This document shows positions 1 through 64,000 of a DNA stretch of 64,000 nucleotides, one piece after another (position 1 is the stretch's first letter; every line of letters begins with the position of its first letter). This DNA is from Miltoncostaea oceani. GTDB lineage: Bacteria > Actinomycetota > Thermoleophilia > Miltoncostaeales > Miltoncostaeaceae. The position numbers were made by a program, and so were the translations under genes. The notes under the pieces were generated by a model. The model searched no databases. It worked only from the letters and a program-made list of their open reading frames with translations, and was not told the DNA's origin. The stretch covers positions 3,423,001-3,487,000 of the forward strand of contig NZ_CP064356.1 of assembly GCF_018141545.1 (NCBI RefSeq), read 5' to 3'.

Positions 1-111
1 CCCTCATGTCTCGACGACCTGCCGCCCCCCTCATCGGCCGGCGGGCCCCGTCCCTGAGCGGCGCGGACGCCCTGGTCCTCAGATGCGGGGGCGCACCGCC
101 GATGACGGGGC

Positions 112-2187
112 GTGGGACGACTGCGCGACGCCATCGAACTGGCGCGGCTCGCCCGATGGCTGACCCCGTCGGCCGCCGCCGTGCTCCGCGCGCCCCGGAC
201 CCCCGCGGGCGGCGACGCCGGCGACCCCGTCACCCGCGCCGGGGCCGAGGTCGCGGCGGCGCTCGCGCCGTCCCCCCTCACCGATCCCACCGCCCCCACC
301 GGGACGGGTGAGCGCCTCGGCGACGCGCTGCTCCGCCACGGCCTGCTCGCGCCCGACGACCTCGACCGCGCCCTCGCGGCGCACCGCACCAGCGGGGAGC
401 GCATCGGCCGGGTGCTGCTCTCCATGGGGCTCGTGCGCCGCCAGGACCTGCACCGCGTGCTCGGGGAGATGTGGGGCATCGGGTTCTGCGACCTGACCCG
501 CACCGAGATCGACGAGCCGCTGCTGCGGTGCTTCTCGCCCGCGCGGATGGCCGCGGAGGGCTGGCTCCCCGTCGACCGCCGGGGCCGCGTCGTCTGGGTC
601 GCCACCGCCGAGCCACCCGACGCCCGGGTCCACGAGGCGCTGCGGGATGAGCTCGGCCACGCCGTCGAGGTGGTGTTCCTCGCGACGACCGAGTGGGACG
701 TCAACGCCGTCCTGCGGCGGGTGTTCGCGGAGAGCCTCGCCCACGAGGCGGCGAACGCCCTCTACGAGAGCGACCCGCTCGCGTCGGCCCGCCACCCGCT
801 CACCGGCGGCCAGCGGGCGACGATCGCCGGCGTCCTCGCGGGCCTCGCGACCGCGGCGCTCCTCTGGCCCGTCCTCACCGCCATCGTCCTGTGCTGCGCC
901 GCGAACCTCGGCTTCCTGGTCGCGGTCGGCTTCAAGCTCGTCACGGCCGTCGCCGGGTGGAGCACCGTGCGCCGCGGCGGGCCGGTCGCGGCGGCCCGCA
1001 TCCCCGACGACGAGCTGCCGATCTACACGGTGCTGGTGCCGGTCTTCGGGGAGGCCAACATCGTCGGCGGCCTCGTCGGCCACCTCCGCGCCCTCGACTA
1101 CCCGCAGGAGAAGCTCGAGATCCTGCTCCTGATGGAGGAGGAGGACACCGCCACCATCGAGGCGGCGCGCGCCGCCGACCCCCCGGACACCGTGAAGTTC
1201 GTGATCGTCCCGGCGGGGCGTCCCCAGACGAAGCCGCGCGCCTGCAACATGGGCCTCGTCTTCAGCCACGGCGAGTTCCTCGTCATCTACGACGCCGAGG
1301 ACCGCCCGGAGCCGGGCCAGCTGCGCGAGGCGGTCGCGGCGTTCCGCGCCGCGGGCGACGACCTCGTGTGCGTCCAGGCGCGCCTGAACTACTTCAACGC
1401 CAAGGAGAACCTCCTCACGCGGATGTTCACCCTGGAGTACTCGTGGTGGTTCGACTACATGCTCCCCGGCCTCGACCGGCTGCGGCTGCCGATCCCCCTC
1501 GGCGGCACCTCCAACCACTTCCGCACCGCGGTGCTGCGGCACCTCGGCGGCTGGGACGCGTGGAACGTCACCGAGGACGCCGACCTCGGCCTGCGCGCCG
1601 CGGCCGAGGGGTACCGCGTCGGGGTCATCCCCTCCACCACGTACGAGGAGGCCTGCGGCCGCTACTGGCCGTGGATCCGCCAGCGCACCCGGTGGATCAA
1701 GGGCTACATGCAGACCGGCCTCGTCCACACGCGACGGCCGATCCGCACGGCGCGCGCCGCCGGCGTGCGCGGCGTCGTCGGGCTGGTGCTGCTGATCCTC
1801 GGCACGCCGCTGACGTTCCTCGTCGCGCCCCTCATGTGGCTCGTGACGTTGATCTGGGCGACGCACCTCATCGGCGCCCCCGAGGTCCCCGACCTGCTGC
1901 CCGGCCCGATGGAGGTCGTCGGCGCGGTCAACCTCGTCGTCGGCAACGCCCTGATGGTGGCGTTGAACGCGATGGCCGTCGGCCGCCGCCGGATCCACCA
2001 CCTGCTGCCGTACGCGCTGCTGAACCCGCTCTACTGGTGCCTCCACTCCATCGCCGCGTGGCGGGCGCTCTACCAGCTGGTCCGCAACCCCTTCCACTGG
2101 GAGAAGACCCCGCACGGGCTGACGACCGAGGAGGCCGTCCTCGCCGTCGGGGGGAGCGCCGAGCAGAAGGCCCTCGCCCGGGCCTGA
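112..2187 (+). CDS. MshEN-domain glycosyltransferase family 2, membrane-bound
   Basis: Predicted processive polysaccharide-type glycosyltransferase of 691 aa. Residues about 65-205 form a GspE_N/MshEN-like pair of repeats (GERLGDALLRHGLL, GERIGRVLLSMGLV), a domain known to bind c-di-GMP. A hydrophobic hairpin (about 235-290) precedes a GT-A domain from about 305 that contains a DAED acidic motif near 394, TEDAD near 487 and QRTRW near 524. Three to four C-terminal membrane segments follow. This order matches NfrB-like, c-di-GMP-controlled synthases that export a glycan. The GTG start is the first start codon after an in-frame TGA, but there is no good SD, so the N-terminus is uncertain. No partner synthase gene lies downstream; the next gene is convergent. 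The sugar substrate cannot be told from sequence. Confidence 0.85.
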   Translation: MGRLRDAIELARLARWLTPSAAAVLRAPRTPAGGDAGDPVTRAGAEVAAALAPSPLTDPTAPTGTGERLGDALLRHGLLAPDDLDRALAAHRTSGERIGRVLLSMGLVRRQDLHRVLGEMWGIGFCDLTRTEIDEPLLRCFSPARMAAEGWLPVDRRGRVVWVATAEPPDARVHEALRDELGHAVEVVFLATTEWDVNAVLRRVFAESLAHEAANALYESDPLASARHPLTGGQRATIAGVLAGLATAALLWPVLTAIVLCCAANLGFLVAVGFKLVTAVAGWSTVRRGGPVAAARIPDDELPIYTVLVPVFGEANIVGGLVGHLRALDYPQEKLEILLLMEEEDTATIEAARAADPPDTVKFVIVPAGRPQTKPRACNMGLVFSHGEFLVIYDAEDRPEPGQLREAVAAFRAAGDDLVCVQARLNYFNAKENLLTRMFTLEYSWWFDYMLPGLDRLRLPIPLGGTSNHFRTAVLRHLGGWDAWNVTEDADLGLRAAAEGYRVGVIPSTTYEEACGRYWPWIRQRTRWIKGYMQTGLVHTRRPIRTARAAGVRGVVGLVLLILGTPLTFLVAPLMWLVTLIWATHLIGAPEVPDLLPGPMEVVGAVNLVVGNALMVALNAMAVGRRRIHHLLPYALLNPLYWCLHSIAAWRALYQLVRNPFHWEKTPHGLTTEEAVLAVGGSAEQKALARA

Positions 2188-2196
2188 GCATCAGGC
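2182..2196. terminator. Hairpin shared by convergent stop codons
   Basis: GCCTGA-GCA-TCAGGC is a perfect 6-bp stem with a 3-base loop. The TGA stop of the glycosyltransferase and the TGA stop of the convergent methyltransferase form the two arms. It probably acts as a bidirectional terminator. There is no T-tract. Confidence 0.45.
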
Positions 2197-2934
2197 GGGG
2201 CGGACCCCGTGGATGATCACGGCGCCGCCGAACGAGGGACGGCGCACGCGCAGCTCCGCGAGCCCCGCCTCGCGGTGCATGTCGAGCAGCGCGGGCAGGG
2301 GGTGGCGGGCGTAGAGGTCGGGGATCGAGCGGTGGAGGAACCGCCCGACGTGCCACCAGCGGCGGCCGCCCACCACGGCGCCGCCGGCGGGCAGGACCGC
2401 GCCCGTGTAGAGGCGCCACGCCGCCCGGGGCAGCGCCCGCGGCGGCACGCCGAACTCGAGGCTCGCGAACGGGGCGCCGGGACGCATCACGCGGACCAGC
2501 TCGCGCAGCGTCGCGAGGGGGTCGTCGACGTACCGCAGCAGGTACGTGACCGTCAGGCCGTCGAACGTCGCGTCGTCGAACGGGAGGTGCTCCGCCTCGC
2601 CCTCCAACAGCGTCACCCGCTGGGCGATGCCGGCCTCCTGCAGGCGCAGGCTCGCGGCGGCGAGCATGTGGGGGCTCTGGTCGATGCCCGTCACCCGGCA
2701 CCGGTGCGCCAGCACCAGCCGCTCGGCGACGGCGCCGGTGCCGGTCGCGACGTCGAGGACGTGGTCGTCGGGACCCACCGGGAGCCGCTGCACCAGGATC
2801 CGGTGCCAGCGCGGCTCCTGCCCCATCGACAGGAGCGCCGCGCGGCGGGAGTAGGCCGGGCCGGCGAGGCCCGCGAAGAGGTCGATCGCCTCGGGCTTGG
2901 CGGGAGGCGTGAACCCCCCGCGGCCCTCGCTCAG
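2191..2934 (-). CDS. UbiE/MenG-like SAM-dependent methyltransferase
   Basis: Class I methyltransferase. Motif I is VLDVATGTGAVAERL, followed by GIDQS (acidic post-II residue) and the typical LPFDDATFDGLTVTYLLRYVDD stretch. It resembles UbiE/MenG C-methyltransferases of quinone synthesis, but the substrate is not proven. The only ATG (2826) would remove the family-typical N-terminus, in which a phenylalanine-rich helix is followed by LLSMGQEPRWHR. That part is open in the same frame back to CTG at 2934, and no ATG, GTG or TTG lies between. CTG 2934 overlaps the TGA of the upstream thioredoxin gene as CTGA, the same four-base coupling used by most operons here, so I extend to it (247 aa). If ATG is used, the protein is 211 aa. 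Confidence 0.75.
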   Translation of the reverse strand: MSEGRGGFTPPAKPEAIDLFAGLAGPAYSRRAALLSMGQEPRWHRILVQRLPVGPDDHVLDVATGTGAVAERLVLAHRCRVTGIDQSPHMLAAASLRLQEAGIAQRVTLLEGEAEHLPFDDATFDGLTVTYLLRYVDDPLATLRELVRVMRPGAPFASLEFGVPPRALPRAAWRLYTGAVLPAGGAVVGGRRWWHVGRFLHRSIPDLYARHPLPALLDMHREAGLAELRVRRPSFGGAVIIHGVRPA

Positions 2935-3668
2935 TAGAGGGCCTGCGCCAGGCGGCGCCGGAAGCGCACCGACAGCGGGTGGTGCTCGCCGAGCTCCGCG
3001 AAGACGCCGAGCATGGCGCTGCGGAGGTCGTCGCGCAGGTCCGGGCCGGCGACGCGGACGGCGTCGAGCAGGTGGGTGAGGCCCTGCTCGTAGTCCCCCC
3101 GGCCGAGGGCGGCCATGCCGGCCGCGATGTCGGGCTGGTCGAGGCCGGTGAGCCGCACCCGGGACAGCAGCGCCGCGGCGCCCTGGTCGAATGCGACGGG
3201 CTCGAGCAGCGGGGCGACCTCCGCGGCGCGGTCGTCGGCGAGCAGGAGCCGCGCCAGGGCGGTGCGCGCCGCGACGTTCGCCGGCTCAGTCTCGACGGCC
3301 TCGCGCAGCGACGCCTCGTCGCCCGCGGCGATGAGCCGCTCGACGGCCGACGGGACGAGGCGGTCGAGGAACGCCTCGACGGCGGGGGCGGGCTGCATCC
3401 CGACGAACTCCGCGACGGGGGCGCCGTCGCGGAAGCCCTTGACGTAGGGGATGCTCATGACCCGGTAGGTCTGCGCGAGACCGGGGTTCGCGTCGATGTC
3501 GACCTCCGCGAGCAGGACGGCCCCGGCGCGGCGCTCCACGGCGGCCTCGATCACCGGCGCCAGCTGGCGGCACGGCCCGCACCACGCGGCCCAGAAGTCG
3601 ACGACGACCGGCAGCTCGCGTGAGCGCTCGATCACATCGACGTCGAACGTCGCCTCGGTCACATCCAC
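2931..3668 (-). CDS. Thioredoxin-TPR protein, YbbN/CnoX-like co-chaperone
   Basis: 245 aa. An N-terminal thioredoxin fold carries the full WCGPC active site (VDFWAAWCGPCRQLAP) and the cis-Pro loop MSIPYVKGF. A C-terminal helical region (about 120-245) has repeated Ala/Leu-rich pairs such as NVAARTALARLLLADDRAAEV, typical of the TPR part of YbbN/CnoX. Such proteins hold oxidised or unfolded clients, and the intact CxxC suggests redox activity as well. The GTG at 3668 is chosen because AGGGA lies 7 bases upstream; a second GTG six bases downstream is possible. A -10-like TACGGT (3705-3700) precedes it. The downstream methyltransferase is translationally coupled to it. Confidence 0.85.
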   Translation of the reverse strand: MDVTEATFDVDVIERSRELPVVVDFWAAWCGPCRQLAPVIEAAVERRAGAVLLAEVDIDANPGLAQTYRVMSIPYVKGFRDGAPVAEFVGMQPAPAVEAFLDRLVPSAVERLIAAGDEASLREAVETEPANVAARTALARLLLADDRAAEVAPLLEPVAFDQGAAALLSRVRLTGLDQPDIAAGMAALGRGDYEQGLTHLLDAVRVAGPDLRDDLRSAMLGVFAELGEHHPLSVRFRRRLAQALY

Positions 3669-3744
3669 GGTGCGTCCCTCCCGGTCGTTCCGAGGGGTCA
3701 CCGTAGCGGAGCCGCGGCGGGGGCGGCCCCGGGCGGTACGCGGG

Positions 3745-3972
3745 TCAGGCGGCGACCAGCTGCTGCGGCACCGGCGGGGCGCACCGCGGGCACGGCTGCC
3801 AGTGCGCGGCGAGGTAGCGCCACGGTCCGTGGACCACGTCGCGCACGCCGGGATCGCCCCGGTGGGGGGCGTCGATGCAGTCGTCGCGGTGGTAGCGGCC
3901 CCAGCCGCCGGCACTCATGCGACCCACGCAACCCGATTCGGCGGCCCCGGGCCGCCCGTCCATCTCCGTCAT
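3745..3972 (-). CDS. Small cysteine-containing protein, unknown function
   Basis: 75 aa, supported mainly by an excellent GAGGAGGGG Shine-Dalgarno sequence just before the ATG. It has four cysteines, two of them in a CPRC pair near the C-terminus (WQPCPRCAPPV), plus several His residues, so a small zinc-binding fold is possible. I do not recognise a family. It lies upstream of the thioredoxin-TPR gene on the same strand, with about 75 bases between them, and is divergent from the AraC-type regulator. Confidence 0.5.
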   Translation of the reverse strand: MTEMDGRPGAAESGCVGRMSAGGWGRYHRDDCIDAPHRGDPGVRDVVHGPWRYLAAHWQPCPRCAPPVPQQLVAA

Positions 3973-4165
3973 GTCCCCTCCTCGGGGGAGCGCGCGGCCC
4001 CTGCCGCGCCGTCTGTCCGTTTCTCCACGTTCGACTGTAGCGCGAGCCGACTTGAGGGGGCGCGCCACCGGATCGGGGTTACGCGGATCTTCACCATGGC
4101 GGGGTGGATTCACCGCGCCGGGCCGGAGCCCTCCCGGGCCACGGACCTCGGTCATACTCCGGCGC

Positions 4166-5185
4166 ATGGACGGCCGCGTGACCTGGCCGGCGCCCGACCC
4201 GCTGGGCGAGGCCCTGCACTTCCTGCGGATGGACGGCGCGTTCTACTGCCGCTCCGAGCTGACCGACCCGTGGGGACTGACCCTGCCGGCGATGCCGGGG
4301 TACCTGTGGTTCCACGTCGTCACGGCCGGCAGGGCGCTGCTGGAGGTCGCGGGCGCTCCCGCCGCGTGGCTCGGCCCCGGCGACGTCGCGCTCGTGCCCC
4401 AGGGCGACGGCCACGCGCTGCGCAGCGCCGACGGCGTCCCCGCCCCGGTCGTCACCGACCTCGACCTGGAGCGGCCGAGCGACCGCTACGAGGTCCTCCG
4501 CCACGGCGGCGGCGGCGCCCCGACCCTCCTGATCTGCGGCGCCGTGCGGTTCGACCACCCGATCGCCGACAACCTCACGGGGATCCTGCCGCGGACCGTG
4601 CACGTGGCGGCGGCGGACGGGCCGCGGGCGGCGCGCATGGGCGGCGTGCTCGACCTGATCGCGGCGGAGGCCGCCGACTTCCGGCCCGGCGGCGAGGCGG
4701 TCATCACCCGGCTCGCCGACGTGCTCGTCATCCAGGCGATCCGCACGTGGATCGAGACGGCCCCCGCCGCGCGGACGGGGTGGCTGGGTGCGCTGCAGGA
4801 CCGCCAGATCGGTCGGGCCCTCGCGCTCATCCACCGGGAGCCCGCGCGGCCGTGGACGGTCGCGTCGCTCGCGGACCGGCTCGCGATGTCGCGGTCGGCG
4901 TTCGCGGCGCGCTTCACCGCGCTCGTGGACGAGCCGGCGATGCAGTACGTGGCGCGGTGGCGCATGCAGCTCGCCCGGGACGCCCTCGCGACCGAGGCCG
5001 TGACGGTCGCCGAGCTCGCCGACCGGCTCGGCTACCGGTCGGAGGCGGCGTTCGCGCGGGCCTTCAAGCGCGTCGTCGGGGTCCCGCCGGGGACGGTGCG
5101 GCGCGACGGGCGGGCGCGCGCCCCGCGGGTCGCGTCGATCACCGGCGCACCCGTCCGGGTGCGCCGGCCCGCCCCCGACCCATGA
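4166..5185 (+). CDS. AraC-family regulator with N-terminal cupin domain
   Basis: 339 aa. The first about 200 residues are a cupin ligand-binding domain (HVVTAGRALLEVAG, then GPGDVALVPQGDGH), as in AraC regulators of the cupin_6/RclR type. The C-terminal 100 residues hold two helix-turn-helix motifs: WTVASLADRLAMSRSAFAARF and VTVAELADRLGYRSEAAFARAF. No known effector can be assigned. The ATG at 4166 has no SD but follows CATACT by exactly 7 bases, fitting the leaderless pattern of this window. Longer upstream reading frame is open but carries no protein-like sequence. Confidence 0.85.
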   Translation: MDGRVTWPAPDPLGEALHFLRMDGAFYCRSELTDPWGLTLPAMPGYLWFHVVTAGRALLEVAGAPAAWLGPGDVALVPQGDGHALRSADGVPAPVVTDLDLERPSDRYEVLRHGGGGAPTLLICGAVRFDHPIADNLTGILPRTVHVAAADGPRAARMGGVLDLIAAEAADFRPGGEAVITRLADVLVIQAIRTWIETAPAARTGWLGALQDRQIGRALALIHREPARPWTVASLADRLAMSRSAFAARFTALVDEPAMQYVARWRMQLARDALATEAVTVAELADRLGYRSEAAFARAFKRVVGVPPGTVRRDGRARAPRVASITGAPVRVRRPAPDP

Positions 5186-5265
5186 CCCCGACGCGACGCG
5201 GACGGCTCGGGTGCGCGCCGGCCCTCTATGGTGTCCGGTCGTCGTGAGTCACCGAGGGGGGACCG

Positions 5266-6948
5266 TTGTCCGACCAGTACATCTTCACCATGTACCGCCT
5301 GCGGCGGACGCACCCGCCGGACAAGGTGGTCCTCGACAACGTGTCGCTGTCGTTCATGCCGGGGGCGAAGATCGGCGTGCTCGGCGGCAACGGCGCCGGC
5401 AAGTCGACGCTGCTGCGGATCATGGCCCAGATCGACAAGGACTTCTCCGGTGACGCGGTGCTCGCCCCGGGGGCGACGGTCGGCCTGCTCCCCCAGGAGC
5501 CGGACCTCGACCCCACGAAGGACGTCCGCGGCAACGTCGAGGAGGGCGCCGCCGAGACGGTGGCGCTGCTGCGGCGCTTCGAGGACATCGGCGCGCGCCT
5601 GGGCGAGATGGAGCCCGACGAGATGGAGAAGGCGCTCGAGGAGTACGGAGAGCTGCAGGAGCAGATCGACAAGCTCGACGCGTGGGACCTCGACCGCAAG
5701 CTCGACGTCGCCATGGACGCCCTGCGGGTGCCGCCCGGCGACCAGGACGTGACGACCCTGTCGGGTGGCGAGCGGCGCCGGGTGGCGCTGTGCCGCCTGC
5801 TGCTCTCCCAGCCCGACCTGCTGCTCCTCGACGAGCCCACCAACCACCTCGACGCGGAGTCGGTGGCGTGGCTGGAGCGGCACCTCGAGGAGTACCCGGG
5901 GACCGTCGTCGCGGTCACCCACGACCGGTACTTCCTCGACAACGTCGCCGGCTGGATCCTCGAGCTGGACCGCGGCCGGGGCATCCCGTGGCAGGGCAAC
6001 TACTCGTCGTGGCTCGAGCAGAAGCGCATCCGGCTGGAGCACGAGGAGAAGACGGAGTCGGCGCGCCAGAAGGCCCTCGCCCGCGAGCTGGAGTGGGTGC
6101 GCAGCTCCCCGAAGGCCCGCCAGGCGAAGAGCAAGGCCCGCATCGCGAACTACGAGAAGCTCGTGGCGGAGGAGGGCGACCGCCGCCAGCGCACCGTCGA
6201 GATCCGCATCCCCGCCCCGCCCCGCCTCGGCGACCTGGTGCTCGAGGCGAAGAACCTCACGAAGGGCTTCGGCGACCGCCTGCTGATCGACGACCTCTCC
6301 TTCACCGTCCCGCCCGGCGCGATCGTCGGGGTGATCGGGGCGAACGGCGCCGGCAAGACGACGCTGTTCCGCATGATCTCCGGTCAGGAGCAGCCCGACG
6401 GCGGCTCCATCCGCCTCGCCGACGCCGTCCAGCTCGCCTACGTCGACCAGTCGCGCGACGACCTCGACCCGACGCGGACGGTGTGGCAGGAGGTCTCGAA
6501 CGACCAGGACATCATCAAGCTCGGCGGCACCGACGAGATGAACTCCCGGCAGTACGTCGCGTCGTTCAACTTCAAGGGCGGCGACCAGCAGAAGCCCGTC
6601 GGCCAGCTCTCCGGCGGTGAGCGCAACCGCGTCCACCTGGCGAAGCTCCTCGCCGGCGGCGGCAACCTGCTGCTCCTCGACGAGCCGACGAACGACCTCG
6701 ACGTCGACACCCTCCGCGCGCTGGAGGAGGCCATCGTCGCGTGGTCCGGCTGCGCCATGGTCACCTCCCACGACCGGTGGTTCCTCGACCGCGTCGCGAC
6801 CCACATCCTCGCCTTCGAGGGCGACAGCCAGGTGACGTGGTTCGAGGGCAACTTCCAGGAGTACGAGGACCACCGGCGCCGCACCCTCGGCGAGGAGGCC
6901 ACCCGGCCCCACCGCATCACCTACCGGAAGCTGCACGCCCCCGGGTGA
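5266..6948 (+). CDS. ettA: Energy-dependent translational throttle protein EttA (ABC-F)
   Basis: 560 aa soluble ABC-F ATPase that binds the ribosomal E site and gates the first elongation step according to ATP/ADP level. It has two nucleotide-binding domains: Walker [10 protein letters not shown] near residue 40 and GANGAGKTT near 360, signature motifs LSGGERRR and LSGGERNR, and Walker [16 protein letters not shown] and [15 protein letters not shown]. The charged interdomain linker (about 245-315) is the P-site-tRNA-interaction motif. There are no membrane segments. The start is TTG, chosen because a GA/GGGGGG-rich SD lies just upstream and the N-terminus ([13 protein letters not shown]) matches the family. 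TATGGT at 5227-5232 is a likely -10. Confidence 0.95.
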
Positions 6949-6956
6949 GCCACACT

Positions 6957-6993
6957 TTGCCTGTGCGTGACGCGCAATGTATTTTGCGTGTCA
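6957..6993 (+). promoter_or_regulatory. Promoter and operator of the wHTH-MNT gene
   Basis: A -35-like TTGCCT (6957-6962) and a -10-like TATTTT (6980-6985) are 17 bases apart. An inverted repeat, TGACGCGCAA (6968-6977) and TTGCGTGTCA (6984-6993), matches at 9 of 10 positions, covers the -10 and ends on the A of the start codon. Transcription would begin at or next to the ATG, giving a leaderless mRNA. The repeat is the obvious site for autorepression by the encoded winged-helix domain. Confidence 0.65.
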
Positions 6994-7604
6994 TGCATAG
7001 TCAGTTCGCGGTCGGCCTGCCGATCTTCCGCTCCGACGGCCAGGCCCGCCTGCTCTCGGTCCTCGTCCTCGACGAGGCCGGGACGTGGCGTTCCCTCAGC
7101 GAGCTGGGGCGCCTCACCGACCTCGCCCCGTCGTCCGTGATGCGCGAGGTGGACCGCCTCGAGTCGGCGGGGCTCGTCGAGACCGAGCGGGTCGGCAACG
7201 TCCGGCGGGTCCGCGCCGACCGCGGATCCCGCTTCCACGCCGACCTGCGCGGCCTGCTGCTCAAGGCCTACGGCCCCGAGCCCGTCCTCCGCGCGGCATT
7301 GTCCCCCGTCCGGGGCGTCCGGCAGGCGTACCTGTTCGGGTCCTGGGCCCGGCGTTCGCGGGATCCCGGCGACTCCGCCGAGGAACCACACGACCTCGAC
7401 CTGCTCGTCGTCGGCGATCCGCGACCCGAGGACGTCTACCGCGCCTGCGCCGAGGCGGAGGCGCAGCTCCATCTCGCCATCGACCCCGTCATCGTCAGCG
7501 AGGAGCAGTGGAGTGGCGCTGAGGAGACCGCGTCGATGCGCGGCTTCCTGGCCGCCGTCCGCGCCGACGCCCCGATCGCCCTCCTGGGTGACGAGCCGCG
7601 GTGA
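6993..7604 (+). CDS. Winged-helix/nucleotidyltransferase (MNT) protein, putative antitoxin
   Basis: 203 aa. Residues about 15-85 form a MarR/ArsR-like winged helix (LSELGRLTDLAPSSVMREVDRLESAGLVE). Residues about 100-200 form a minimal nucleotidyltransferase domain with AYLFGSWARRSRD and, after a short insertion, DLDLLVVGD, supplying the GS motif and the catalytic aspartates. MNT proteins next to HEPN genes are known antitoxins that AMPylate and silence the HEPN RNase (MntA/HepT). The following HEPN gene overlaps by GTGA. The winged helix adds a DNA-binding function that fits autoregulation through the palindrome at its start. The ATG at 6993 has no SD and is placed by the -10/N7 pattern. Confidence 0.8.
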   Translation: MHSQFAVGLPIFRSDGQARLLSVLVLDEAGTWRSLSELGRLTDLAPSSVMREVDRLESAGLVETERVGNVRRVRADRGSRFHADLRGLLLKAYGPEPVLRAALSPVRGVRQAYLFGSWARRSRDPGDSAEEPHDLDLLVVGDPRPEDVYRACAEAEAQLHLAIDPVIVSEEQWSGAEETASMRGFLAAVRADAPIALLGDEPR

Positions 7605-8022
7605 ACATCGACGACCTGGTCGCGGCGCGGCGACTGGAGCGCGTCCCGGCGGACCCGGCGGCGGCGCGGGAGCGCCTGGCGACCTGCCGCCGGCACCTGC
7701 GCTCGGCCGGCCTGATCGCCGAGGGGGACCCGGATGCGGCGTACGCGCCGCTCTACGACGCCGCGCGGACGGCCACCGCGGCTCACATGCTGGCGGCGGG
7801 TCTGCGCGCCCGCAATGCGCCGGGGGCCACGAGGCCACCGCGCAGTACGCCGCCCTGGCCCTCGATGTCGCCGCAGCGGGGGAGCTCGACCGCATGCGCC
7901 GGTTCCGGAACAGGATCGAGTACGGCACGACGCGCTTCTCGCCGGCGCAGGTCGCCGGGGACCTGGCGCATGCGACGGCGATCGTGGAGTGCGTGGAGAG
8001 CGACCTGCCGGGACCGCCCTGA
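7601..8022 (+). pseudogene. HEPN-domain protein (putative toxin), frameshifted
   Basis: A HEPN-like helical protein in two frames. The first part runs from GTG 7601 to the G run at 7822-7826 (AYAPLYDAARTATAAHMLAAGLRARN). The second, in another frame, continues GHEATAQYAALALDV and MRRFRNRIEYGTTRF, which carries the conserved R-N-x-x-x-Y core of SAV_6107-type HEPN proteins. Adding one G to the run of five joins the halves into a normal protein of about 140 aa. HEPN proteins are RNases or RNA-binding toxins controlled by the adjacent MNT protein. Either the toxin is inactivated or the assembly lacks a base; see the finding on G-run frameshifts. Confidence 0.7.
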
Positions 8023-8120
8023 TCCCGCCGGAGCGGCGAGGGGGCGCGACGGCGGTCGGGGGCGGGTCGCGCGGGCACGTGGGCGGGGGCACGCGGGCGG
8101 TGGGTGCGGCCCCGCTGCGG

Positions 8121-8147
8121 TAGGCTTTCCGGTCGGACTGCCGACCG
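8121..8147 (+). promoter_or_regulatory. acnA -10 region and leader palindrome
   Basis: TAGGCT (8121-8126) is a likely -10. Just after it lies a perfect 7-bp inverted repeat, CGGTCGG-ACTG-CCGACCG (8130-8147), which would sit at the very 5' end of the acnA transcript or act as an operator. The rest of 8023-8120 shows nothing recognisable. Confidence 0.35.
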
Positions 8148-8163
8148 CCCCGAGGAGACCGAA

Positions 8164-10857
<2,694 letters not shown>

Positions 10858-11801
10858 CTGTAGTCACCCGCAGCGTTGTTGACGGTTCCGGGTTGACGTA
10901 GCGAGGACCCCCGAGGGAGTTGTGGAGGTGACTAAGCCTTCCCAGCCCCAAGGGGGTCCTCATGGCTCACGCTAACGCCCGCCTCACCGTCCACGGAAGG
11001 ATGCTGCTGGTTCAGCGGGTGGTGGCCGGCCACCGGCCAGCCGATGCCGCCCACCAACTCGGATGCTCACGCGCCACCGCCTACAAGTGGCTGCGCCGCT
11101 TCCGTGAGGAGGGCCCCTCGGGCCTGGCCGACCGACCGAGCCGGCCGCATCGCTGCCCGCACCGCACCCCCCAAGCCACCGTGAGGCGCATCCTGTGGGC
11201 CCGGGCCACCCACCGCCGTGGCGCCGACTGGATCGGCGCTGAGCTCGGGGTGGCGGCCTCGACGGTGGGCCGGGTGATCGCCCGCCACCGCATGCCCCTC
11301 CTGCGCGACCTGGACGCCCTCACCGGGGAGCCCGTGCGCCAGGGGCCGGTCAGCCGGGTGCGCTACGAACGCGAACGGCCCGGTGAGCTGATCCACATCG
11401 ACGTCAAGAAGCTCGGGCGGATCCGGGAAGGCGGAGGCTGGCGGGCCGTTGGCCGGGCGGCGGCACCCTCGGCGCGGGGGACCCTGGGTTACGACTACGT
11501 CCACTCCGCCGTCGATGACCACTCACGGCTCGCCTACTCAGAGATCCACCCCGACGAGCGCGGAGTCACCTGCGCGGGGTTCCTCACCCGCGCCGCCGCC
11601 TTCTTCAACTCCCACGGCATCACCCGGATCGAGGCGGTGATGAGCGACAACGCCTTCTCGTACAGGCTCTCACGGGACTTCCAGGCCGCCCTCGCCGGCC
11701 TCGGCGCCCGCCACATCCTCATCCGCCCCCACTGCCCCTGGCAGAACGGGAAGGTCGAGCGGTTCAACCGCACCCTGCTCACCGAGATGCTTCTATCGGC
11801 G

Positions 11802-12851
11802 TCAAGAAGCTAATCGGGCGCTCCTCTCGAGGAAGCGGAAGAGCTGGCGAGCGACGGTGCGTTTGAGGCAGCGTTGGATCTCGCGCAGGCTGCGCCCCTC
11901 GGCGCTGCGGCGGGAGACGTAGGCACGGGTCGCCTCGTCGTGGCGCATACGCACCAGCACGATGTTGTGCAGGGCTCGATTGAGCTGGCGATCGCCCTGG
12001 CGTGAGAGCCGGTGCCGGCTGACCTGGCCGGAGGACGCCGGGATGGGCGCCACACCAGCCAGCGCGGCGAACGCCGCCTCGCTGCGGATTCGTCCAGGGT
12101 GCGACCAGCTCACAAGCAGCTGGCTCGCGGTGATGACGCCGAGCCCGGGCAGTTCGAGCAGGGCGGGGCAGATCGCGCGGACAAGCCGCGCGAGTTCGGC
12201 CTCAAGCACAGCGGATTCACCGGTGAGGTGATCGATGCGCTGCGCGGTCGCCCGCAGCGCAAGAACCGCGGCTCGTCGTTCCTCGTCGTGGCGCTGCATC
12301 AGGTGCAGGCGAGAGCAGGTGCGGATGAGCTCGGCTCGTGTGAGACCGCGCAGCGATTCGCGCAAGACGCTCGGCGAGGTGACGACGAGCGCCCTCAGCT
12401 GATTGATGGCGGCCGTGCGTGCGGCGATGCTCGCCCTGCGGGTGGCCAGCAGGACACGCAGCGCCTCGCGAACGCCACGCGCCCGCGGGCTTGCCAGATG
12501 GGCTCGGCTGAGCGCCTCGCGCGCCGCGCGAAGGGCGTCAAGGCCGTCATCCTTGCCGCGTCGGCGCGCCGGACGCGAGGGGCGGTCGATCTCGACGACC
12601 GCCTCACCGAGGGCCACCAACAGCGCCGTGAGGCCCGCTCCGTAGCTGCCTGTTTGCTCGATCGCCCATAGGCGCGGCCCAGGGGCGGCGGCCCTGACAG
12701 CGTCGATCAGCCGCTCGAGCCCTGGCGGGTCGGTCGTCGCCGCGAACTCGGCGCGCAAGCTGCCCGTGCGGTCGACGAGGGCGGCCGCATGAGTCTGGGA
12801 ATGGGTGTCGACACCTACGACGTGGGCGAAGTCCTCTGCCACGATGGCCAT
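11802..12851 (-). CDS. IS110-family RuvC-like/serine recombinase (transposase)
   Basis: 349 aa. The N-terminal DEDD (RuvC-like) domain shows VGVDTHSQTHAAAL, AIEQTGSYG and RRRGKDDGLDALRAA. A coiled helical middle leads to the C-terminal Transposase_20 domain (LLELPGLGVITASQLLVSW, then FAALAGVAPIPASSGQ with the nucleophilic serine, and RLSRQGDRQLNRALH). The length is full and the reading frame intact, so it may be active. The SD AGGAAGGAG precedes the ATG. These enzymes recombine DNA using the bridge RNA encoded upstream. The stop codon overlaps TTGACG, which becomes a -35 box when the element circularises. Confidence 0.93.
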   Translation of the reverse strand: MAIVAEDFAHVVGVDTHSQTHAAALVDRTGSLRAEFAATTDPPGLERLIDAVRAAAPGPRLWAIEQTGSYGAGLTALLVALGEAVVEIDRPSRPARRRGKDDGLDALRAAREALSRAHLASPRARGVREALRVLLATRRASIAARTAAINQLRALVVTSPSVLRESLRGLTRAELIRTCSRLHLMQRHDEERRAAVLALRATAQRIDHLTGESAVLEAELARLVRAICPALLELPGLGVITASQLLVSWSHPGRIRSEAAFAALAGVAPIPASSGQVSRHRLSRQGDRQLNRALHNIVLVRMRHDEATRAYVSRRSAEGRSLREIQRCLKRTVARQLFRFLERSARLAS

Positions 12852-12910
12852 GCGGTGCTCCTTCCTGGATCGAGCGCCGTCTGCGGCGCCGGCCTGGATG
12901 AAGACACCGT

Positions 12911-13075
12911 GCGGCAGGACTGTGATGGGTCACGGCTGCAGCCGGACAGGCTTCTGATCAGGCCAGCAGGCGGTTGGCCAGGCCGGCGCCGGCATCGGAG
13001 CGACATATCTCAGCGACAGGCACGCACCAGGCGGCCAATGGGCGCTATGGGTCACCTCCGACACCGACGCCAGCC
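12911..13075 (-). ncRNA. Predicted IS110 bridge RNA
   Basis: Two hairpin-split internal loops lie in the non-coding left end, in the order known for IS621. Target loop 13059-12997: outer pairs GGAG/CTCC, GAC/GTC and ATA/TAT; left guide GCCCATT (13043-13037) equals the target's left half; an inner hairpin pairs GGCCGC with GCG-T-GCC; right guide TCGCTGAG (13016-13009) pairs with CTCGGTGA of the target's right half over 8 positions, two of them G-T/G-U wobbles. Donor loop 12964-12913: outer pairs GGC/GCC and GAT/GTC; left guide AGAAGC (12955-12950) equals the right end of the element; inner hairpin GTCCGGCT/AGCCG-T-GAC; right guide TCACAG (12925-12920) pairs with the left end (TTGTGA or CTGTGA). 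The exact 5' and 3' ends are guesses. Confidence 0.7.
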
Positions 13076-13263
13076 TGACAAACGGCCCGAGGACCGCCCA
13101 CCCAGACTCACAATGGGCCTACTCGCAGGTGTTCACCAGCAACACCCAGCGGGCCGGGTGCCTGCCAGACTTCCTCGAGCACTACAACACCCAACGCCGC
13201 CACAGCAGCCTCAACGGCCGCCCGCCGATCAGCCGCCTGTCAACAACGTGGTGACCAACTACA

Positions 13264-13269
13264 CCTAGC
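13264..13269. repeat. Target site duplication, right copy
   Basis: CCTAGC, identical to 10853-10858, immediately after the right end of the IS481 element. Confidence 0.85.
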
Positions 13270-13275
13270 GCCCAC

Positions 13276-13311
13276 CACCCTCCCGGGGCCGGTCCACGGC
13301 CCGGGAGGGTG
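13276..13311 (+). terminator. Displaced acnA terminator hairpin
   Basis: CACCCTCCCGGG (13276-13287) pairs perfectly with CCCGGGAGGGTG (13300-13311) around a 12-base loop. Before the IS481 insertion it would have begun about 12 bases after the acnA stop codon. There is no T-tract, as is common for GC-rich actinobacterial terminators. Confidence 0.6.
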
Positions 13312-13365
13312 GGTGATGTCTCGCCCGTCCCTGGATTTCCGTGTCGGGGGGCCGACAATAAGGCG

Positions 13366-13593
13366 GTGACCACACACGGCGTCCCCACCCGCAACCCCGC
13401 CCCCGGCCGGGACGCGCGCGACGGGGGATGGGCGGACGCGGCGCGGCGCGAGCGCCGCCTGCAGGCCCTGCAGACCACGATCCTGATCGGGCTGTCGCTG
13501 CTGGTCGCCGTCACTCCCCGGTCCCGGTGGCCGCCGCCGTCTGAGGCCGGGGGGCGCCCCCGGGCCCCCTCCCCCGGTCGCGCGCGTCGCTAG
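13366..13593 (+). CDS. Small single-pass membrane protein, unknown
   Basis: 75 aa. A polar N-terminus rich in Arg and Asp is followed by one hydrophobic segment ([18 protein letters not shown]) and a short Pro/Arg-rich tail. No family is recognised. Support comes from context: its TAG stop shares the palindromic CTAG with the pstB stop, as do two other convergent gene pairs in this window. The start is a GTG with no SD and an AT-rich ACAATA upstream (13355-13360), which may be a -10. Confidence 0.4.
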
Positions 13594-14480
13594 CCGAAGC
13601 GCCCCGTGATGTAGTCCTGGGTGCGCTTGTCGGCCGGCGCCGTGAAGATCTGCTGCGTCTCGCCCGTCTCGGCGAGCACCCCGTACCTCAGGCCCTTGTC
13701 GAGGCCCGACACCGTGAAGAACGCGGTGCGGTGCGAGACGCGGGCGGCCTGCTGCATGTTGTGGGTCACGATCACGATCGTGTACTGCGCGACGAGGTCG
13801 TTCATGAGGTCCTCGATCGCGAGCGTCGAGATCGGGTCGAGGGCCGAGCACGGCTCGTCCATGAGGATCACCTCGGGCTCGACGGCGATCGCGCGGGCGA
13901 TGCACAGCCGCTGCTGCTGGCCGCCGGAGAGGGCGAACGCGTCCTTGTCGAGCTTGTCCTTGACCTCCTCCCACAGGGCGGCGCGGCGGAGGGCCTCCTC
14001 GATCTTATCGTCGGTGACCTTCATGCCGTTGACCTTCATCCCGAACGACATGTTGTCCCGGATCGACTTCGGGAACGGGTTCGGCTTCTGGAAGACCATC
14101 CCGATGCGCCGGCGGACGTCGACCGCGTCGACGTCGGAGGCGTAGAGGTCCTGGCCGTGGAAGTGCAGGGTCCCGTCGACCCGGGTGCCGGGGATGAGGT
14201 CGTTCATCCGGTTCAGGCAGCGCAGGAACGTCGACTTGCCGCAGCCGGACGGTCCGATCAGGGCGGTGATCTCGTGGCGGCGGACGTCGAGGTTCACGTC
14301 CTCCAGCGCCTTGACGCTCCCGTAGTGGAAGTCCAGCCCGGAGGCGCGGAACACGACCTCGTGCGATCCCGCCGGGCGGTCGGGGGCGATGGCTTCGGGC
14401 GTCGTGATCCTGTCCTGGTGCACCTCGGCTGCTCCCCGCGGGACGGTCGTTGTCGTGGACTGCGGGACCTGATCGGACAC
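13590..14480 (-). CDS. pstB: Phosphate ABC transporter ATP-binding protein PstB
   Basis: 296 aa ATPase driving high-affinity phosphate import with PstA, PstC and PstS. Walker A is [19 protein letters not shown], the Q-loop is [13 protein letters not shown], the signature is [15 protein letters not shown] and Walker B is [13 protein letters not shown], all diagnostic of PstB. The N-terminal about 45 residues are a low-complexity extension beyond the usual family start. GTG 14480 is chosen for the GAGGAGG SD. It lies 11 bases after pstA. No phoU follows; the downstream gene is convergent. Confidence 0.95.
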
Positions 14481-14491
14481 GATCGTCCTCC

Positions 14492-15541
<1,050 letters not shown>

Positions 15542-15551
15542 CGTGCCCCCC

Positions 15552-16481
15552 CTACTGGTAGACGGTCCGGAAGCGGCGCACGAAGCGCACCGCGACCAGG
15601 TTGATGGCCAGGGTCACCACGAAGAGCACGATCCCGACGGCGAAGATCGAGGTGTACTGGGTGCTGCCGCGGGTCGCCTCGCCCTTGGAGATCGCGACGA
15701 TGTAGGCCGTGATCGTCTGCATCGGGTCGCGGGGGTCACCGGAGAGGATCGGCTGGGTGCCCGCCGCGAGGGTGACCGCCATGGTCTCGCCGACGGCGCG
15801 TGAGACGCCGAGGACGACGGCCGCCATGACGCCCGAGAGGGCGGCCGGCAGCACGACGCGGGTGCTCACGACGCGCTTCGTCGCGCCGACGCCGTACGCG
15901 CCCTCGCGCATCGCCCGCGGCACGGCGCGCATCGCGTCCTCCGACAGCGAGCTGATCAGCGGGGTGATGAGGATGCCGACGACGATGCCCGCCGAGAGGG
16001 CGCTGAACAGCTGCCCGTCGGGCAGGACGCCGATGTCCTGGAGCGCCGGGGTGATCGACTCGAGGGCGAAGAACCCGAGCACGATGGTCGGCATCCCGGC
16101 GAGGAGCTCCAGGATCGGCTTCACGACCTTGCGGAACGGCTCGGTCGCGTACTCGGAGAGGTAGATCGCCGCGCCGATGCCGAGCGGCACGGCGACGACG
16201 GTGGCGATGCCGGCGATCCACAGGGAGGCGATCAGCAGCGGCATCATCCCGTAGCTGCCGTTGACCGGCTGCCAGACGGTGCCCGTCAGGAAGTCGATGA
16301 ACGAGACGTCGGCGAAGAACGGGGCGCCCTCGGTCACGAGGGTCACCACGATGCCGATCGTCACCAGGACGGAGACGACCGCGGCCGCCCCGAGGAGCAG
16401 GAGGATGACCTGCTCCCCGAGGCGACGGCGCCGCCGCCGGAGCACCGGGCCCGCGCCCGGTGTGCCTGCCGTGGTCGTCAC
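15552..16481 (-). CDS. pstC: Phosphate ABC transporter permease PstC
   Basis: 309 aa permease with six membrane helices. Family marks include FFADVSFIDFLTGTVWQP near the N-terminus, ELLAGMPTIVLGFFAL, and the EAA loop REGAYGVGATKRVVSTRVVLPAALSGVMAA. It forms the membrane channel with PstA. The gene starts 9 bases after pstS and ends 10 bases before pstA, so all four genes are one transcription unit. Confidence 0.95.
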   Translation of the reverse strand: MTTTAGTPGAGPVLRRRRRRLGEQVILLLLGAAAVVSVLVTIGIVVTLVTEGAPFFADVSFIDFLTGTVWQPVNGSYGMMPLLIASLWIAGIATVVAVPLGIGAAIYLSEYATEPFRKVVKPILELLAGMPTIVLGFFALESITPALQDIGVLPDGQLFSALSAGIVVGILITPLISSLSEDAMRAVPRAMREGAYGVGATKRVVSTRVVLPAALSGVMAAVVLGVSRAVGETMAVTLAAGTQPILSGDPRDPMQTITAYIVAISKGEATRGSTQYTSIFAVGIVLFVVTLAINLVAVRFVRRFRTVYQ

Positions 16482-16490
16482 GCGCGCAGC

Positions 16491-17462
16491 CTACTCGGGG
16501 ACCCTGGCGAGGGCCTCGTCCAGCGCGTCCTGGGGCGCCGGCACGAACTGCAGGTCCTCGGCGAGCGCGGTGGCGTTCTCGAGGTAGTAGCGCACGAAGG
16601 CCTTCACCTCGGGCTTCTCCAGCGACGCCGTCTTGACGTAGATGAAGAGGGGCCGCGAGAGCGGGTAGCTGCCGTCGGTGATGGACTCGGTGGTGGGCTC
16701 GACGCCGTCGAGGGTGAACGGCGCGAGGGTGTCGGCGTTCTCCTCGTAGTAGGTGAAGCCGAAGTAGCCCATCGTCCCGGGGCCGCTCTGCACGGCGCGG
16801 ACGATCACGTTGTCGTCGGCCGACGCGGTGTAGTCCTGCCGGGGGGTGACCGTCTCGCCCGCGGCGTCCTCGCCGAGGATCTCCTCGTTGAAGAAGTCGT
16901 ACGTGCCGGACTGCGAGTCGGGGCCGGCGAGCGCGAGCGGCACGTCGTTGAAGTCTCCGCCCGGGATGTCGCTCCAGTTCTTGATCGTCGACTTCGGGCC
17001 CCAGATGGCCTTCAGCTGGGCGGACGTGATGTCCGTGCCGCCGACGTCGGCGTTGGAGCTGGTGACGATGGTGATGCCGTCGGAGGCGACGCGGAGCTCC
17101 TCGTAGGCGACGCCGCCCGCCTCGCAGGCGGCGACCTCGTCGTCCTCGATGGCGCGCGACGCGTTCGAGATGTCGGTCTCGCCGGTGCAGAAGCGCTCGA
17201 AGCCGCCGCCGGTACCGGACGTGCCGACGGTGATGTTGACGTCGCCGTTGTCGGCGGCGAAGTCCTCGGCCGCGGCCGAGGTGAGGGGCGCGACGGTCGA
17301 GGAGCCGTCGATCACGATGTTGCCCGACAGCGCGGCGGCGTCACCGCCACCCGAGGTCGCGGTGGCGTCCTCGTCGTCGTCACCGCATCCGGCCACGGCC
17401 AGCGAGCCCAGGGCGAGCACCGCCGAGGCGGCGATCAGGGCGATCCGGCGTCCACGTGCCAT
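16491..17462 (-). CDS. pstS: Phosphate-binding lipoprotein PstS
   Basis: 323 aa periplasm-side/surface phosphate receptor. The N-terminus is a lipoprotein signal peptide ending in the lipobox VAGC (Cys at about 26), followed by a Gly/Asp/Thr-rich linker. The binding fold begins IVIDGSSTVAPLTSAAAEDF and contains VGTSGTGGGFERFCTGETDISNASR and GPDSQSGTYDFF, the phosphate-contacting loops. The SD AAGGAG precedes the ATG. A -10-like TACCGT (17535-17530) sits 17 bases below the PHO box, so activation by PhoP-type regulators under phosphate starvation is expected. Confidence 0.95.
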   Translation of the reverse strand: MARGRRIALIAASAVLALGSLAVAGCGDDDEDATATSGGGDAAALSGNIVIDGSSTVAPLTSAAAEDFAADNGDVNITVGTSGTGGGFERFCTGETDISNASRAIEDDEVAACEAGGVAYEELRVASDGITIVTSSNADVGGTDITSAQLKAIWGPKSTIKNWSDIPGGDFNDVPLALAGPDSQSGTYDFFNEEILGEDAAGETVTPRQDYTASADDNVIVRAVQSGPGTMGYFGFTYYEENADTLAPFTLDGVEPTTESITDGSYPLSRPLFIYVKTASLEKPEVKAFVRYYLENATALAEDLQFVPAPQDALDEALARVPE

Positions 17463-17552
17463 ACGTCGTCACTCCTTGGAGAGGGGGTGGGGACCCCGCC
17501 GGCGGCGGGTGCCCCGGGGGACCGCGGCGACGGTACGACAAGGGTCGCGGAG

Positions 17553-17596
17553 CACAGGTGACGTTCCGGTGACTCCGTGGTGAACAAGCTGTGAAC
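17553..17596 (-). promoter_or_regulatory. PHO box: four tandem 11-bp repeats
   Basis: Read towards pstS: GTTCACAGCTT, GTTCACCACGG, AGTCACCGGAA, CGTCACCTGTG. Every unit has TCAC at the same place and the period is exactly 11. This is the direct-repeat form of PhoP boxes known from Streptomyces pstS. The last unit ends where the -35 of pstS would be. It could also affect the divergent ATP-grasp gene at 17646. Confidence 0.8.
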
Positions 17597-17645
17597 GGCA
17601 GCCGATGGAGTACAGGCCTAGACTCGCGGTACCAGGGAGGCGACG

Positions 17646-18779
17646 GTGTTCCACGACGTTCAACAGCAGGCGGGACGGATCGGACGCGCCCTCGCGCGAC
17701 GCGGTCGCGCGGCGACGGCCCGGGCCACGCGGACCGCGACGATCGCGGCGGCGAGCGCCCGGACGGCGGGGCCGGCGGGGCTCCCCGCCCTCGCCCGGCG
17801 GACCGCCCACCTCGTCGGCACCCGGCGGTTCGGGTTCGACGAGGCGTACACGCTCGGGCTGCTCGCGCCCTCGGTGGACGACGACGCCATCGACGCCGCC
17901 GTGTCCAAGAGCGAGATGATCGCGGCGCAGGCCCGCCTGAACCCCAACGAGTTCTGGTACCTGACCGAGGACAAGGCGATCTTCTACCGCCTCGCCGAGC
18001 AGCTCGGCCTGCGTGTGCCCACCCTCTACGCCGTCCTGTGCGAGTCGGGGCCCGGCTGGTCGCACACCGGCGAGGTCCTCGCCGACGCCGGGGACTGGGA
18101 GCGCCTGCTGCTGTCCGACGCGCTGCCCGACACCTTCGTGATCAAGCCGGCCCGCGGGTACTACGGCCTCGGCGTCCGCGTGATCGAGCGAGGCGGCGGC
18201 ACCCTCCACGAGCTCGGCCGGGGCGACGTCGACGCCGGCGCCCTCTGCCGGGAGCTGGTGTCCGACCCCCAGTTCCACGTCTACGTGGTGCAGGAGCGGC
18301 TCGAGAACCACCCCGACATGCCCGGCGGGCGCAGCGCCCTGCAGACGGCCCGCATCGCGACCCTCGTCGACCGCGACGGCGGCGTCCGGGTGATCAACTC
18401 CTTCTTCAAGACGGCGCTCGACGGTGCGGCGATCGACAACTTCCGGCTCGGCGCGACCGGCAACTACTCGAGCGTCCTGGACGTCCGCGACGGGACGTTC
18501 GCGAACGTGGTCGGGGCGGGCGAGGGCGGTGTGCTCACCGAGGTCACGCCGCCCGAGGGCGTCAACGCCCCCCGCGTCGGTCAGAAGCTGCTGATGTGGG
18601 ACGAGTGCTGCGCCCTGGTGGCCGCCGCCGCCCCCCACTTCCTGCCGATGCGCTGCATCGGGTGGGACGTCGCCGTCACGCCGACCGGCCCCGTGATCGT
18701 CGAGGCGAACATGTGGTGGGACCCGGTCGGCTCGCAGCGATCGATCCGGGACGCTCTGGAGATCATGCGCCGGGCCTGA
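17646..18779 (+). CDS. Sugar-transfer-associated ATP-grasp protein, copy 1
   Basis: 377 aa ATP-grasp protein of the sugar-transfer-associated type (hexapeptide-transferase neighbourhood family). Visible marks are NEFWYLTEDKAIFYRLAEQLGL, DTFVIKPARGYYGLGVRVIE (ATP-binding lysine and glycine-rich loop), QERLENHPDMP, the domain end RCIGWDVAVTPTGPVIVEANMWWDP with its metal-binding acidic residues. Such enzymes make acyl-phosphate intermediates and join a carboxylate to an amine, but the substrates of this family are not known. GTG start with SD GGGAGG; TAGACT (17619-17624) is a possible -10. A close paralogue follows. Confidence 0.85.
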   Translation: MFHDVQQQAGRIGRALARRGRAATARATRTATIAAASARTAGPAGLPALARRTAHLVGTRRFGFDEAYTLGLLAPSVDDDAIDAAVSKSEMIAAQARLNPNEFWYLTEDKAIFYRLAEQLGLRVPTLYAVLCESGPGWSHTGEVLADAGDWERLLLSDALPDTFVIKPARGYYGLGVRVIERGGGTLHELGRGDVDAGALCRELVSDPQFHVYVVQERLENHPDMPGGRSALQTARIATLVDRDGGVRVINSFFKTALDGAAIDNFRLGATGNYSSVLDVRDGTFANVVGAGEGGVLTEVTPPEGVNAPRVGQKLLMWDECCALVAAAAPHFLPMRCIGWDVAVTPTGPVIVEANMWWDPVGSQRSIRDALEIMRRA

Positions 18780-18839
18780 GAGGCTGGCCGCGCACGAGGG
18801 GGCTCGCGCGCGGAGGCCGCTTCCGGAGAGGGGCGCGTC

Positions 18840-19964
18840 GTGGGTGCGGTGGCGAAGGCGGGATCGAGGGTGGCGCACGCGGCGACGTGGCGTGCCCGCG
18901 CCGTGCGCGACCACGTCGCGCGGACGATCGAGATCGCACGGGCGACGCGACGGGCGCACGGGGCCGGGCCCCTCGCCGTCGGGGCCCGGGCGCTCGACAT
19001 GTCGCGGCGGGGGTTCACCCTCGACGAGGCGTTCGCGCTGGGGCTGCTCGACCCGGGTCGTCCCGCCGCGGAGGTGGACGACCTGCTGAGCAAGCGGCGC
19101 CTGATCGGCGTCCAGTCCGGCCTGAACCCGAACGAGTTCTGGTACCTCACCGAGGACAAGGCGATCTTCTACCGACTCGCCGAAGCCCTCGGCCTGCCGG
19201 TCCCGCGCCTGTACGCCATCCTCTGCCAGTCGGGTCCCGGCTGGACCCGCGACGGCACGGTCCTCGCGGAGCCCGACGACTGGGCCCGGTACCTCGCCAC
19301 CGGCGCGCCGGACGAGTTCGTCGTGAAGCCGGCGCGGGGGTACCACGGCCTCGGCGTGCGGGTCGTCACGCGCCGCCCCGACGGCGTCCTCGACGTCATG
19401 GGCGCCGGCCCGACGACCGTGAGCAGGCTCTGCGGGGAGCTGGCCGCCGACCGCCAGTTCCACGTCCACGTGGTGCAGGAGCGCCTGCGCGACCACCCGG
19501 ACCTGCCGGGCGACGGCTCCGCGCTGCAGACCCTGCGCATCGTCACGTTCGTCGCCCGCGACGGGACCGTCGAGGTCGTCAACGCGCAGTTCCGCATGAC
19601 CGCCCCCGGCAACCCGGTCGACAACTTCTCGAACGGCACGACCGGCAACGTGCTCGCGATCATCGACCTGCGCGACGGGACGATGGGCGAGATCCTCCAC
19701 GCGGGACCGCACCGCGAGTACCTCATGACGCCGGCGGGGACGTGGCCGGGCGGGCCGCCCGCCGGCGCCCGCCTCCCCTGCTGGGAGGGGATCGTCGCGG
19801 CCGTCACGTCGGCGGCACCGCACTTCCTCCCGCACCGCGCGATCGGGTGGGACGTGGCGATCACCCCGGACGGCCCCCGGATCGTCGAGGCTAACATCTG
19901 GTGGGACTCCCCCAGCCCACAGGCCGGGATCGCGGCCCTCGCCGAGCGGATGCGGACCACCTGA
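18840..19964 (+). CDS. Sugar-transfer-associated ATP-grasp protein, copy 2
   Basis: 374 aa, clearly a tandem duplicate of the preceding gene: NEFWYLTEDKAIFYRLAEALGL, DEFVVKPARGYHGLGVRVVT, VQERLRDHPDLPGDGSALQT and IGWDVAITPDGPRIVEANIWWD occupy the same positions. The N-terminal 90 residues diverge, which suggests that the two act on different partners. GTG start with SD GGAGAGGGG. The 60-base gap to copy 1 holds no separate terminator, so the pair is probably co-transcribed. No glycosyltransferase or other pathway gene lies beside them to name a product. Confidence 0.85.
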   Translation: MGAVAKAGSRVAHAATWRARAVRDHVARTIEIARATRRAHGAGPLAVGARALDMSRRGFTLDEAFALGLLDPGRPAAEVDDLLSKRRLIGVQSGLNPNEFWYLTEDKAIFYRLAEALGLPVPRLYAILCQSGPGWTRDGTVLAEPDDWARYLATGAPDEFVVKPARGYHGLGVRVVTRRPDGVLDVMGAGPTTVSRLCGELAADRQFHVHVVQERLRDHPDLPGDGSALQTLRIVTFVARDGTVEVVNAQFRMTAPGNPVDNFSNGTTGNVLAIIDLRDGTMGEILHAGPHREYLMTPAGTWPGGPPAGARLPCWEGIVAAVTSAAPHFLPHRAIGWDVAITPDGPRIVEANIWWDSPSPQAGIAALAERMRTT

Positions 19965-20010
19965 CGGGTTCCGCCGCTCCCCGGCCGTGCGCCGTGGGAT
20001 GATCCGCCCC

Positions 20011-20514
20011 GTGTCCCCGATCGCCGGCATGGCCGACGGCGCCCCCTCGGACGCCGTGCGCCGCATCCTCCAGGCCCACCGGCGCCTCGCCGTGGTCGGC
20101 CTGTCGCCCCGCCCGGACCGGCCGAGCCACCGGGCGATGGTGCACATGCAGGCCAACGGCTACGTGATCACGCCGGTCAACCCGCGGTGCGACGAGGTGC
20201 TCGGCAACCCGTGCGTCCCGACGCTGGAGGCGGCGGCGGAGCAGGGGCCCCTCGGGATCGTCAACGTGTTCCGGCGCCCCGAGGACGTGCCGCCGATCGT
20301 GGACGAGGCGATCCGCCTCGGCGCGGAGGTGATCTGGCTGCAGCTCGGCATCACCGAGCCGGCGTCCGCGGCCCGCGCCCGCGCCGCGGGGCTGGAGGTG
20401 GTGCAGGACCGCTGCATCAAGATGGAGCACTGCCGCTACTTCGGGGGGTTGAACGTGGTGGGCCTCTCCACCGGGGTGATCGGCTCGCGGCGGATGGGGG
20501 GCTTCCACCCGTGA
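20011..20514 (+). CDS. CoA-binding domain protein (YccU-like)
   Basis: 167 aa Rossmann-fold CoA_binding_2 protein: AVVGLSPRPDRPSHRAMVHMQANGYVITPVNP, then VNVFRRPEDVPPIVDEAI and VIWLQLGI, with the family-end motif GLEVVQDRCIKMEHCRYFGG. It binds CoA or acyl-CoA; its enzymatic role is unknown. GTG 20011 is preferred over upstream GTG 19987 or ATG 19999 because GATGAT (19998-20003) is exactly 7 bases before it, the leaderless pattern seen at other genes. The stop overlaps the metY start as GTGA, so the two are coupled. Confidence 0.85.
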   Translation: MSPIAGMADGAPSDAVRRILQAHRRLAVVGLSPRPDRPSHRAMVHMQANGYVITPVNPRCDEVLGNPCVPTLEAAAEQGPLGIVNVFRRPEDVPPIVDEAIRLGAEVIWLQLGITEPASAARARAAGLEVVQDRCIKMEHCRYFGGLNVVGLSTGVIGSRRMGGFHP

Positions 20515-21821
20515 GCGCCGCGGCCGACGACGGCGGGCGGGCGTTCGGGTTCGACACGCGGGCCCTGCACGCCGGGCAGCGGGTCGACGCGGAGACGGGG
20601 TCGCGCGCCGTCCCGATCCACCAGACCGCCGCCTACGTCTTCGAGGACGCCGACCACGCGGCGGACCTCTTCGACCTCAACCGGTTCGGCAACATCTACA
20701 CGCGCCTCATGAACCCGACGACCGCGGTGTTCGAGGAGCGGATGGCGAGCCTCGAGGGGGGCGTCGGCGCCCTCGCGACGTCGAGCGGGCTCGCCGCCCA
20801 GGCCGTCGCGATCATGACCCTGCTCGACGCCGGGGACCACATCGTCGCGTCGCGGCACCTGTACGGGGGCAGCCACAACCAGCTCGCGATGACGTTGAGC
20901 CGGTTCGGCGTCACCACGACGTTCGTGGACCCCGCCGACCCCGCCGCCTGGCGCGCCGCCGTCACCCCGCGGACGCGGCTGCTGTACGGCGAGACGATCG
21001 GCAACCCGCGGCTCGACGTCCTCGACATCGCCATGGTCGCGGGGGTCGCGGGGGAGCACGGCCTGCCCCTGCTGGTCGACAACACGTTCGCGACGCCGTA
21101 CCTGTGCCGTCCGTTCGAGCACGGCGCGCACCTCGTCAGCCACTCCGCCACGAAGTGGATCTGCGGTCACGGCACCACGATCGGCGGCGTCCTCGTGGAC
21201 GGCGGCACGTTCCCGTGGGAGGACGGCATGTTCCCGGGGCTGGTGGAGCCGAGCCCGGGGTACCGGGGCCTGCGCTACGCCGAGACGTTCGGGAACTTCG
21301 CGTTCGTGATGAAGGCGCGCGTCGAGACCATGCGCGACCTCGGGCCGGTGCTCTCCCCCTTCAACGCGTTCCTGCTGCTGCAGGGCCTCGAGACGCTGTC
21401 GCTGCGGATGGACCGCCACGTCGCCTCCGCGGCGGCCGTCGCGGAGTTCCTCGCGGGCCACCCGGGCGTGACGTGGGTGGCCTACCCCGGGTCCCCCGGG
21501 GGTCCGGAGGCGGAGCGCGCCGCCCGCTACCTGCCGCTCGGCGCGGGCGCGGTCGTGACGTTCGGGGTGCGCGGCGGCCGGGAGGCGGGGAGGCGGCTGA
21601 TCGAGGCCTGCGACCTGTGCTCCCACCTCGCCAACGTCGGCGACGCGAAGACCCTGATCATCCACCCCGCCTCGACCACCCACCGGCGCCTCGACGAGGA
21701 GGGCCTCGCCCTCGCGGGGGTCGGCGACGACATGGTGCGCGTCTCCGTCGGGCTCGAGACACTCGACGACATCGTCTGGGACCTCGACCGGGCGATCACC
21801 GCCGCGACGTCGGCGGCCTAG
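20511..21821 (+). CDS. metY: O-acetylhomoserine sulfhydrylase MetY
   Basis: 436 aa PLP enzyme of the Cys/Met metabolism family, forming homocysteine (or methionine) from O-acetylhomoserine and sulfide. Start motif FDTRALHAGQRVDAETGSRAVPIHQTAAYVF, substrate loop YTRLMNPTTAVFEERMASLEGG, and PLP lysine in SHSATKWICGHGTTIGG. The length and the insertion GMFPGLVEPSPGYRGLRY are those of MetY rather than MetB/MetC. GTG start overlaps the CoA-binding gene. Its TAG stop shares CTAG with the convergent membrane-protein gene. Confidence 0.93.
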   Translation: MSAAADDGGRAFGFDTRALHAGQRVDAETGSRAVPIHQTAAYVFEDADHAADLFDLNRFGNIYTRLMNPTTAVFEERMASLEGGVGALATSSGLAAQAVAIMTLLDAGDHIVASRHLYGGSHNQLAMTLSRFGVTTTFVDPADPAAWRAAVTPRTRLLYGETIGNPRLDVLDIAMVAGVAGEHGLPLLVDNTFATPYLCRPFEHGAHLVSHSATKWICGHGTTIGGVLVDGGTFPWEDGMFPGLVEPSPGYRGLRYAETFGNFAFVMKARVETMRDLGPVLSPFNAFLLLQGLETLSLRMDRHVASAAAVAEFLAGHPGVTWVAYPGSPGGPEAERAARYLPLGAGAVVTFGVRGGREAGRRLIEACDLCSHLANVGDAKTLIIHPASTTHRRLDEEGLALAGVGDDMVRVSVGLETLDDIVWDLDRAITAATSAA

Positions 21822-23077
21822 GAGCGCAGCACCGGCAGCGGCACGCGCCGCGGACCCGGCGGCGCGGTCCAGGGGCGCAGGGCGGCGACCGCGACCGACG
21901 CGACCACGCCGAGGGCCGACACCGCGAGCGCGACGGCGCCGGCGCGCGCCACCACCGGCTCCGCCGCGAGCACCCCGGCGACCAGCAGGCCGAGGCCCGA
22001 CGCGAACGCGATCCCCTCGCACCAGCCGAGCGCCGGGGGGGCGAGCAGGGCCACCGGCGGAGGGATCCCGTCGCCGCGCCGGGCGCCCGAGAAGCGCGCG
22101 ACCCAGCACATGGTCGGGACCATGATCATGATGTGCCCGGCGGTGACGCCCGCCGCCAGCCCGACGAGCCCCAGCAGGGCCGCGGGCACGGCGGCGTCCG
22201 CCGGGTCCCGCACGACGACGACCACGGCGAGCGCGAGCACCGCCACGAGGCCCGCGGCGAGGTGCTGCACGGCCGGGGGCGGACGGCGCCGTCCACGCCG
22301 CACGGCCCCGGACAGGTAGGCCGCGAACAGGCCGACCGCGGCGGCCAGCATCACGGCGCCCGCCGTCCCGGCCGTCCGGTCGGCGAGCGCGAGGCCGGCG
22401 ACCAGCGACGCGACGCCGAGGTGCCAGACGACGATCGCCGCCCGTGCGATCCCCACGCGGTGGACCTTCGCGACCAGCATCATCGGGGCCATCCGGGTGG
22501 CCATCGCCAGGATGAGCCCGCCCGCCCAGCCGAGGCCCGCCATCGTCAGATGGACGCCGATGGCGCGCGTGCGGTCGATGCCGACGCCGCCCCAGCGACG
22601 CTCGGCGGTCATGAGGAGGCCGAGGACCAGCACCCCGAGCAGCCACCCGGCGGCCGCCACCAGCCCCGCGAGCGGCTCCGGCCACGACCCCCGTCGCCCG
22701 CGGGCGACGGCCACGACGCCGGCGAGCAGCCACCCGACGCCCGCCGTGACGACGACGCCGCCCACGGCCTCGAGCGCGGGCCACCCCCCGGCCAGGCCCG
22801 CCGCGAGGAGCGCGCCGCCCACCCAGACCAGCGGCCCGGCGCCCGCGTGCGGCCGCCGGGTGGACATGTTCGGCGCGAGGTGCAGCAGGGCGCCGGCGAT
22901 CGCCGTGGTCACGAAGCACAGCCCGATCAGGTGCGCGGCCGCGAGGGCGGACGGGGTGTACCAGAGGCCCCGGGCCAGGTCGCCCGACGCGACGACCAGG
23001 GCGACGGCCCCCGCGAGCCAGCCGAGCGCGGCGAGCCCGAGCAGGCCGACGGGGCGGTGCGTGAGCAGGAGCCTCAC
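21818..23077 (-). CDS. Polytopic membrane protein with conserved-looking histidines
   Basis: 419 aa with about 12 hydrophobic helices. Several helices carry a single His in positions typical of haem or metal ligands: AAHLIGLCF, ALLHLAPNM, GVHLTMAGLGW, VVWHLGVASL and AGHIMIMVP. The pattern recalls NnrS-like or haem-copper-oxidase-subunit-I-like proteins linked to nitric oxide handling, but I cannot assign a family by eye. It starts 4 bases after gdhA, hence one operon, and lies near a nitrite-reductase-like gene. GTG start. Confidence 0.7.
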   Translation of the reverse strand: MRLLLTHRPVGLLGLAALGWLAGAVALVVASGDLARGLWYTPSALAAAHLIGLCFVTTAIAGALLHLAPNMSTRRPHAGAGPLVWVGGALLAAGLAGGWPALEAVGGVVVTAGVGWLLAGVVAVARGRRGSWPEPLAGLVAAAGWLLGVLVLGLLMTAERRWGGVGIDRTRAIGVHLTMAGLGWAGGLILAMATRMAPMMLVAKVHRVGIARAAIVVWHLGVASLVAGLALADRTAGTAGAVMLAAAVGLFAAYLSGAVRRGRRRPPPAVQHLAAGLVAVLALAVVVVVRDPADAAVPAALLGLVGLAAGVTAGHIMIMVPTMCWVARFSGARRGDGIPPPVALLAPPALGWCEGIAFASGLGLLVAGVLAAEPVVARAGAVALAVSALGVVASVAVAALRPWTAPPGPRRVPLPVLRS

Positions 23078-23081
23078 CGGG

Positions 23082-25238
<2,157 letters not shown>

Positions 25239-25279
25239 GGGGACGGGCCCCGAGGGGCCCCTCACAGGAGGCAGCGGCG

Positions 25280-26376
25280 ATGACCCGGCACGACAGGCTC
25301 GACCGGCCCCGGAGCGCGATGCCATTGACGATCGTGAGCGCGATCGGGGCGTGCGCCCTCACCGCCGTCGCCCTCACCGCCGGGATCCGCGCCGCGGACG
25401 GCGGCACCGCCCGGGCCGCCACCGCGGACCCCCCGGCCGCCGCCGCACCGGCGCCCGTGCACGCCGCGCACGCGACGGCCACCCCCGCCGTCGCCGCGAC
25501 CGCCGCCGAGGCCTCGGCCCCGAAGAACACGATGAGCGCGGACGCGCCGGCCTACGTGGACCAGCGGGTGCACACCGTCCACTTCGACATGACCGAGAAG
25601 GTCGTCGAGATCGCCCCGGCACGGTCGTGAAGGTCTGGACCTTCGGCGACCGCGTGCCCGGCCCGGTGGTCCGCGTCCGCGTCGGCGACACCGTCAGGGC
25701 GTCCATCACCAACAAGACGAAGATGCCGCACTCGATCGACTTCCACGCGGCCCGCATCGCGCCGAACCGGGCGTTCCGCGACGTCGCCCCCGGTGAGACC
25801 TTCGGGTTCGAGTTCGAGGCCACGACGCCCGGCGTCTTCATGTACCACTGCGGCACCGCCCCCGTCGTCCACCACATCGCGAACGGCATGTACGGGATGA
25901 TCATCGTGGAGCCCGAGGGCGGGCTCGCCCCGGTGGACCGGGAGCTGGCGTTCGTCCAGTCCGACTTCTACGTCTCCGACACGCCCGGCATGCCCGCCGA
26001 CGACGCGAAGCTGATGAGCGGCATCCCCGACGTCGTCGCCTTCAACGGCTACGCCGCCCAGTACAAGGACACGCCGATCCAGGTCGAGAGGGGCGAGACG
26101 ATCCGCGCCTTCGTCCTCGCCGCGGGCCCGAACACCTGGAGCGCGTTCCACGTCGTCGGCACGATCTTCGACCGCGCCTGGCAGGACGGGAACCCCGCGA
26201 ACGAGCAGGTCGGCAACCAGACCCTCAACCTCGCCGCCTCGCAGGGGTCGATCGCCGAGTTCCGGCTCGACGAGGAGGGGATCTACCCCTTCGTCACCCA
26301 CGACTTCACCAACGCCGCGAAGGGTGCGGTCGGCCTCCTCCGCACCTCGGGCGCCCAGGGCACGATGAGCCACTGA
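25280..26376 (+). pseudogene. Two-domain Cu nitrite reductase-like multicopper protein, frameshifted
   Basis: An N-terminal membrane/signal segment (SAIGACALTAVALTAG) and an Ala/Pro linker lead into cupredoxin domain 1: VVKVWTFGDRVPGPVVRVRVGD, PHSIDFHAA, FMYHCGTAPVVHHIANGMYG. These supply type-1 Cu ligands His-Cys-His-Met and type-2 Cu histidines as in NirK; WSAFHVVGTIF in domain 2 gives the third type-2 histidine. Frame one stops at 25630, while the rest is in another frame. One extra G in CCCGG at 25618-25619 would restore EIAPGTVVKVW and a protein of about 365 aa. ATG 25280 has SD CAGGAGG. Expected role: reduction of nitrite to NO at the cell surface. Whether the break is real is unknown. 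Confidence 0.75.
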
Positions 26377-26400
26377 GCCACCGGGTCCCGGGTCCCCGGC

Positions 26401-26420
26401 CGCGCGGCGCCCGCCGCGCG
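26401..26420. terminator. Bidirectional GC hairpin between convergent genes
   Basis: CGCGCGGCG (26401-26409) pairs perfectly with CGCCGCGCG (26412-26420). It lies in the 71-base gap between the nirK-like gene and the convergent YdeI-like gene. The tight turn means that the inner base pairs open. There is no T-tract. Confidence 0.55.
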
Positions 26421-26447
26421 TCCGTCGCCCGTTCCGGGGGCCGCCGG

Positions 26448-27026
26448 TCAGCCCCGGGGGCGCTCCCCCCGGCCGGACCGCTCGGCGGCCTCGGCGATGC
26501 GGCGGGCCCGCGTCTCGGGCCGCTTCGCCTGGACGATCCACTCGAGGGTCGCCCGTTTCGCCGAGCGCGGGAACGCGTCCCAGTGGGCGCGGGCCACGGG
26601 GTCGGCGTCGAGCGCGGCCCGCAGCTCCTCGGGCTCGATGAGGTCCTCGACGTCGTCGAGCAGCGTCCACGACCCGTCGGCGACGGCGGCGTCGATCCTC
26701 GCCTGGCCCGCCGGCTGCATCAGCCCCGCCGCGCGGAGGCGGGCGACGCGCTCCTTGTTCGGCCGCGACCACCCGCTGCCGGCCTTCCGGGGCGTGTAGA
26801 GCAACGACGACCGGTCGTCGTCGATGCCGCGGGCGAGGCTGTCGATCCACCCGACGCAGAGGGCCTCCTCGACCCCGTCGTCGTAGGGCAGCCGCGGACG
26901 CCCGCTCGACGCCTTCCACGTCACGAGCCAGACGCCGGTGGCGGTCGCGTGGTTCGCCGCGAGCCAGGCGCGCCACTCCTCGCGCGTCTCGGCGTGGAAC
27001 CGCTCCAGGTCGTCGAGGGCGCCCAT
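26448..27026 (-). CDS. YdeI/OmpD-associated family protein
   Basis: 192 aa. Family marks: EEWRAWLAANHATATGVWLVTWKASSGRPRLPYDDGVEEALCVGWIDS near the N-terminus, then YTPRKAGSGWSRPNKERVARL and the tail IVQAKRPETRARRIAEAAE. The molecular function of the family is not established. ATG 27026 shares its A with the stop of the preceding membrane gene (TGATG), so translation is coupled. It is the last gene of a four-gene minus-strand operon starting at 29387. Confidence 0.85.
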   Translation of the reverse strand: MGALDDLERFHAETREEWRAWLAANHATATGVWLVTWKASSGRPRLPYDDGVEEALCVGWIDSLARGIDDDRSSLLYTPRKAGSGWSRPNKERVARLRAAGLMQPAGQARIDAAVADGSWTLLDDVEDLIEPEELRAALDADPVARAHWDAFPRSAKRATLEWIVQAKRPETRARRIAEAAERSGRGERPRG

Positions 27027-27823
27027 CAGGTGAACTCCGCCCAGCTCACGTCGACGCCCGCAAGGGCCAGCGCGGCGGCGACCAGGGGGATCAGCACCGG
27101 CTGGTGGACGAGGTAGATCGGCAGGGCGTGGCGGCCGGGCAGGCCCGCGGGAACCGCCCACCGCGGCTCCGGCAGGCGCCGCCCCCACGGGCCGCGGCGC
27201 CCCTCCGGGTAGAGGGCCGCGCCGACGGCGAGGCCGAGCAGCACCGGCGCGAGCCACGGGAACAGGGGATACCAGTCGACCCCCGCGCCACCCGGCGCGG
27301 GGACACCCAGCACCAGCAGGCCCGGCACGTCGGAGGGGGTGGCGTCGCGCAGCACGAGGCCGAGGGCGAGGGCGCCGGCGGCGAGGACGGCGTTGGCCCA
27401 CCGGAGGCGCACGAGCAGCGGCCCGATCAGCATGGCCACCGCGATGCAGTGGAGGATCCCGAAGCGCACCCAGTCGTCGCCCAGGGCGACCCGGGTGACG
27501 ACGCTGACCAGCAGGGCCGCCGCGGCGACCTGCCCGACGCGCCGCAGGTGGCGCCGGTACAGGGCCGTCCCCGTCAGCCCGCGGGCGCGGGCGCGGCCGT
27601 TCGAGATCGTGATGCTGACGCCCACGACGAAGAGGAAGGTGGAGCCGCATGCCACCTGCAGCGCCCGCCAGCCGCCGCTGAAGGGGTCGATGTCGACCCC
27701 GGGGCCGAGGAGGTCCACGTCGTAGGCGACGTGGTAGGCGACCATCATCACGATGGCCGCGGTGCGGAGGGCGTCGACCTCCCAGAGCCGCCCGCCGCCG
27801 GTCGCCGGGGCGGGCGCGCTCAC
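27026..27823 (-). CDS. DUF1624/heparan-alpha-glucosaminide acetyltransferase-like membrane protein
   Basis: 265 aa with about seven membrane helices. Start region LWEVDALRTAAIVMMVAYHVAYD has the R-xx-A-I-xxM-xxYH pattern of DUF1624 and related acyltransferase-3-like membrane proteins. CGSTFLFVVGVSIT and the C-terminal ALPIYLVHQPVLIPLV also fit. It probably moves acetyl or acyl groups across the membrane onto a glycan; the substrate is unknown. GTG 27823 overlaps the inositol-phosphatase-like gene as GTGA. Confidence 0.8.
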   Translation of the reverse strand: MSAPAPATGGGRLWEVDALRTAAIVMMVAYHVAYDVDLLGPGVDIDPFSGGWRALQVACGSTFLFVVGVSITISNGRARARGLTGTALYRRHLRRVGQVAAAALLVSVVTRVALGDDWVRFGILHCIAVAMLIGPLLVRLRWANAVLAAGALALGLVLRDATPSDVPGLLVLGVPAPGGAGVDWYPLFPWLAPVLLGLAVGAALYPEGRRGPWGRRLPEPRWAVPAGLPGRHALPIYLVHQPVLIPLVAAALALAGVDVSWAEFT

Positions 27824-28584
27824 GCGTCGTCGCCGAGGACCAGCCGCGCGAGCGGGTCGATCAGGTCCGGCCCCGCGACGATGAGCCCGCCGGGCGCCAG
27901 CTCCCGCACCCGCGCCCCGGCCTCGCGCGCGACGAGCTCGCCCGCCGCGCGGTCCCACGGGTTCAGCCCCGTCTCGTAGTAGCCGTCGAGGCGGCCGGCG
28001 GCGACCCAGCACAGGTCGAGCGCCGCGGACCCGAGGCGCCGCACGTCGCGCACCGCCGGCAGCACGCGGGTGAGGCGGCCGGCCTGCACGGCCCGCTCGG
28101 CGGAGCGGTAGCTGAACCCGGTCCCGACGAGGGCCTCGCCGAGCGGCCGGCCCGGCGTCACCGCCAGCACCCGGCCGCCCATGCGGGCGCCGCCGCCGCG
28201 GACGGCCGTGAACGTCTCGCCGCGGGAGGGGTCGTGGACGACCCCCGCGACGGCGCCCCGGTCGTCGGCCGCGGCGATGCTCACGCTCCACTGCGGGACG
28301 CCCCACAGGTAGTTGATGGTGCCGTCGAGGGGGTCCACGACCCAGGTGATCCCCGTGCTCCCCGCCCCGCCGCCGCCCTCCTCGGCGAGGATGCCGTCGC
28401 CGGGGCGCGCCGCCCGGATGGTGGCGATGACGAGCGCCTCCGCGTCGCGGTCGGCGTCGCTGACGAGGTCGGTGCCGCTCGTCTTCGACGAGATGCCGCC
28501 GACCACCTCGTCCGCGCGGGCGAGCAACAGGTCGCCCGCCGCCCGCGCCGCCGCGAGCGCGACGGAGAGCAGGTCGGCGCTCAC
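27820..28584 (-). CDS. Inositol monophosphatase family protein
   Basis: 254 aa Mg-dependent phosphatase. The metal-binding motifs are complete: ILAEEGGG, WVVDPLDGTINYLWGVPQWSVSIA and the C-terminal GLNPWDRAAGELVAREAG. The substrate may be inositol-1-phosphate, histidinol phosphate or another sugar phosphate; the sequence does not decide. GTG start overlaps the alpha/beta-hydrolase stop as GTGA, and its own stop overlaps the DUF1624 gene. Confidence 0.9.
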   Translation of the reverse strand: MSADLLSVALAAARAAGDLLLARADEVVGGISSKTSGTDLVSDADRDAEALVIATIRAARPGDGILAEEGGGGAGSTGITWVVDPLDGTINYLWGVPQWSVSIAAADDRGAVAGVVHDPSRGETFTAVRGGGARMGGRVLAVTPGRPLGEALVGTGFSYRSAERAVQAGRLTRVLPAVRDVRRLGSAALDLCWVAAGRLDGYYETGLNPWDRAAGELVAREAGARVRELAPGGLIVAGPDLIDPLARLVLGDDA

Positions 28585-29387
28585 GCCAGGTGCCCCGCGA
28601 CGGCGGGCAGGACGGCGCCGGGGGCCTCGAGGTGGGGGAAGTGGCCGACGCCGTCGAGGCGCAGCAGGCGTGCGTCGGGGAGGGCCGCGGCGAGGGCCTC
28701 CGCGCCGGCGGGGCGGGTGACGCGGTCGCGCGCCCCGGAAACCAGCAGGACCGGGGCGGTGACGGCGCGCGCCCGCGGGCGCAGGTCGAGGGCGAGGGCG
28801 CTCGCCGCCCAGTCGGCCATGGCACGTACGTCGGCCCGGGCGAGCCGGTCGGTGGCCTCGTCGAGCAGCTCCGCCATCACCGGGTCCCGCGACAGGGCGT
28901 CGGGGTCGGCGACGGCGCCGAGGAACGCCTGCCGGCGGCGCACGGGGTCGCGGCGCATGTGGGCGATCGCGAGGCGCGCGAGGGGCCGCCCGACGACGGG
29001 CAGGCGCAGGACGTCGGTGACGCTGCGGGGGCGCAGGCGGCGGGGCCGCGGCAGGACCCACGGCGAGATCAGCGCCAGCCGGCCGACGCGGCCGGGCCGC
29101 GCCGCCGCCGCGAGCACCGCGACCTGGGTGCCGAGGGAGTGCGCGACCAGGCCCGCCGGGCGGAGGGCGCCGAGCAGCGGCGCCAGGGCGTCCGCGAGGG
29201 CGGCGGGCGTGGTGCGGCGCAGGCGCGGGGACGCTCCGGACCCGGGCAGGTCGACCATCACCGCCCGCATCCCGGCGTCGGCGAGGGCGCCGGGCAGCGG
29301 ACCCCAGCCCTCCTTGAAGCCGTTGAGGCCGTGGATCAGGAGCACCGGCGGCCCCTGGCCGACCTCGATCGTCGCGACTGCGCCCAC
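28581..29387 (-). CDS. Alpha/beta hydrolase
   Basis: 268 aa. Oxyanion region LLIHGLNGFKEGW, nucleophile elbow AHSLGT (Ser), acid in VSGARDR (Asp) and His in GVGHFPH complete the triad. A helical cap lies between about 120 and 195. The substrate is unknown. GTG 29387 has no SD; TATCGT lies exactly 7 bases upstream, so a leaderless mRNA is predicted. It heads the four-gene operon down to the YdeI-like gene and is divergent from ispH, with only 41 bases between the two start codons. Confidence 0.88.
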   Translation of the reverse strand: MGAVATIEVGQGPPVLLIHGLNGFKEGWGPLPGALADAGMRAVMVDLPGSGASPRLRRTTPAALADALAPLLGALRPAGLVAHSLGTQVAVLAAAARPGRVGRLALISPWVLPRPRRLRPRSVTDVLRLPVVGRPLARLAIAHMRRDPVRRRQAFLGAVADPDALSRDPVMAELLDEATDRLARADVRAMADWAASALALDLRPRARAVTAPVLLVSGARDRVTRPAGAEALAAALPDARLLRLDGVGHFPHLEAPGAVLPAVAGHLA

Positions 29388-29394
29388 CCCGGGG

Positions 29395-29421
29395 ACGATA
29401 CGGCGTCGGGTGGGGTACCCT
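29395..29421. promoter_or_regulatory. Back-to-back -10 boxes of a hydrolase and ispH
   Basis: TATCGT on the minus strand (29400-29395) and TACCCT on the plus strand (29416-29421) each lie exactly 7 bases before a GTG start. The two promoters would diverge from a shared core of about 27 bases, so the -35 region of each overlaps the other. Confidence 0.5.
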
Positions 29422-29428
29422 GACCCAT

Positions 29429-30367
29429 GTGAGCACCGAGCTGGAACTCGTCGCGCCGCGCGGCTACTGCGCCGGGGTGGAGCGCGCCATCCAGACCGTC
29501 GAGCGGGTCCTGGAGGAGATCGGGGCGCCGGTGTACGTGCGCGGGGAGATCGTGCACAACACCCACGTCGTCTCCACCCTCCGCGCGAAGGGCGCGATCT
29601 TCGTGGAGCGCGCGAGCGAGGTCCCCGAGGGCGAGACGATCATCCTCTCCGCCCACGGCGTCTCCCCCGAGGTCCACCGCGTCTGCCGGGAGCGGGGCCT
29701 GCGCGTCATCGACGCCACCTGCCCCCTCGTCTCGAAGGTCCACGCCGAGGTGCGGCGCTACGCCGGCCGTGGCGCGACGGTGCTGCTGGTGGGGCACGCC
29801 GACCACGAGGAGGTCGTCGGCACCCGCGGCGAGGCGCCGGACGCGGTGATCGTGGTGGAGGACGTCGCCGGCGCCGAGACCGTCGAGGTGCCCGACCCCG
29901 AGCGCGTGGCGCTGACCACCCAGACGACGTTGTCGATCGACGACACCGCCGCCATCGTGGACGTCCTGAAGCGCCGCTTCCCCGCCCTCGCGGGCCCCAA
30001 GTCGAGCGACATCTGCTACGCCACCCAGAACCGCCAGGACGCCGTCCGCGCGGTCGTCGGGGACGGCGCCGACCTCGTGCTGGTCGTCGGGTCGCGCAAC
30101 TCCTCGAACTCGAACCGGATGGTCGAGGTGGCGCGCTCCTCGGGCGCCGCGTCGTACCTGATCGACAACGTCGGCGAGCTCGACCCGACGTGGCTGGAGG
30201 GGACGCGCCGCGTCGCGCTCACCGCCGGGGCGTCGGCCCCGGAGGTGCTGGTGCAGGAGGTCGCGTCGGCCCTCGTCGCGTCGGGGTACCTGCGCGGCGG
30301 GGAGGAGCTCCCGTCCGCCGAGGGCGTCTTCTTCCGCCTCCCCGTCGAGGTCCGCACCACCTCCTAG
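29429..30367 (+). CDS. ispH: 4-hydroxy-3-methylbut-2-enyl diphosphate reductase
   Basis: 312 aa, the last enzyme of the MEP isoprenoid pathway, making IPP and DMAPP. The three Fe-S cysteines are present: GYCAGVERAI (Cys14), DATCPLVSKVH and SDICYATQNRQ. Substrate contacts EIVHNTHVV, LSAHGVSP, TTQTTLS and VVGSRNSSNSNR are intact. GTG start without SD, placed by TACCCT seven bases upstream. The cation-transporter gene follows after 7 bases. Confidence 0.96.
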   Translation: MSTELELVAPRGYCAGVERAIQTVERVLEEIGAPVYVRGEIVHNTHVVSTLRAKGAIFVERASEVPEGETIILSAHGVSPEVHRVCRERGLRVIDATCPLVSKVHAEVRRYAGRGATVLLVGHADHEEVVGTRGEAPDAVIVVEDVAGAETVEVPDPERVALTTQTTLSIDDTAAIVDVLKRRFPALAGPKSSDICYATQNRQDAVRAVVGDGADLVLVVGSRNSSNSNRMVEVARSSGAASYLIDNVGELDPTWLEGTRRVALTAGASAPEVLVQEVASALVASGYLRGGEELPSAEGVFFRLPVEVRTTS

Positions 30368-30374
30368 GTCCGCG

Positions 30375-31081
30375 GTGGGCACCCTGGCCCCCACCCCGCA
30401 CCCCGTCGCTGACGCCGAGCGCCTCCGGCTCGCCGGCCGGGCGCGGATGCTCTCGTGGGTGAGCCTCGTCTACATGTCCGCGGAGGGCGCCATCGCGGTC
30501 ACCGCCGGCGTGCTGGCCGGCTCGGTGGCGCTCGTGGGCTTCGGGCTCGACTCGGCGATCGAAGGTTTCGCCTCGGCGATCATCGTCTGGCGCTTCACCG
30601 GCCACCGGGTCTTCTCGGAGGCCGCGGAACGGCGGGCGCAGAGGCTCGTCGCGATCCAGTTCCTCGTGCTGGCGCCGTACGTCGGCGTCGAGTCGCTGCG
30701 GGCGATCGTCACCCGCGAGCGCCCCGACGCGAGCGTCGTCGGGATCGCGCTGGCCGCCGCGGGTCTCGCGGTGATGCCCTACCTCGGGATCGCCAAGGCG
30801 CGACTGGCCGACCGGCTGGGCTCGGCCGCCACCCGGGGCGAGGGCCGGCAGAACCTGCTGTGCGCCTACCTGGCCGGTGCCCTGCTGCTCGGCCTCGTCG
30901 GGAACATGGCCTTCGGGGCCTGGTGGCTCGATCCCGCGGTCGGGCTCCTGATCGCGGGCGTGGCCGTCCGGGAGGGCATCGAGGCGTGGCGGGGGACGGC
31001 TGCGCCTGCGTCGCCGGGCCGGCGCCGGGTCCCGGGAGCGCCGGCCGGCGCGGCGACGACGGGTGCGACGGCCCCGGGTGA
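30375..31081 (+). pseudogene. CDF-like cation transporter, C-terminal frameshift
   Basis: About 210 residues with five to six membrane helices: LSWVSLVYMSAEGAIAVTAG, then FGLDSAIEGFASAIIVWRF with the acidic pair typical of cation-efflux proteins, and NMAFGAWWLDPAVGLLIAGVAVREGIEAWRG at the end. In the deposited frame there is no stop here and the sequence reads through as low-complexity residues into the next gene. Adding one G to the run 30991-30995 gives EAWRGDGCACVA and a stop at 31081, a Cys-containing tail as expected for this type. I therefore read it as a separate protein of about 235 aa with a -1 error, not a fusion. GTG start. Confidence 0.65.
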
Positions 31082-31247
31082 GCGGACCGCCCGCCACGCG
31101 GCGCACCGTGGCGGCGTCGTGGATCCCGCGTCGTACGACGCGGGGCCGGACGTCATCCGGTGTTGCGAACGCTCAATCGGCGTTGCAGACCGGTCGATCC
31201 CTGTTGAGGCAACCCCGTGTGCGCCTCAGAGTGCGCGGGCGACCTCG

Positions 31248-32378
31248 ATGCCCCAGACCTCCCCCGCCACGCGGATCGCCGTCGCGGCCGCCTCCCTGCT
31301 CCTCCTGCTCGCCGCCGTCACCGGCGCCGCGGCCGCGCCGTCGATCGCCGGCACCCGCGCCGAGGTCGAGCAGCTCGGGCGCCAGGTGGCCGAGATGGAC
31401 ATCGCCATCGGCCAGGCCGTCGCCGCCCAGAACGCGGCGATCGACCGCCTCGAGGAGGCGCAGAGCACCCTCGCGGTGACGCGTGGCGAGCTGTCCGGCG
31501 CCCGCCGCGACCTGGAGCGCTCCCGTGGCCTGCTGCGCGACCGGATCGTGTCGCTCTACGTCGAGGGGACGCCGACCTTCGCGGAGGTGCTCCTGACCAG
31601 CGGGAGCCTCGCCGACGCGCAGGAGGCGACCGACCTCATCGACCAGATCGCCCGTGGCGACGCGAGCGCCGTCGCCGGCGTCCGCGTGCGCCGCGCCCGC
31701 CTGGAGACGCTCGAGGAGCAGCAGATCTCGGCCGAGGCCGTCCGGCGGCGCGAGCTGGAGGCGTCCGAGGACCGCCGCGCCGAGCTCGACGCGGCGCTCG
31801 CGAGCCGCCGCGCGGTGCTCGACGAGGCGCGAGCGGAGCTGCGCCGCCTCGTGAAGGAGGAGAAGGCGCGGAAGGCGCGCCTCGCCGCCCTCGAGAAGGC
31901 GCGGCGCGCGGCGTTGACGTCGATGCCGTACGCCGGGTCGACCGCGATCCCGGGGGCGCTGCCCGCCGGGGACTTCCTCTTCCCCGTCGCCGGGCCGACG
32001 ACGTTCACGAACGACTGGATGTACCCGCGGCCCGGCGGGCGCTCGCACCAGGGGATCGACCTCTTCGCGGCGCGCGGCACCCCGGTCGTCGCGGTGGCCG
32101 ACGGGTCCCTCTTCAACGTCGGCTACAACGGCCTCGGCGGATGGCGGCTGTGGGTGCGGGACCGCGCGGGCAACGGCTTCTACTACGCCCACCTGTCGGC
32201 GTACTCGCCGGCGGCCGTGGAGGGCGCGACCGTCACGCGCGGCACCGTCCTCGGCTACGTGGGCGACAGCGGCGACGCCCGGGGCACCCCGAACCACCTG
32301 CACTTCGAGATCCACCCGGGCGGCGGCGGCCCCGTGCCGCCCTACCCGATCGTCACCGGGTGGCCGCGCGCCGGCTGA
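31248..32378 (+). CDS. M23 family peptidoglycan endopeptidase with coiled coil
   Basis: 376 aa secreted or membrane-anchored cell-wall hydrolase. A signal segment (RIAVAAASLLLLLAAVTGAAAA) is followed by a long coiled coil (about 40-225, EVEQLGRQVAEMDIAIGQAV and later KARKARLAALEKARRA), then a LytM domain: FPVAGPTTFTNDWMYPRPGG, HQGIDLFAARGTPVVAVADG and HLHFEIHPGG, which hold the zinc ligands. This is the EnvC/RipA-partner-like architecture used in cell separation. The upstream 166 bases (31082-31247) hold a palindrome GACCGGTC and repeated GTTGC words but no clear promoter. Confidence 0.9.
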   Translation: MPQTSPATRIAVAAASLLLLLAAVTGAAAAPSIAGTRAEVEQLGRQVAEMDIAIGQAVAAQNAAIDRLEEAQSTLAVTRGELSGARRDLERSRGLLRDRIVSLYVEGTPTFAEVLLTSGSLADAQEATDLIDQIARGDASAVAGVRVRRARLETLEEQQISAEAVRRRELEASEDRRAELDAALASRRAVLDEARAELRRLVKEEKARKARLAALEKARRAALTSMPYAGSTAIPGALPAGDFLFPVAGPTTFTNDWMYPRPGGRSHQGIDLFAARGTPVVAVADGSLFNVGYNGLGGWRLWVRDRAGNGFYYAHLSAYSPAAVEGATVTRGTVLGYVGDSGDARGTPNHLHFEIHPGGGGPVPPYPIVTGWPRAG

Positions 32379-32390
32379 GCGGGGCGGGCC

Positions 32391-33806
32391 CTACCCCTCG
32401 AGGGGGCCGAGCACCGTGGGGCCGTCGATGCGCAGGTCCGGCGTGACCGAGGCGTTGAGCTCGGCGGCGTCGAGCGCCCGGCGCGGGTCGATCTCCAGGT
32501 CGACGGGCTCCCCGTCGGGACCCGACGGCACGGCGACGCCCGCGGCGGTGAGCCACCGGGCGTAGAGGCGGTTGAGGTCGCGCCGTGCGGTGGCGGGGGA
32601 GTCGGCGCCCTCGGCGTTCTTGATCGGCGAGAACTCGTCCTCGCGGGCGGCCTCGACCGTGACGGTCCGCTCCGCCGCCGGGAGGGCGTCGAAGAGGAAC
32701 GTCTCGAACTTGATCGCGTTCGGCGCGTCGGGCTCCACGGGCCGTCCGTCCGCGTCGACGTGGGGGACCTTCTTCAGGGCGTGGTGGTACGGCAGGTCGA
32801 GGCCCCCGCGGGTGAGCGTCTGCGCGAACGCGACGTCGACGCAGTGGACGGCGATGGAGCCGGCCCAGTAGACGAGCTCGCCGTCGTCGTCGCGCTGCTG
32901 CGCGAGCTCGTCGGGCAGGTCGCTGTACTCGACGACCCCGGCGCGCCCGTCGATGCGGGCGATGACGCCCATCTTCTCCTCGGGGCCGACCTTCCGGACG
33001 ACGACCGACGACATGTCGGCGGCCTCCAGGAAGTGGTGGCCGAGGAACTCGGGGCGGCAGACGCGCGCGAGGGGGTTGTCGACCTGGAACGTGAACATCG
33101 TGCGGATGCCGGCGGCGGCCATCTCGTCGAGGGCGCCCGAACGGCGCAATGCCGACAGCAGGCCCCCGTGGCCGTCGGGCGACAACGCGAGCCGGTCGGG
33201 CCGCTCGAGCAGGATCCGCCCGGTGGCGCGGTCGACGGCCGGCAGGGTGCCCTGCACGACGAGCCGCACGGAGGCGGGGTCCAGGCCGAACCACCCGGCC
33301 TCCTCGAAGGCGGCGCGGGTGGCGTCGTCGTTCTGCGGCGAGGTGAGGACGTACCAGGGGAGGTCCGTCGCGTAGCGGGTCCGGAGGGCGGCGATCTTCG
33401 CGGCGTGGTGCGCGAAGAGGGTGCGGCCGCTGATCGGGGCGAACGGGAACAGCCCCTTCGGCCCGTCGAAGCCGAGGCGGGTGCCCTGCCCCCCGGCGAG
33501 GAGCACCGCGGCGACGCCGCCGGCGCGGAGCAGGTCCTCGCCGGCGGTGCGGGCGCGCGCCTCCCGCTCCCGGTCGGCGTCGTCGCGCGGCAGCGCGATC
33601 AGCGTCTCGGGGGCGGGGGGCGCGATCTCACCGAGGTCGTGCGCCCCGCCGCCCGCCCGCAGCTCCTCGACGAGGCGCGTCACGAGGGGCAGGTCGAGCG
33701 CCTCGATCTCGGCGCGCAGGTGGTCGTGCGCCGGCCCCTGCAGGCGGTCGAGCGCCTCGGCCAGGTGCCCCTGGCCGGCGTCGCGGAGGCGGTCGCCGAG
33801 GCTCAT
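32391..33806 (-). CDS. UDP-sugar pyrophosphorylase (UDPGP/UAP1 type)
   Basis: 471 aa nucleotidyltransferase of the eukaryote-like UDPGP family, forming a UDP-sugar from UTP and a sugar 1-phosphate. Nucleotide motif AAVLLAGGQGTRLGFDGPKGLFPFAP, then LSPDGHGGLLSALRRSGAL, FTFQVDNPLARVCRPEFLGHH and NAIKFETFLFDALP all match UDP-N-acetylhexosamine pyrophosphorylases (AGX1/UAP1); glucose 1-phosphate is the alternative. ATG overlaps the alcohol dehydrogenase stop as ATGA. Convergent with the M23 gene; the palindrome CCCCTCGAGGGG (32394-32405) sits at its 3' end. Confidence 0.85.
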   Translation of the reverse strand: MSLGDRLRDAGQGHLAEALDRLQGPAHDHLRAEIEALDLPLVTRLVEELRAGGGAHDLGEIAPPAPETLIALPRDDADREREARARTAGEDLLRAGGVAAVLLAGGQGTRLGFDGPKGLFPFAPISGRTLFAHHAAKIAALRTRYATDLPWYVLTSPQNDDATRAAFEEAGWFGLDPASVRLVVQGTLPAVDRATGRILLERPDRLALSPDGHGGLLSALRRSGALDEMAAAGIRTMFTFQVDNPLARVCRPEFLGHHFLEAADMSSVVVRKVGPEEKMGVIARIDGRAGVVEYSDLPDELAQQRDDDGELVYWAGSIAVHCVDVAFAQTLTRGGLDLPYHHALKKVPHVDADGRPVEPDAPNAIKFETFLFDALPAAERTVTVEAAREDEFSPIKNAEGADSPATARRDLNRLYARWLTAAGVAVPSGPDGEPVDLEIDPRRALDAAELNASVTPDLRIDGPTVLGPLEG

Positions 33807-34894
33807 GCGCCCGGGCGGAGCGCCACCTTCGTGACGCCGTCGACGCGCCCGGCCATCATCCGGTACCCCTCGGCCGCCTCGGCGAGCGGGAGGGTGTGCG
33901 ACAGCATCGGGGCGGGGTCGAGCTTCCCGGACTCCACCAGCCCGAGCAGCTCCGGGAAGTAGCGCTTGCCGGGCACGAGGCCGCCGGTCACCGAGATGTT
34001 GCGCAGGAACTGGTCGAACCAGTTGACGTTCGGCGTCTTCCCCATGAAGTGGTCCATGCCGAGGCAGGCGATGGTGCCGCCGGGGCGCACGGTGGCGTGG
34101 GCGGTGGCCATCGAGGAGGGGCCCGAGATCGAGTCGATCACGACGTGGGCGCCCTCCCCGGAGGTGTGCTCCATCACCAGCTGCGTGATCTCGTCGTCGT
34201 CGCGCGAGTCGATCACGAGGGTCGCGCCGAGCGCGGTCGCGGTCTCGAGGCGGCCGGCGTGGTGGCCGAGGCAGACGATCCGCTCGGCGCCCTTCGCCCG
34301 GGCGCCGTGGACGCCGGCCAGGCCGACGGCGCCGTCGCCGATGACGACGACGGACTGCCCGGCGGCGGTGCCGGCGGCGGTGAGGCCGTGCCACCCGGTG
34401 GACATCACGTCGACGAGCGGCAGGAGGCTGCGCTCGCGGTCCTCGCCGCGCAGCGACTCCGGCATCGGGTGCAGCGTGGTGTCGGCGAGGGGGACGCGCA
34501 TGAGCTCCGACTGGGCGCCCTGCACGGAGCCGCCGTGCTGCCAGGTGCGCGGCGCCCACCCGAAGAGGGACCAGCGGACGCACGAGGACGCGAGGCCCTC
34601 GCGGCACCAGGTGCACTCGCCGCACGCGACGGAGCACGACGAGAGGACGCGGTCGCCGGGGGCGACGGCGGTCACGTCCGCGCCGACGGCCTCGACGGTG
34701 CCGATGAACTCGTGGCCGAGCCGCGAGCCGGGCGCGAAGCCGAAGGCCTCGCCGGCGTTGTAGATGTGGAGGTCCGACCCGCAGATGCCGGCCATCGTGA
34801 CGCGCACGACCGCGTCGGTCGGCTCCTCGATGGAGGCGTCCGGCACGTCCTCGACACGTACGTCGTTCAGGCCCTGGAAGGTCAGTCCTCGCAT
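33803..34894 (-). CDS. Zinc-dependent medium-chain alcohol dehydrogenase
   Basis: 363 aa. Catalytic zinc ligands are in GICGSDLHIYNAG and SRLGHEFIG; structural zinc cysteines in SVACGECTWCREGLASSC. The Rossmann motif is VVVIGDGAVGLAGVHGA. It resembles formaldehyde- or threonine-dehydrogenase-like MDR enzymes, but the substrate is not set. ATG 34894 has a GGGGGA SD. It is translationally coupled to the UDP-sugar pyrophosphorylase, an unusual partner. Confidence 0.9.
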   Translation of the reverse strand: MRGLTFQGLNDVRVEDVPDASIEEPTDAVVRVTMAGICGSDLHIYNAGEAFGFAPGSRLGHEFIGTVEAVGADVTAVAPGDRVLSSCSVACGECTWCREGLASSCVRWSLFGWAPRTWQHGGSVQGAQSELMRVPLADTTLHPMPESLRGEDRERSLLPLVDVMSTGWHGLTAAGTAAGQSVVVIGDGAVGLAGVHGARAKGAERIVCLGHHAGRLETATALGATLVIDSRDDDEITQLVMEHTSGEGAHVVIDSISGPSSMATAHATVRPGGTIACLGMDHFMGKTPNVNWFDQFLRNISVTGGLVPGKRYFPELLGLVESGKLDPAPMLSHTLPLAEAAEGYRMMAGRVDGVTKVALRPGA

Positions 34895-34966
34895 CGATCC
34901 CCCGCTCGACGGTGATGTGCGCGGAGGATACCCGGGCGGCGGTGGCACTTCGTTACCATCGTCGCG

Positions 34967-35461
34967 ATGGAGCCACCGCCGCACGCGGCGCTCGCCGAGC
35001 GCTTCCGCCAGGACCCCGCGAAGGCGGCGGTCGTCGTCCGGGTCGGGACCGAGCTGCGCGACGGGATGCACTGCCGGACGACGGCGCGCGGCCACGTGAC
35101 CGAGGCCGACGAGCCGCGCTCGGTGGGCGGCACCGACACGGCGCAGAGCCCCGTCGAGCTGCTGCTGACGAGCTTCGCGACGTGCCAGGCGGTGACGTAC
35201 CGCCTCTGGGCCGACGAGCTGGGGATCCCCCTCGACCGGGTCGGGGTGGAGCTGGAGGGCGACCTCGACCTGCGCGGCTTCATCGGCCTCGCCGACGACG
35301 TCCCCGCCGGCTACTCCGCGATCCGGGTCGTCGTGACGCTGGAGGGCCCGGCGGGCGCGGGCCGGTACCGCGAGCTCGCGGACGCCGTCGACCGCCACTG
35401 CCCCGTCACCGACGTGCTGGTGCGCCCCATCCCGGTCGTGCGGGAGCTCGTGCTGCCCTAG
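34967..35461 (+). CDS. OsmC-like peroxiredoxin-type protein
   Basis: 164 aa OsmC/Ohr-fold protein. SPVELLLTSFATCQAVTYR carries the first cysteine and DRHCPVTDVL the second, the pair that reduces organic hydroperoxides. It lacks nothing obvious for the fold. ATG without SD; TACCAT (34954-34959) lies exactly 7 bases upstream, predicting a leaderless mRNA. Divergent from the alcohol dehydrogenase gene. Confidence 0.9.
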   Translation: MEPPPHAALAERFRQDPAKAAVVVRVGTELRDGMHCRTTARGHVTEADEPRSVGGTDTAQSPVELLLTSFATCQAVTYRLWADELGIPLDRVGVELEGDLDLRGFIGLADDVPAGYSAIRVVVTLEGPAGAGRYRELADAVDRHCPVTDVLVRPIPVVRELVLP

Positions 35462-35464
35462 GCG

Positions 35465-36268
35465 CTAGCTGATCAGCTTGCGGGTCATGAGGGCGATGCC
35501 GACCCGCCAGGTGATCGCCGCGAACACCACCAGCACGCCGACGTGCAGGAGGTCGACCGCGCCCTCCCAGCCGAAGACGGCGTGCCGGACGAGCTCCACC
35601 AGGTGGTAGAGCGGGTTGAGCTGGGCGAGCGTCTGCGCCCAGTCGGGGAGCTGGTCGAGCGGGAAGAACGTCCCGGCCACCAGGAACAGCGGGGTCAGCA
35701 CCGCGCTGATGACGTAGTTGAAGTTCTCGATCGACGTCATGCGGCCGGCGATGGCGATGCCGAACCCCGCCCAGCCGAGGCCGGCGAGGAACGCGATGAA
35801 CGGGACGGTCAGCATCCCCCAGCTCGGGTCGAGGCCGAACACCATCGCCACGAGCATCGGGGTGCACCCGTAGACGCCGGCGCGGATCGCGATCCACAGC
35901 ATCTCCGCGGTCACCAGCTCCTCGGTGTCCACCGGGGCTGCGAGGATCGCGTCGTAGGTGTGCTGGAACTGGTACTTCACGAACACGCCGAACATCGCGG
36001 GGAACGCCGACGAGAAGAGGACGGCGGTCGCGACGGTGCCGGTGCCGACGAACTCGACGTAGTCGTACCCGCCGACCGTCGAGACCAGCGAGCCGAAGCC
36101 GAACCCGAACGCCAGCAGGTAGATCGTCGGCTCAACGGTCGACGAGAACGTCGTGGAGCGCCAGTGCGACGTGAAGTTGATGACCTCGCGCACCATCACG
36201 CCGGCGAGGGCGGGGCGCTCCAGGCGGCGCAGGCGGCGGCCGCGCCCGGGGGCGGGACGGGTCGTCAC
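35465..36268 (-). CDS. ABC-2 type exporter permease (NodJ/DrrB-like)
   Basis: 267 aa with six membrane helices. VMVREVINFTSHWRSTTFSSTVEPTIYLLAFGFG at the start and NPLYHLVELVRHAVFG at the end are typical of NodJ-type ABC-2 permeases. It exports with the ATPase encoded just upstream; substrate unknown (drug, lipid-linked sugar or polysaccharide are known for the family). GTG start overlaps the ATPase stop as GTGA. Confidence 0.9.
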   Translation of the reverse strand: MTTRPAPGRGRRLRRLERPALAGVMVREVINFTSHWRSTTFSSTVEPTIYLLAFGFGFGSLVSTVGGYDYVEFVGTGTVATAVLFSSAFPAMFGVFVKYQFQHTYDAILAAPVDTEELVTAEMLWIAIRAGVYGCTPMLVAMVFGLDPSWGMLTVPFIAFLAGLGWAGFGIAIAGRMTSIENFNYVISAVLTPLFLVAGTFFPLDQLPDWAQTLAQLNPLYHLVELVRHAVFGWEGAVDLLHVGVLVVFAAITWRVGIALMTRKLIS

Positions 36269-37161
36269 GCGATCTCCTCGCCGGTCAGCAGCACGAACAC
36301 GTCCTCGAGGGTCGCCGCGCGGCGGTGGCCCTCGGGCAGGGGCCGCCCGTTCGCCCGCTCCAGCGCCAGCACCGAGATCGACGTGCCGGTGCGGCGGGTC
36401 CGCAGGCCGGCGACGGCGGCCTCGTCCTCGACCTCGCGCAGGCGCGCCGGCGGCCCGTAGACCTCGATCGCCTCGGCCCCGGCGTGCTCGCGCACGAGCG
36501 CGGCGGGGGGGCCGGAGGCGACGGCGCGGCCGTGCGACATGATCGTGACGGTGTCGGCGAGGCGCTCGGCCTCCTCGATGTAGTGCGTCGACATCAGGAT
36601 CGAGACGCCCTCCGAGCGGAGCGCGCCGATCAGGGCCCACAGCTCCTGGCGCACCTGCGGGTCGAGGCCGACGGTCGGCTCGTCGAGCAGGATCAGCGAC
36701 GGCCGGTGCACGAGGGCGCGGGCGATCAGCAGGCGCCGGCGCATGCCGCCCGACAGGGCCTCGACCCGGTCGCCGCGCCGGTCGGCGAGGTTGGCGATGG
36801 CGAGCGCCCGGTCGATCGCGGCGCTCCGGTCCGCGCGCGGCACCCGGTAGAGGTACGAGAAGACGAGCAGGTTCTGCTCGACGGTGAGCGTGGTGTCGAG
36901 GTTGTCGAGCTGGGGCACGACGCCGCACTCGGCGCGCGCCTGCTTCGACTCCGCCGGCAGGCGGTACCCGAGCACCTCCAGCTCGCCCTCGTCGGCGATC
37001 GACTGCGCCGTCAGGAGCTTCATCGTCGTCGACTTGCCGGCGCCGTTCGGCCCGAGCAGCCCCACGCAGGAGCCCGCCGGCACCTCGAGGTCGAACCCGT
37101 CCACCGCGGTGATCCGCCCGAAGCGCTTCACCACGCCCCGCACGCTGATCGCGGGCGCCAC
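36265..37161 (-). CDS. ABC-2 exporter ATP-binding protein (NodI/DrrA-like)
   Basis: 298 aa. Walker A GLLGPNGAGKSTTMKLL, signature ALSGGMRRRLLIARALVHRP, Walker B LILLDEPTVGLDPQVRQELW and the H-loop MSTHYIEEAERLADTVTIM. The C-terminal about 75 residues form the DrrA-like accessory domain. GTG start, 10 bases after chdC. It powers the permease encoded next. Confidence 0.92.
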   Translation of the reverse strand: MAPAISVRGVVKRFGRITAVDGFDLEVPAGSCVGLLGPNGAGKSTTMKLLTAQSIADEGELEVLGYRLPAESKQARAECGVVPQLDNLDTTLTVEQNLLVFSYLYRVPRADRSAAIDRALAIANLADRRGDRVEALSGGMRRRLLIARALVHRPSLILLDEPTVGLDPQVRQELWALIGALRSEGVSILMSTHYIEEAERLADTVTIMSHGRAVASGPPAALVREHAGAEAIEVYGPPARLREVEDEAAVAGLRTRRTGTSISVLALERANGRPLPEGHRRAATLEDVFVLLTGEEIA

Positions 37162-37171
37162 GCTCGGCCCG

Positions 37172-37936
37172 TCAGTCGTCGTCGAGCACGCCCGCGCGGC
37201 CGAACGCGTCGCGGGCCCCCATCACCAGTCCGACGAAGAACGGGCCGAACTCGCCGTACCGCGCGCTGACCTCGTCGAAGCGCATCTCGTAGACGATCTC
37301 CTTGATCGTCACGGGGTCGTCGGCGAGGAGGGTGACCCCCCACTCCCAGTCGTCGATGCCGGTCGCCCCGGTGATGAGCTGCAGCACGCGTCCGGCGTAC
37401 CGACGGCCGACGCGGGCGTGACCCTGCATCAGCTCGCGGCGCTCGTCGAACGGCAGCGAGTACCAGTTCGCGCCCTCGGCCCGGCGCTTCGACATGGGGT
37501 AGAACGCGATCAGGGCCCGCTCGGGCAGCCGGGGGTGGAGGCGGGCGTCGTTGTAGGCGGCCATCCGCTCCGTCCACGCCGCGAGGCGGCCCTCGACGTC
37601 GCCCTCCCCGTCGGCCTCGAGGCGCGCGCGCTCCTGCTCCTCCGTGCTGGTGTACTCGCTCAGCTCCGTCAGCGACACGAACGAGTAGACGCAGTCGAAG
37701 GGGCCGCGGAGCACCTCCTTCGTGAACCGGTCGAGCGCGTCGAGGTCGGGGCCGAGGGCCATCAGGCCGACGTCGGCGCTCGCGCCGAGGACCGACGACA
37801 CGATGACCTGCTGGTCGTCGACGGCGTCGAACCGGGCGATCGCGTCCAGCACGTCGTCGCCGCCGGGCTCGTCGGGCTGCGCGTGCAGCATGAGGTGGAC
37901 GACGCCCCACCCGATCGACGGACGGACCTCCCCCAC
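37172..37936 (-). CDS. chdC: Coproheme decarboxylase (HemQ, chlorite-dismutase family)
   Basis: 254 aa. Oxidatively removes two propionates from coproheme III to give haem b, the last step of the coproporphyrin-dependent pathway of Actinomycetota and Firmicutes. Family marks: YSFVSLTELSEYT, ALIAFYPMSKRR with the catalytic Tyr, NWYSLPFDERRELMQGHARVGRRYAGRVLQLITGATGIDDWEWGV with the proximal His, and MRFDEVSARYGEFGPFFVG. GTG 37936, 5 bases after the sugar dehydrogenase stop. The start is not supported by a strong SD, so a downstream start is possible. Confidence 0.93.
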   Translation of the reverse strand: MGEVRPSIGWGVVHLMLHAQPDEPGGDDVLDAIARFDAVDDQQVIVSSVLGASADVGLMALGPDLDALDRFTKEVLRGPFDCVYSFVSLTELSEYTSTEEQERARLEADGEGDVEGRLAAWTERMAAYNDARLHPRLPERALIAFYPMSKRRAEGANWYSLPFDERRELMQGHARVGRRYAGRVLQLITGATGIDDWEWGVTLLADDPVTIKEIVYEMRFDEVSARYGEFGPFFVGLVMGARDAFGRAGVLDDD

Positions 37937-37941
37937 CGCGG

Positions 37942-39150
37942 TCAGCGACCCACGAAGCGGTAGAGCGACCCGTTGGCCAGCACGTAGAGGTCGCCGTTCA
38001 GGCCCTCTCCGAACGACGTGACGTTGGAGAGGGAGACGCCGAGGCGACCGGTCTCGTCGCGCACGCCGCCCGGCCGCGGCCCGGCGCGCATGCTCCAGAC
38101 GCGACCCGTGCAGAAGTCGGCGTAGACGTACCGGCCGCGGAGCCCGGCGGCGCGCGCGCCGCGGTAGACGTAGCCGCCGGTGACGGAGCAGCCGGCCGAG
38201 TGCGTGTACTGGGCGACGGGGGCGACGGGCGCGGACCCGCGGACGGGGCCCCCGCCGGGGAACCGGGAGCGGCCCTCGAAGGCGTTCCAGCCGAAGTTCG
38301 CGCCGTTCGCGCGTCCCCGCGGCCGGTAGTCGATCTCCTCGATGGCGTTCTGGCCGACGTCGCCGATCCAGATGTCGCCGCGCGTGCGGTCGAACGAGAA
38401 GCGCCACGGGTTGCGCAGGCCGTAGGCGTAGACCTCGGGCGCGCCGCCGCCGCCGGCGAACGGGTTGTCGGCGGGGATCCCGTAGGGGCGGCCGCCGGTG
38501 CGGGCGTCGACGTCGATCCGCAGGATCTTGCCGAGCAGCGAGGAGCGGTCCTGGCCGTTGCCCTCGGGGTCGCCGCCGCTGCCGCCGTCGCCGGTCGCGA
38601 CGTGGAGCATCCCGTCGGGGCCGAACGCGAGGTGGCCGCCGTTGTGGTTCGCGAACGGCTGGTCGATGCGCAGCAGGATGCGGCCGCTCGACGGGCGGGC
38701 CCGGGTGGCCGTCGCGCGGCGGTACTCCGCGACGCGGGTGTCACCGGACGGTTCCGTGTAGTTCACGTAGAATCGCCCGTTGCGGGCGTAGTCGGGGTGG
38801 AACGCCAGGCCGAGCAGGCCGCGCTCCCCGCCGGAGCTGATCCGTCCCGAGATGTCGAGGAAGGACCCCGGCAGCAGGCGCCCGCGCTCGAGGATGCGGA
38901 TGCGGCCGCTCTGCTGGACGACGAACAGGCGGTCCGCCTGGCCGGGCGCCCCCGTCACGTAGAGGGCGTCGCCGAGGCCCGCGCGGACGCGGGCGAGGCG
39001 GTAGGCGCCGGTCTGCTGCTCCCCGGCCGCGGCCGGGGTGTCGCCCGCGGTGGGGGCGGGCGCGTCGGCGGCGTCGCCGTCACCCCCGCACGCGGCGAAC
39101 GCCATCACGCCCACGGCGACGAGGGCGGCGATCGGCAGGCGGCGGGTCAC
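37942..39150 (-). CDS. PQQ-dependent sugar dehydrogenase, lipoprotein
   Basis: 402 aa beta-propeller of the glucose/sorbosone dehydrogenase family. The signal peptide ends in the lipobox AAC (MAFAACGGDGDAA), so it is anchored outside the membrane. Core motifs: GERGLLGLAFHPDYARNGRFYVNYTEPSGDTRVAEY, NHNGGHLAFGPDGMLHVATGDGG, GLRNPWRFSFDRTRGDIWIGDVGQ and GANFGWNAFEG. GTG 39150 is preferred to GTG 39159 because TAGCGT lies exactly 7 bases before it. No PQQ synthesis gene is nearby. Confidence 0.9.
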   Translation of the reverse strand: MTRRLPIAALVAVGVMAFAACGGDGDAADAPAPTAGDTPAAAGEQQTGAYRLARVRAGLGDALYVTGAPGQADRLFVVQQSGRIRILERGRLLPGSFLDISGRISSGGERGLLGLAFHPDYARNGRFYVNYTEPSGDTRVAEYRRATATRARPSSGRILLRIDQPFANHNGGHLAFGPDGMLHVATGDGGSGGDPEGNGQDRSSLLGKILRIDVDARTGGRPYGIPADNPFAGGGGAPEVYAYGLRNPWRFSFDRTRGDIWIGDVGQNAIEEIDYRPRGRANGANFGWNAFEGRSRFPGGGPVRGSAPVAPVAQYTHSAGCSVTGGYVYRGARAAGLRGRYVYADFCTGRVWSMRAGPRPGGVRDETGRLGVSLSNVTSFGEGLNGDLYVLANGSLYRFVGR

Positions 39151-39232
39151 GTCCCGCACGCTAGCGCACGTCCGCACGCACGGGCGCGGATCCGGGGCGT
39201 CACCGCCCGGGGCGGCGACCCGGGGGGGGGTG

Positions 39233-39487
39233 CTAGGCGGCGGTGACCGGGTCGATCGCGGGCTGCACGGCACGGCTCACTGTGACGGGCAGCAACCGCA
39301 CGAACGCGTTCAGCTCCGCGGCGGGCGCGCCCTCCGCGAGACCCGTGACGAGGCGCTGGAGGACGGCCTCCTCACGTGGGCCGAGCTCGCCGGCCACGGG
39401 GACCAGTGCGTCGGTGAGACGCTGGGCCACATCGGTGTCGAGGACCTTGAAGGCCTCGGTGAGCTGCGCGGGGATCTCGTCGGCCAT
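39233..39487 (-). CDS. Small helical protein, unknown function
   Basis: 84 aa, predicted all-helical (IPAQLTEAFKVLDTDVAQRLTDALVPVAGEL, then PREEAVLQRLVTGLAEG). No family recognised. It is supported by the near-consensus -10 GATAAT exactly 7 bases before the ATG and by a clean stop. An isolated gene: the upstream neighbour is divergent, and the downstream sugar dehydrogenase has its own promoter. Confidence 0.6.
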   Translation of the reverse strand: MADEIPAQLTEAFKVLDTDVAQRLTDALVPVAGELGPREEAVLQRLVTGLAEGAPAAELNAFVRLLPVTVSRAVQPAIDPVTAA

Positions 39488-39600
39488 GCGGCGCATTATC
39501 GCACAGGTGGCGGACACCGTGCCGTTGCATCTCGCGGAGGCCCGGGAGGGAACCGCCCGCCGGCCGCCAAGTGCCCCACCGGACACCCGAGGAGGCAGCG

Positions 39601-39936
39601 GTGCAGTGGTGGATGGCGGGTCTGGTGCTCTCGGCACTCGTCGGGCTCGCGGCACGTGACATCGGCAGGCCCGGGGCGGCGTCGCCCGCGGCGCTGCTCC
39701 TGCTGCGCGCGGTCGGCGGGATGGGCCTCGTCGCGATGGCCGCGCTGAGCCTCCGCGCCGGGTCGTCGGAGGGGGCCGCGGTCGCCGCCGTGGCGGCGTT
39801 CCCCCTGCTGATCGGACTGACGGGCGGCATCCTGCGGGCCCGCCCGGAGCGCCGTCCGGCTCCCGTGACCCTCCCGCGTCCCGCGGCCGCGCGGACCGGG
39901 TCCGAGGCGCCGGCCGAGGAGCGCCGGGCCGCCTGA
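39601..39936 (+). CDS. Small membrane protein, unknown function
   Basis: 111 aa with three hydrophobic segments (WWMAGLVLSALVGLAA, ALLLLRAVGGMGLVAMAAL, GAAVAAVAAFPLLIGLTGG) and a charged Arg/Pro-rich C-terminal tail. GTG 39601 is chosen over upstream starts for its GAGGAGG SD. No family recognised. It is convergent with the next gene through a shared terminator hairpin. Confidence 0.55.
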   Translation: MQWWMAGLVLSALVGLAARDIGRPGAASPAALLLLRAVGGMGLVAMAALSLRAGSSEGAAVAAVAAFPLLIGLTGGILRARPERRPAPVTLPRPAAARTGSEAPAEERRAA

Positions 39937-39950
39937 CGCGGGGTCAGGCG
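39930..39950. terminator. Bidirectional hairpin formed by convergent stop codons
   Basis: CGCCTGAC (39930-39937) pairs perfectly with GTCAGGCG (39943-39950) around GCGGG. The TGA stops of both flanking genes lie within the arms. Confidence 0.6.
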
Positions 39951-41689
39951 CCGGGGACCGTGCGGCGGTCCGCGCCGCCGCGGGGACGGAGCACCCAGCG
40001 CGCGATGCGCTCCGTCACGGGCTGGTGGCGCTGCGACGGCATCGACCAGCGGATCTCCCCGGTGCGGGCGAGTGCGACGTGGACGAGGGCGATGGCCTCG
40101 GCCAGGTCGACGGGGACCGGGGCGAGGCCGATCTGCTCCATCGGCGCGAAGAGCTCGCGGCGCAGCCGGGGCTCGATCAGGTCGGGCAGGAAGAACGCGT
40201 CCTTGACGGCGCCCCCGAGGTCGTCGAGGTCGATCAGCACAACGAGCGGCGAGACCCGGCCGTCCTCCTTGGCGACGGTGATCACCACCTGCTGCTGATC
40301 GGGGGCGTCGATCGGCGACGTCGCCCACGCCGCCGAGGGCCCCGCCTCGAGCAGCCCCGCCACGGCGGGGCGCGGCGTCCGGCCCGGCCGGCCCGCGGCC
40401 TCCCGGGCGGCCGCCGCGGCGGCCGGGGGCAGCACCGCCGACAGCGCCAGGCAGGTGTCGCGGCCGTCGTCGCCCGCGGCGGCGAGCGCCGACAGCACCG
40501 ACGGGAGGTCGCCGTCGGGGATCGTGGCGGCCAGGTCCTCCGCCAGCGCCTCGACGAGGTACGAGCGGCCGGGGGCGACGACGGCGCGCGCGAGGCGGGC
40601 GGCGGCGTCGGCGTCGAGGCCGGCGCGGGCCCCGTCGAGCGCGGGCCGCACCCGCAGGAACGCGGCCTGGGCGTCGAGGTCCCCCGCGATGTCGCCGAGG
40701 CACGCCGCCACGTCGGAGCCCGGCACGGCGTGGGCGAGCCCGGACTCGGCCCACCGGCGCGCGCTGACCTCGTCGCCGGAGCGGTACGCGATCAGGGCGG
40801 CCTCGTACCAGTTCTCGGGGTCCGCGTCGGCGAGCGCGGGGCGCAGGACGTCGAGCGCCTCGTGGGCGCGCCCGGCGCGGGCGAGCACACGGGCCAGGTG
40901 GCGCCGGGCGGCCGGCGCGCGCTCCGGCAGGTGCCGGGTGAGCACGGCGACGAGCCGGGCCTGGGCGGCGGCGGCCGCCGCCGTCTGCTCCGCGGCGAGG
41001 AGGTCGGCCACGTCCGCCTCCAGCGCGTCGACCTCCTCCTCGGTGAGGCTCGCCCAGCGCGTGCCCGCGGGCCCGACCCACCCCAGGTGCACCTCGTAGC
41101 CCGCGTCCGCAAGGGCACGCGAGAGCGGCCGGCCCGCCGTGCGCAGGGCCCCGGGGTCGGACGCGGCGACCGCGGCGACCGCGCTCGCGAGGTGCGTGAT
41201 CGGCGGGGCGGTGGGGCGGCCGGGCCCGGGCAGGCGCGCCGCGACGGCGGCGGCGAGGGCCGCCTCGTCGCCGGGCCGCGCCGCCGGGGCGGGCACGCGC
41301 GACACGGCGACCTCCCGCGCGAGGGGGTCCTCGATGCGGACGAGGATCGTGTCGCCCTCGCGGGCGCCGGCGGGCAGGCGCAGCACCGGCTCGACGCCGA
41401 GCAGGGCCAGGGGCCCGAGGTCGGGCTCGACGTCCACCGCGCCGGCGGCGACGGCGGCGGCGTCCACCTCCACCGCGAGCTCCACGCCCGTCAGCGCCTG
41501 CGCCACGCTCGCGAGCCGGCCGTCGGCCAGCCAGAGCACCCGGGGGTCGTCGCGCACGGCGCGCCGCACCGCCGCGGCGGGGTCCCGGGCGCGGGTCGCG
41601 CCACGCCGCGCCAGGGTGTCCCCCAAGCGGTCGGCGCCGAGGGGTCCTCCGGCGAGGAGCGACACCACGGAGTCGGCGATTCGACCCAT
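39944..41689 (-). CDS. Large Ala/Arg-rich protein with TPR-like middle, unknown
   Basis: 581 aa. The N-terminal 70 residues look like a winged-helix-type repeat unit (GADRLGDTLARRGATRARDPAAAVRRAVRDDPRVLWLADGRLASV). A middle region (about 255-335) has TPR-like helix pairs (RRHLARVLARAGRAHEALDVLRPALADADPENWYEAALIAYRSGDEVSARRW). The C-terminal part contains a beta-rich segment with VVITVAKEDGRVSPLVVLIDLDDLGGAVKDAFFL. I do not recognise a family for the whole. The ATG has no SD; TATCCT lies 6 bases upstream. It stands alone between two convergent or divergent neighbours. Confidence 0.6.
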   Translation of the reverse strand: MGRIADSVVSLLAGGPLGADRLGDTLARRGATRARDPAAAVRRAVRDDPRVLWLADGRLASVAQALTGVELAVEVDAAAVAAGAVDVEPDLGPLALLGVEPVLRLPAGAREGDTILVRIEDPLAREVAVSRVPAPAARPGDEAALAAAVAARLPGPGRPTAPPITHLASAVAAVAASDPGALRTAGRPLSRALADAGYEVHLGWVGPAGTRWASLTEEEVDALEADVADLLAAEQTAAAAAAQARLVAVLTRHLPERAPAARRHLARVLARAGRAHEALDVLRPALADADPENWYEAALIAYRSGDEVSARRWAESGLAHAVPGSDVAACLGDIAGDLDAQAAFLRVRPALDGARAGLDADAAARLARAVVAPGRSYLVEALAEDLAATIPDGDLPSVLSALAAAGDDGRDTCLALSAVLPPAAAAAAREAAGRPGRTPRPAVAGLLEAGPSAAWATSPIDAPDQQQVVITVAKEDGRVSPLVVLIDLDDLGGAVKDAFFLPDLIEPRLRRELFAPMEQIGLAPVPVDLAEAIALVHVALARTGEIRWSMPSQRHQPVTERIARWVLRPRGGADRRTVPGA

Positions 41690-41750
41690 GCGCCCAGGAT
41701 AGCGACGGTCCCGGTCGCGCCCCGGGACCCCCGCTGGCATCATGCCCCAC

Positions 41751-41789
41751 GTGCCGCGCCCGCCCCGCACGCGCCGAGGCGCCACGTGA
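41751..41789 (+). CDS. Possible 12-residue leader peptide for the DedA gene
   Basis: GTG 41751 lies exactly 7 bases after CATCAT (41738-41743), the leaderless signature. It would give VPRPPRTRRGAT and stop in a TGA that overlaps the DedA start as GTGA. A short Arg/Pro-rich peptide coupled this way could control DedA translation. Too short to be proven from sequence. Confidence 0.3.
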   Translation: MPRPPRTRRGAT

Positions 41790-42475
41790 TCGCCATGCTG
41801 GCCGCCGCCGCCGCCGCGATGGCCTCGATCGGCGGCACCTTCCAGCAGATCGCCGAGGACGCCGCCGCCTACGGGTACTGGGCGGTGCTCCTCGTGGTCG
41901 CGGGCGACGGCGTCTTCCCGGCCCTGCCGGGCGAGACGGCGATCGTCGCGGCGGCGGTCCTCGCCGCCGACGGCAGCCTCAGCCTCCCCCTCGTCATCCT
42001 CGCCGGCACGGCGGGCGCGATCCTCGGCGACTCCGCCGCCTACTGGATCGGTCGCGCCGGCGGCGGCAGGATCAAGCGCTTCGTGACCCGCATCGCCGGG
42101 GCCGACCGCCTCGAGGCCGCCGAGCGCATGGTCGCCCGGCAGGGCCCGGCGCTCGTGTTCGTCGGGCGCTTCCTCCCCGGGATCCGGATCGCGATCAACC
42201 TCTCCTGCGGCGCCGGGCAGATGGACTACCGGCGCTTCCTCCTGTTCGACACGCTCGGCGCGTTCTTCTGGGCCAGCCAGGCTGCCCTGCTCGGGTACTT
42301 CGCCGGGAAGGCCTTCGCCGACCAGCTCTGGGTCGCGTTCGTGGTCGCCTTCGCGGTCACCGGGGTGGTCGCCCTGTTCGTCACCGTCAAGGAGCGCAAG
42401 CGCGTCAAGCGGGAGCGTGCCGAGGCCGAGGCGGAGCGCGCGGCGGCCGGGCGGGCGGCGACACCGGAGGCCTGA
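41786..42475 (+). CDS. DedA family membrane protein
   Basis: 229 aa. DedA/SNARE-associated (VTT) fold: GYWAVLLVVAGDGVFPALPGETAIVAAAVLA, GTAGAILGDSAAYWIGRAGGG, then FVGRFLPGIRIAINLSCGAGQMDYRRFLLFDTLGAFFWASQAALLGYFAGKAF with the conserved G-R-F-x-P-G-x-R. Proteins of this family flip lipids such as undecaprenyl phosphate or phosphatidylethanolamine, using the proton gradient. GTG 41786 is preferred (weak GAGG SD, and overlap with the putative leader peptide); ATG 41795 is the alternative. Confidence 0.88.
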   Translation: MIAMLAAAAAAMASIGGTFQQIAEDAAAYGYWAVLLVVAGDGVFPALPGETAIVAAAVLAADGSLSLPLVILAGTAGAILGDSAAYWIGRAGGGRIKRFVTRIAGADRLEAAERMVARQGPALVFVGRFLPGIRIAINLSCGAGQMDYRRFLLFDTLGAFFWASQAALLGYFAGKAFADQLWVAFVVAFAVTGVVALFVTVKERKRVKRERAEAEAERAAAGRAATPEA

Positions 42476-42700
42476 CCGGCGGGGTCACCGCCGACCGGCG
42501 TTGTGAGTTTTCTGTTGAGTCGACCCCACGGAACCGGAGCTTCTCTCAGGTTTCGGGGCACTCCGGCCGATAGTCGAGGTTGCGGCTCCTGAGACAGCCG
42601 CCCACAATCGTGTCCATGCCAGGGATGGTTGACATTGGTGGATTCGTCTCACATCACATCCGGCGGCCGGGGACCCCGGCGTACGGTGGGACCGCCTGAG

Positions 42701-43411
42701 ATGGTCGTCGGGCACCAGGCCGGCGGGGGGGTGCGCAGCCCCGGCGGCCGCGCGGTGCCCCGCATCGGCGCCCCCCGCCTCCTCTCGGTCTCGGCCGCGG
42801 CGCGCCTGCTCGGCGTCAGCTCGTCCTCGCTCCGCGCCTGGGCCGCGGCGGGCCGCGTCCCCTGCGTGCGCACCCCCGGCGGGCACCGCCGCTTCGAGCT
42901 CGACGAGCTCGTGCGGTGGCTCGCGGACCGCGGCGGCGCGCCACCCGCCCCCCAGACGCGGATGCAGGAGCTCGTGCCGACCCGCATCGAGGCGATGCCG
43001 GAGACGGCCGGCGTGCTCGCGGCGGCCGGCGACGACGTCCTCAGCGCCTTCGAGGAGGAGCTCGCCCGGACCCGCGCCGGGGCGACCCGTCCGTCCGCGA
43101 CCCGCCAGGCCCGGGTGCTCGGGGCGCTCGAGTCCCTCGCCGACGCGCTCGGCGCCGGCGACCTCTCCGGGTGCTACCGCGACGCCGAGTGGGAGGGGTT
43201 CCGCCACGGGGCCTCCGGCCAGGCCGGCGACGCGCCGGTCACCGAGGCGCTCGCCCTGCGACGGGCCGTCGACCGCGTCCTCGGGCCCCGGCTCTCGGAG
43301 CGACCCGGCGAGCAACGCGCCGTCGAGCGCTCCCTCGACCGCATGGCGGTGAGGGTCGCGGCCGGCTACGCCGACGGGGTCCGCTGCCGGCTGCGCTCGA
43401 GTCTCGAGTGA
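42701..43411 (+). CDS. MerR/BldC-like DNA-binding protein, copy 1
   Basis: About 236 aa. Residues about 28-80 form a MerR-type helix-turn-helix without the usual dimerisation helix directly after it: LLSVSAAARLLGVSSSSLRAWAAAGRVPCVRTPGGHRRFELDELVRWLADRG. A helical C-terminal domain (about 110-235) is shared with the next gene, including ALALRRAVDRVLGPRLSERP. No effector residues such as metal-binding Cys pairs are visible. The start is uncertain: ATG 42701, GTG 42731 and GTG 42638 are in frame; TACGGT (42682-42687) may be a -10. The 225 bases upstream hold TTGACA (42629-42634) and no other clear site. Confidence 0.75.
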   Translation: MVVGHQAGGGVRSPGGRAVPRIGAPRLLSVSAAARLLGVSSSSLRAWAAAGRVPCVRTPGGHRRFELDELVRWLADRGGAPPAPQTRMQELVPTRIEAMPETAGVLAAAGDDVLSAFEEELARTRAGATRPSATRQARVLGALESLADALGAGDLSGCYRDAEWEGFRHGASGQAGDAPVTEALALRRAVDRVLGPRLSERPGEQRAVERSLDRMAVRVAAGYADGVRCRLRSSLE

Positions 43412-43412
43412 C

Positions 43413-44099
43413 GTGGCGCACGGGGCGCTCGTGACGGGGTCACCCGGGCGCCAGCGGCGGTCGGAGGGTCCGTGGCTGTCGGTCTCCGCGGCCGCCCGCG
43501 CCCTCGGCGTCAGCCCGAGCACGCTGCGCCTCTGGGCCAGCGAGGGGCGCGTGCCCCACGTCCGCACCGCCGGCGGCCACCGCCGCTTCGACCCCGAGGC
43601 GCTGCGCCAGTGGCTCGCCCGCCAGCCCGCCCGGCCGACGCGCCCGCCCCGTCCGGCCCCCTCCCAGATCCCCGCCTCGGCGACGCTCGCCGACGTGCTG
43701 CGCGCCCGGGCCGACCTCGTCTCCGAGGCCGTCGAGGCCCTCGTCGAGGGCCCCGCGGAGGCCGCCTACCGGCGCCTGCCGCCCACCGAGCGCCGCGGCG
43801 TCGTGCGCGCCTGGGTCGACGCCCTCGCGGACGGCTTCGCGACCGGGAGCCTCAACGAGGCGCTGGAGCGGGCCGAGACGTACGGCCGCGGCCACGGCCT
43901 CGCCGGGTCGTCGGCGGAGGTCACCCTCGGCGGGAGCCTCGCCCTGGAGCGCGCGATGGACCGTGCCCTCGCCGCGCCGCCGTCGCCGCTCTCCGAGGAG
44001 GAGCGCCGCGAGGTCGTCGCCGCGATGAGCCAGCTCACCGTGCGCGTCGCGACGGCCTGGGCGGCCGCCGTCGCCGGCCGGGGCGCCCGCCCCGGCTGA
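43413..44099 (+). CDS. MerR/BldC-like DNA-binding protein, copy 2
   Basis: 228 aa tandem paralogue of the previous gene. The helix-turn-helix WLSVSAAARALGVSPSTLRLWASEGRVPHVRTAGGHRRFDPEALRQWLARQ is almost the same, and the C-terminal helical domain has the matching LGGSLALERAMDRALAAP. The linker and sensing part differ. GTG 43413 begins one base after the previous stop; GTG 43432 is an alternative. The pair is likely co-transcribed and may form a heterodimer. The targets are unknown. Confidence 0.75.
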   Translation: MAHGALVTGSPGRQRRSEGPWLSVSAAARALGVSPSTLRLWASEGRVPHVRTAGGHRRFDPEALRQWLARQPARPTRPPRPAPSQIPASATLADVLRARADLVSEAVEALVEGPAEAAYRRLPPTERRGVVRAWVDALADGFATGSLNEALERAETYGRGHGLAGSSAEVTLGGSLALERAMDRALAAPPSPLSEEERREVVAAMSQLTVRVATAWAAAVAGRGARPG

Positions 44100-44102
44100 C
44101 CG

Positions 44103-44933
44103 TCAGGCCGCGGGGACGGGGATCCGGACCCGCTCGATCGTGCGCCCGCGGGGCGTCACCGCGCGGACGCCGATCGCCGTGCGGGTGGCGGTCACGACCA
44201 GGAAGTGGTGCTCCAGGGCGCACCGCCGCAGGCCGTCGGTGAACAGCCGGACGCAGGGGTAGACCTGCGCGCCGCCCCCGCCGGTCGTGACGTACGTGGT
44301 CCCGTCGGCCTCGATGCGCTCGTACATGTGGTTGTGGCCCTGCAGGACGAGCGCGACGCGCCCGCGGCGCAGCAGGGGGCCCCAGAGCCGGCGGGCGGTG
44401 TCGGCGGGCGGGTGGACCCCCGCGGTGCGCAACGGCTGGTGCACCGACACGATGCGCGCACCCGCCCACCGCGCGGACATCTCCCGGCGCAGGAACGCGA
44501 GCTGCCCCGGGTCGTCGGGGGCGTTGCCGTCGAGGACGACCACCCGCGCCGGCCCCGAGGTGAACGCGTAGTAGCGGCGGGGCGAGCGGAGCTGGACGGC
44601 GGTCCCGGTGCCCCCGAGGTCGTGGTTCCCCCACGTCGCCCGCCAGGGGACGCCGAGCCGGATCAGGCACCGCTCCGGTCGCGTCCACGTCGCGTCGGTG
44701 GCGGCCCCGGCGGGGTAGAAGTTGTCGCCCGTCGTGAGGACGAAGGCGAACGGCGCGCGGCGGGCCTCCCCGCACATGCGGCGGGTGACGGCCGCCTGGG
44801 CGGCCGACCCGTCCCCCCAGTCGCCCTTCACCACGAAGCGGACCGCGTCCGCGGGTGGCGCAGGGACGCCGCCCGCGGGCGCCGCTGCGGCGATGCCCGC
44901 CGCGGCGAGCAGGCCGGCCAGCGCGGCGCTCAC
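44103..44933 (-). CDS. Secreted metallophosphoesterase
   Basis: 276 aa calcineurin-like (purple-acid-phosphatase-like) phosphoesterase with an N-terminal signal peptide (ALAGLLAAAGIAAAAPAGG). Metal-binding motifs KGDWGDGS, TTGDNFYPAG, WGNHDLGG, IVSVHQPL and LQGHNHMYER are all present. It probably hydrolyses phosphate esters outside the membrane. GTG overlaps the stop of the small upstream gene as GTGA. The stop codon forms a short hairpin with the convergent MerR-like gene's stop (44094-44109). Confidence 0.88.
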   Translation of the reverse strand: MSAALAGLLAAAGIAAAAPAGGVPAPPADAVRFVVKGDWGDGSAAQAAVTRRMCGEARRAPFAFVLTTGDNFYPAGAATDATWTRPERCLIRLGVPWRATWGNHDLGGTGTAVQLRSPRRYYAFTSGPARVVVLDGNAPDDPGQLAFLRREMSARWAGARIVSVHQPLRTAGVHPPADTARRLWGPLLRRGRVALVLQGHNHMYERIEADGTTYVTTGGGGAQVYPCVRLFTDGLRRCALEHHFLVVTATRTAIGVRAVTPRGRTIERVRIPVPAA

Positions 44934-45250
44934 GCGCCCCCGGAGGAGCTCCCCGCGGCGTCGATGTCGCGCCGCAGGCGGTCCGCCCGCTCGCGCAACC
45001 GCGCCCGCGCCGCGTCGAGGGCCTCCTGCGGGTCGTCGGCGGCGTCCAGGGCCGGCGCGACGTCGTCCTCCGCCCGGGTGACCGCGTCGACCGCGTCGGC
45101 GTCGGCCGCCTGACCCGCCGGGGACGGCGCCGGCAGCATCCTCGCCGGCTCCGGCGCGGGCCGGCGGCGGCGCGCCACGGCCAGCCCGGCCCCCGCTCCC
45201 ACGGCCCCCAGGGCGGACGCCACCCACATGCTCCACCTGCGCATCGCCAT
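44930..45250 (-). CDS. Small membrane-anchored helical protein, unknown
   Basis: 106 aa. A short N-terminal hydrophobic anchor (WSMWVASALGAVGAGAGLAVA) precedes an Arg/Pro linker and a charged helix (DDPQEALDAARARLRERADRLRRDIDAA). No family recognised. A GAGG-like SD precedes ATG 45250. It is coupled to the phosphoesterase gene and divergent from the rpsF operon. Confidence 0.65.
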   Translation of the reverse strand: MAMRRWSMWVASALGAVGAGAGLAVARRRRPAPEPARMLPAPSPAGQAADADAVDAVTRAEDDVAPALDAADDPQEALDAARARLRERADRLRRDIDAAGSSSGGA

Positions 45251-45291
45251 CACCTCGGTCGCGGGACTCCGGGGCGGCATGTTACCGCTGC

Positions 45292-45361
45292 TATAGTCTC
45301 GGACCTGCCGGAGCCCGGTCGCTCCGGAACGCTTGCGTGCCGCAACCTCCGGAGGTCCAGG
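45292..45361 (+). promoter_or_regulatory. rpsF operon -10 box and leader
   Basis: TATAGT (45292-45297) is a strong -10; no clear -35 is seen. The leader of about 58 bases ends in GGAGG (45351-45355), placed six bases before ATC 45362. It is C/G-rich with repeated CCGGA/CCGGAG words that could fold, possibly a site for S6:S18 autoregulation, which is not shown here. Confidence 0.55.
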
Positions 45362-45784
45362 ATCACCCCGTACGAGATCATGATCATCCTCAATCCCGAC
45401 GCGGATGAGGAGCAGCAGCAGGAGATCCTGGAGAGGGTCCAGCAGCTCATCACGGACGGTGGCGGCACCGTCGACCACGTCAACGACTGGGGTCGGCGCA
45501 AGATCACCTTCCCCATGGAGAAGCGGCCCGACGGCCGCTACGTGGTCATCACCTGCCAGGGCGAGCCCACGTCCCTGCCCGAGATCGAGCGGGTGCTCTC
45601 GATCAACAAGGGGGTCGTCCTGCGCGCCCTCTTCATCCGCCTCAACCACAACGAGGCCGAGCGGGCACGCGCCACCGGCGCCCCCGCACCCGTCGACACC
45701 CACCCGGAGCGCGAGGACCGGCCGCAGCGCGGCCGTCCCGGCGGTCGCGGCGGCGGTGGCGGCGGCCGGCGCGGCCCCCGCTAG
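45362..45784 (+). CDS. rpsF: 30S ribosomal protein S6, apparent ATC start
   Basis: 140 aa. The S6 fold is complete: TPYEIMIILNPDADEEQQQEILERVQQLI, then RKITFPMEKRPDGRYVVITCQG and LSINKGVVLRALFIRLN. A Gly/Arg-rich tail extends the C-terminus. S6 proteins begin M-x-x-Y-E; here the Met position is ATC. The frame has no ATG, GTG or TTG near it upstream, and GGAGG stands six bases before the ATC. The next ATG (45380) would delete part of the first beta strand. First gene of the rpsF-ssb-rplI-dnaB-purA run. Confidence 0.9.
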   Translation: MTPYEIMIILNPDADEEQQQEILERVQQLITDGGGTVDHVNDWGRRKITFPMEKRPDGRYVVITCQGEPTSLPEIERVLSINKGVVLRALFIRLNHNEAERARATGAPAPVDTHPEREDRPQRGRPGGRGGGGGGRRGPR

Positions 45785-45790
45785 CCCGAC

Positions 45791-46279
45791 ATGCCCGCCG
45801 ACCTGAACCGCGTCACCCTGGTGGGGCGCCTGACGCGTGATCCGGAGCTGCGCCACACCGGTGGCGGGGACCCGATCTGCTCGATCCGCCTGGCGTGCTC
45901 GAGCCGTGGACGCGGCGACGACGGCCAGTGGACCGACAAGCCCAACTACTTCGACGTGACGGTCTTCGGCCGTCAGGCCGAGACCGCCTCGACGTACCTC
46001 GCCAAGGGACGGCGGATCGGCGTCGACGGTCGCCTGTCGTGGCGTGAGTGGCAGGCACAGGACGGCAGCAAGCGCCAGTCCGTCGAGGTGATCGCCAACG
46101 ACGTCTTCTTCCTCGACAGCCGCGGCGACGGCGAGGGCGGCGGCGGTGGCGGTGGGTTCCCGGCGTCGCAGGGATCCGGGTGGAGCCCCGCCCCCGCGGG
46201 TGGCGGCGACCTGCCGGTGGACCGCAGCGACATGAAGCCGCAGCCCGCGCGCTCGGACGACGACGACATCCCCTTCTAA
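45791..46279 (+). CDS. ssb: Single-stranded DNA-binding protein
   Basis: 162 aa. N-terminal OB fold (LNRVTLVGRLTRDPELRHTGGGDPICSIRLAC, then PNYFDVTVFGRQAETASTYLAKGRRIGVDGRLSWREW), a Gly-rich flexible linker, and the acidic C-terminal peptide DDDDIPF that recruits replication and repair partners. It lies 6 bases after rpsF. Confidence 0.97.
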   Translation: MPADLNRVTLVGRLTRDPELRHTGGGDPICSIRLACSSRGRGDDGQWTDKPNYFDVTVFGRQAETASTYLAKGRRIGVDGRLSWREWQAQDGSKRQSVEVIANDVFFLDSRGDGEGGGGGGGFPASQGSGWSPAPAGGGDLPVDRSDMKPQPARSDDDDIPF

Positions 46280-46297
46280 GGCAAGGCGAGAGACACC

Positions 46298-46750
46298 ATG
46301 CAGGCGATCCTTCTGACTGAGGTCGAGGGGCTCGGCGAAGCCGGGACCGTCGTCAACGTCGCGCGCGGCTACATGCGCAACTTCCTCCTCCCCCGCGGCA
46401 TGGCCGAGGTGGCGACCCCGGCGCGCATCGCCGAGGTGCAGCGCCGCGAGGAGGCACGCAGGGCCGCGGCGATCCGCGCCGTGGAGCAGTCCAAGGAGCT
46501 CGTGGACCTGCTCAGCCGCACCATCCTCACCCTCAAGGCGAAGGCCGGCGACGACGGCCGCCTCTTCGGCTCGATCACCTCCGCCGACGTGGCCACCGCG
46601 ATCAAGGAGGCCCGCGGCGTGACCGTGGACCGCCGGAGCATCACGGTGGAGCCCCCCATCCGCGCGGTCGGCACCTACTCCGTCCCGATCGAGCTGGCCC
46701 CCGGGCTGACGACCGAGGTGAAGACCATCGTCAGCCCGCTGATCGACTGA
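46298..46750 (+). CDS. rplI: 50S ribosomal protein L9
   Basis: 150 aa. N-terminal L9 signature ILLTEVEGLGEAGTVVNVARGYMRNFLLPRGMAEVAT, then a long connecting helix and the C-terminal rRNA-binding domain (DGRLFGSITSADVATAIKEA). It follows ssb by 18 bases. The gene for S18 (rpsR), which usually lies between ssb and rplI, is absent here. Confidence 0.97.
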   Translation: MQAILLTEVEGLGEAGTVVNVARGYMRNFLLPRGMAEVATPARIAEVQRREEARRAAAIRAVEQSKELVDLLSRTILTLKAKAGDDGRLFGSITSADVATAIKEARGVTVDRRSITVEPPIRAVGTYSVPIELAPGLTTEVKTIVSPLID

Positions 46751-46782
46751 GCACCGCCCGCCCCGCGGGGCAGAGGAACCCG

Positions 46783-48126
46783 GTGGCCACGTCGTCGGAG
46801 AGCGTCCCGCCCCCGCAGAACGCGGAGGCCGAGGCGATGTTGCTCGCCAGCCTCATGGAGGTCGACGCGTACGTCGCCGAGGCCCAGGGGATGCTCGACG
46901 CGGAGGACTTCTACCGCGAGGGGCACCGGGCGGTGTACCGCGCCATCCAGGCGCTGTTCCAGACCGGGGAGCCCGTCGAGCCGATCACGGTGATCGAGCA
47001 GCTCACCAAGAACGGCGAGCTCGACGCCGCGGGCGGGCGCGGCGGCGTGCTCGACCTGATGGAGACCCCCTTCATCGCGGCGAGCTACAAGAGCTACGCC
47101 GAGATCGTCCGCGACGCCTCGACCCAGCGGCGGCTGCTGCGCGTCGGGCAGGAGATCGAGCGGATGATCGCCCAGCGCGAGGGCGAGACCACGGCGATGC
47201 TCCAGGACGCCGAGACGCTCGTCTACGAGCTGTCGCAGAAGGGCGTCCGCGGGGACTTCACCCGCGCCGACAAGCTCGTCATCAAGGGCCTCGAGCGCCT
47301 CACCGCGGCCGAGGAGGCCGGCGGCGGCGTGGTCGGCGTGCCCACCGGCTTCATCGACCTCGACAAGGTCGTCGGCGGGCTCCAGGCGGGCAACATGGTC
47401 GTCGTCGCCGCCCGCCCCAGCATGGGCAAGACGGCGCTGGCCCTCGGCATCGCCGAGAACGCCGCCCTCACCCAGAACCTCGCCGTCGCCGTGTTCAGCC
47501 TCGAGATGAGCGGCGACGAGCTGATCCAGCGCCTCCTGTCGTCGGTCGCGATCGTCGACGCCGGACGCATCCGCGCCGGGCGGCTCGCGCCCGAGGACTG
47601 GTCGCGCATCGGCCGCGCCGCCGACCGCCTGTCCGCCGCCCGGCTCTACATCGACGACTCCGAGGGCGTCACCGTCGGCGAGATGCGGACGAAGCTGCGC
47701 CGCCTCAAGAGCCGCGACGGCCTCGACCTGCTGATCGTCGACTACATCCAGCTGATGGAGGGCAACCGCGGCCGCAAGGACGAGAACCGCGTCCAGGAGA
47801 TCTCCGCGATCTCGCGGAACCTGAAGATGCTGGCGCGCGACCTCGAGGTGCCGATCATCTGCGTCTCGCAGCTCAACCGCTCGCCGGACTCCCGCAACGA
47901 CAAGCGCCCGATGCTGTCGGACCTGCGCGAGTCGGGCGCGATCGAGCAGGACGCCGACCTCGTGCTGATGATCTACCGGGACGACTACTACAACCCGGAG
48001 ACGTCCGAGGACAAGGGACTCGCCGAGGTGATCGTCGCCAAGAACCGGCACGGGCCCACCGACCGCGTGAAGCTCACGTTCCGCGGCAGCTACGCCAAGT
48101 TCGACAACCTGGACCGGGATCACTGA
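46783..48126 (+). CDS. dnaB: Replicative DNA helicase DnaB
   Basis: 447 aa hexameric helicase. N-terminal domain PPQNAEAEAMLLASLMEVDAYVAEA; RecA-like domain with Walker A AARPSMGKTALAL, FSLEMSGDELIQRLLSS, Walker B LLIVDYIQLM, and the arginine-finger region SQLNRSPDSRNDKRPMLSDLRESGAIEQDADLVLMIYRDDYY. There is no intein, although DnaB is a common intein host. GTG start with SD GAGGAA. Confidence 0.97.
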   Translation: MATSSESVPPPQNAEAEAMLLASLMEVDAYVAEAQGMLDAEDFYREGHRAVYRAIQALFQTGEPVEPITVIEQLTKNGELDAAGGRGGVLDLMETPFIAASYKSYAEIVRDASTQRRLLRVGQEIERMIAQREGETTAMLQDAETLVYELSQKGVRGDFTRADKLVIKGLERLTAAEEAGGGVVGVPTGFIDLDKVVGGLQAGNMVVVAARPSMGKTALALGIAENAALTQNLAVAVFSLEMSGDELIQRLLSSVAIVDAGRIRAGRLAPEDWSRIGRAADRLSAARLYIDDSEGVTVGEMRTKLRRLKSRDGLDLLIVDYIQLMEGNRGRKDENRVQEISAISRNLKMLARDLEVPIICVSQLNRSPDSRNDKRPMLSDLRESGAIEQDADLVLMIYRDDYYNPETSEDKGLAEVIVAKNRHGPTDRVKLTFRGSYAKFDNLDRDH

Positions 48127-48145
48127 TGACGGACCGAGACACCTG

Positions 48146-49425
<1,280 letters not shown>

Positions 49426-49429
<4 letters not shown>

Positions 49430-51876
49430 GCCGGGACCGCCTCCGGGGTCGCCTCGGCGGGGGCGGGCGCCGGGGACGCCTCCGCCGGGACCTGCTCGTC
49501 GGACACCGGCGTCGGCGCCGCGGTCGCGGCGTCCACGGGGGGCCGGGCGGGCGCCTCGGGAGCGGGCACCGGGTCGGGCGGCCGCGGCAGCGGGGCGGGG
49601 GCGGGGCGCGCGGCGGTCCGCGTGGTCAGCAGCGCCGGGTCGTCCGACGACGGCGGGGACGCCGGCACGGGCGCGTCCGCGACGGTCCGCGTCGCGACCT
49701 CGGCGGGCGGCGTCACGACGGGTGGCGTCCGGATCGGGTCGGAGGGCTGCTCCACCGGCTCCGCCGTCTCGACGGGGTCCACCGGGTCGGCGGGGTCCCG
49801 CGGATCGGCCGGGTCGCGGGGACGGGTCGGATCGACCACGACGGGTGGCGCCCCGGTGCCCGGGCCGGGCAGCGTGATGATGCGGCAGCGGCGGATCGCG
49901 ATCGTCCCGTCGGGCCGGACGACCACGCCGACCGGGAGGTACCCGGGCGGGCAGCGCGTGCCGCCCGTCGCGCCGTCGTCGGCGGGGAGCGGGTCGACCT
50001 CCTCGGCCGGGTCGGTCGGGTCGACGGGACCCGGCTCCTCCGTGCCGGGGTCCTCCCCACCGGGGTCCGTGCCGGGGTCCTCTCCACCCGGGTCGGTGCC
50101 GGGGTCCTCTCCACCGGGGTCCGTGCCGGGGTCCTCTCCACCCGGGTCGGTGCCGGGGTCCTCTCCACCCGGGTCGGTGCCGGGGTCCTCTCCACCCGGG
50201 TCCGTGCCGGGGTCCTCGCCACCGGGGTCGGTGCCGGGGTCCTCTCCACCCGGGTCGGTGCCGGGGTCCTCTCCACCCGGGTCGGTGCCGGGGTCCTCTC
50301 CACCCGGGTCCGTCCCGGGGTCCTCCTCACCCGGGTCGGTGCCGGGGTCGGTCGGGTCGGGGTCGGCGGGATCGGGGTCCGTCGCAACGGGCGGATCCTC
50401 CGCCGGGACCTGTGCGGCGGGCGGCAGGGGCGCCGGCGCCACCGGGGCCGCGGGGGCCGGGCCGGCGGGGGCCGGGCCGGCCGCCGTCACCACCGGCGGC
50501 GCGACCGGGGCGGGCGCGGCGGGCGGCACGGGGACCGGGTCGGGGTCGGGCGCCGGATCCGGGTCGGGGCCGGGCGCCGGGGCCGTGCCGGCCGCGCCCG
50601 GGCCACCACCCGCCGGGGCCCCGCCGCCCGCCTCGGGTGCCGCGGGGGGATCGACGTCGTCCCCGGGCGTGTACGCGGCGGCCGCGGTGAACGGCGCGGC
50701 CGTCGTGCCCGCCACCGGGGCGGCGGCGGTGACGAGACCCGTCGTGCGGGCCGCCGGCGCGGGCGCGGAGGGGTCGGCCGCGCCCGCGACCGGGGCGGCG
50801 TCGGCGACCGGTCCCTCGCCGTCGGGGGCGAAGGGGCCGACGCCCGCCAGGGTCACGGCGACCGTGGCGATGACGCCCATGGCGCAGACCCCGGCGGCGG
50901 CGATGCCGCCCATCGCGGTCGCGCCGAAGCCGGTGGCCGCGCCGATGCCCACGCCGGCGCCGGCGCCCACGCCCGCTCCCGTCCCGACGCCGCCCGACGA
51001 CCCGCCCGGGGACGAGCCGGCGCCGCCGGCGCCGGCGGCGAGCGCGCCCGAGCCGGCCGCGGCCGCCGTCTCCGCGCCGAACAGGATGCCGCGCAGGATC
51101 TCCGCGGCCGCCGCGGCGGGGAGCACCGGCCACCAGGCGGCGAGCCGGCGGCGGCGCTCCTCCTGCGCGGCGGCGAACGCGGTGCACGGCTCGCACCCGC
51201 GCAGGTGGGCCCGGATCGCGCGGGCCCGCAGGGTGCGGCGGTCCCCCTCGCCGATGCGGCGGCGGACGTCCGGACAGCCCAGGTCGCGACCCGCCGAGAA
51301 CTCGACGAGGCTCGTGCGGGCCTCGTGCAGCAGGTTGCGGGCGGCGCCCTCGTCGGTCCCGAGCACGCCGGCGACGGCGGAGTACGACAACCCGTTCAGC
51401 TCGTGCAGCACCAGCGCCGAGCGCTGCCGCAGCGGGAGCGCCGCGATGTCGCTGCGCAGCTCCCGGATCCGCTCACGCGCCTCCACCGCCTCGTGCACCG
51501 CGCCCGCGACGGGGTCGTCGCGCTCGGTCAGCTCCTCGACGCGGGGCCGGGCCCGCAGCAGGTCCATGCACTCGTTGTGGGCGATGCGCAGCAGCCACGG
51601 CGTGAGGGGCCCCCGCGGCGGCCGGCCCGCCGAGAGCGCCCGGTACGCCGACAGCATCGTGAGCTGGAAGGCCTCCTCGGCGTCCTGCGCGTGCCGGGTG
51701 ATCGCGGTGCAGTACCGGAACACCTGGCCGCGGTGGCGCTCGTAGACCACCTCGAAGGCGCGCTCGTCCCCCGCCGCGACGAGCGCGGCGAGCGCGGTGT
51801 CGCCGAGGAACGCGATCGACCCGGACCCCGGGCGGAGTGCCGGGGGGCGCGAGCCGGGGGAGACCGATGTCGCCAT
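49426..51876 (-). CDS. ECF sigma factor fused to zinc finger, transmembrane and repeat tail
   Basis: 816 aa. Residues about 25-100 are sigma region 2 (DERAFEVVYERHRGQVFRYCTAITRHAQDAEEAFQLTMLSAYRAL), about 130-190 region 4 (LPLRQRSALVLHELNGLSYSAVAGVLGTDEGAARNLLHEAR). A zf-HC2-like anti-sigma motif follows (AIRAHLRGCEPCTAF, His-x3-Cys-x2-Cys). A hydrophobic segment near 325-350 (GIAAAGVCAMGVIATVAVTLAG) crosses the membrane, and about 450 Pro/Ala/Asp-rich residues would lie outside, including eleven 9-residue EDPGTDPGG units. The arrangement resembles ECF groups with built-in anti-sigma domains. ATG has SD GGAAGG; TATACA (51914-51909) is a likely -10. Confidence 0.85.
50042..50338. repeat. 27-bp tandem repeat, eleven units, coding
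   Basis: Each unit starts GTGCCGGGGTCCT on the plus strand and is 27 bases long; units start at 50042 and every 27 bases to 50312, with a partial unit after. Differences are mostly silent C/T/G changes. On the minus strand each unit encodes nine residues (EDPGTDPGG in rotation). It keeps the sigma-factor frame, so copy-number change would alter only the tail length. Confidence 0.95.
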
Positions 51877-52073
51877 CGCGAGCCTTCCACTGCAGGACGG
51901 GGGGCTCGTGTATACCGCGGTCTCGGAGCGGCGCGGGACAGCGAACCTGACGAAAGCTCACGACGTCCGGTGCCCGTCCCGAAAGACCCCCCGATCGGGC
52001 GGCTACGTCCGAGGGGCCCGGGCGCCGGCAGCGACCCGCACGACGGTCCGCACGGCGCGTCCCGCCCCGGATC

Positions 52074-52745
52074 TCAGGCGGCGGAGACCAGCCGCAACCG
52101 GGGCACGGGACGTGCCGAGGGGGACCGGCCGGAGGCGCGCGCCGCGAGCACCCGCTCGAGGGCGGCGACGGCCCACGGGGCGAACTGGCGTCCCGACTCC
52201 GCGCGGCACTCCTCGAGCGCCCCGTCGGTCGTGAGCGGCTCACCCGACCAGGACCGGTGGGTCATGGCGTCCCACGAGTCGGCGAGGCAGAGGATCGCGG
52301 CGCCGTCGGGGATCTCGTGCTCGATCAGCCCGTCGGGGTAGCCCCGGCCGTCCCACCGCTCGTGGTGGTGGCGGATCCAGCCGGCCTGGCGGCGCGTCAG
52401 CACCGGCGCGACGGCGTCGGCCCCGACCCCGGCGTGGGCCTTCACGATCTCGAACTCGGTCGGCGTGAGGGCGCGCGGGCTCAGCAGGACCGACTCGGGG
52501 ACGCACGACTTGCCGACGTCGTGGACGTGCCCGGCGTCACGCAGGTCGTCGACCCGGCGGCGGATCCAGCCGAGCTCGGCCGCGATGTCGGCCGCGACCT
52601 CGGCGACGCGCTCCGAGTGGCCCGTCGTGCAGGGGTCGAGGGAGTCGATGGCCCGGGCCGTGCGCCGCAACGCGATGAGACCCTGCCATCTCGCGAGGCC
52701 CGTGGCCGGGTCCGCGGTGAGTGAGGTGGGGAACCAATCGATCAT
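52074..52745 (-). CDS. HD-GYP domain phosphohydrolase
   Basis: 223 aa. DPCTTGHSERVAEVAADIAAELG, AGHVHDVGK (HD pair), VKAHAGVGADAV, IRHHHERWDGRGYPDGL (HH and GYP) and ILCLADSWDAMT are the complete HD-GYP set, so c-di-GMP phosphodiesterase activity is plausible. There is no sensor domain; the N-terminal 20 residues are unassigned. It stands alone on the minus strand, with 197 bases (51877-52073) to the sigma gene in which I see only the sigma promoter. Confidence 0.88.
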   Translation of the reverse strand: MIDWFPTSLTADPATGLARWQGLIALRRTARAIDSLDPCTTGHSERVAEVAADIAAELGWIRRRVDDLRDAGHVHDVGKSCVPESVLLSPRALTPTEFEIVKAHAGVGADAVAPVLTRRQAGWIRHHHERWDGRGYPDGLIEHEIPDGAAILCLADSWDAMTHRSWSGEPLTTDGALEECRAESGRQFAPWAVAALERVLAARASGRSPSARPVPRLRLVSAA

Positions 52746-52788
52746 GCACAGGAGACCTGCGTCCCCACCGGAACGTCGGATCTACTTG

Positions 52789-52821
52789 CGGAAATATTTC
52801 CGGGCGCCCTCCGGGGAGGGC
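52789..52821. promoter_or_regulatory. Palindrome CGGAAATATTTCCG and adjacent hairpin
   Basis: A perfect 14-bp palindrome (52789-52802) with an AT core stands out in the GC-rich background. Next to it, GCCCTCC (52806-52812) pairs with GGAGGGC (52815-52821). Together they fill the 80-base gap between the carbonic anhydrase stop and the HD-GYP start. The hairpin probably terminates the carbonic anhydrase gene. The palindrome could be an operator for the HD-GYP gene or the tail of the terminator. Confidence 0.45.
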
Positions 52822-52825
52822 CGGA

Positions 52826-53341
52826 TCAGCGCGGCGGGGTGTCCTCGACCACCTCGTGGACGCCGCCGTTGGTGAGGTCCACGATCGCCCCGCGGATCGC
52901 GTCGCGGTGGGGCAGCTCCGGCGCCATGCGGGCGCGGCGGATCTGGGCGCGGACGCTGTCCTCCAGGTCCACGAAGCCCCCGGCGCGCCACTCCGGGACG
53001 TGCCCGGTGTCGGCGGCGATCGCCTCGGCGAAGGCGTGGTCGTCGAGGCCGTGCAGGCCGCACTCGGTGTGCTGCAGGATCAGGACCTCGCGCGTGCCCA
53101 GCATCCGCTGCGACACCGCCAGGGAGCGCAGGGCCGCGTCGTCGACGAGGCCGCCGGCGTTGCGGATGACGTGGACCTGGCCGTTGCCGAGCCCGAGGAT
53201 CGAGAACAGGTCGAGCCGCGCGTCCATGCACGCCACCACCGCGAGGTGCAGCGAGGGACGGTTGTCGAGGGCGCTCGGCGGGTTGCGGCTGCCGTGGAAC
53301 AGCAGCGCGTCGACCACCGACGGCCGGCGCTCCCCGCTCAC
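52826..53341 (-). CDS. Beta-class carbonic anhydrase
   Basis: 171 aa, the short form of the beta class. Zinc ligands lie in VVACMDARLDL (Cys; Asp-Arg dyad present) and ILQHTECGLHG (His and Cys). VHVIRNAGGLVDDAALRSLAVSQRMLGTREV is the typical middle. It interconverts CO2 and bicarbonate, here next to the purine cluster, whose N5-CAIR-type or direct carboxylation step uses CO2, although no purE/purK is in the window. GTG start overlaps the upstream small gene as GTGA. Confidence 0.9.
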   Translation of the reverse strand: MSGERRPSVVDALLFHGSRNPPSALDNRPSLHLAVVACMDARLDLFSILGLGNGQVHVIRNAGGLVDDAALRSLAVSQRMLGTREVLILQHTECGLHGLDDHAFAEAIAADTGHVPEWRAGGFVDLEDSVRAQIRRARMAPELPHRDAIRGAIVDLTNGGVHEVVEDTPPR

Positions 53342-53703
53342 GTCGACATCAGCGCCACGAGCGCGAGGGTCCAGATGGCGATGATCGCGAGGGCCGCGGG
53401 CCACCCGCCGGAGAGGACGATCGCGACGACGGCCGTCGCGAGGACCGCGCCGCCGACCACGATCCACGTCACCCAGCGGATCTCGCCGGCGGCGGCGCGC
53501 TCGAAGTCGGTGACCGGGGGCTCCCGGGGCGTCAGGGCGGTGCCCCCGCCCGTGGCCTCGATGTAGGAGTCGAGGGCCCGCATCACCTCGCCCGCGGCCT
53601 GCTGGCGGTCGGGCGCCCCCGCCAGCTCGGCGAGGGCCTCCTCGAGGAGCGCGCGGTGGGCCTCGCGGTCGGCCCGGGACAAGGGTCTGCGTGGCTCGGC
53701 CAT
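53338..53703 (-). CDS. Small two-helix membrane protein, unknown
   Basis: 121 aa. A helical charged N-terminus (SRADREAHRALLEEALAELAGAPDRQQAAGEVMRALDSYIEATGG) is followed by two membrane helices (TWIVVGGAVLATAVVAIVL and ALAIIAIWTLALVALM). No family recognised. TACCAT lies 8 bases before the ATG and there is no SD, close to the leaderless pattern. Coupled to the carbonic anhydrase gene. Confidence 0.6.
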   Translation of the reverse strand: MAEPRRPLSRADREAHRALLEEALAELAGAPDRQQAAGEVMRALDSYIEATGGGTALTPREPPVTDFERAAAGEIRWVTWIVVGGAVLATAVVAIVLSGGWPAALAIIAIWTLALVALMST

Positions 53704-53787
53704 CGCGCCGGATGGTAGTGGAGGGCGGGGACGATCGGCCAACGTCAGGCGCCGCCGGACGACCGCGCGGTGTGCGAGAGTGCACCG

Positions 53788-55071
53788 GTGAGTCGCACGG
53801 TGCTGGTCGTCGGAGGCGGAGGGCGCGAGCACGCCCTCGTGAGGGCGCTTGCCCGGTCGCCCGAACGACCCCGGATACTGTGCGCGGGCGGCAACGCCGG
53901 CATCGCCCGCGACGCCGAGCTGATCCCCCTGAACCTGGACGACGTGCGCGGCGTCGCCGCCCTCGCGCCCGCCCTCGGCGTCGACCTCGTGGTCGTCGGG
54001 CCCGAGGCCCCCCTCGTGGCCGGCATCTGCGACGCGCTGCGGGCCGCGGGCGTGCGCGCCTTCGGCCCCTCCGCCGCCGCCGCGCGCCTCGAGGGCAGCA
54101 AGGCGTTCGCCAAGGAGGTCATGGAGGCCGCGGGCGTCCCGACCGCGCGGTCGGTCACCGTCACCGACCTCGACGCCGGCCTCGCCGCCGTCGCCTCCCT
54201 CGGCCTGCCCGTCGCGATCAAGGCCGACGGCCTCGCCGCCGGCAAGGGCGTCGTCGTCGCCACGACGGAGGCGCAGGCCCGCGAGGCGCTGCAGGCATGC
54301 CTCGTCGACGCGGCCTTCGGCGCGGCCGGCCGGGTCGTCGTCGTCGAGGAGGGCATGACCGGCCCCGAGGTGTCGCTGCTCGCGATCACCGACGGCCGCG
54401 CCGTCGCCCGGTTCCCCGCCGCCCGCGACTACAAGCCGATCGGCGAGGGGAACACGGGGCCGAACACCGGCGGGATGGGCTCCGTGTCGCCGGTGCCCGA
54501 CATCCCCGACGCGCTCGCCGACGAGCTCGTCGACGCGGTCCACCGCCCCGTGATCGCCGAGATGGAGCGCCGCGGGACGCCCTTCCAGGGCGTCCTCTAC
54601 GCCGGGATCATGATGACCCCCGACGGCCCGCGGGTGCTCGAGTTCAACACCCGCTTCGGCGACCCCGAGACGCAGGCCCTGCTGCCCCGCCTCGAGGACG
54701 ACGCGCTGGACCTGCTCACCTCCGCCGCGGCCGGCGGGCTCGCCGACGGCCCCGTCCGTGTCAACGACGGCGCCGCCGTCGCCGTGGTGCTCGCCGCGCA
54801 CGGGTACCCCGGCACCCCCCGCCAGGGGGACGTGATCTCCGGCCTCGACGCGGCCGCCGAGACGGGCGCGGAGGTGTACCACGCCGGCACGACGTTCGGC
54901 GAGGGCGGCGCGGTGGTCACGGCGGGCGGCCGGGTGCTGGCCGTGAGCGCCCGCGGCGACTCGGTCGCCGACGCCCGCGCCCGCGCGTACGCCGCGGCCG
55001 ACCTCATCACGTTCGACGGCCGCCAGATGCGCGGCGACATCGCCTCCGGAATGGACGACACCACCACGTGA
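53788..55071 (+). CDS. purD: Phosphoribosylamine-glycine ligase
   Basis: 427 aa ATP-grasp enzyme for step 2 of purine synthesis. VLVVGGGGREHALVRALARS, GPEAPLVAGICDALRAAGV, GSKAFAKEVMEAAGVPTA, ARDYKPIGEGNTGPNTGGMGSVSPVP (signature) and LEFNTRFGDPETQALLPRL are present. GTG 53788 starts the family N-terminus; there is no clear SD. First gene of a seven-gene run joined by NTGA overlaps. Confidence 0.96.
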   Translation: MSRTVLVVGGGGREHALVRALARSPERPRILCAGGNAGIARDAELIPLNLDDVRGVAALAPALGVDLVVVGPEAPLVAGICDALRAAGVRAFGPSAAAARLEGSKAFAKEVMEAAGVPTARSVTVTDLDAGLAAVASLGLPVAIKADGLAAGKGVVVATTEAQAREALQACLVDAAFGAAGRVVVVEEGMTGPEVSLLAITDGRAVARFPAARDYKPIGEGNTGPNTGGMGSVSPVPDIPDALADELVDAVHRPVIAEMERRGTPFQGVLYAGIMMTPDGPRVLEFNTRFGDPETQALLPRLEDDALDLLTSAAAGGLADGPVRVNDGAAVAVVLAAHGYPGTPRQGDVISGLDAAAETGAEVYHAGTTFGEGGAVVTAGGRVLAVSARGDSVADARARAYAAADLITFDGRQMRGDIASGMDDTTT

Positions 55072-56363
55072 TCCCCCGTTACTCGCGCCCGGCCATGAAC
55101 GCCCTCTGGACCGAGGAGGCCAAGCTCGCGCGCTGGCTGGAGGTGGAGCTCGCCGTCTGCCGGGCGTGGGCGGCGGCCGAGGTGATCCCCGCGGCCGACC
55201 TCGCCGAGATCGAGGCGAAGGCCGGGTTCTCGGTGGAGCGCACCCAGGAGCTGGAGCGCGTCACCAACCACGACGTCGTCGCGTTCCTCACCGACGTCAA
55301 CGAGCGCGTCGGCCCGGCGTCGCGGTGGATCCACTACGGCATGACGTCGTCGGACGTCCTCGACACCGGCCTCGCCCTCGCCATCCGGCGGTCGGGCGAG
55401 CTGCTGCTCGCCGGGCAGGCGGCGCTCACCGCCACCCTCCGCGACCTGGCGCTGGAGCACCGGGACACCCTGTGCGTCGGGCGCACCCACGGCATCCACG
55501 CGGAGCCCACGACCTTCGGCCTGAAGCTCGCCGGGCACGCCCTGGAGAGCCGCCGCAACGAGGAGCGCCTGCGCGACGCGCTCGCCGGCGCGTCGGTCGG
55601 GACCCTGTCCGGCGCCGTCGGGACCTACGCGATGCTGGAGCCCGCCATCGAGGCCGCGGTGCTCGCCGAGCTCGGCATCGGCGGCGAGCCGATCCCCACC
55701 CAGGTCGTCGCCCGCGACCGCCACGCGCAGCTCGTCTGCACGATGGCCGTCGCCGCCTCCTCGCTCGACCGCCTCGCCACCGAGCTGCGCCACCTGCAGC
55801 GGACCGAGCTGCGCGAGGCCGAGGAGGCCTTCACGGTGGGGCAGAAGGGCTCGTCCGCGATGCCCCACAAGCGCAACCCGATCACGGCGGAGCGCATCTC
55901 CGGCATCGCCCGCGTCGTCCGGGGCCACGCCGTCGCCGCCCTCGAGGACGTCGCCCTCTGGCACGAGCGCGACATCTCCCACTCCTCGGTCGAGCGGATC
56001 ATCCTCCCCGACGCGTTCCTCGCCCTCGACTACATGCTCCACAAGGCGCGGACGCTGATGGAGGGCCTGGTCGTCCGCGAGGACCGGATGCGCGCCGTGC
56101 TCGAGTCGTCGCACGGGCTCGTGTTCTCCCAGCGTGTGCTGCTCGGCCTGGTCGAGCGGGGCCTGACCCGCGAGGAGGCGTACGCGCTGGTGCAGCGCAA
56201 CGCCCTGCGGGCCTGGGACGAGGAGCGCCCCCTCGGCGACCTCCTCGCCGAGGACGACGAGGTCACCGCGGTCATCCCGGCGGCCGAGGTGGCGGCGCTG
56301 CTCGACCCGGCGTGGTACACCCGGCACGTCCCCGAGCTGATGGAGAGGGTGGCCGGTCTGTGA
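55068..56363 (+). CDS. purB: Adenylosuccinate lyase
   Basis: 431 aa. Cleaves SAICAR and adenylosuccinate, so it acts in both IMP and AMP synthesis. Start RYSRPAMNALWTEEAKLARWLEVELAVCRAW, HYGMTSSDVLDTGLAL, GRTHGIHAEPTTFGLKLAG (catalytic His) and the signature GSSAMPHKRNPITAERI. GTG overlaps purD as GTGA. Confidence 0.97.
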   Translation: MIPRYSRPAMNALWTEEAKLARWLEVELAVCRAWAAAEVIPAADLAEIEAKAGFSVERTQELERVTNHDVVAFLTDVNERVGPASRWIHYGMTSSDVLDTGLALAIRRSGELLLAGQAALTATLRDLALEHRDTLCVGRTHGIHAEPTTFGLKLAGHALESRRNEERLRDALAGASVGTLSGAVGTYAMLEPAIEAAVLAELGIGGEPIPTQVVARDRHAQLVCTMAVAASSLDRLATELRHLQRTELREAEEAFTVGQKGSSAMPHKRNPITAERISGIARVVRGHAVAALEDVALWHERDISHSSVERIILPDAFLALDYMLHKARTLMEGLVVREDRMRAVLESSHGLVFSQRVLLGLVERGLTREEAYALVQRNALRAWDEERPLGDLLAEDDEVTAVIPAAEVAALLDPAWYTRHVPELMERVAGL

Positions 56364-57199
56364 TCGACGCGGGAGCGGTGTCGGACTACCCGCTCCTCCT
56401 CGAGGGCAAGGTGCGCCAGGTCCGCGAGGTGGACGACGCCCGGCTGCTGATCGTCGCGACCGACCGCATCTCGGCGTACGACTGGATCATGCCGACGCCG
56501 ATCCCCGGCAAGGGCGCCATCCTCACGGCGCTGTCGGCCTTCTGGTTCGCGCGGACGCGGGACATCGTCCCCAACCACCTGATCGAGCTGGTCGGCGACC
56601 GGGCGATGCTCGTCACGCGCCTGCGGATGCTCCCCGTCGAGTGCGTCGCCCGCGGCTACCTCGCGGGGTCCGGCTGGGCCGACTACCAGGCGACCGGCGC
56701 GGTCTGCGGCCACCCGCTCCCGCCCGGCCTCCGGCTCGGCGACCGGCTGCCGGAGCCGATCTTCACGCCCGCGACGAAGGCGACCGAGGGCCACGACGAG
56801 AACATCAGCCGGGCCCGGGCCGCCGAGCTCACCGGCGAGGGGTTGCTCGCCGAGGCGGAGCGGATCACGCTGGAGCTCTACCGCCGCGCGTCGGAGCGGT
56901 GCGCGGCGGCCGGGATCATCCTGGCCGACACCAAGTTCGAGCTCGGCGTCGACGCGGGGGGGCGCCTCGTGCTCGGCGACGAGGCCCTCACCCCCGACTC
57001 GTCGCGCTTCTGGCCCGCCGACCGGTGGGAGCCGGGCACGAGCCCGCCCTCGTTCGACAAGCAGTACCTGCGCGACTGGCTGGACCGGATCGGCTGGGAC
57101 CACGCGTCACCGCCGCCGGAGCTCCCGGCCGAGGTGGTGGAGGGGACGCGTGCCCGGTACATCGAGGCGCATCAGCGCATCACGGAGGTGGTTGGGTGA
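56360..57199 (+). CDS. purC: SAICAR synthetase
   Basis: 279 aa, of the longer type also seen in yeast (about 300 aa). GKVRQVREVDDARLLIVATDRISAYDWIMPTPIPGKGAILTALSAFWF, MLPVECVARGYLAGSGWADYQ, FTPATKATEGHDENIS and DTKFELGV with DEALTPDSSRFW are diagnostic. Couples CAIR to aspartate. GTG overlaps purB as GTGA. Confidence 0.96.
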   Translation: MIDAGAVSDYPLLLEGKVRQVREVDDARLLIVATDRISAYDWIMPTPIPGKGAILTALSAFWFARTRDIVPNHLIELVGDRAMLVTRLRMLPVECVARGYLAGSGWADYQATGAVCGHPLPPGLRLGDRLPEPIFTPATKATEGHDENISRARAAELTGEGLLAEAERITLELYRRASERCAAAGIILADTKFELGVDAGGRLVLGDEALTPDSSRFWPADRWEPGTSPPSFDKQYLRDWLDRIGWDHASPPPELPAEVVEGTRARYIEAHQRITEVVG

Positions 57200-57429
57200 C
57201 CCAGGTCGTCGTGACGGTCATGCCGAAGGCGGGGGTGCTCGACCCGCAGGGCCAGGCCGTCGCCGGCGCGCTCGCGCAGCTCGGCTTCGGCGGGGTCGGC
57301 GAGGTGCGGATCGGCAAGCGCATCGAGCTCGAGATCGCGGGGGACGACCCGGCCGGTCAGGCGCGCGCGATGTGCGAGCAGCTCCTCGCGAACGCCCTGA
57401 TCGAGGACTACGCGGTGGAGGTCCCGTGA
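57196..57429 (+). CDS. purS: FGAM synthase subunit PurS
   Basis: 77 aa. QVVVTVMPKAGVLDPQGQAVAGALAQLGF and the following VRIGKRIELEI match PurS, the small bridging subunit that channels ammonia between PurQ and small-type PurL. GTG overlaps purC as GTGA, and the stop overlaps purQ. Confidence 0.94.
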   Translation: MTQVVVTVMPKAGVLDPQGQAVAGALAQLGFGGVGEVRIGKRIELEIAGDDPAGQARAMCEQLLANALIEDYAVEVP

Positions 57430-58064
57430 CGACCACGGTCGCCGTCGTCCGCTTCCCCGGGTCGCTCGACCACGACAGCGCCGCCGTCGCCGTGGAGGGC
57501 CTCGGCGCCCGCGCGGTGCCCGCCTGGCACGCCGACGACGCCCTCCCGGAGGGCACCGACGCCGTGCTGCTGCCCGGCGGCTTCTCGTACGGCGACCACC
57601 TGCGGTGCGGCGCCATCGCGAGCCGCTCCCCGATCATGGCCGCCGTCCGCCGCCACGCCGACGCCGGTGGCCGCGTCGTCGGGATCTGCAACGGCTTCCA
57701 GGTGCTCTGCGAGGCCGGGCTCCTGCCGGGGGCGCTGCGCCGCAACGCCACGCTCTCGTTCGTGTGCCGGCAGATGGAGCTCGAGGTCGCCGACGACGGC
57801 ACGCCCTGGACGGGCGGGCTGGAGGGCGGCGCGACGCTGTCGATCCCCGTCAAGAACAACGAGGGCGCCTGGTACGGCGACCCGGACAGCGCGCGCGTCG
57901 TGCTGCGGTACCGCGAGGACCTGCTCGGCTCGGTCGACCGCGTCGCGGGCGTGACGAACGCCGCCGGCAACGTGATGGGCCTGATGCCCCACCCGGAGGA
58001 GGCCTGCGACCCCCTGCTCGGATCCGTCGACGGGCGCCTGGTGCTCGGGGGGCTGCTGGCGTGA
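57426..58064 (+). CDS. purQ: FGAM synthase glutaminase subunit PurQ
   Basis: 212 aa class I glutamine amidotransferase. Nucleophile Cys in GRVVGICNGFQVLCEAGLLPG; the catalytic His and Glu are in GLMPHPEEACDP; VVRFPGSLDHD and LLPGGFSYGDHLRCG are family marks. It feeds ammonia to PurL. Coupled on both sides by GTGA overlaps. Confidence 0.96.
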   Translation: MTTTVAVVRFPGSLDHDSAAVAVEGLGARAVPAWHADDALPEGTDAVLLPGGFSYGDHLRCGAIASRSPIMAAVRRHADAGGRVVGICNGFQVLCEAGLLPGALRRNATLSFVCRQMELEVADDGTPWTGGLEGGATLSIPVKNNEGAWYGDPDSARVVLRYREDLLGSVDRVAGVTNAAGNVMGLMPHPEEACDPLLGSVDGRLVLGGLLA

Positions 58065-60232
58065 GCACTCGCGACCTCCCCCGCCACCGCCAGCTCGGGC
58101 TCACCGACGACGAGGCCGCCCGCATCCCGGAGCTGCTCGGGCGCACGCCGACCGACCCCGAGCTCGTCATGTTCAGCCTCATGTGGAGCGAGCACTGCTC
58201 GTACAAGCACAGCCGCCCCCTCCTGTCGGGCTTCCCGACGACGGGGCCGCGGGTGCTGCAGGGCCCCGGCGAGAACGCCGGCGTCATCGACGTCGGCGAC
58301 GGCATCGCCGTGGCGCTGAAGATCGAGAGCCACAACCACCCCTCCGCGGTGGAGCCGTTCGAGGGCGCCGCGACCGGCGTCGGCGGCATCGTCCGCGACA
58401 TCATCGCGATGGGCGCCCGCCCGATCGCGCTGCTCGACAGCCTCCGCTTCGGCGAGCTGACCAGCGCCCGCAGCCGCCACCTGTTCACCCGCGCCGTCGC
58501 CGGCATCGGGCACTACGGCAACTGCATCGGGGTGCCGACCGTCGGCGGCGAGGTGGTCTTCGACGACCGCTACGAGGAGTCGTGCCTCGTCAACGCCATG
58601 TGCGTCGGGATCGTCGAGGGGCCGATGCTGCGGGCCGCCGCGTCGGGTCCCGGCAACGCCCTGGTGCTGATCGGCAACCGCACCGGCGCCGACGGCATCG
58701 GCGGCGCCAGCGTCCTCGCCTCGGCCGAGCTCGACGACGAGGACAAGCGCCCGTCCGTGCAGGTGAGCGACCCGTTCACGGAGCGCAAGCTCATGGACTG
58801 CTGCCTCGAGCTGGCCGCCGCGGGCGCCTTCGTGGCCCTGCAGGACCTCGGGGCCGCGGGCCTCACCAGCGCCGCGAGCGAGATGGCCGCCAAGGGCCGC
58901 CTCGGGCTCGACATCGACCTGGACCTGGTGCCGCTCCGCGAGGAGCTGCAGGCCGCCGAGATCCTCGTGTCGGAGAGCCAGGAGCGGATGCTCGCCGTCG
59001 TCGAGCCCGGGCGCGTCGACGAGGTCGTCGCCGTCTGCCGCCGCTGGGACCTCGACGCCACCGCGATCGGCTCGGTGACGGAGGGCGAGAACCTCGTCGC
59101 CCGCCACCGCGGCGAGGTCGTCGTCGACCTCCCCGCGCGCCTCCTCGCCGACGAGGCCCCCGTCTACGAGGTGCCGCGGACCCCCGCCGCGCCCCCGCCG
59201 CCGCTCGACCGCTCCGCCCTGCCGGAGCCGGCGGACCTGGCGGCGGCGTGGCTCGACCTGCTGGCCCGGCCGAACATCGCGAGCAAGCGCTGGGTGTACG
59301 AGCGCTACGACCACCTCGTCGGCGCCAACACGATCCGCCGGCCCGGCGGCGACGCCGCCGTGGTGCGGCTGCCCGGCTCGGACCGGGCGATCGCCCTGAC
59401 CACCGACTGCGCCGAGCGCCACTGCGAGCGCGACCCGCGCGGCGGCGGCCGGGCGTCGGTGCTGGAGGCCGCCCGCAACCTCGCGTGCGTCGGGGCGCGG
59501 CCCGTGGCGGCGACCGACTGCCTCAACTTCCCGAACCCCGAGAAGGGCTCGACGGGGTGGCGCCTGGCGGAGGCCATCGCCGGGATGTCGGAGGCCCTCG
59601 TCGCGCTGGAGGTCCCGGTCGTCAGCGGCAACGTGTCGCTCTACAATGAGTCCGCGACCCGGGCCATCCTGCCGACCCCCGTCGTGGGGATGATGGGCCT
59701 CCTGGAGCGCGCCGACAGCAGTGTCGGACAGGGATTCGGCGACGAGGGCGATGTCATCCTGCTGATCGGGGATGATGGGTCCCTCGACGCGAGCGAGTAC
59801 GTCGGGGGTGCGGGCGGCGCGCCGCCTGACATCGATGTCGGTCGGGAGGTCGCGGGTATCGGGATCGTGCTGAGGGCGGCGGAGGAGGGCCTCCTGACGA
59901 GCGCCCACGACGTGTCGGCGGGCGGACTCGCCGTCGCGCTGGCCGAGAGCGCCCTGATCGGCGGCGTGGGCGCCGCGGTCGACCTGCCGTCCGGCGCCCG
60001 CGACGACGAGGTCGCGTTCGGCGAGGGCGGCGGCCGCATGATCGTCACCGTCCGCTCGTCCGAGGACGCCGACCGCGTGGCGATGATGGGCCGCGACACC
60101 GTGGCGGTCACCCGCATCGGGCGCGTCGGCGGCGACGCCGTCACGCTGCGCATCGGCGGCCGCCCCGCCACGATCGACCTGGCCGCGGCACGCGCGGCAC
60201 ACGAGGGAACCCTGCCGGAGGCGCTGGCATGA
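58061..60232 (+). CDS. purL: FGAM synthase subunit PurL (small type)
   Basis: 723 aa, the length of the PurS/PurQ-dependent form. ELVMFSLMWSEHCSYKHSRPLL, ALKIESHNHPSAVEPFEGAATGVGGIVRDI (ATP/substrate site), GVPTVGGEVVFDDRY, LQDLGAAGLTSAASEMAAKG and the second-half VSGNVSLYNES are intact. Between about 59641 and 59890 codons ending in T or A become frequent, unlike the rest of the gene. GTG overlaps purQ; the stop overlaps purF as ATGA. Confidence 0.97.
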   Translation: MSTRDLPRHRQLGLTDDEAARIPELLGRTPTDPELVMFSLMWSEHCSYKHSRPLLSGFPTTGPRVLQGPGENAGVIDVGDGIAVALKIESHNHPSAVEPFEGAATGVGGIVRDIIAMGARPIALLDSLRFGELTSARSRHLFTRAVAGIGHYGNCIGVPTVGGEVVFDDRYEESCLVNAMCVGIVEGPMLRAAASGPGNALVLIGNRTGADGIGGASVLASAELDDEDKRPSVQVSDPFTERKLMDCCLELAAAGAFVALQDLGAAGLTSAASEMAAKGRLGLDIDLDLVPLREELQAAEILVSESQERMLAVVEPGRVDEVVAVCRRWDLDATAIGSVTEGENLVARHRGEVVVDLPARLLADEAPVYEVPRTPAAPPPPLDRSALPEPADLAAAWLDLLARPNIASKRWVYERYDHLVGANTIRRPGGDAAVVRLPGSDRAIALTTDCAERHCERDPRGGGRASVLEAARNLACVGARPVAATDCLNFPNPEKGSTGWRLAEAIAGMSEALVALEVPVVSGNVSLYNESATRAILPTPVVGMMGLLERADSSVGQGFGDEGDVILLIGDDGSLDASEYVGGAGGAPPDIDVGREVAGIGIVLRAAEEGLLTSAHDVSAGGLAVALAESALIGGVGAAVDLPSGARDDEVAFGEGGGRMIVTVRSSEDADRVAMMGRDTVAVTRIGRVGGDAVTLRIGGRPATIDLAAARAAHEGTLPEALA

Positions 60233-61674
60233 GCGACGCGGAGCGACCCCTGGACGACGACACCCCCAAGGAGGAGTGCGGCGTCTTCGCCGTCGCCGCC
60301 CCGCCGGGGCGCGACGTCTCGCGGATCACGTACTACGCGCTCCACGCCCTGCAGCACCGCGGCCAGGAGAGCGCCGGCATCGCCGCCCGCGACGGCGCCA
60401 ACGTCACGATCCAGCGGGACCTCGGCCTCGTGACCACCGTGTTCGACGAGACGTCGCTGCGGAGCCTCACCGGCGACGCCGCCATCGGCCACGTGCGCTA
60501 CTCGACCACCGGCGCCAACAAGTGGGACAACGCCCAGCCCGTGGCGCAGACCCGCGGCGACGACATCGTCGCCCTCGGCCACAACGGCAACCTCACCAAC
60601 ACCGGCGAGCTGCGGACCGAGATGGAGGCGGCGGGCGCCGACCTGCGCGCCAGCACCGACTCGGAGATCATCGCGGCGCTGATCGCCGCCGAGGAGGGCA
60701 GCCTGCTCCGCGCCGTCTGCGCGGTCATGCCGCGCCTCGTCGGCGCCTACTCCGTCGTCGTGATCTCCGGCAGCGAGCTCGTCGCGTTCCGCGACGCCCA
60801 CGGCGTGCGCCCCCTGGTGCTCGGGCGGCTCGACGAGGGCGGCTGGTGCGTCGCCTCCGAGACCTGCGCCCTCGACCAGATCGGCGCCCGGTTCGAGCGC
60901 GACGTCCGCCCCGGCGAGGCCCTGCGCCTCAGCGCCGGCGGCATCGAGAGCCGCCAGGCCCTCCCCTCCGCCGGCGGGCGGACCTGCGTCTTCGAGCACA
61001 TCTACTTCGCGCGGCCCGACAGCCGCATGGAGGGCACCACGATGTGGGAGTCGCGCAGCGCGATGGGCGCCGAGCTCGCCCGCGAGAGCGGCGTCGACGC
61101 GGACCTCGTCGTCGGGCTCCCCGACAGCGGCACCCCCGCCGCCATCGGGTACGCCCAGGAGTCGGGGATCCCGTACTCCGAGGCCGTGGTGCGCAACCGC
61201 TACGTCGGGCGCAGCTTCATCCAGCCCGACCAGGCGATGCGCCAGCACGGCATCCGGCTGAAGTTCAACCCGCTGCCGTCGGTGATCGCCGGCAAGCGCC
61301 TCGTCGTCGTCGACGACTCGATCGTGCGCGGCAACACCACCCAGCGGATCGTCCAGATGCTGCTCGACGCCGGCGCCGCCGAGGTGCACATGCGGATCTC
61401 GAGCCCCCCGATCCTCTGGCCCTGCTTCTACGGCATCGACATGGCCGACCGGGCGGAGCTCGTCGCCGTCGGCCGCAGCGTCGAGGAGATCGCGGACCTC
61501 ACCGGCGCGCACAGCCTCGCGTACCTGACCCTCGACGGCCTGCAGCGCGCCCTCGGGAAGCCGGCGTCGGGGTTCTGCCGGGCGTGCTTCACCGGCGAGT
61601 ACCCCATCGCGATCCCCGACTCGTCGCTGAAGCTGCGCTTCGAGCCCGGTGAGCGGGAGCCCGCCGCCGCCTGA
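60229..61674 (+). CDS. purF: Amidophosphoribosyltransferase
   Basis: 481 aa, committed step of purine synthesis. A short propeptide ends at KEE, before the catalytic Cys of CGVFAVAAPPG. HALQHRGQESAGIA, GHVRYSTTGANKWDNAQP and GHNGNLTN form the glutaminase; LVVVDDSIVRGNTT is the PRPP loop. Cysteines near the C-terminus (CRACFTGEYP) and Cys in FEHIYFARPDS-containing region fit the Fe-S-bearing type, though I cannot confirm a cluster. ATG overlaps purL. Confidence 0.96.
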   Translation: MSDAERPLDDDTPKEECGVFAVAAPPGRDVSRITYYALHALQHRGQESAGIAARDGANVTIQRDLGLVTTVFDETSLRSLTGDAAIGHVRYSTTGANKWDNAQPVAQTRGDDIVALGHNGNLTNTGELRTEMEAAGADLRASTDSEIIAALIAAEEGSLLRAVCAVMPRLVGAYSVVVISGSELVAFRDAHGVRPLVLGRLDEGGWCVASETCALDQIGARFERDVRPGEALRLSAGGIESRQALPSAGGRTCVFEHIYFARPDSRMEGTTMWESRSAMGAELARESGVDADLVVGLPDSGTPAAIGYAQESGIPYSEAVVRNRYVGRSFIQPDQAMRQHGIRLKFNPLPSVIAGKRLVVVDDSIVRGNTTQRIVQMLLDAGAAEVHMRISSPPILWPCFYGIDMADRAELVAVGRSVEEIADLTGAHSLAYLTLDGLQRALGKPASGFCRACFTGEYPIAIPDSSLKLRFEPGEREPAAA

Positions 61675-61714
61675 GCGCCCCGGGATCCGGCGCCCACCCG
61701 CCCCGGCGCGGCAC

Positions 61715-61720
61715 TAGGCT
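61715..61720 (+). promoter_or_regulatory. -10 box of the purMNH unit
   Basis: TAGGCT exactly 7 bases before ATG 61728, with no SD between. It predicts a separate leaderless transcript for purM and the coupled purN and purH, independent of the purD-purF operon. Confidence 0.5.
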
Positions 61721-61727
61721 TCGCGAC

Positions 61728-62693
61728 ATGGCGTCCGACCACCTCTCCTACCGCGACGCCGGGGTCGACCTCGACGCCGCCCGCCGCCACACCGCGGCCA
61801 TCTCCGCGATGGTCGCGGGCGGCCAGACCGGGTTCGCCGCCGCCCACCCGATCCCGCCGGGCATGCGCGAGCCGATGCTCGTCACCTGCACCGACGGCAT
61901 CGGCACCAAGCTGCTCCTCGCCCAGGAGCTGGGGCGCATCGGGGGGCTCGGCCAGGACCTCGTCGCGATGTGCGTCAACGACCTCGCCTGCACCGGCGCG
62001 CGGCCCCTCGTGTTCCTCGACTACCTCGCCGTCGGACGCCTCGACACCGATCAGGCGCGGGAGCTCGTCGCGTCGGTCGCCGACGCCTGCGCCGCGGTCG
62101 GGTGCGCCCTCGCGGGTGGCGAGACGGCGGAGATGCCGGGCCTCTACGCCCCCGGCCACTTCGACCTGGCGGGGTTCGCCTGCGGCGTCGTCGAGCGCTC
62201 CGAGATGCTCGGGGCGCACCGCGTGCAGGACGGGGACCTGATCGTCGGCATCCCGTCGTCGGGGATCCACTCGAACGGCTACTCCCTCGTGCGCGCCCTC
62301 GTCGCCGACGGGGCACTCGCCCCCGACCCCGACCTGCTGCTCGCGCCCACCCGGCTCTACGTGCGGGACGTCGCGGCGATGACCTCCGCGGGCCTCGCCG
62401 TGCGCGCCGCGGCCCACATCACCGGCGGCGGGCTCCCCGAGAACCTGCCGCGTGCCCTGCCCGAGGGCCTCGGCGCCGTCATCGACCCGGCGTCGTGGGA
62501 GCCGAACCCCGCGATGCGGGCGGTGCTCGACACCGGCCGGGTCTCGCCCGAGGACGCGTGGGACACGTTCAACATGGGCCTCGGCATGTGCGTCGTCGTC
62601 GACCCCGCCGACGCGGCCGCGGCCGCCGCCCTCGCCGACGGCGCCCGCGTCGTCGGGCGGGTCGCCCCCGGAAGGGGCGTCACCCGTGGCTGA
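61728..62693 (+). CDS. purM: AIR synthetase (FGAM cyclo-ligase)
   Basis: 321 aa. LSYRDAGVDLDAARRHTAAI, VTCTDGIGTKLLLAQELG, DLVAMCVNDLACTGARPLVFLDYLA, GGETAEMPGLY and AHITGGGLPENLPRALPEG are family marks, with the ATP and FGAM sites intact. The C-terminus is shorter than in many PurM. The stop codon is overlapped by purN by 8 bases. Confidence 0.96.
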   Translation: MASDHLSYRDAGVDLDAARRHTAAISAMVAGGQTGFAAAHPIPPGMREPMLVTCTDGIGTKLLLAQELGRIGGLGQDLVAMCVNDLACTGARPLVFLDYLAVGRLDTDQARELVASVADACAAVGCALAGGETAEMPGLYAPGHFDLAGFACGVVERSEMLGAHRVQDGDLIVGIPSSGIHSNGYSLVRALVADGALAPDPDLLLAPTRLYVRDVAAMTSAGLAVRAAAHITGGGLPENLPRALPEGLGAVIDPASWEPNPAMRAVLDTGRVSPEDAWDTFNMGLGMCVVVDPADAAAAAALADGARVVGRVAPGRGVTRG

Positions 62694-63315
62694 CCCCTAC
62701 CGCATCGTCGTGCTCGCGTCGGGCAGCGGGTCGAACCTGCAGAGCCTGATCGACACCGTCCACGCGCCCGGCGGCACCGAGATCGTCCTCGTCGTCGGCT
62801 CCCGCGACGGCATCGTCGCGCTCGACCGCGCCACCGCCGCGGGGATCCCCGTCGCCGTCGTCACCCTGTCCGGGCGCGACCGGCAGGAGCGCGACGTCGA
62901 GCTCGCCCACGTCGTCGCCGAGGCACGTCCCGACCTCGTCGTCCTCGCGGGCTGGATGAGCATCCTCACCGGCGCGTTCCTCGACCGCTTCCCCGACCGG
63001 GTCGTGAACCTCCACCCCTCGCTGCTGCCGTCGTTCCCCGGGCTCCACGCGATCCGCCAGGCCCTCGACTGGGGCGTCCGCTGGACGGGGGTCACGGTGC
63101 ACTACGCGGAGGAGGTCGTCGACGGCGGTCCGGCCATCCTGCAGGAGCCGGTACCCGTGTTGTACGGTGACGACGAAGAGGCGCTCACCGCGCGGATCCG
63201 CGAGGTGGAGCACCGTCTCGTGCCCGAGACGGTGCGCCTGTTCGCCGCCGGCAGGGTGCACCGCGATCCCACGGACCGGCGGAAGGTCCTGATCAGTCCC
63301 GTGGAGGTCGAGTGA
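62686..63315 (+). CDS. purN: Glycinamide ribonucleotide formyltransferase
   Basis: 209 aa, formyl-tetrahydrofolate-dependent. [15 protein letters not shown] (phosphate-binding start), [36 protein letters not shown] with the catalytic Asn and His, [25 protein letters not shown] with the catalytic Asp nearby. GTG 62686 overlaps purM; the stop overlaps purH as GTGA. Confidence 0.96.
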
Positions 63316-64000
63316 GGGTCTCGCGTGCGCTCGTCTCGGTCTCGGACAAGACCGGGCTGGAGGACTTCGCCCGCGGTCTCGCCGACGCCGGCATCACCAT
63401 CGTCTCGACCGGCGGGACCGCCGAGTCGCTGCGGTCATGGGGGATCGACGTCGTCGCCGTCGACGAGGTCACCGGCCACCCCGAGATCATGGGCGGGCGC
63501 GTCAAGACGCTCCACCCCCGCATCCACGGCGGCATCCTGGGGCGCGCCGGCCACGAGGGCGACGCCCGCGAGATGGCCGAGAACGGCATCGAGCCGATCG
63601 ACCTCGTCGTCGTGAACCTCTACCCGTTCGAGGAGTGGGCGCGCCGGCGCGGCGTCTCCGACGACGAGCTGATCGAGCAGATCGACATCGGCGGGCCGAC
63701 CCTCATCCGGGCGGCCGCGAAGAACCACTCCCGCGTCGGCGTGGTGACCTCGCCCGACCAGTACGCGGAGGTCCTCGGCGAGCTCGCCGCGGGCGACGGC
63801 GAGCTGTCCCCCGCGCTGCGGCGCCGCCTCGCCGGCGCCGCCTTCCTGCGCACCGCCTCCTACGACGCCGCGATCTCGTCGTGGTTCGCCGAGGCGGACG
63901 AGGACGAGGGGTTCCCCGCATCCCTCCTGATGGGCTTCGACAAGGCGATGGACCTCTCGTACGGGGAGAACCCGCACCAGCGCGGCGCGTACTACACCGA
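63312..64000 (+). CDS. purH: AICAR transformylase/IMP cyclohydrolase, 5' part
   Basis: The first about 229 residues are present; the gene continues past the window. The N-terminal IMP cyclohydrolase (MGS-like) domain shows [76 protein letters not shown] and [18 protein letters not shown]. The transformylase domain begins near [17 protein letters not shown] overlaps purN. It completes IMP synthesis from the preceding steps. Confidence 0.96.

Follow-up and report, generated by a model that had tools for sequence, protein, structure and literature searches.

The gene rpsF, which encodes ribosomal protein bS6, appears in Miltoncostaea oceani to begin at ATC. Codons such as ATC and ATT are normally rejected as starts by ribosomes. 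The locus, contained in a window of 64,000 nucleotides (the whole stretch of DNA analysed, positions 3,423,001 to 3,487,000 of contig NZ_CP064356.1), raises the question of whether ATC is the true site of initiation and, if so, whether so weak a start is tolerated or kept by selection.

Position of the rpsF start codon in the window

The rpsF coding sequence (45362..45784, forward strand) specifies a protein of 140 aa that scores 70.7 bits against TIGR00166 (cut-off 42.9) and also exceeds the cut-off of PF01250. Residues 3-95 align to positions 3-94 of the 95 in the NCBIfam profile TIGR00166, over its curated cut-off, indicating a full-length bS6. The gene stands first in the order rpsF-ssb-rplI-dnaB. 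It is followed on the same strand by ssb (45791..46279, TIGR00621), the next gene of the operon, and by rplI (bL9; 46298..46750, TIGR00158, residues 1-147 on profile positions 1-147), both of which start at ATG, and by dnaB (46783..48126, TIGR00665), which starts at GTG.

The frame around the proposed start reads ...CCGGAGGTCCAGG ATC ACC CCG TAC GAG ATC ATG ATC ATC CTC..., and the N-terminus encoded from ATC (45362..45364, forward strand) is (M)TPYEIMIILNPDADEE... In phmmer alignments to solved structures, residue 2 of the query falls on residue 2 in mycobacterial bS6, and in most other bS6 chains residue 3 falls on residue 3, so that ATC is exactly codon 1, occupying the place of Met1 elsewhere, as the original prediction had proposed. 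A Shine-Dalgarno sequence, GGAGGT (45351..45356, forward strand), is found 5-6 bases 5' of ATC; its first five bases, GGAGG (45351-45355), are separated from the codon (45362-45364) by six bases, in agreement with the spacing initially described.

Initiation at another site, either the downstream ATG or an unrecognised upstream codon, is the solution that standard gene callers are forced to adopt, and a Met does follow Tyr-Glu-Ile in most members of the window's family. The evidence makes this very improbable. No in-frame ATG, GTG or TTG is present over 60 codons 5' of the window's ATC, which bears out the claim that none lies nearby; the nearest is a GTG at 44855, and the frame extends that far only because GC-rich DNA contains few stops. 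The next in-frame ATG (45380..45382, forward strand) was rejected as a start, since it falls within strand 1, the first beta strand that it had been expected to cut, and has no Shine-Dalgarno at a fitting distance; the observed spacing fits codon 1 only. Besides the homology that places Met1 at ATC, the Tyr-Glu/Gln-Ile that follows codon 1 is conserved with synonymous changes, relatives have in-frame stops just upstream with no NTG between, and several sister-family genes with a CTG start have no Met at the place equivalent to ATG 45380.

Codon 1 of rpsF in the family and across the phylum

To read the same codon in relatives, rpsF was located in 38 of 41 close relatives, in 281 of the 300 class-level genomes and in 291 of the 296 covering the phylum; about 180 start regions were fetched, and codon 1 was read three codons 5' of the Tyr in the Tyr-Glu motif. 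In the window's own family (f1, 27 genomes) codon 1 is ATC in 21 and ATT in 4 (25/27 together) and GTC in one, and both other genomes of the same genus with a match have ATC. The original prediction had proposed looking for ATG or GTG at this codon in relatives: ATG, GTG or TTG occurs there in 0 of the 27 genomes. In the remaining genome (L057) the ATC is shifted one codon earlier and a competing in-frame ATG is present six codons before the Tyr, suggesting that its rpsF may have reverted to an ATG start. The agreement on ATC or ATT across f1 is far beyond chance. GGAG or GGAGG precedes the codon by 5-8 bases in 25 of the 27 genomes; in genus g2 the Shine-Dalgarno is just GGAG, so a strong Shine-Dalgarno is not always there to compensate for the weak start. 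The GTC belongs to L061, one of two S6 matches (L061 and L062) in a single genome (G014), for which 7% contamination is recorded.

Eleven f1 genomes (L015-L020, L027, L028, L061, L064, L065) show a stop in the same frame 8-27 codons 5' of codon 1, with no NTG from that stop to the S6 fold, which excludes both an upstream start and a sequencing error. The idea that an ordinary ATG was altered by an error of sequencing or assembly is further refuted by the independent assemblies of 26 other species, which have ATC or ATT (or GTC) at or adjoining this codon, and it retains practically no credibility. Comparison of sequences strongly supports ATC as the start site.

Non-canonical codons are also found outside f1. 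In the sister families, codon 1 is ATC in 7, ATA in 2 and ACG in 2 genes of f2, ACG in 9/9 of f6, CTG in 11 and TTG in 2 of f4, and ATC in 2 and ATG in one of f9, while f3 has mostly GTG and f8 GTG. Several f4 genes contain a TGA inside the Shine-Dalgarno and lack a downstream Met, leaving CTG as the only reasonable start. The Shine-Dalgarno of f2, f4 and f6 is AGGAGGTGA, and f2, f6 and f9 have a GTG inside the Shine-Dalgarno itself, an alternative start candidate by sequence. In two unrelated families of the phylum, codon 1 is ATC in 7, ATA in 5 and ATT in one (f23, n=18, in which two further genes probably start at an ATA four codons further upstream) or CTG, TTA and TTG (f19). Nine f4 genes and about a dozen of f23 are devoid of in-frame ATG, GTG or TTG from the last stop (or over 60 codons) to the S6 fold. 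Elsewhere, in other classes and most of the phylum, ATG, TTG and GTG prevail. Families f5, f7, f11 and f12 have a different S6 N-terminus without a Shine-Dalgarno, starting at ATG in f7, f11 and f12, and their rpsF mRNA is probably leaderless.

In a weakly resolved S6 tree of 90 columns, f1, f2, f4 and f6 form one branch (support 86/83) in which 58 of 60 members are non-canonical. The canonical/non-canonical label requires seven changes over the whole tree, six of them being forced by well-supported branches. Parsimony on a second tree gave 29 codon changes, with frequent exchange between near-cognates and one ACG-to-ATG change that depends on the rooting. These label and codon changes make it likely that the non-canonical rpsF start had more than one origin, the codon shifting yet staying weak.

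Leader, rpsR position and start codons of other genes

A predicted promoter -10 box, TATAGT (45292..45297, forward strand), corresponds to a TATANT conserved across f1, where the leader is short and the start codon follows this box by 53-100 bases; from the presumed transcription start, the rpsF 5' leader of the window spans 45304..45361 (forward strand). No common RNA structure of the f1 leaders was recovered with RNAalifold. A TATANT box is also seen close 5' of the rpsF start in many of L075-L089 (f7, f12) and L071-L074 (f5, f11).

The leader of f2, f4, f6, f19 and f23 has the form CACYCCUGCUCC-loop-GGGGCCGCnnnAGACCGnAGGAGGUGA, with an outer stem that contains the Shine-Dalgarno and two stems that covary, 5 of 13 pairs being changed on both sides. 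Covarying rpsF leaders that would sequester the Shine-Dalgarno occur in f2, f4, f6, f9, f19, f23 and others (e.g. L004:1429-1497), and the covariance model of the sister-family leader (R1) finds matches in further families of the phylum. The sister-family leader matches the S6:S18 rpsF leader already described, in which the Shine-Dalgarno lies within the H1 stem (PMC4647458), and we infer that S6:S18 would bind there. Unlike these sister families, in which a covarying leader, a Shine-Dalgarno stem and a CCG site are found together, the window and f1 show no such combination: their search with R1 gave no credible rpsF leader, the single match being a chance-like one of 23 bases in L015. Rfam searches of the window and its relatives returned no leader family, and the members of the sister-type leader tested matched no family of Rfam 15 at E of 5 to 10. 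In f1, rpsR is moreover outside the rpsF operon (in the window's own genome S18 is at 2853775-2853924 of G000:C1 and rpsF at 3468371); it is found about 1-2 kb from rpsF in f2, f3, f4, f6 and f7.

A general loosening of start codons in the window's genome was not seen in its S10-spc ribosomal genes, where ATG, GTG or TTG stands at the expected codon or close to it. When 18 of these genes were evaluated in six relatives, 103 of 108 orthologues passed an automatic start test, including 54/54 from three f1 genomes. Five failed: L22 and L5 of G027 have an ATG displaced by a few codons, whereas the other three (G034, G027) are poor local alignments, misaligned or affected by domain insertions.

The own genome contains an initiator anticodon stem of the ordinary type, GGGCTCATAACCC. 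No dedicated GAU-anticodon initiator tRNA was found in this genome, and matches in some relatives are candidates only. A 59-base tRNA match with GGGCTCATAACCC (G000:C1:2913938-2913996) is possibly a truncated copy of the initiator tRNA, the full-length form of which is at 2908662, about 5 kb away. The second contig (C2) carries dense tRNA arrays (351661-362802, 489089-502221 and 671024-671634; L150, L156, L162, L174, L179) with many isoacceptors and duplicated Arg and Ile, and the genome as a whole has 85 tRNA matches.

The ATC could be the true start and yet have no regulatory role, if slow growers can do without strong initiation of rpsF, the codon being left to drift. Codon 1 indeed varies freely among near-cognates, and the loss from f1 of both the S6:S18 leader and the rpsR of the operon could mean that control has decayed. 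Under drift, however, a single base change should often produce ATG, GTG or TTG, which is difficult to reconcile with the 58 of 60 non-canonical members of the f1, f2, f4 and f6 branch; in addition, the other ribosomal genes examined in these genomes keep NTG, and the non-canonical start recurs in f23 and f19. Tolerance of this kind is considered unlikely, if still worth weighing.

A proposed start-codon brake on S6 synthesis

The preferred reading, with an estimated probability of about 0.72, is that rpsF has a near-cognate AUC start, selected for its weakness, which would throttle the gene through the Shine-Dalgarno and IF3. The ordinary initiator fMet-tRNA(CAU), placed by the Shine-Dalgarno, would read AUC through a third-position mismatch; the weak start would keep initiation on rpsF low and dependent on the Shine-Dalgarno duplex and on the rejection of near-cognate codons by IF3; and synthesis of S6, perhaps together with a coupled ssb-rplI, would be throttled to match the state of the translation machinery. 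Selection would maintain a near-cognate start in f1 and its sister families as the codon drifts among ATC, ATT, ATA, ACG and CTG, and comparison across these families supports such selective retention of a weak start. By analogy with known systems we infer the near-cognate reading by fMet-tRNA, the low initiation rate and the IF3 sensitivity; in E. coli, a CUG start gives about 0.9% of the AUG yield (PMC11497404). The overall pattern suggests that S6 production is deliberately throttled. In the sister families the weak start would sit beside an S6:S18-type leader that pairs with the Shine-Dalgarno; in f1, where both this leader and a neighbouring rpsR are missing, the brake on translation may now lie mainly in the start codon.

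The rpsF gene shares the features of conserved non-canonical starts, namely a non-NTG codon 1, conservation across species without AUG and a Shine-Dalgarno at working distance. As in infC, with its AUU, AUC or AUA start, a near-cognate codon is conserved in a translation gene, AUG is avoided and a Shine-Dalgarno is present, and the comparison with infC made at the outset holds in the sense of a start that would work alike. Unlike infC, rpsF specifies a ribosomal protein, which would make IF3 a cross-regulator and not an autoregulator. The infC of f1 itself begins with TTG or GTG, and many f1 genomes have an in-frame TGA or TAG a short way 5' of that codon; in this family it is thus rpsF that has the start type usual for infC. 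In other families, infC likely starts at ATA in f4 (L116-L118) and has an apparent GTC start in f6 (L121, L140), 7-8 bases 3' of GGAGGTG.

The GTC start of Streptomyces sigR, which is repressed by IF3 (PMC5472188), is likewise an actinobacterial, conserved non-canonical start beside a Shine-Dalgarno and invisible to gene callers, but sigR is a stress sigma factor in one genus, whereas rpsF is a ribosomal protein gene affected over several families and codons. Conserved near-cognate starts are also known in ccpN (AUA) and cvfC1 (AUU) of S. aureus and B. subtilis; in S. aureus they lower the yield, and an extended Shine-Dalgarno guides initiation (PMC13009471). These genes encode regulatory or small proteins, in contrast to rpsF, and the Shine-Dalgarno of f1 rpsF is just GGAGG(T). 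The kind of start codon is already known from infC, sigR and ccpN; its conserved and recurrent use in a ribosomal-protein gene appears to be new within the literature searched (subscription papers being outside its scope), which contained no published rpsF with a non-canonical start.

Control might instead arise from ribosome composition, if 30S subunits short of S6 were less strict about start codon or Shine-Dalgarno and so preferred rpsF. The platform of the 30S subunit, which holds the anti-Shine-Dalgarno, is lined by bS6, bS18 and bS21, and in Flavobacterium ribosomes deficient in bS21 autoregulate rpsU (PMC9976891), yet this analogous case works through Shine-Dalgarno pairing and not through the start codon, and composition feedback is considered improbable for rpsF. 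A broader proposal, advanced tentatively, is that rpsF of many Actinomycetota carries a conserved, repeatedly evolved start-codon brake, made of any near-cognate but AUG, whereby S6 output would read either the activity of IF3 or the proportion of 30S subunits deficient in S6, amounting to an assembly feedback exerted by way of start-codon discrimination.

A core ribosomal-protein gene is the least expected place for a start worth a few per cent of AUG. In these lineages, gene callers limited to ATG, GTG and TTG must put the N-terminus of S6 in the wrong place, and rpsF provides a natural series at one homologous codon (ATC, ATT, ATA, ACG, CTG, GTG and ATG) for tests of start-codon discrimination in vivo.
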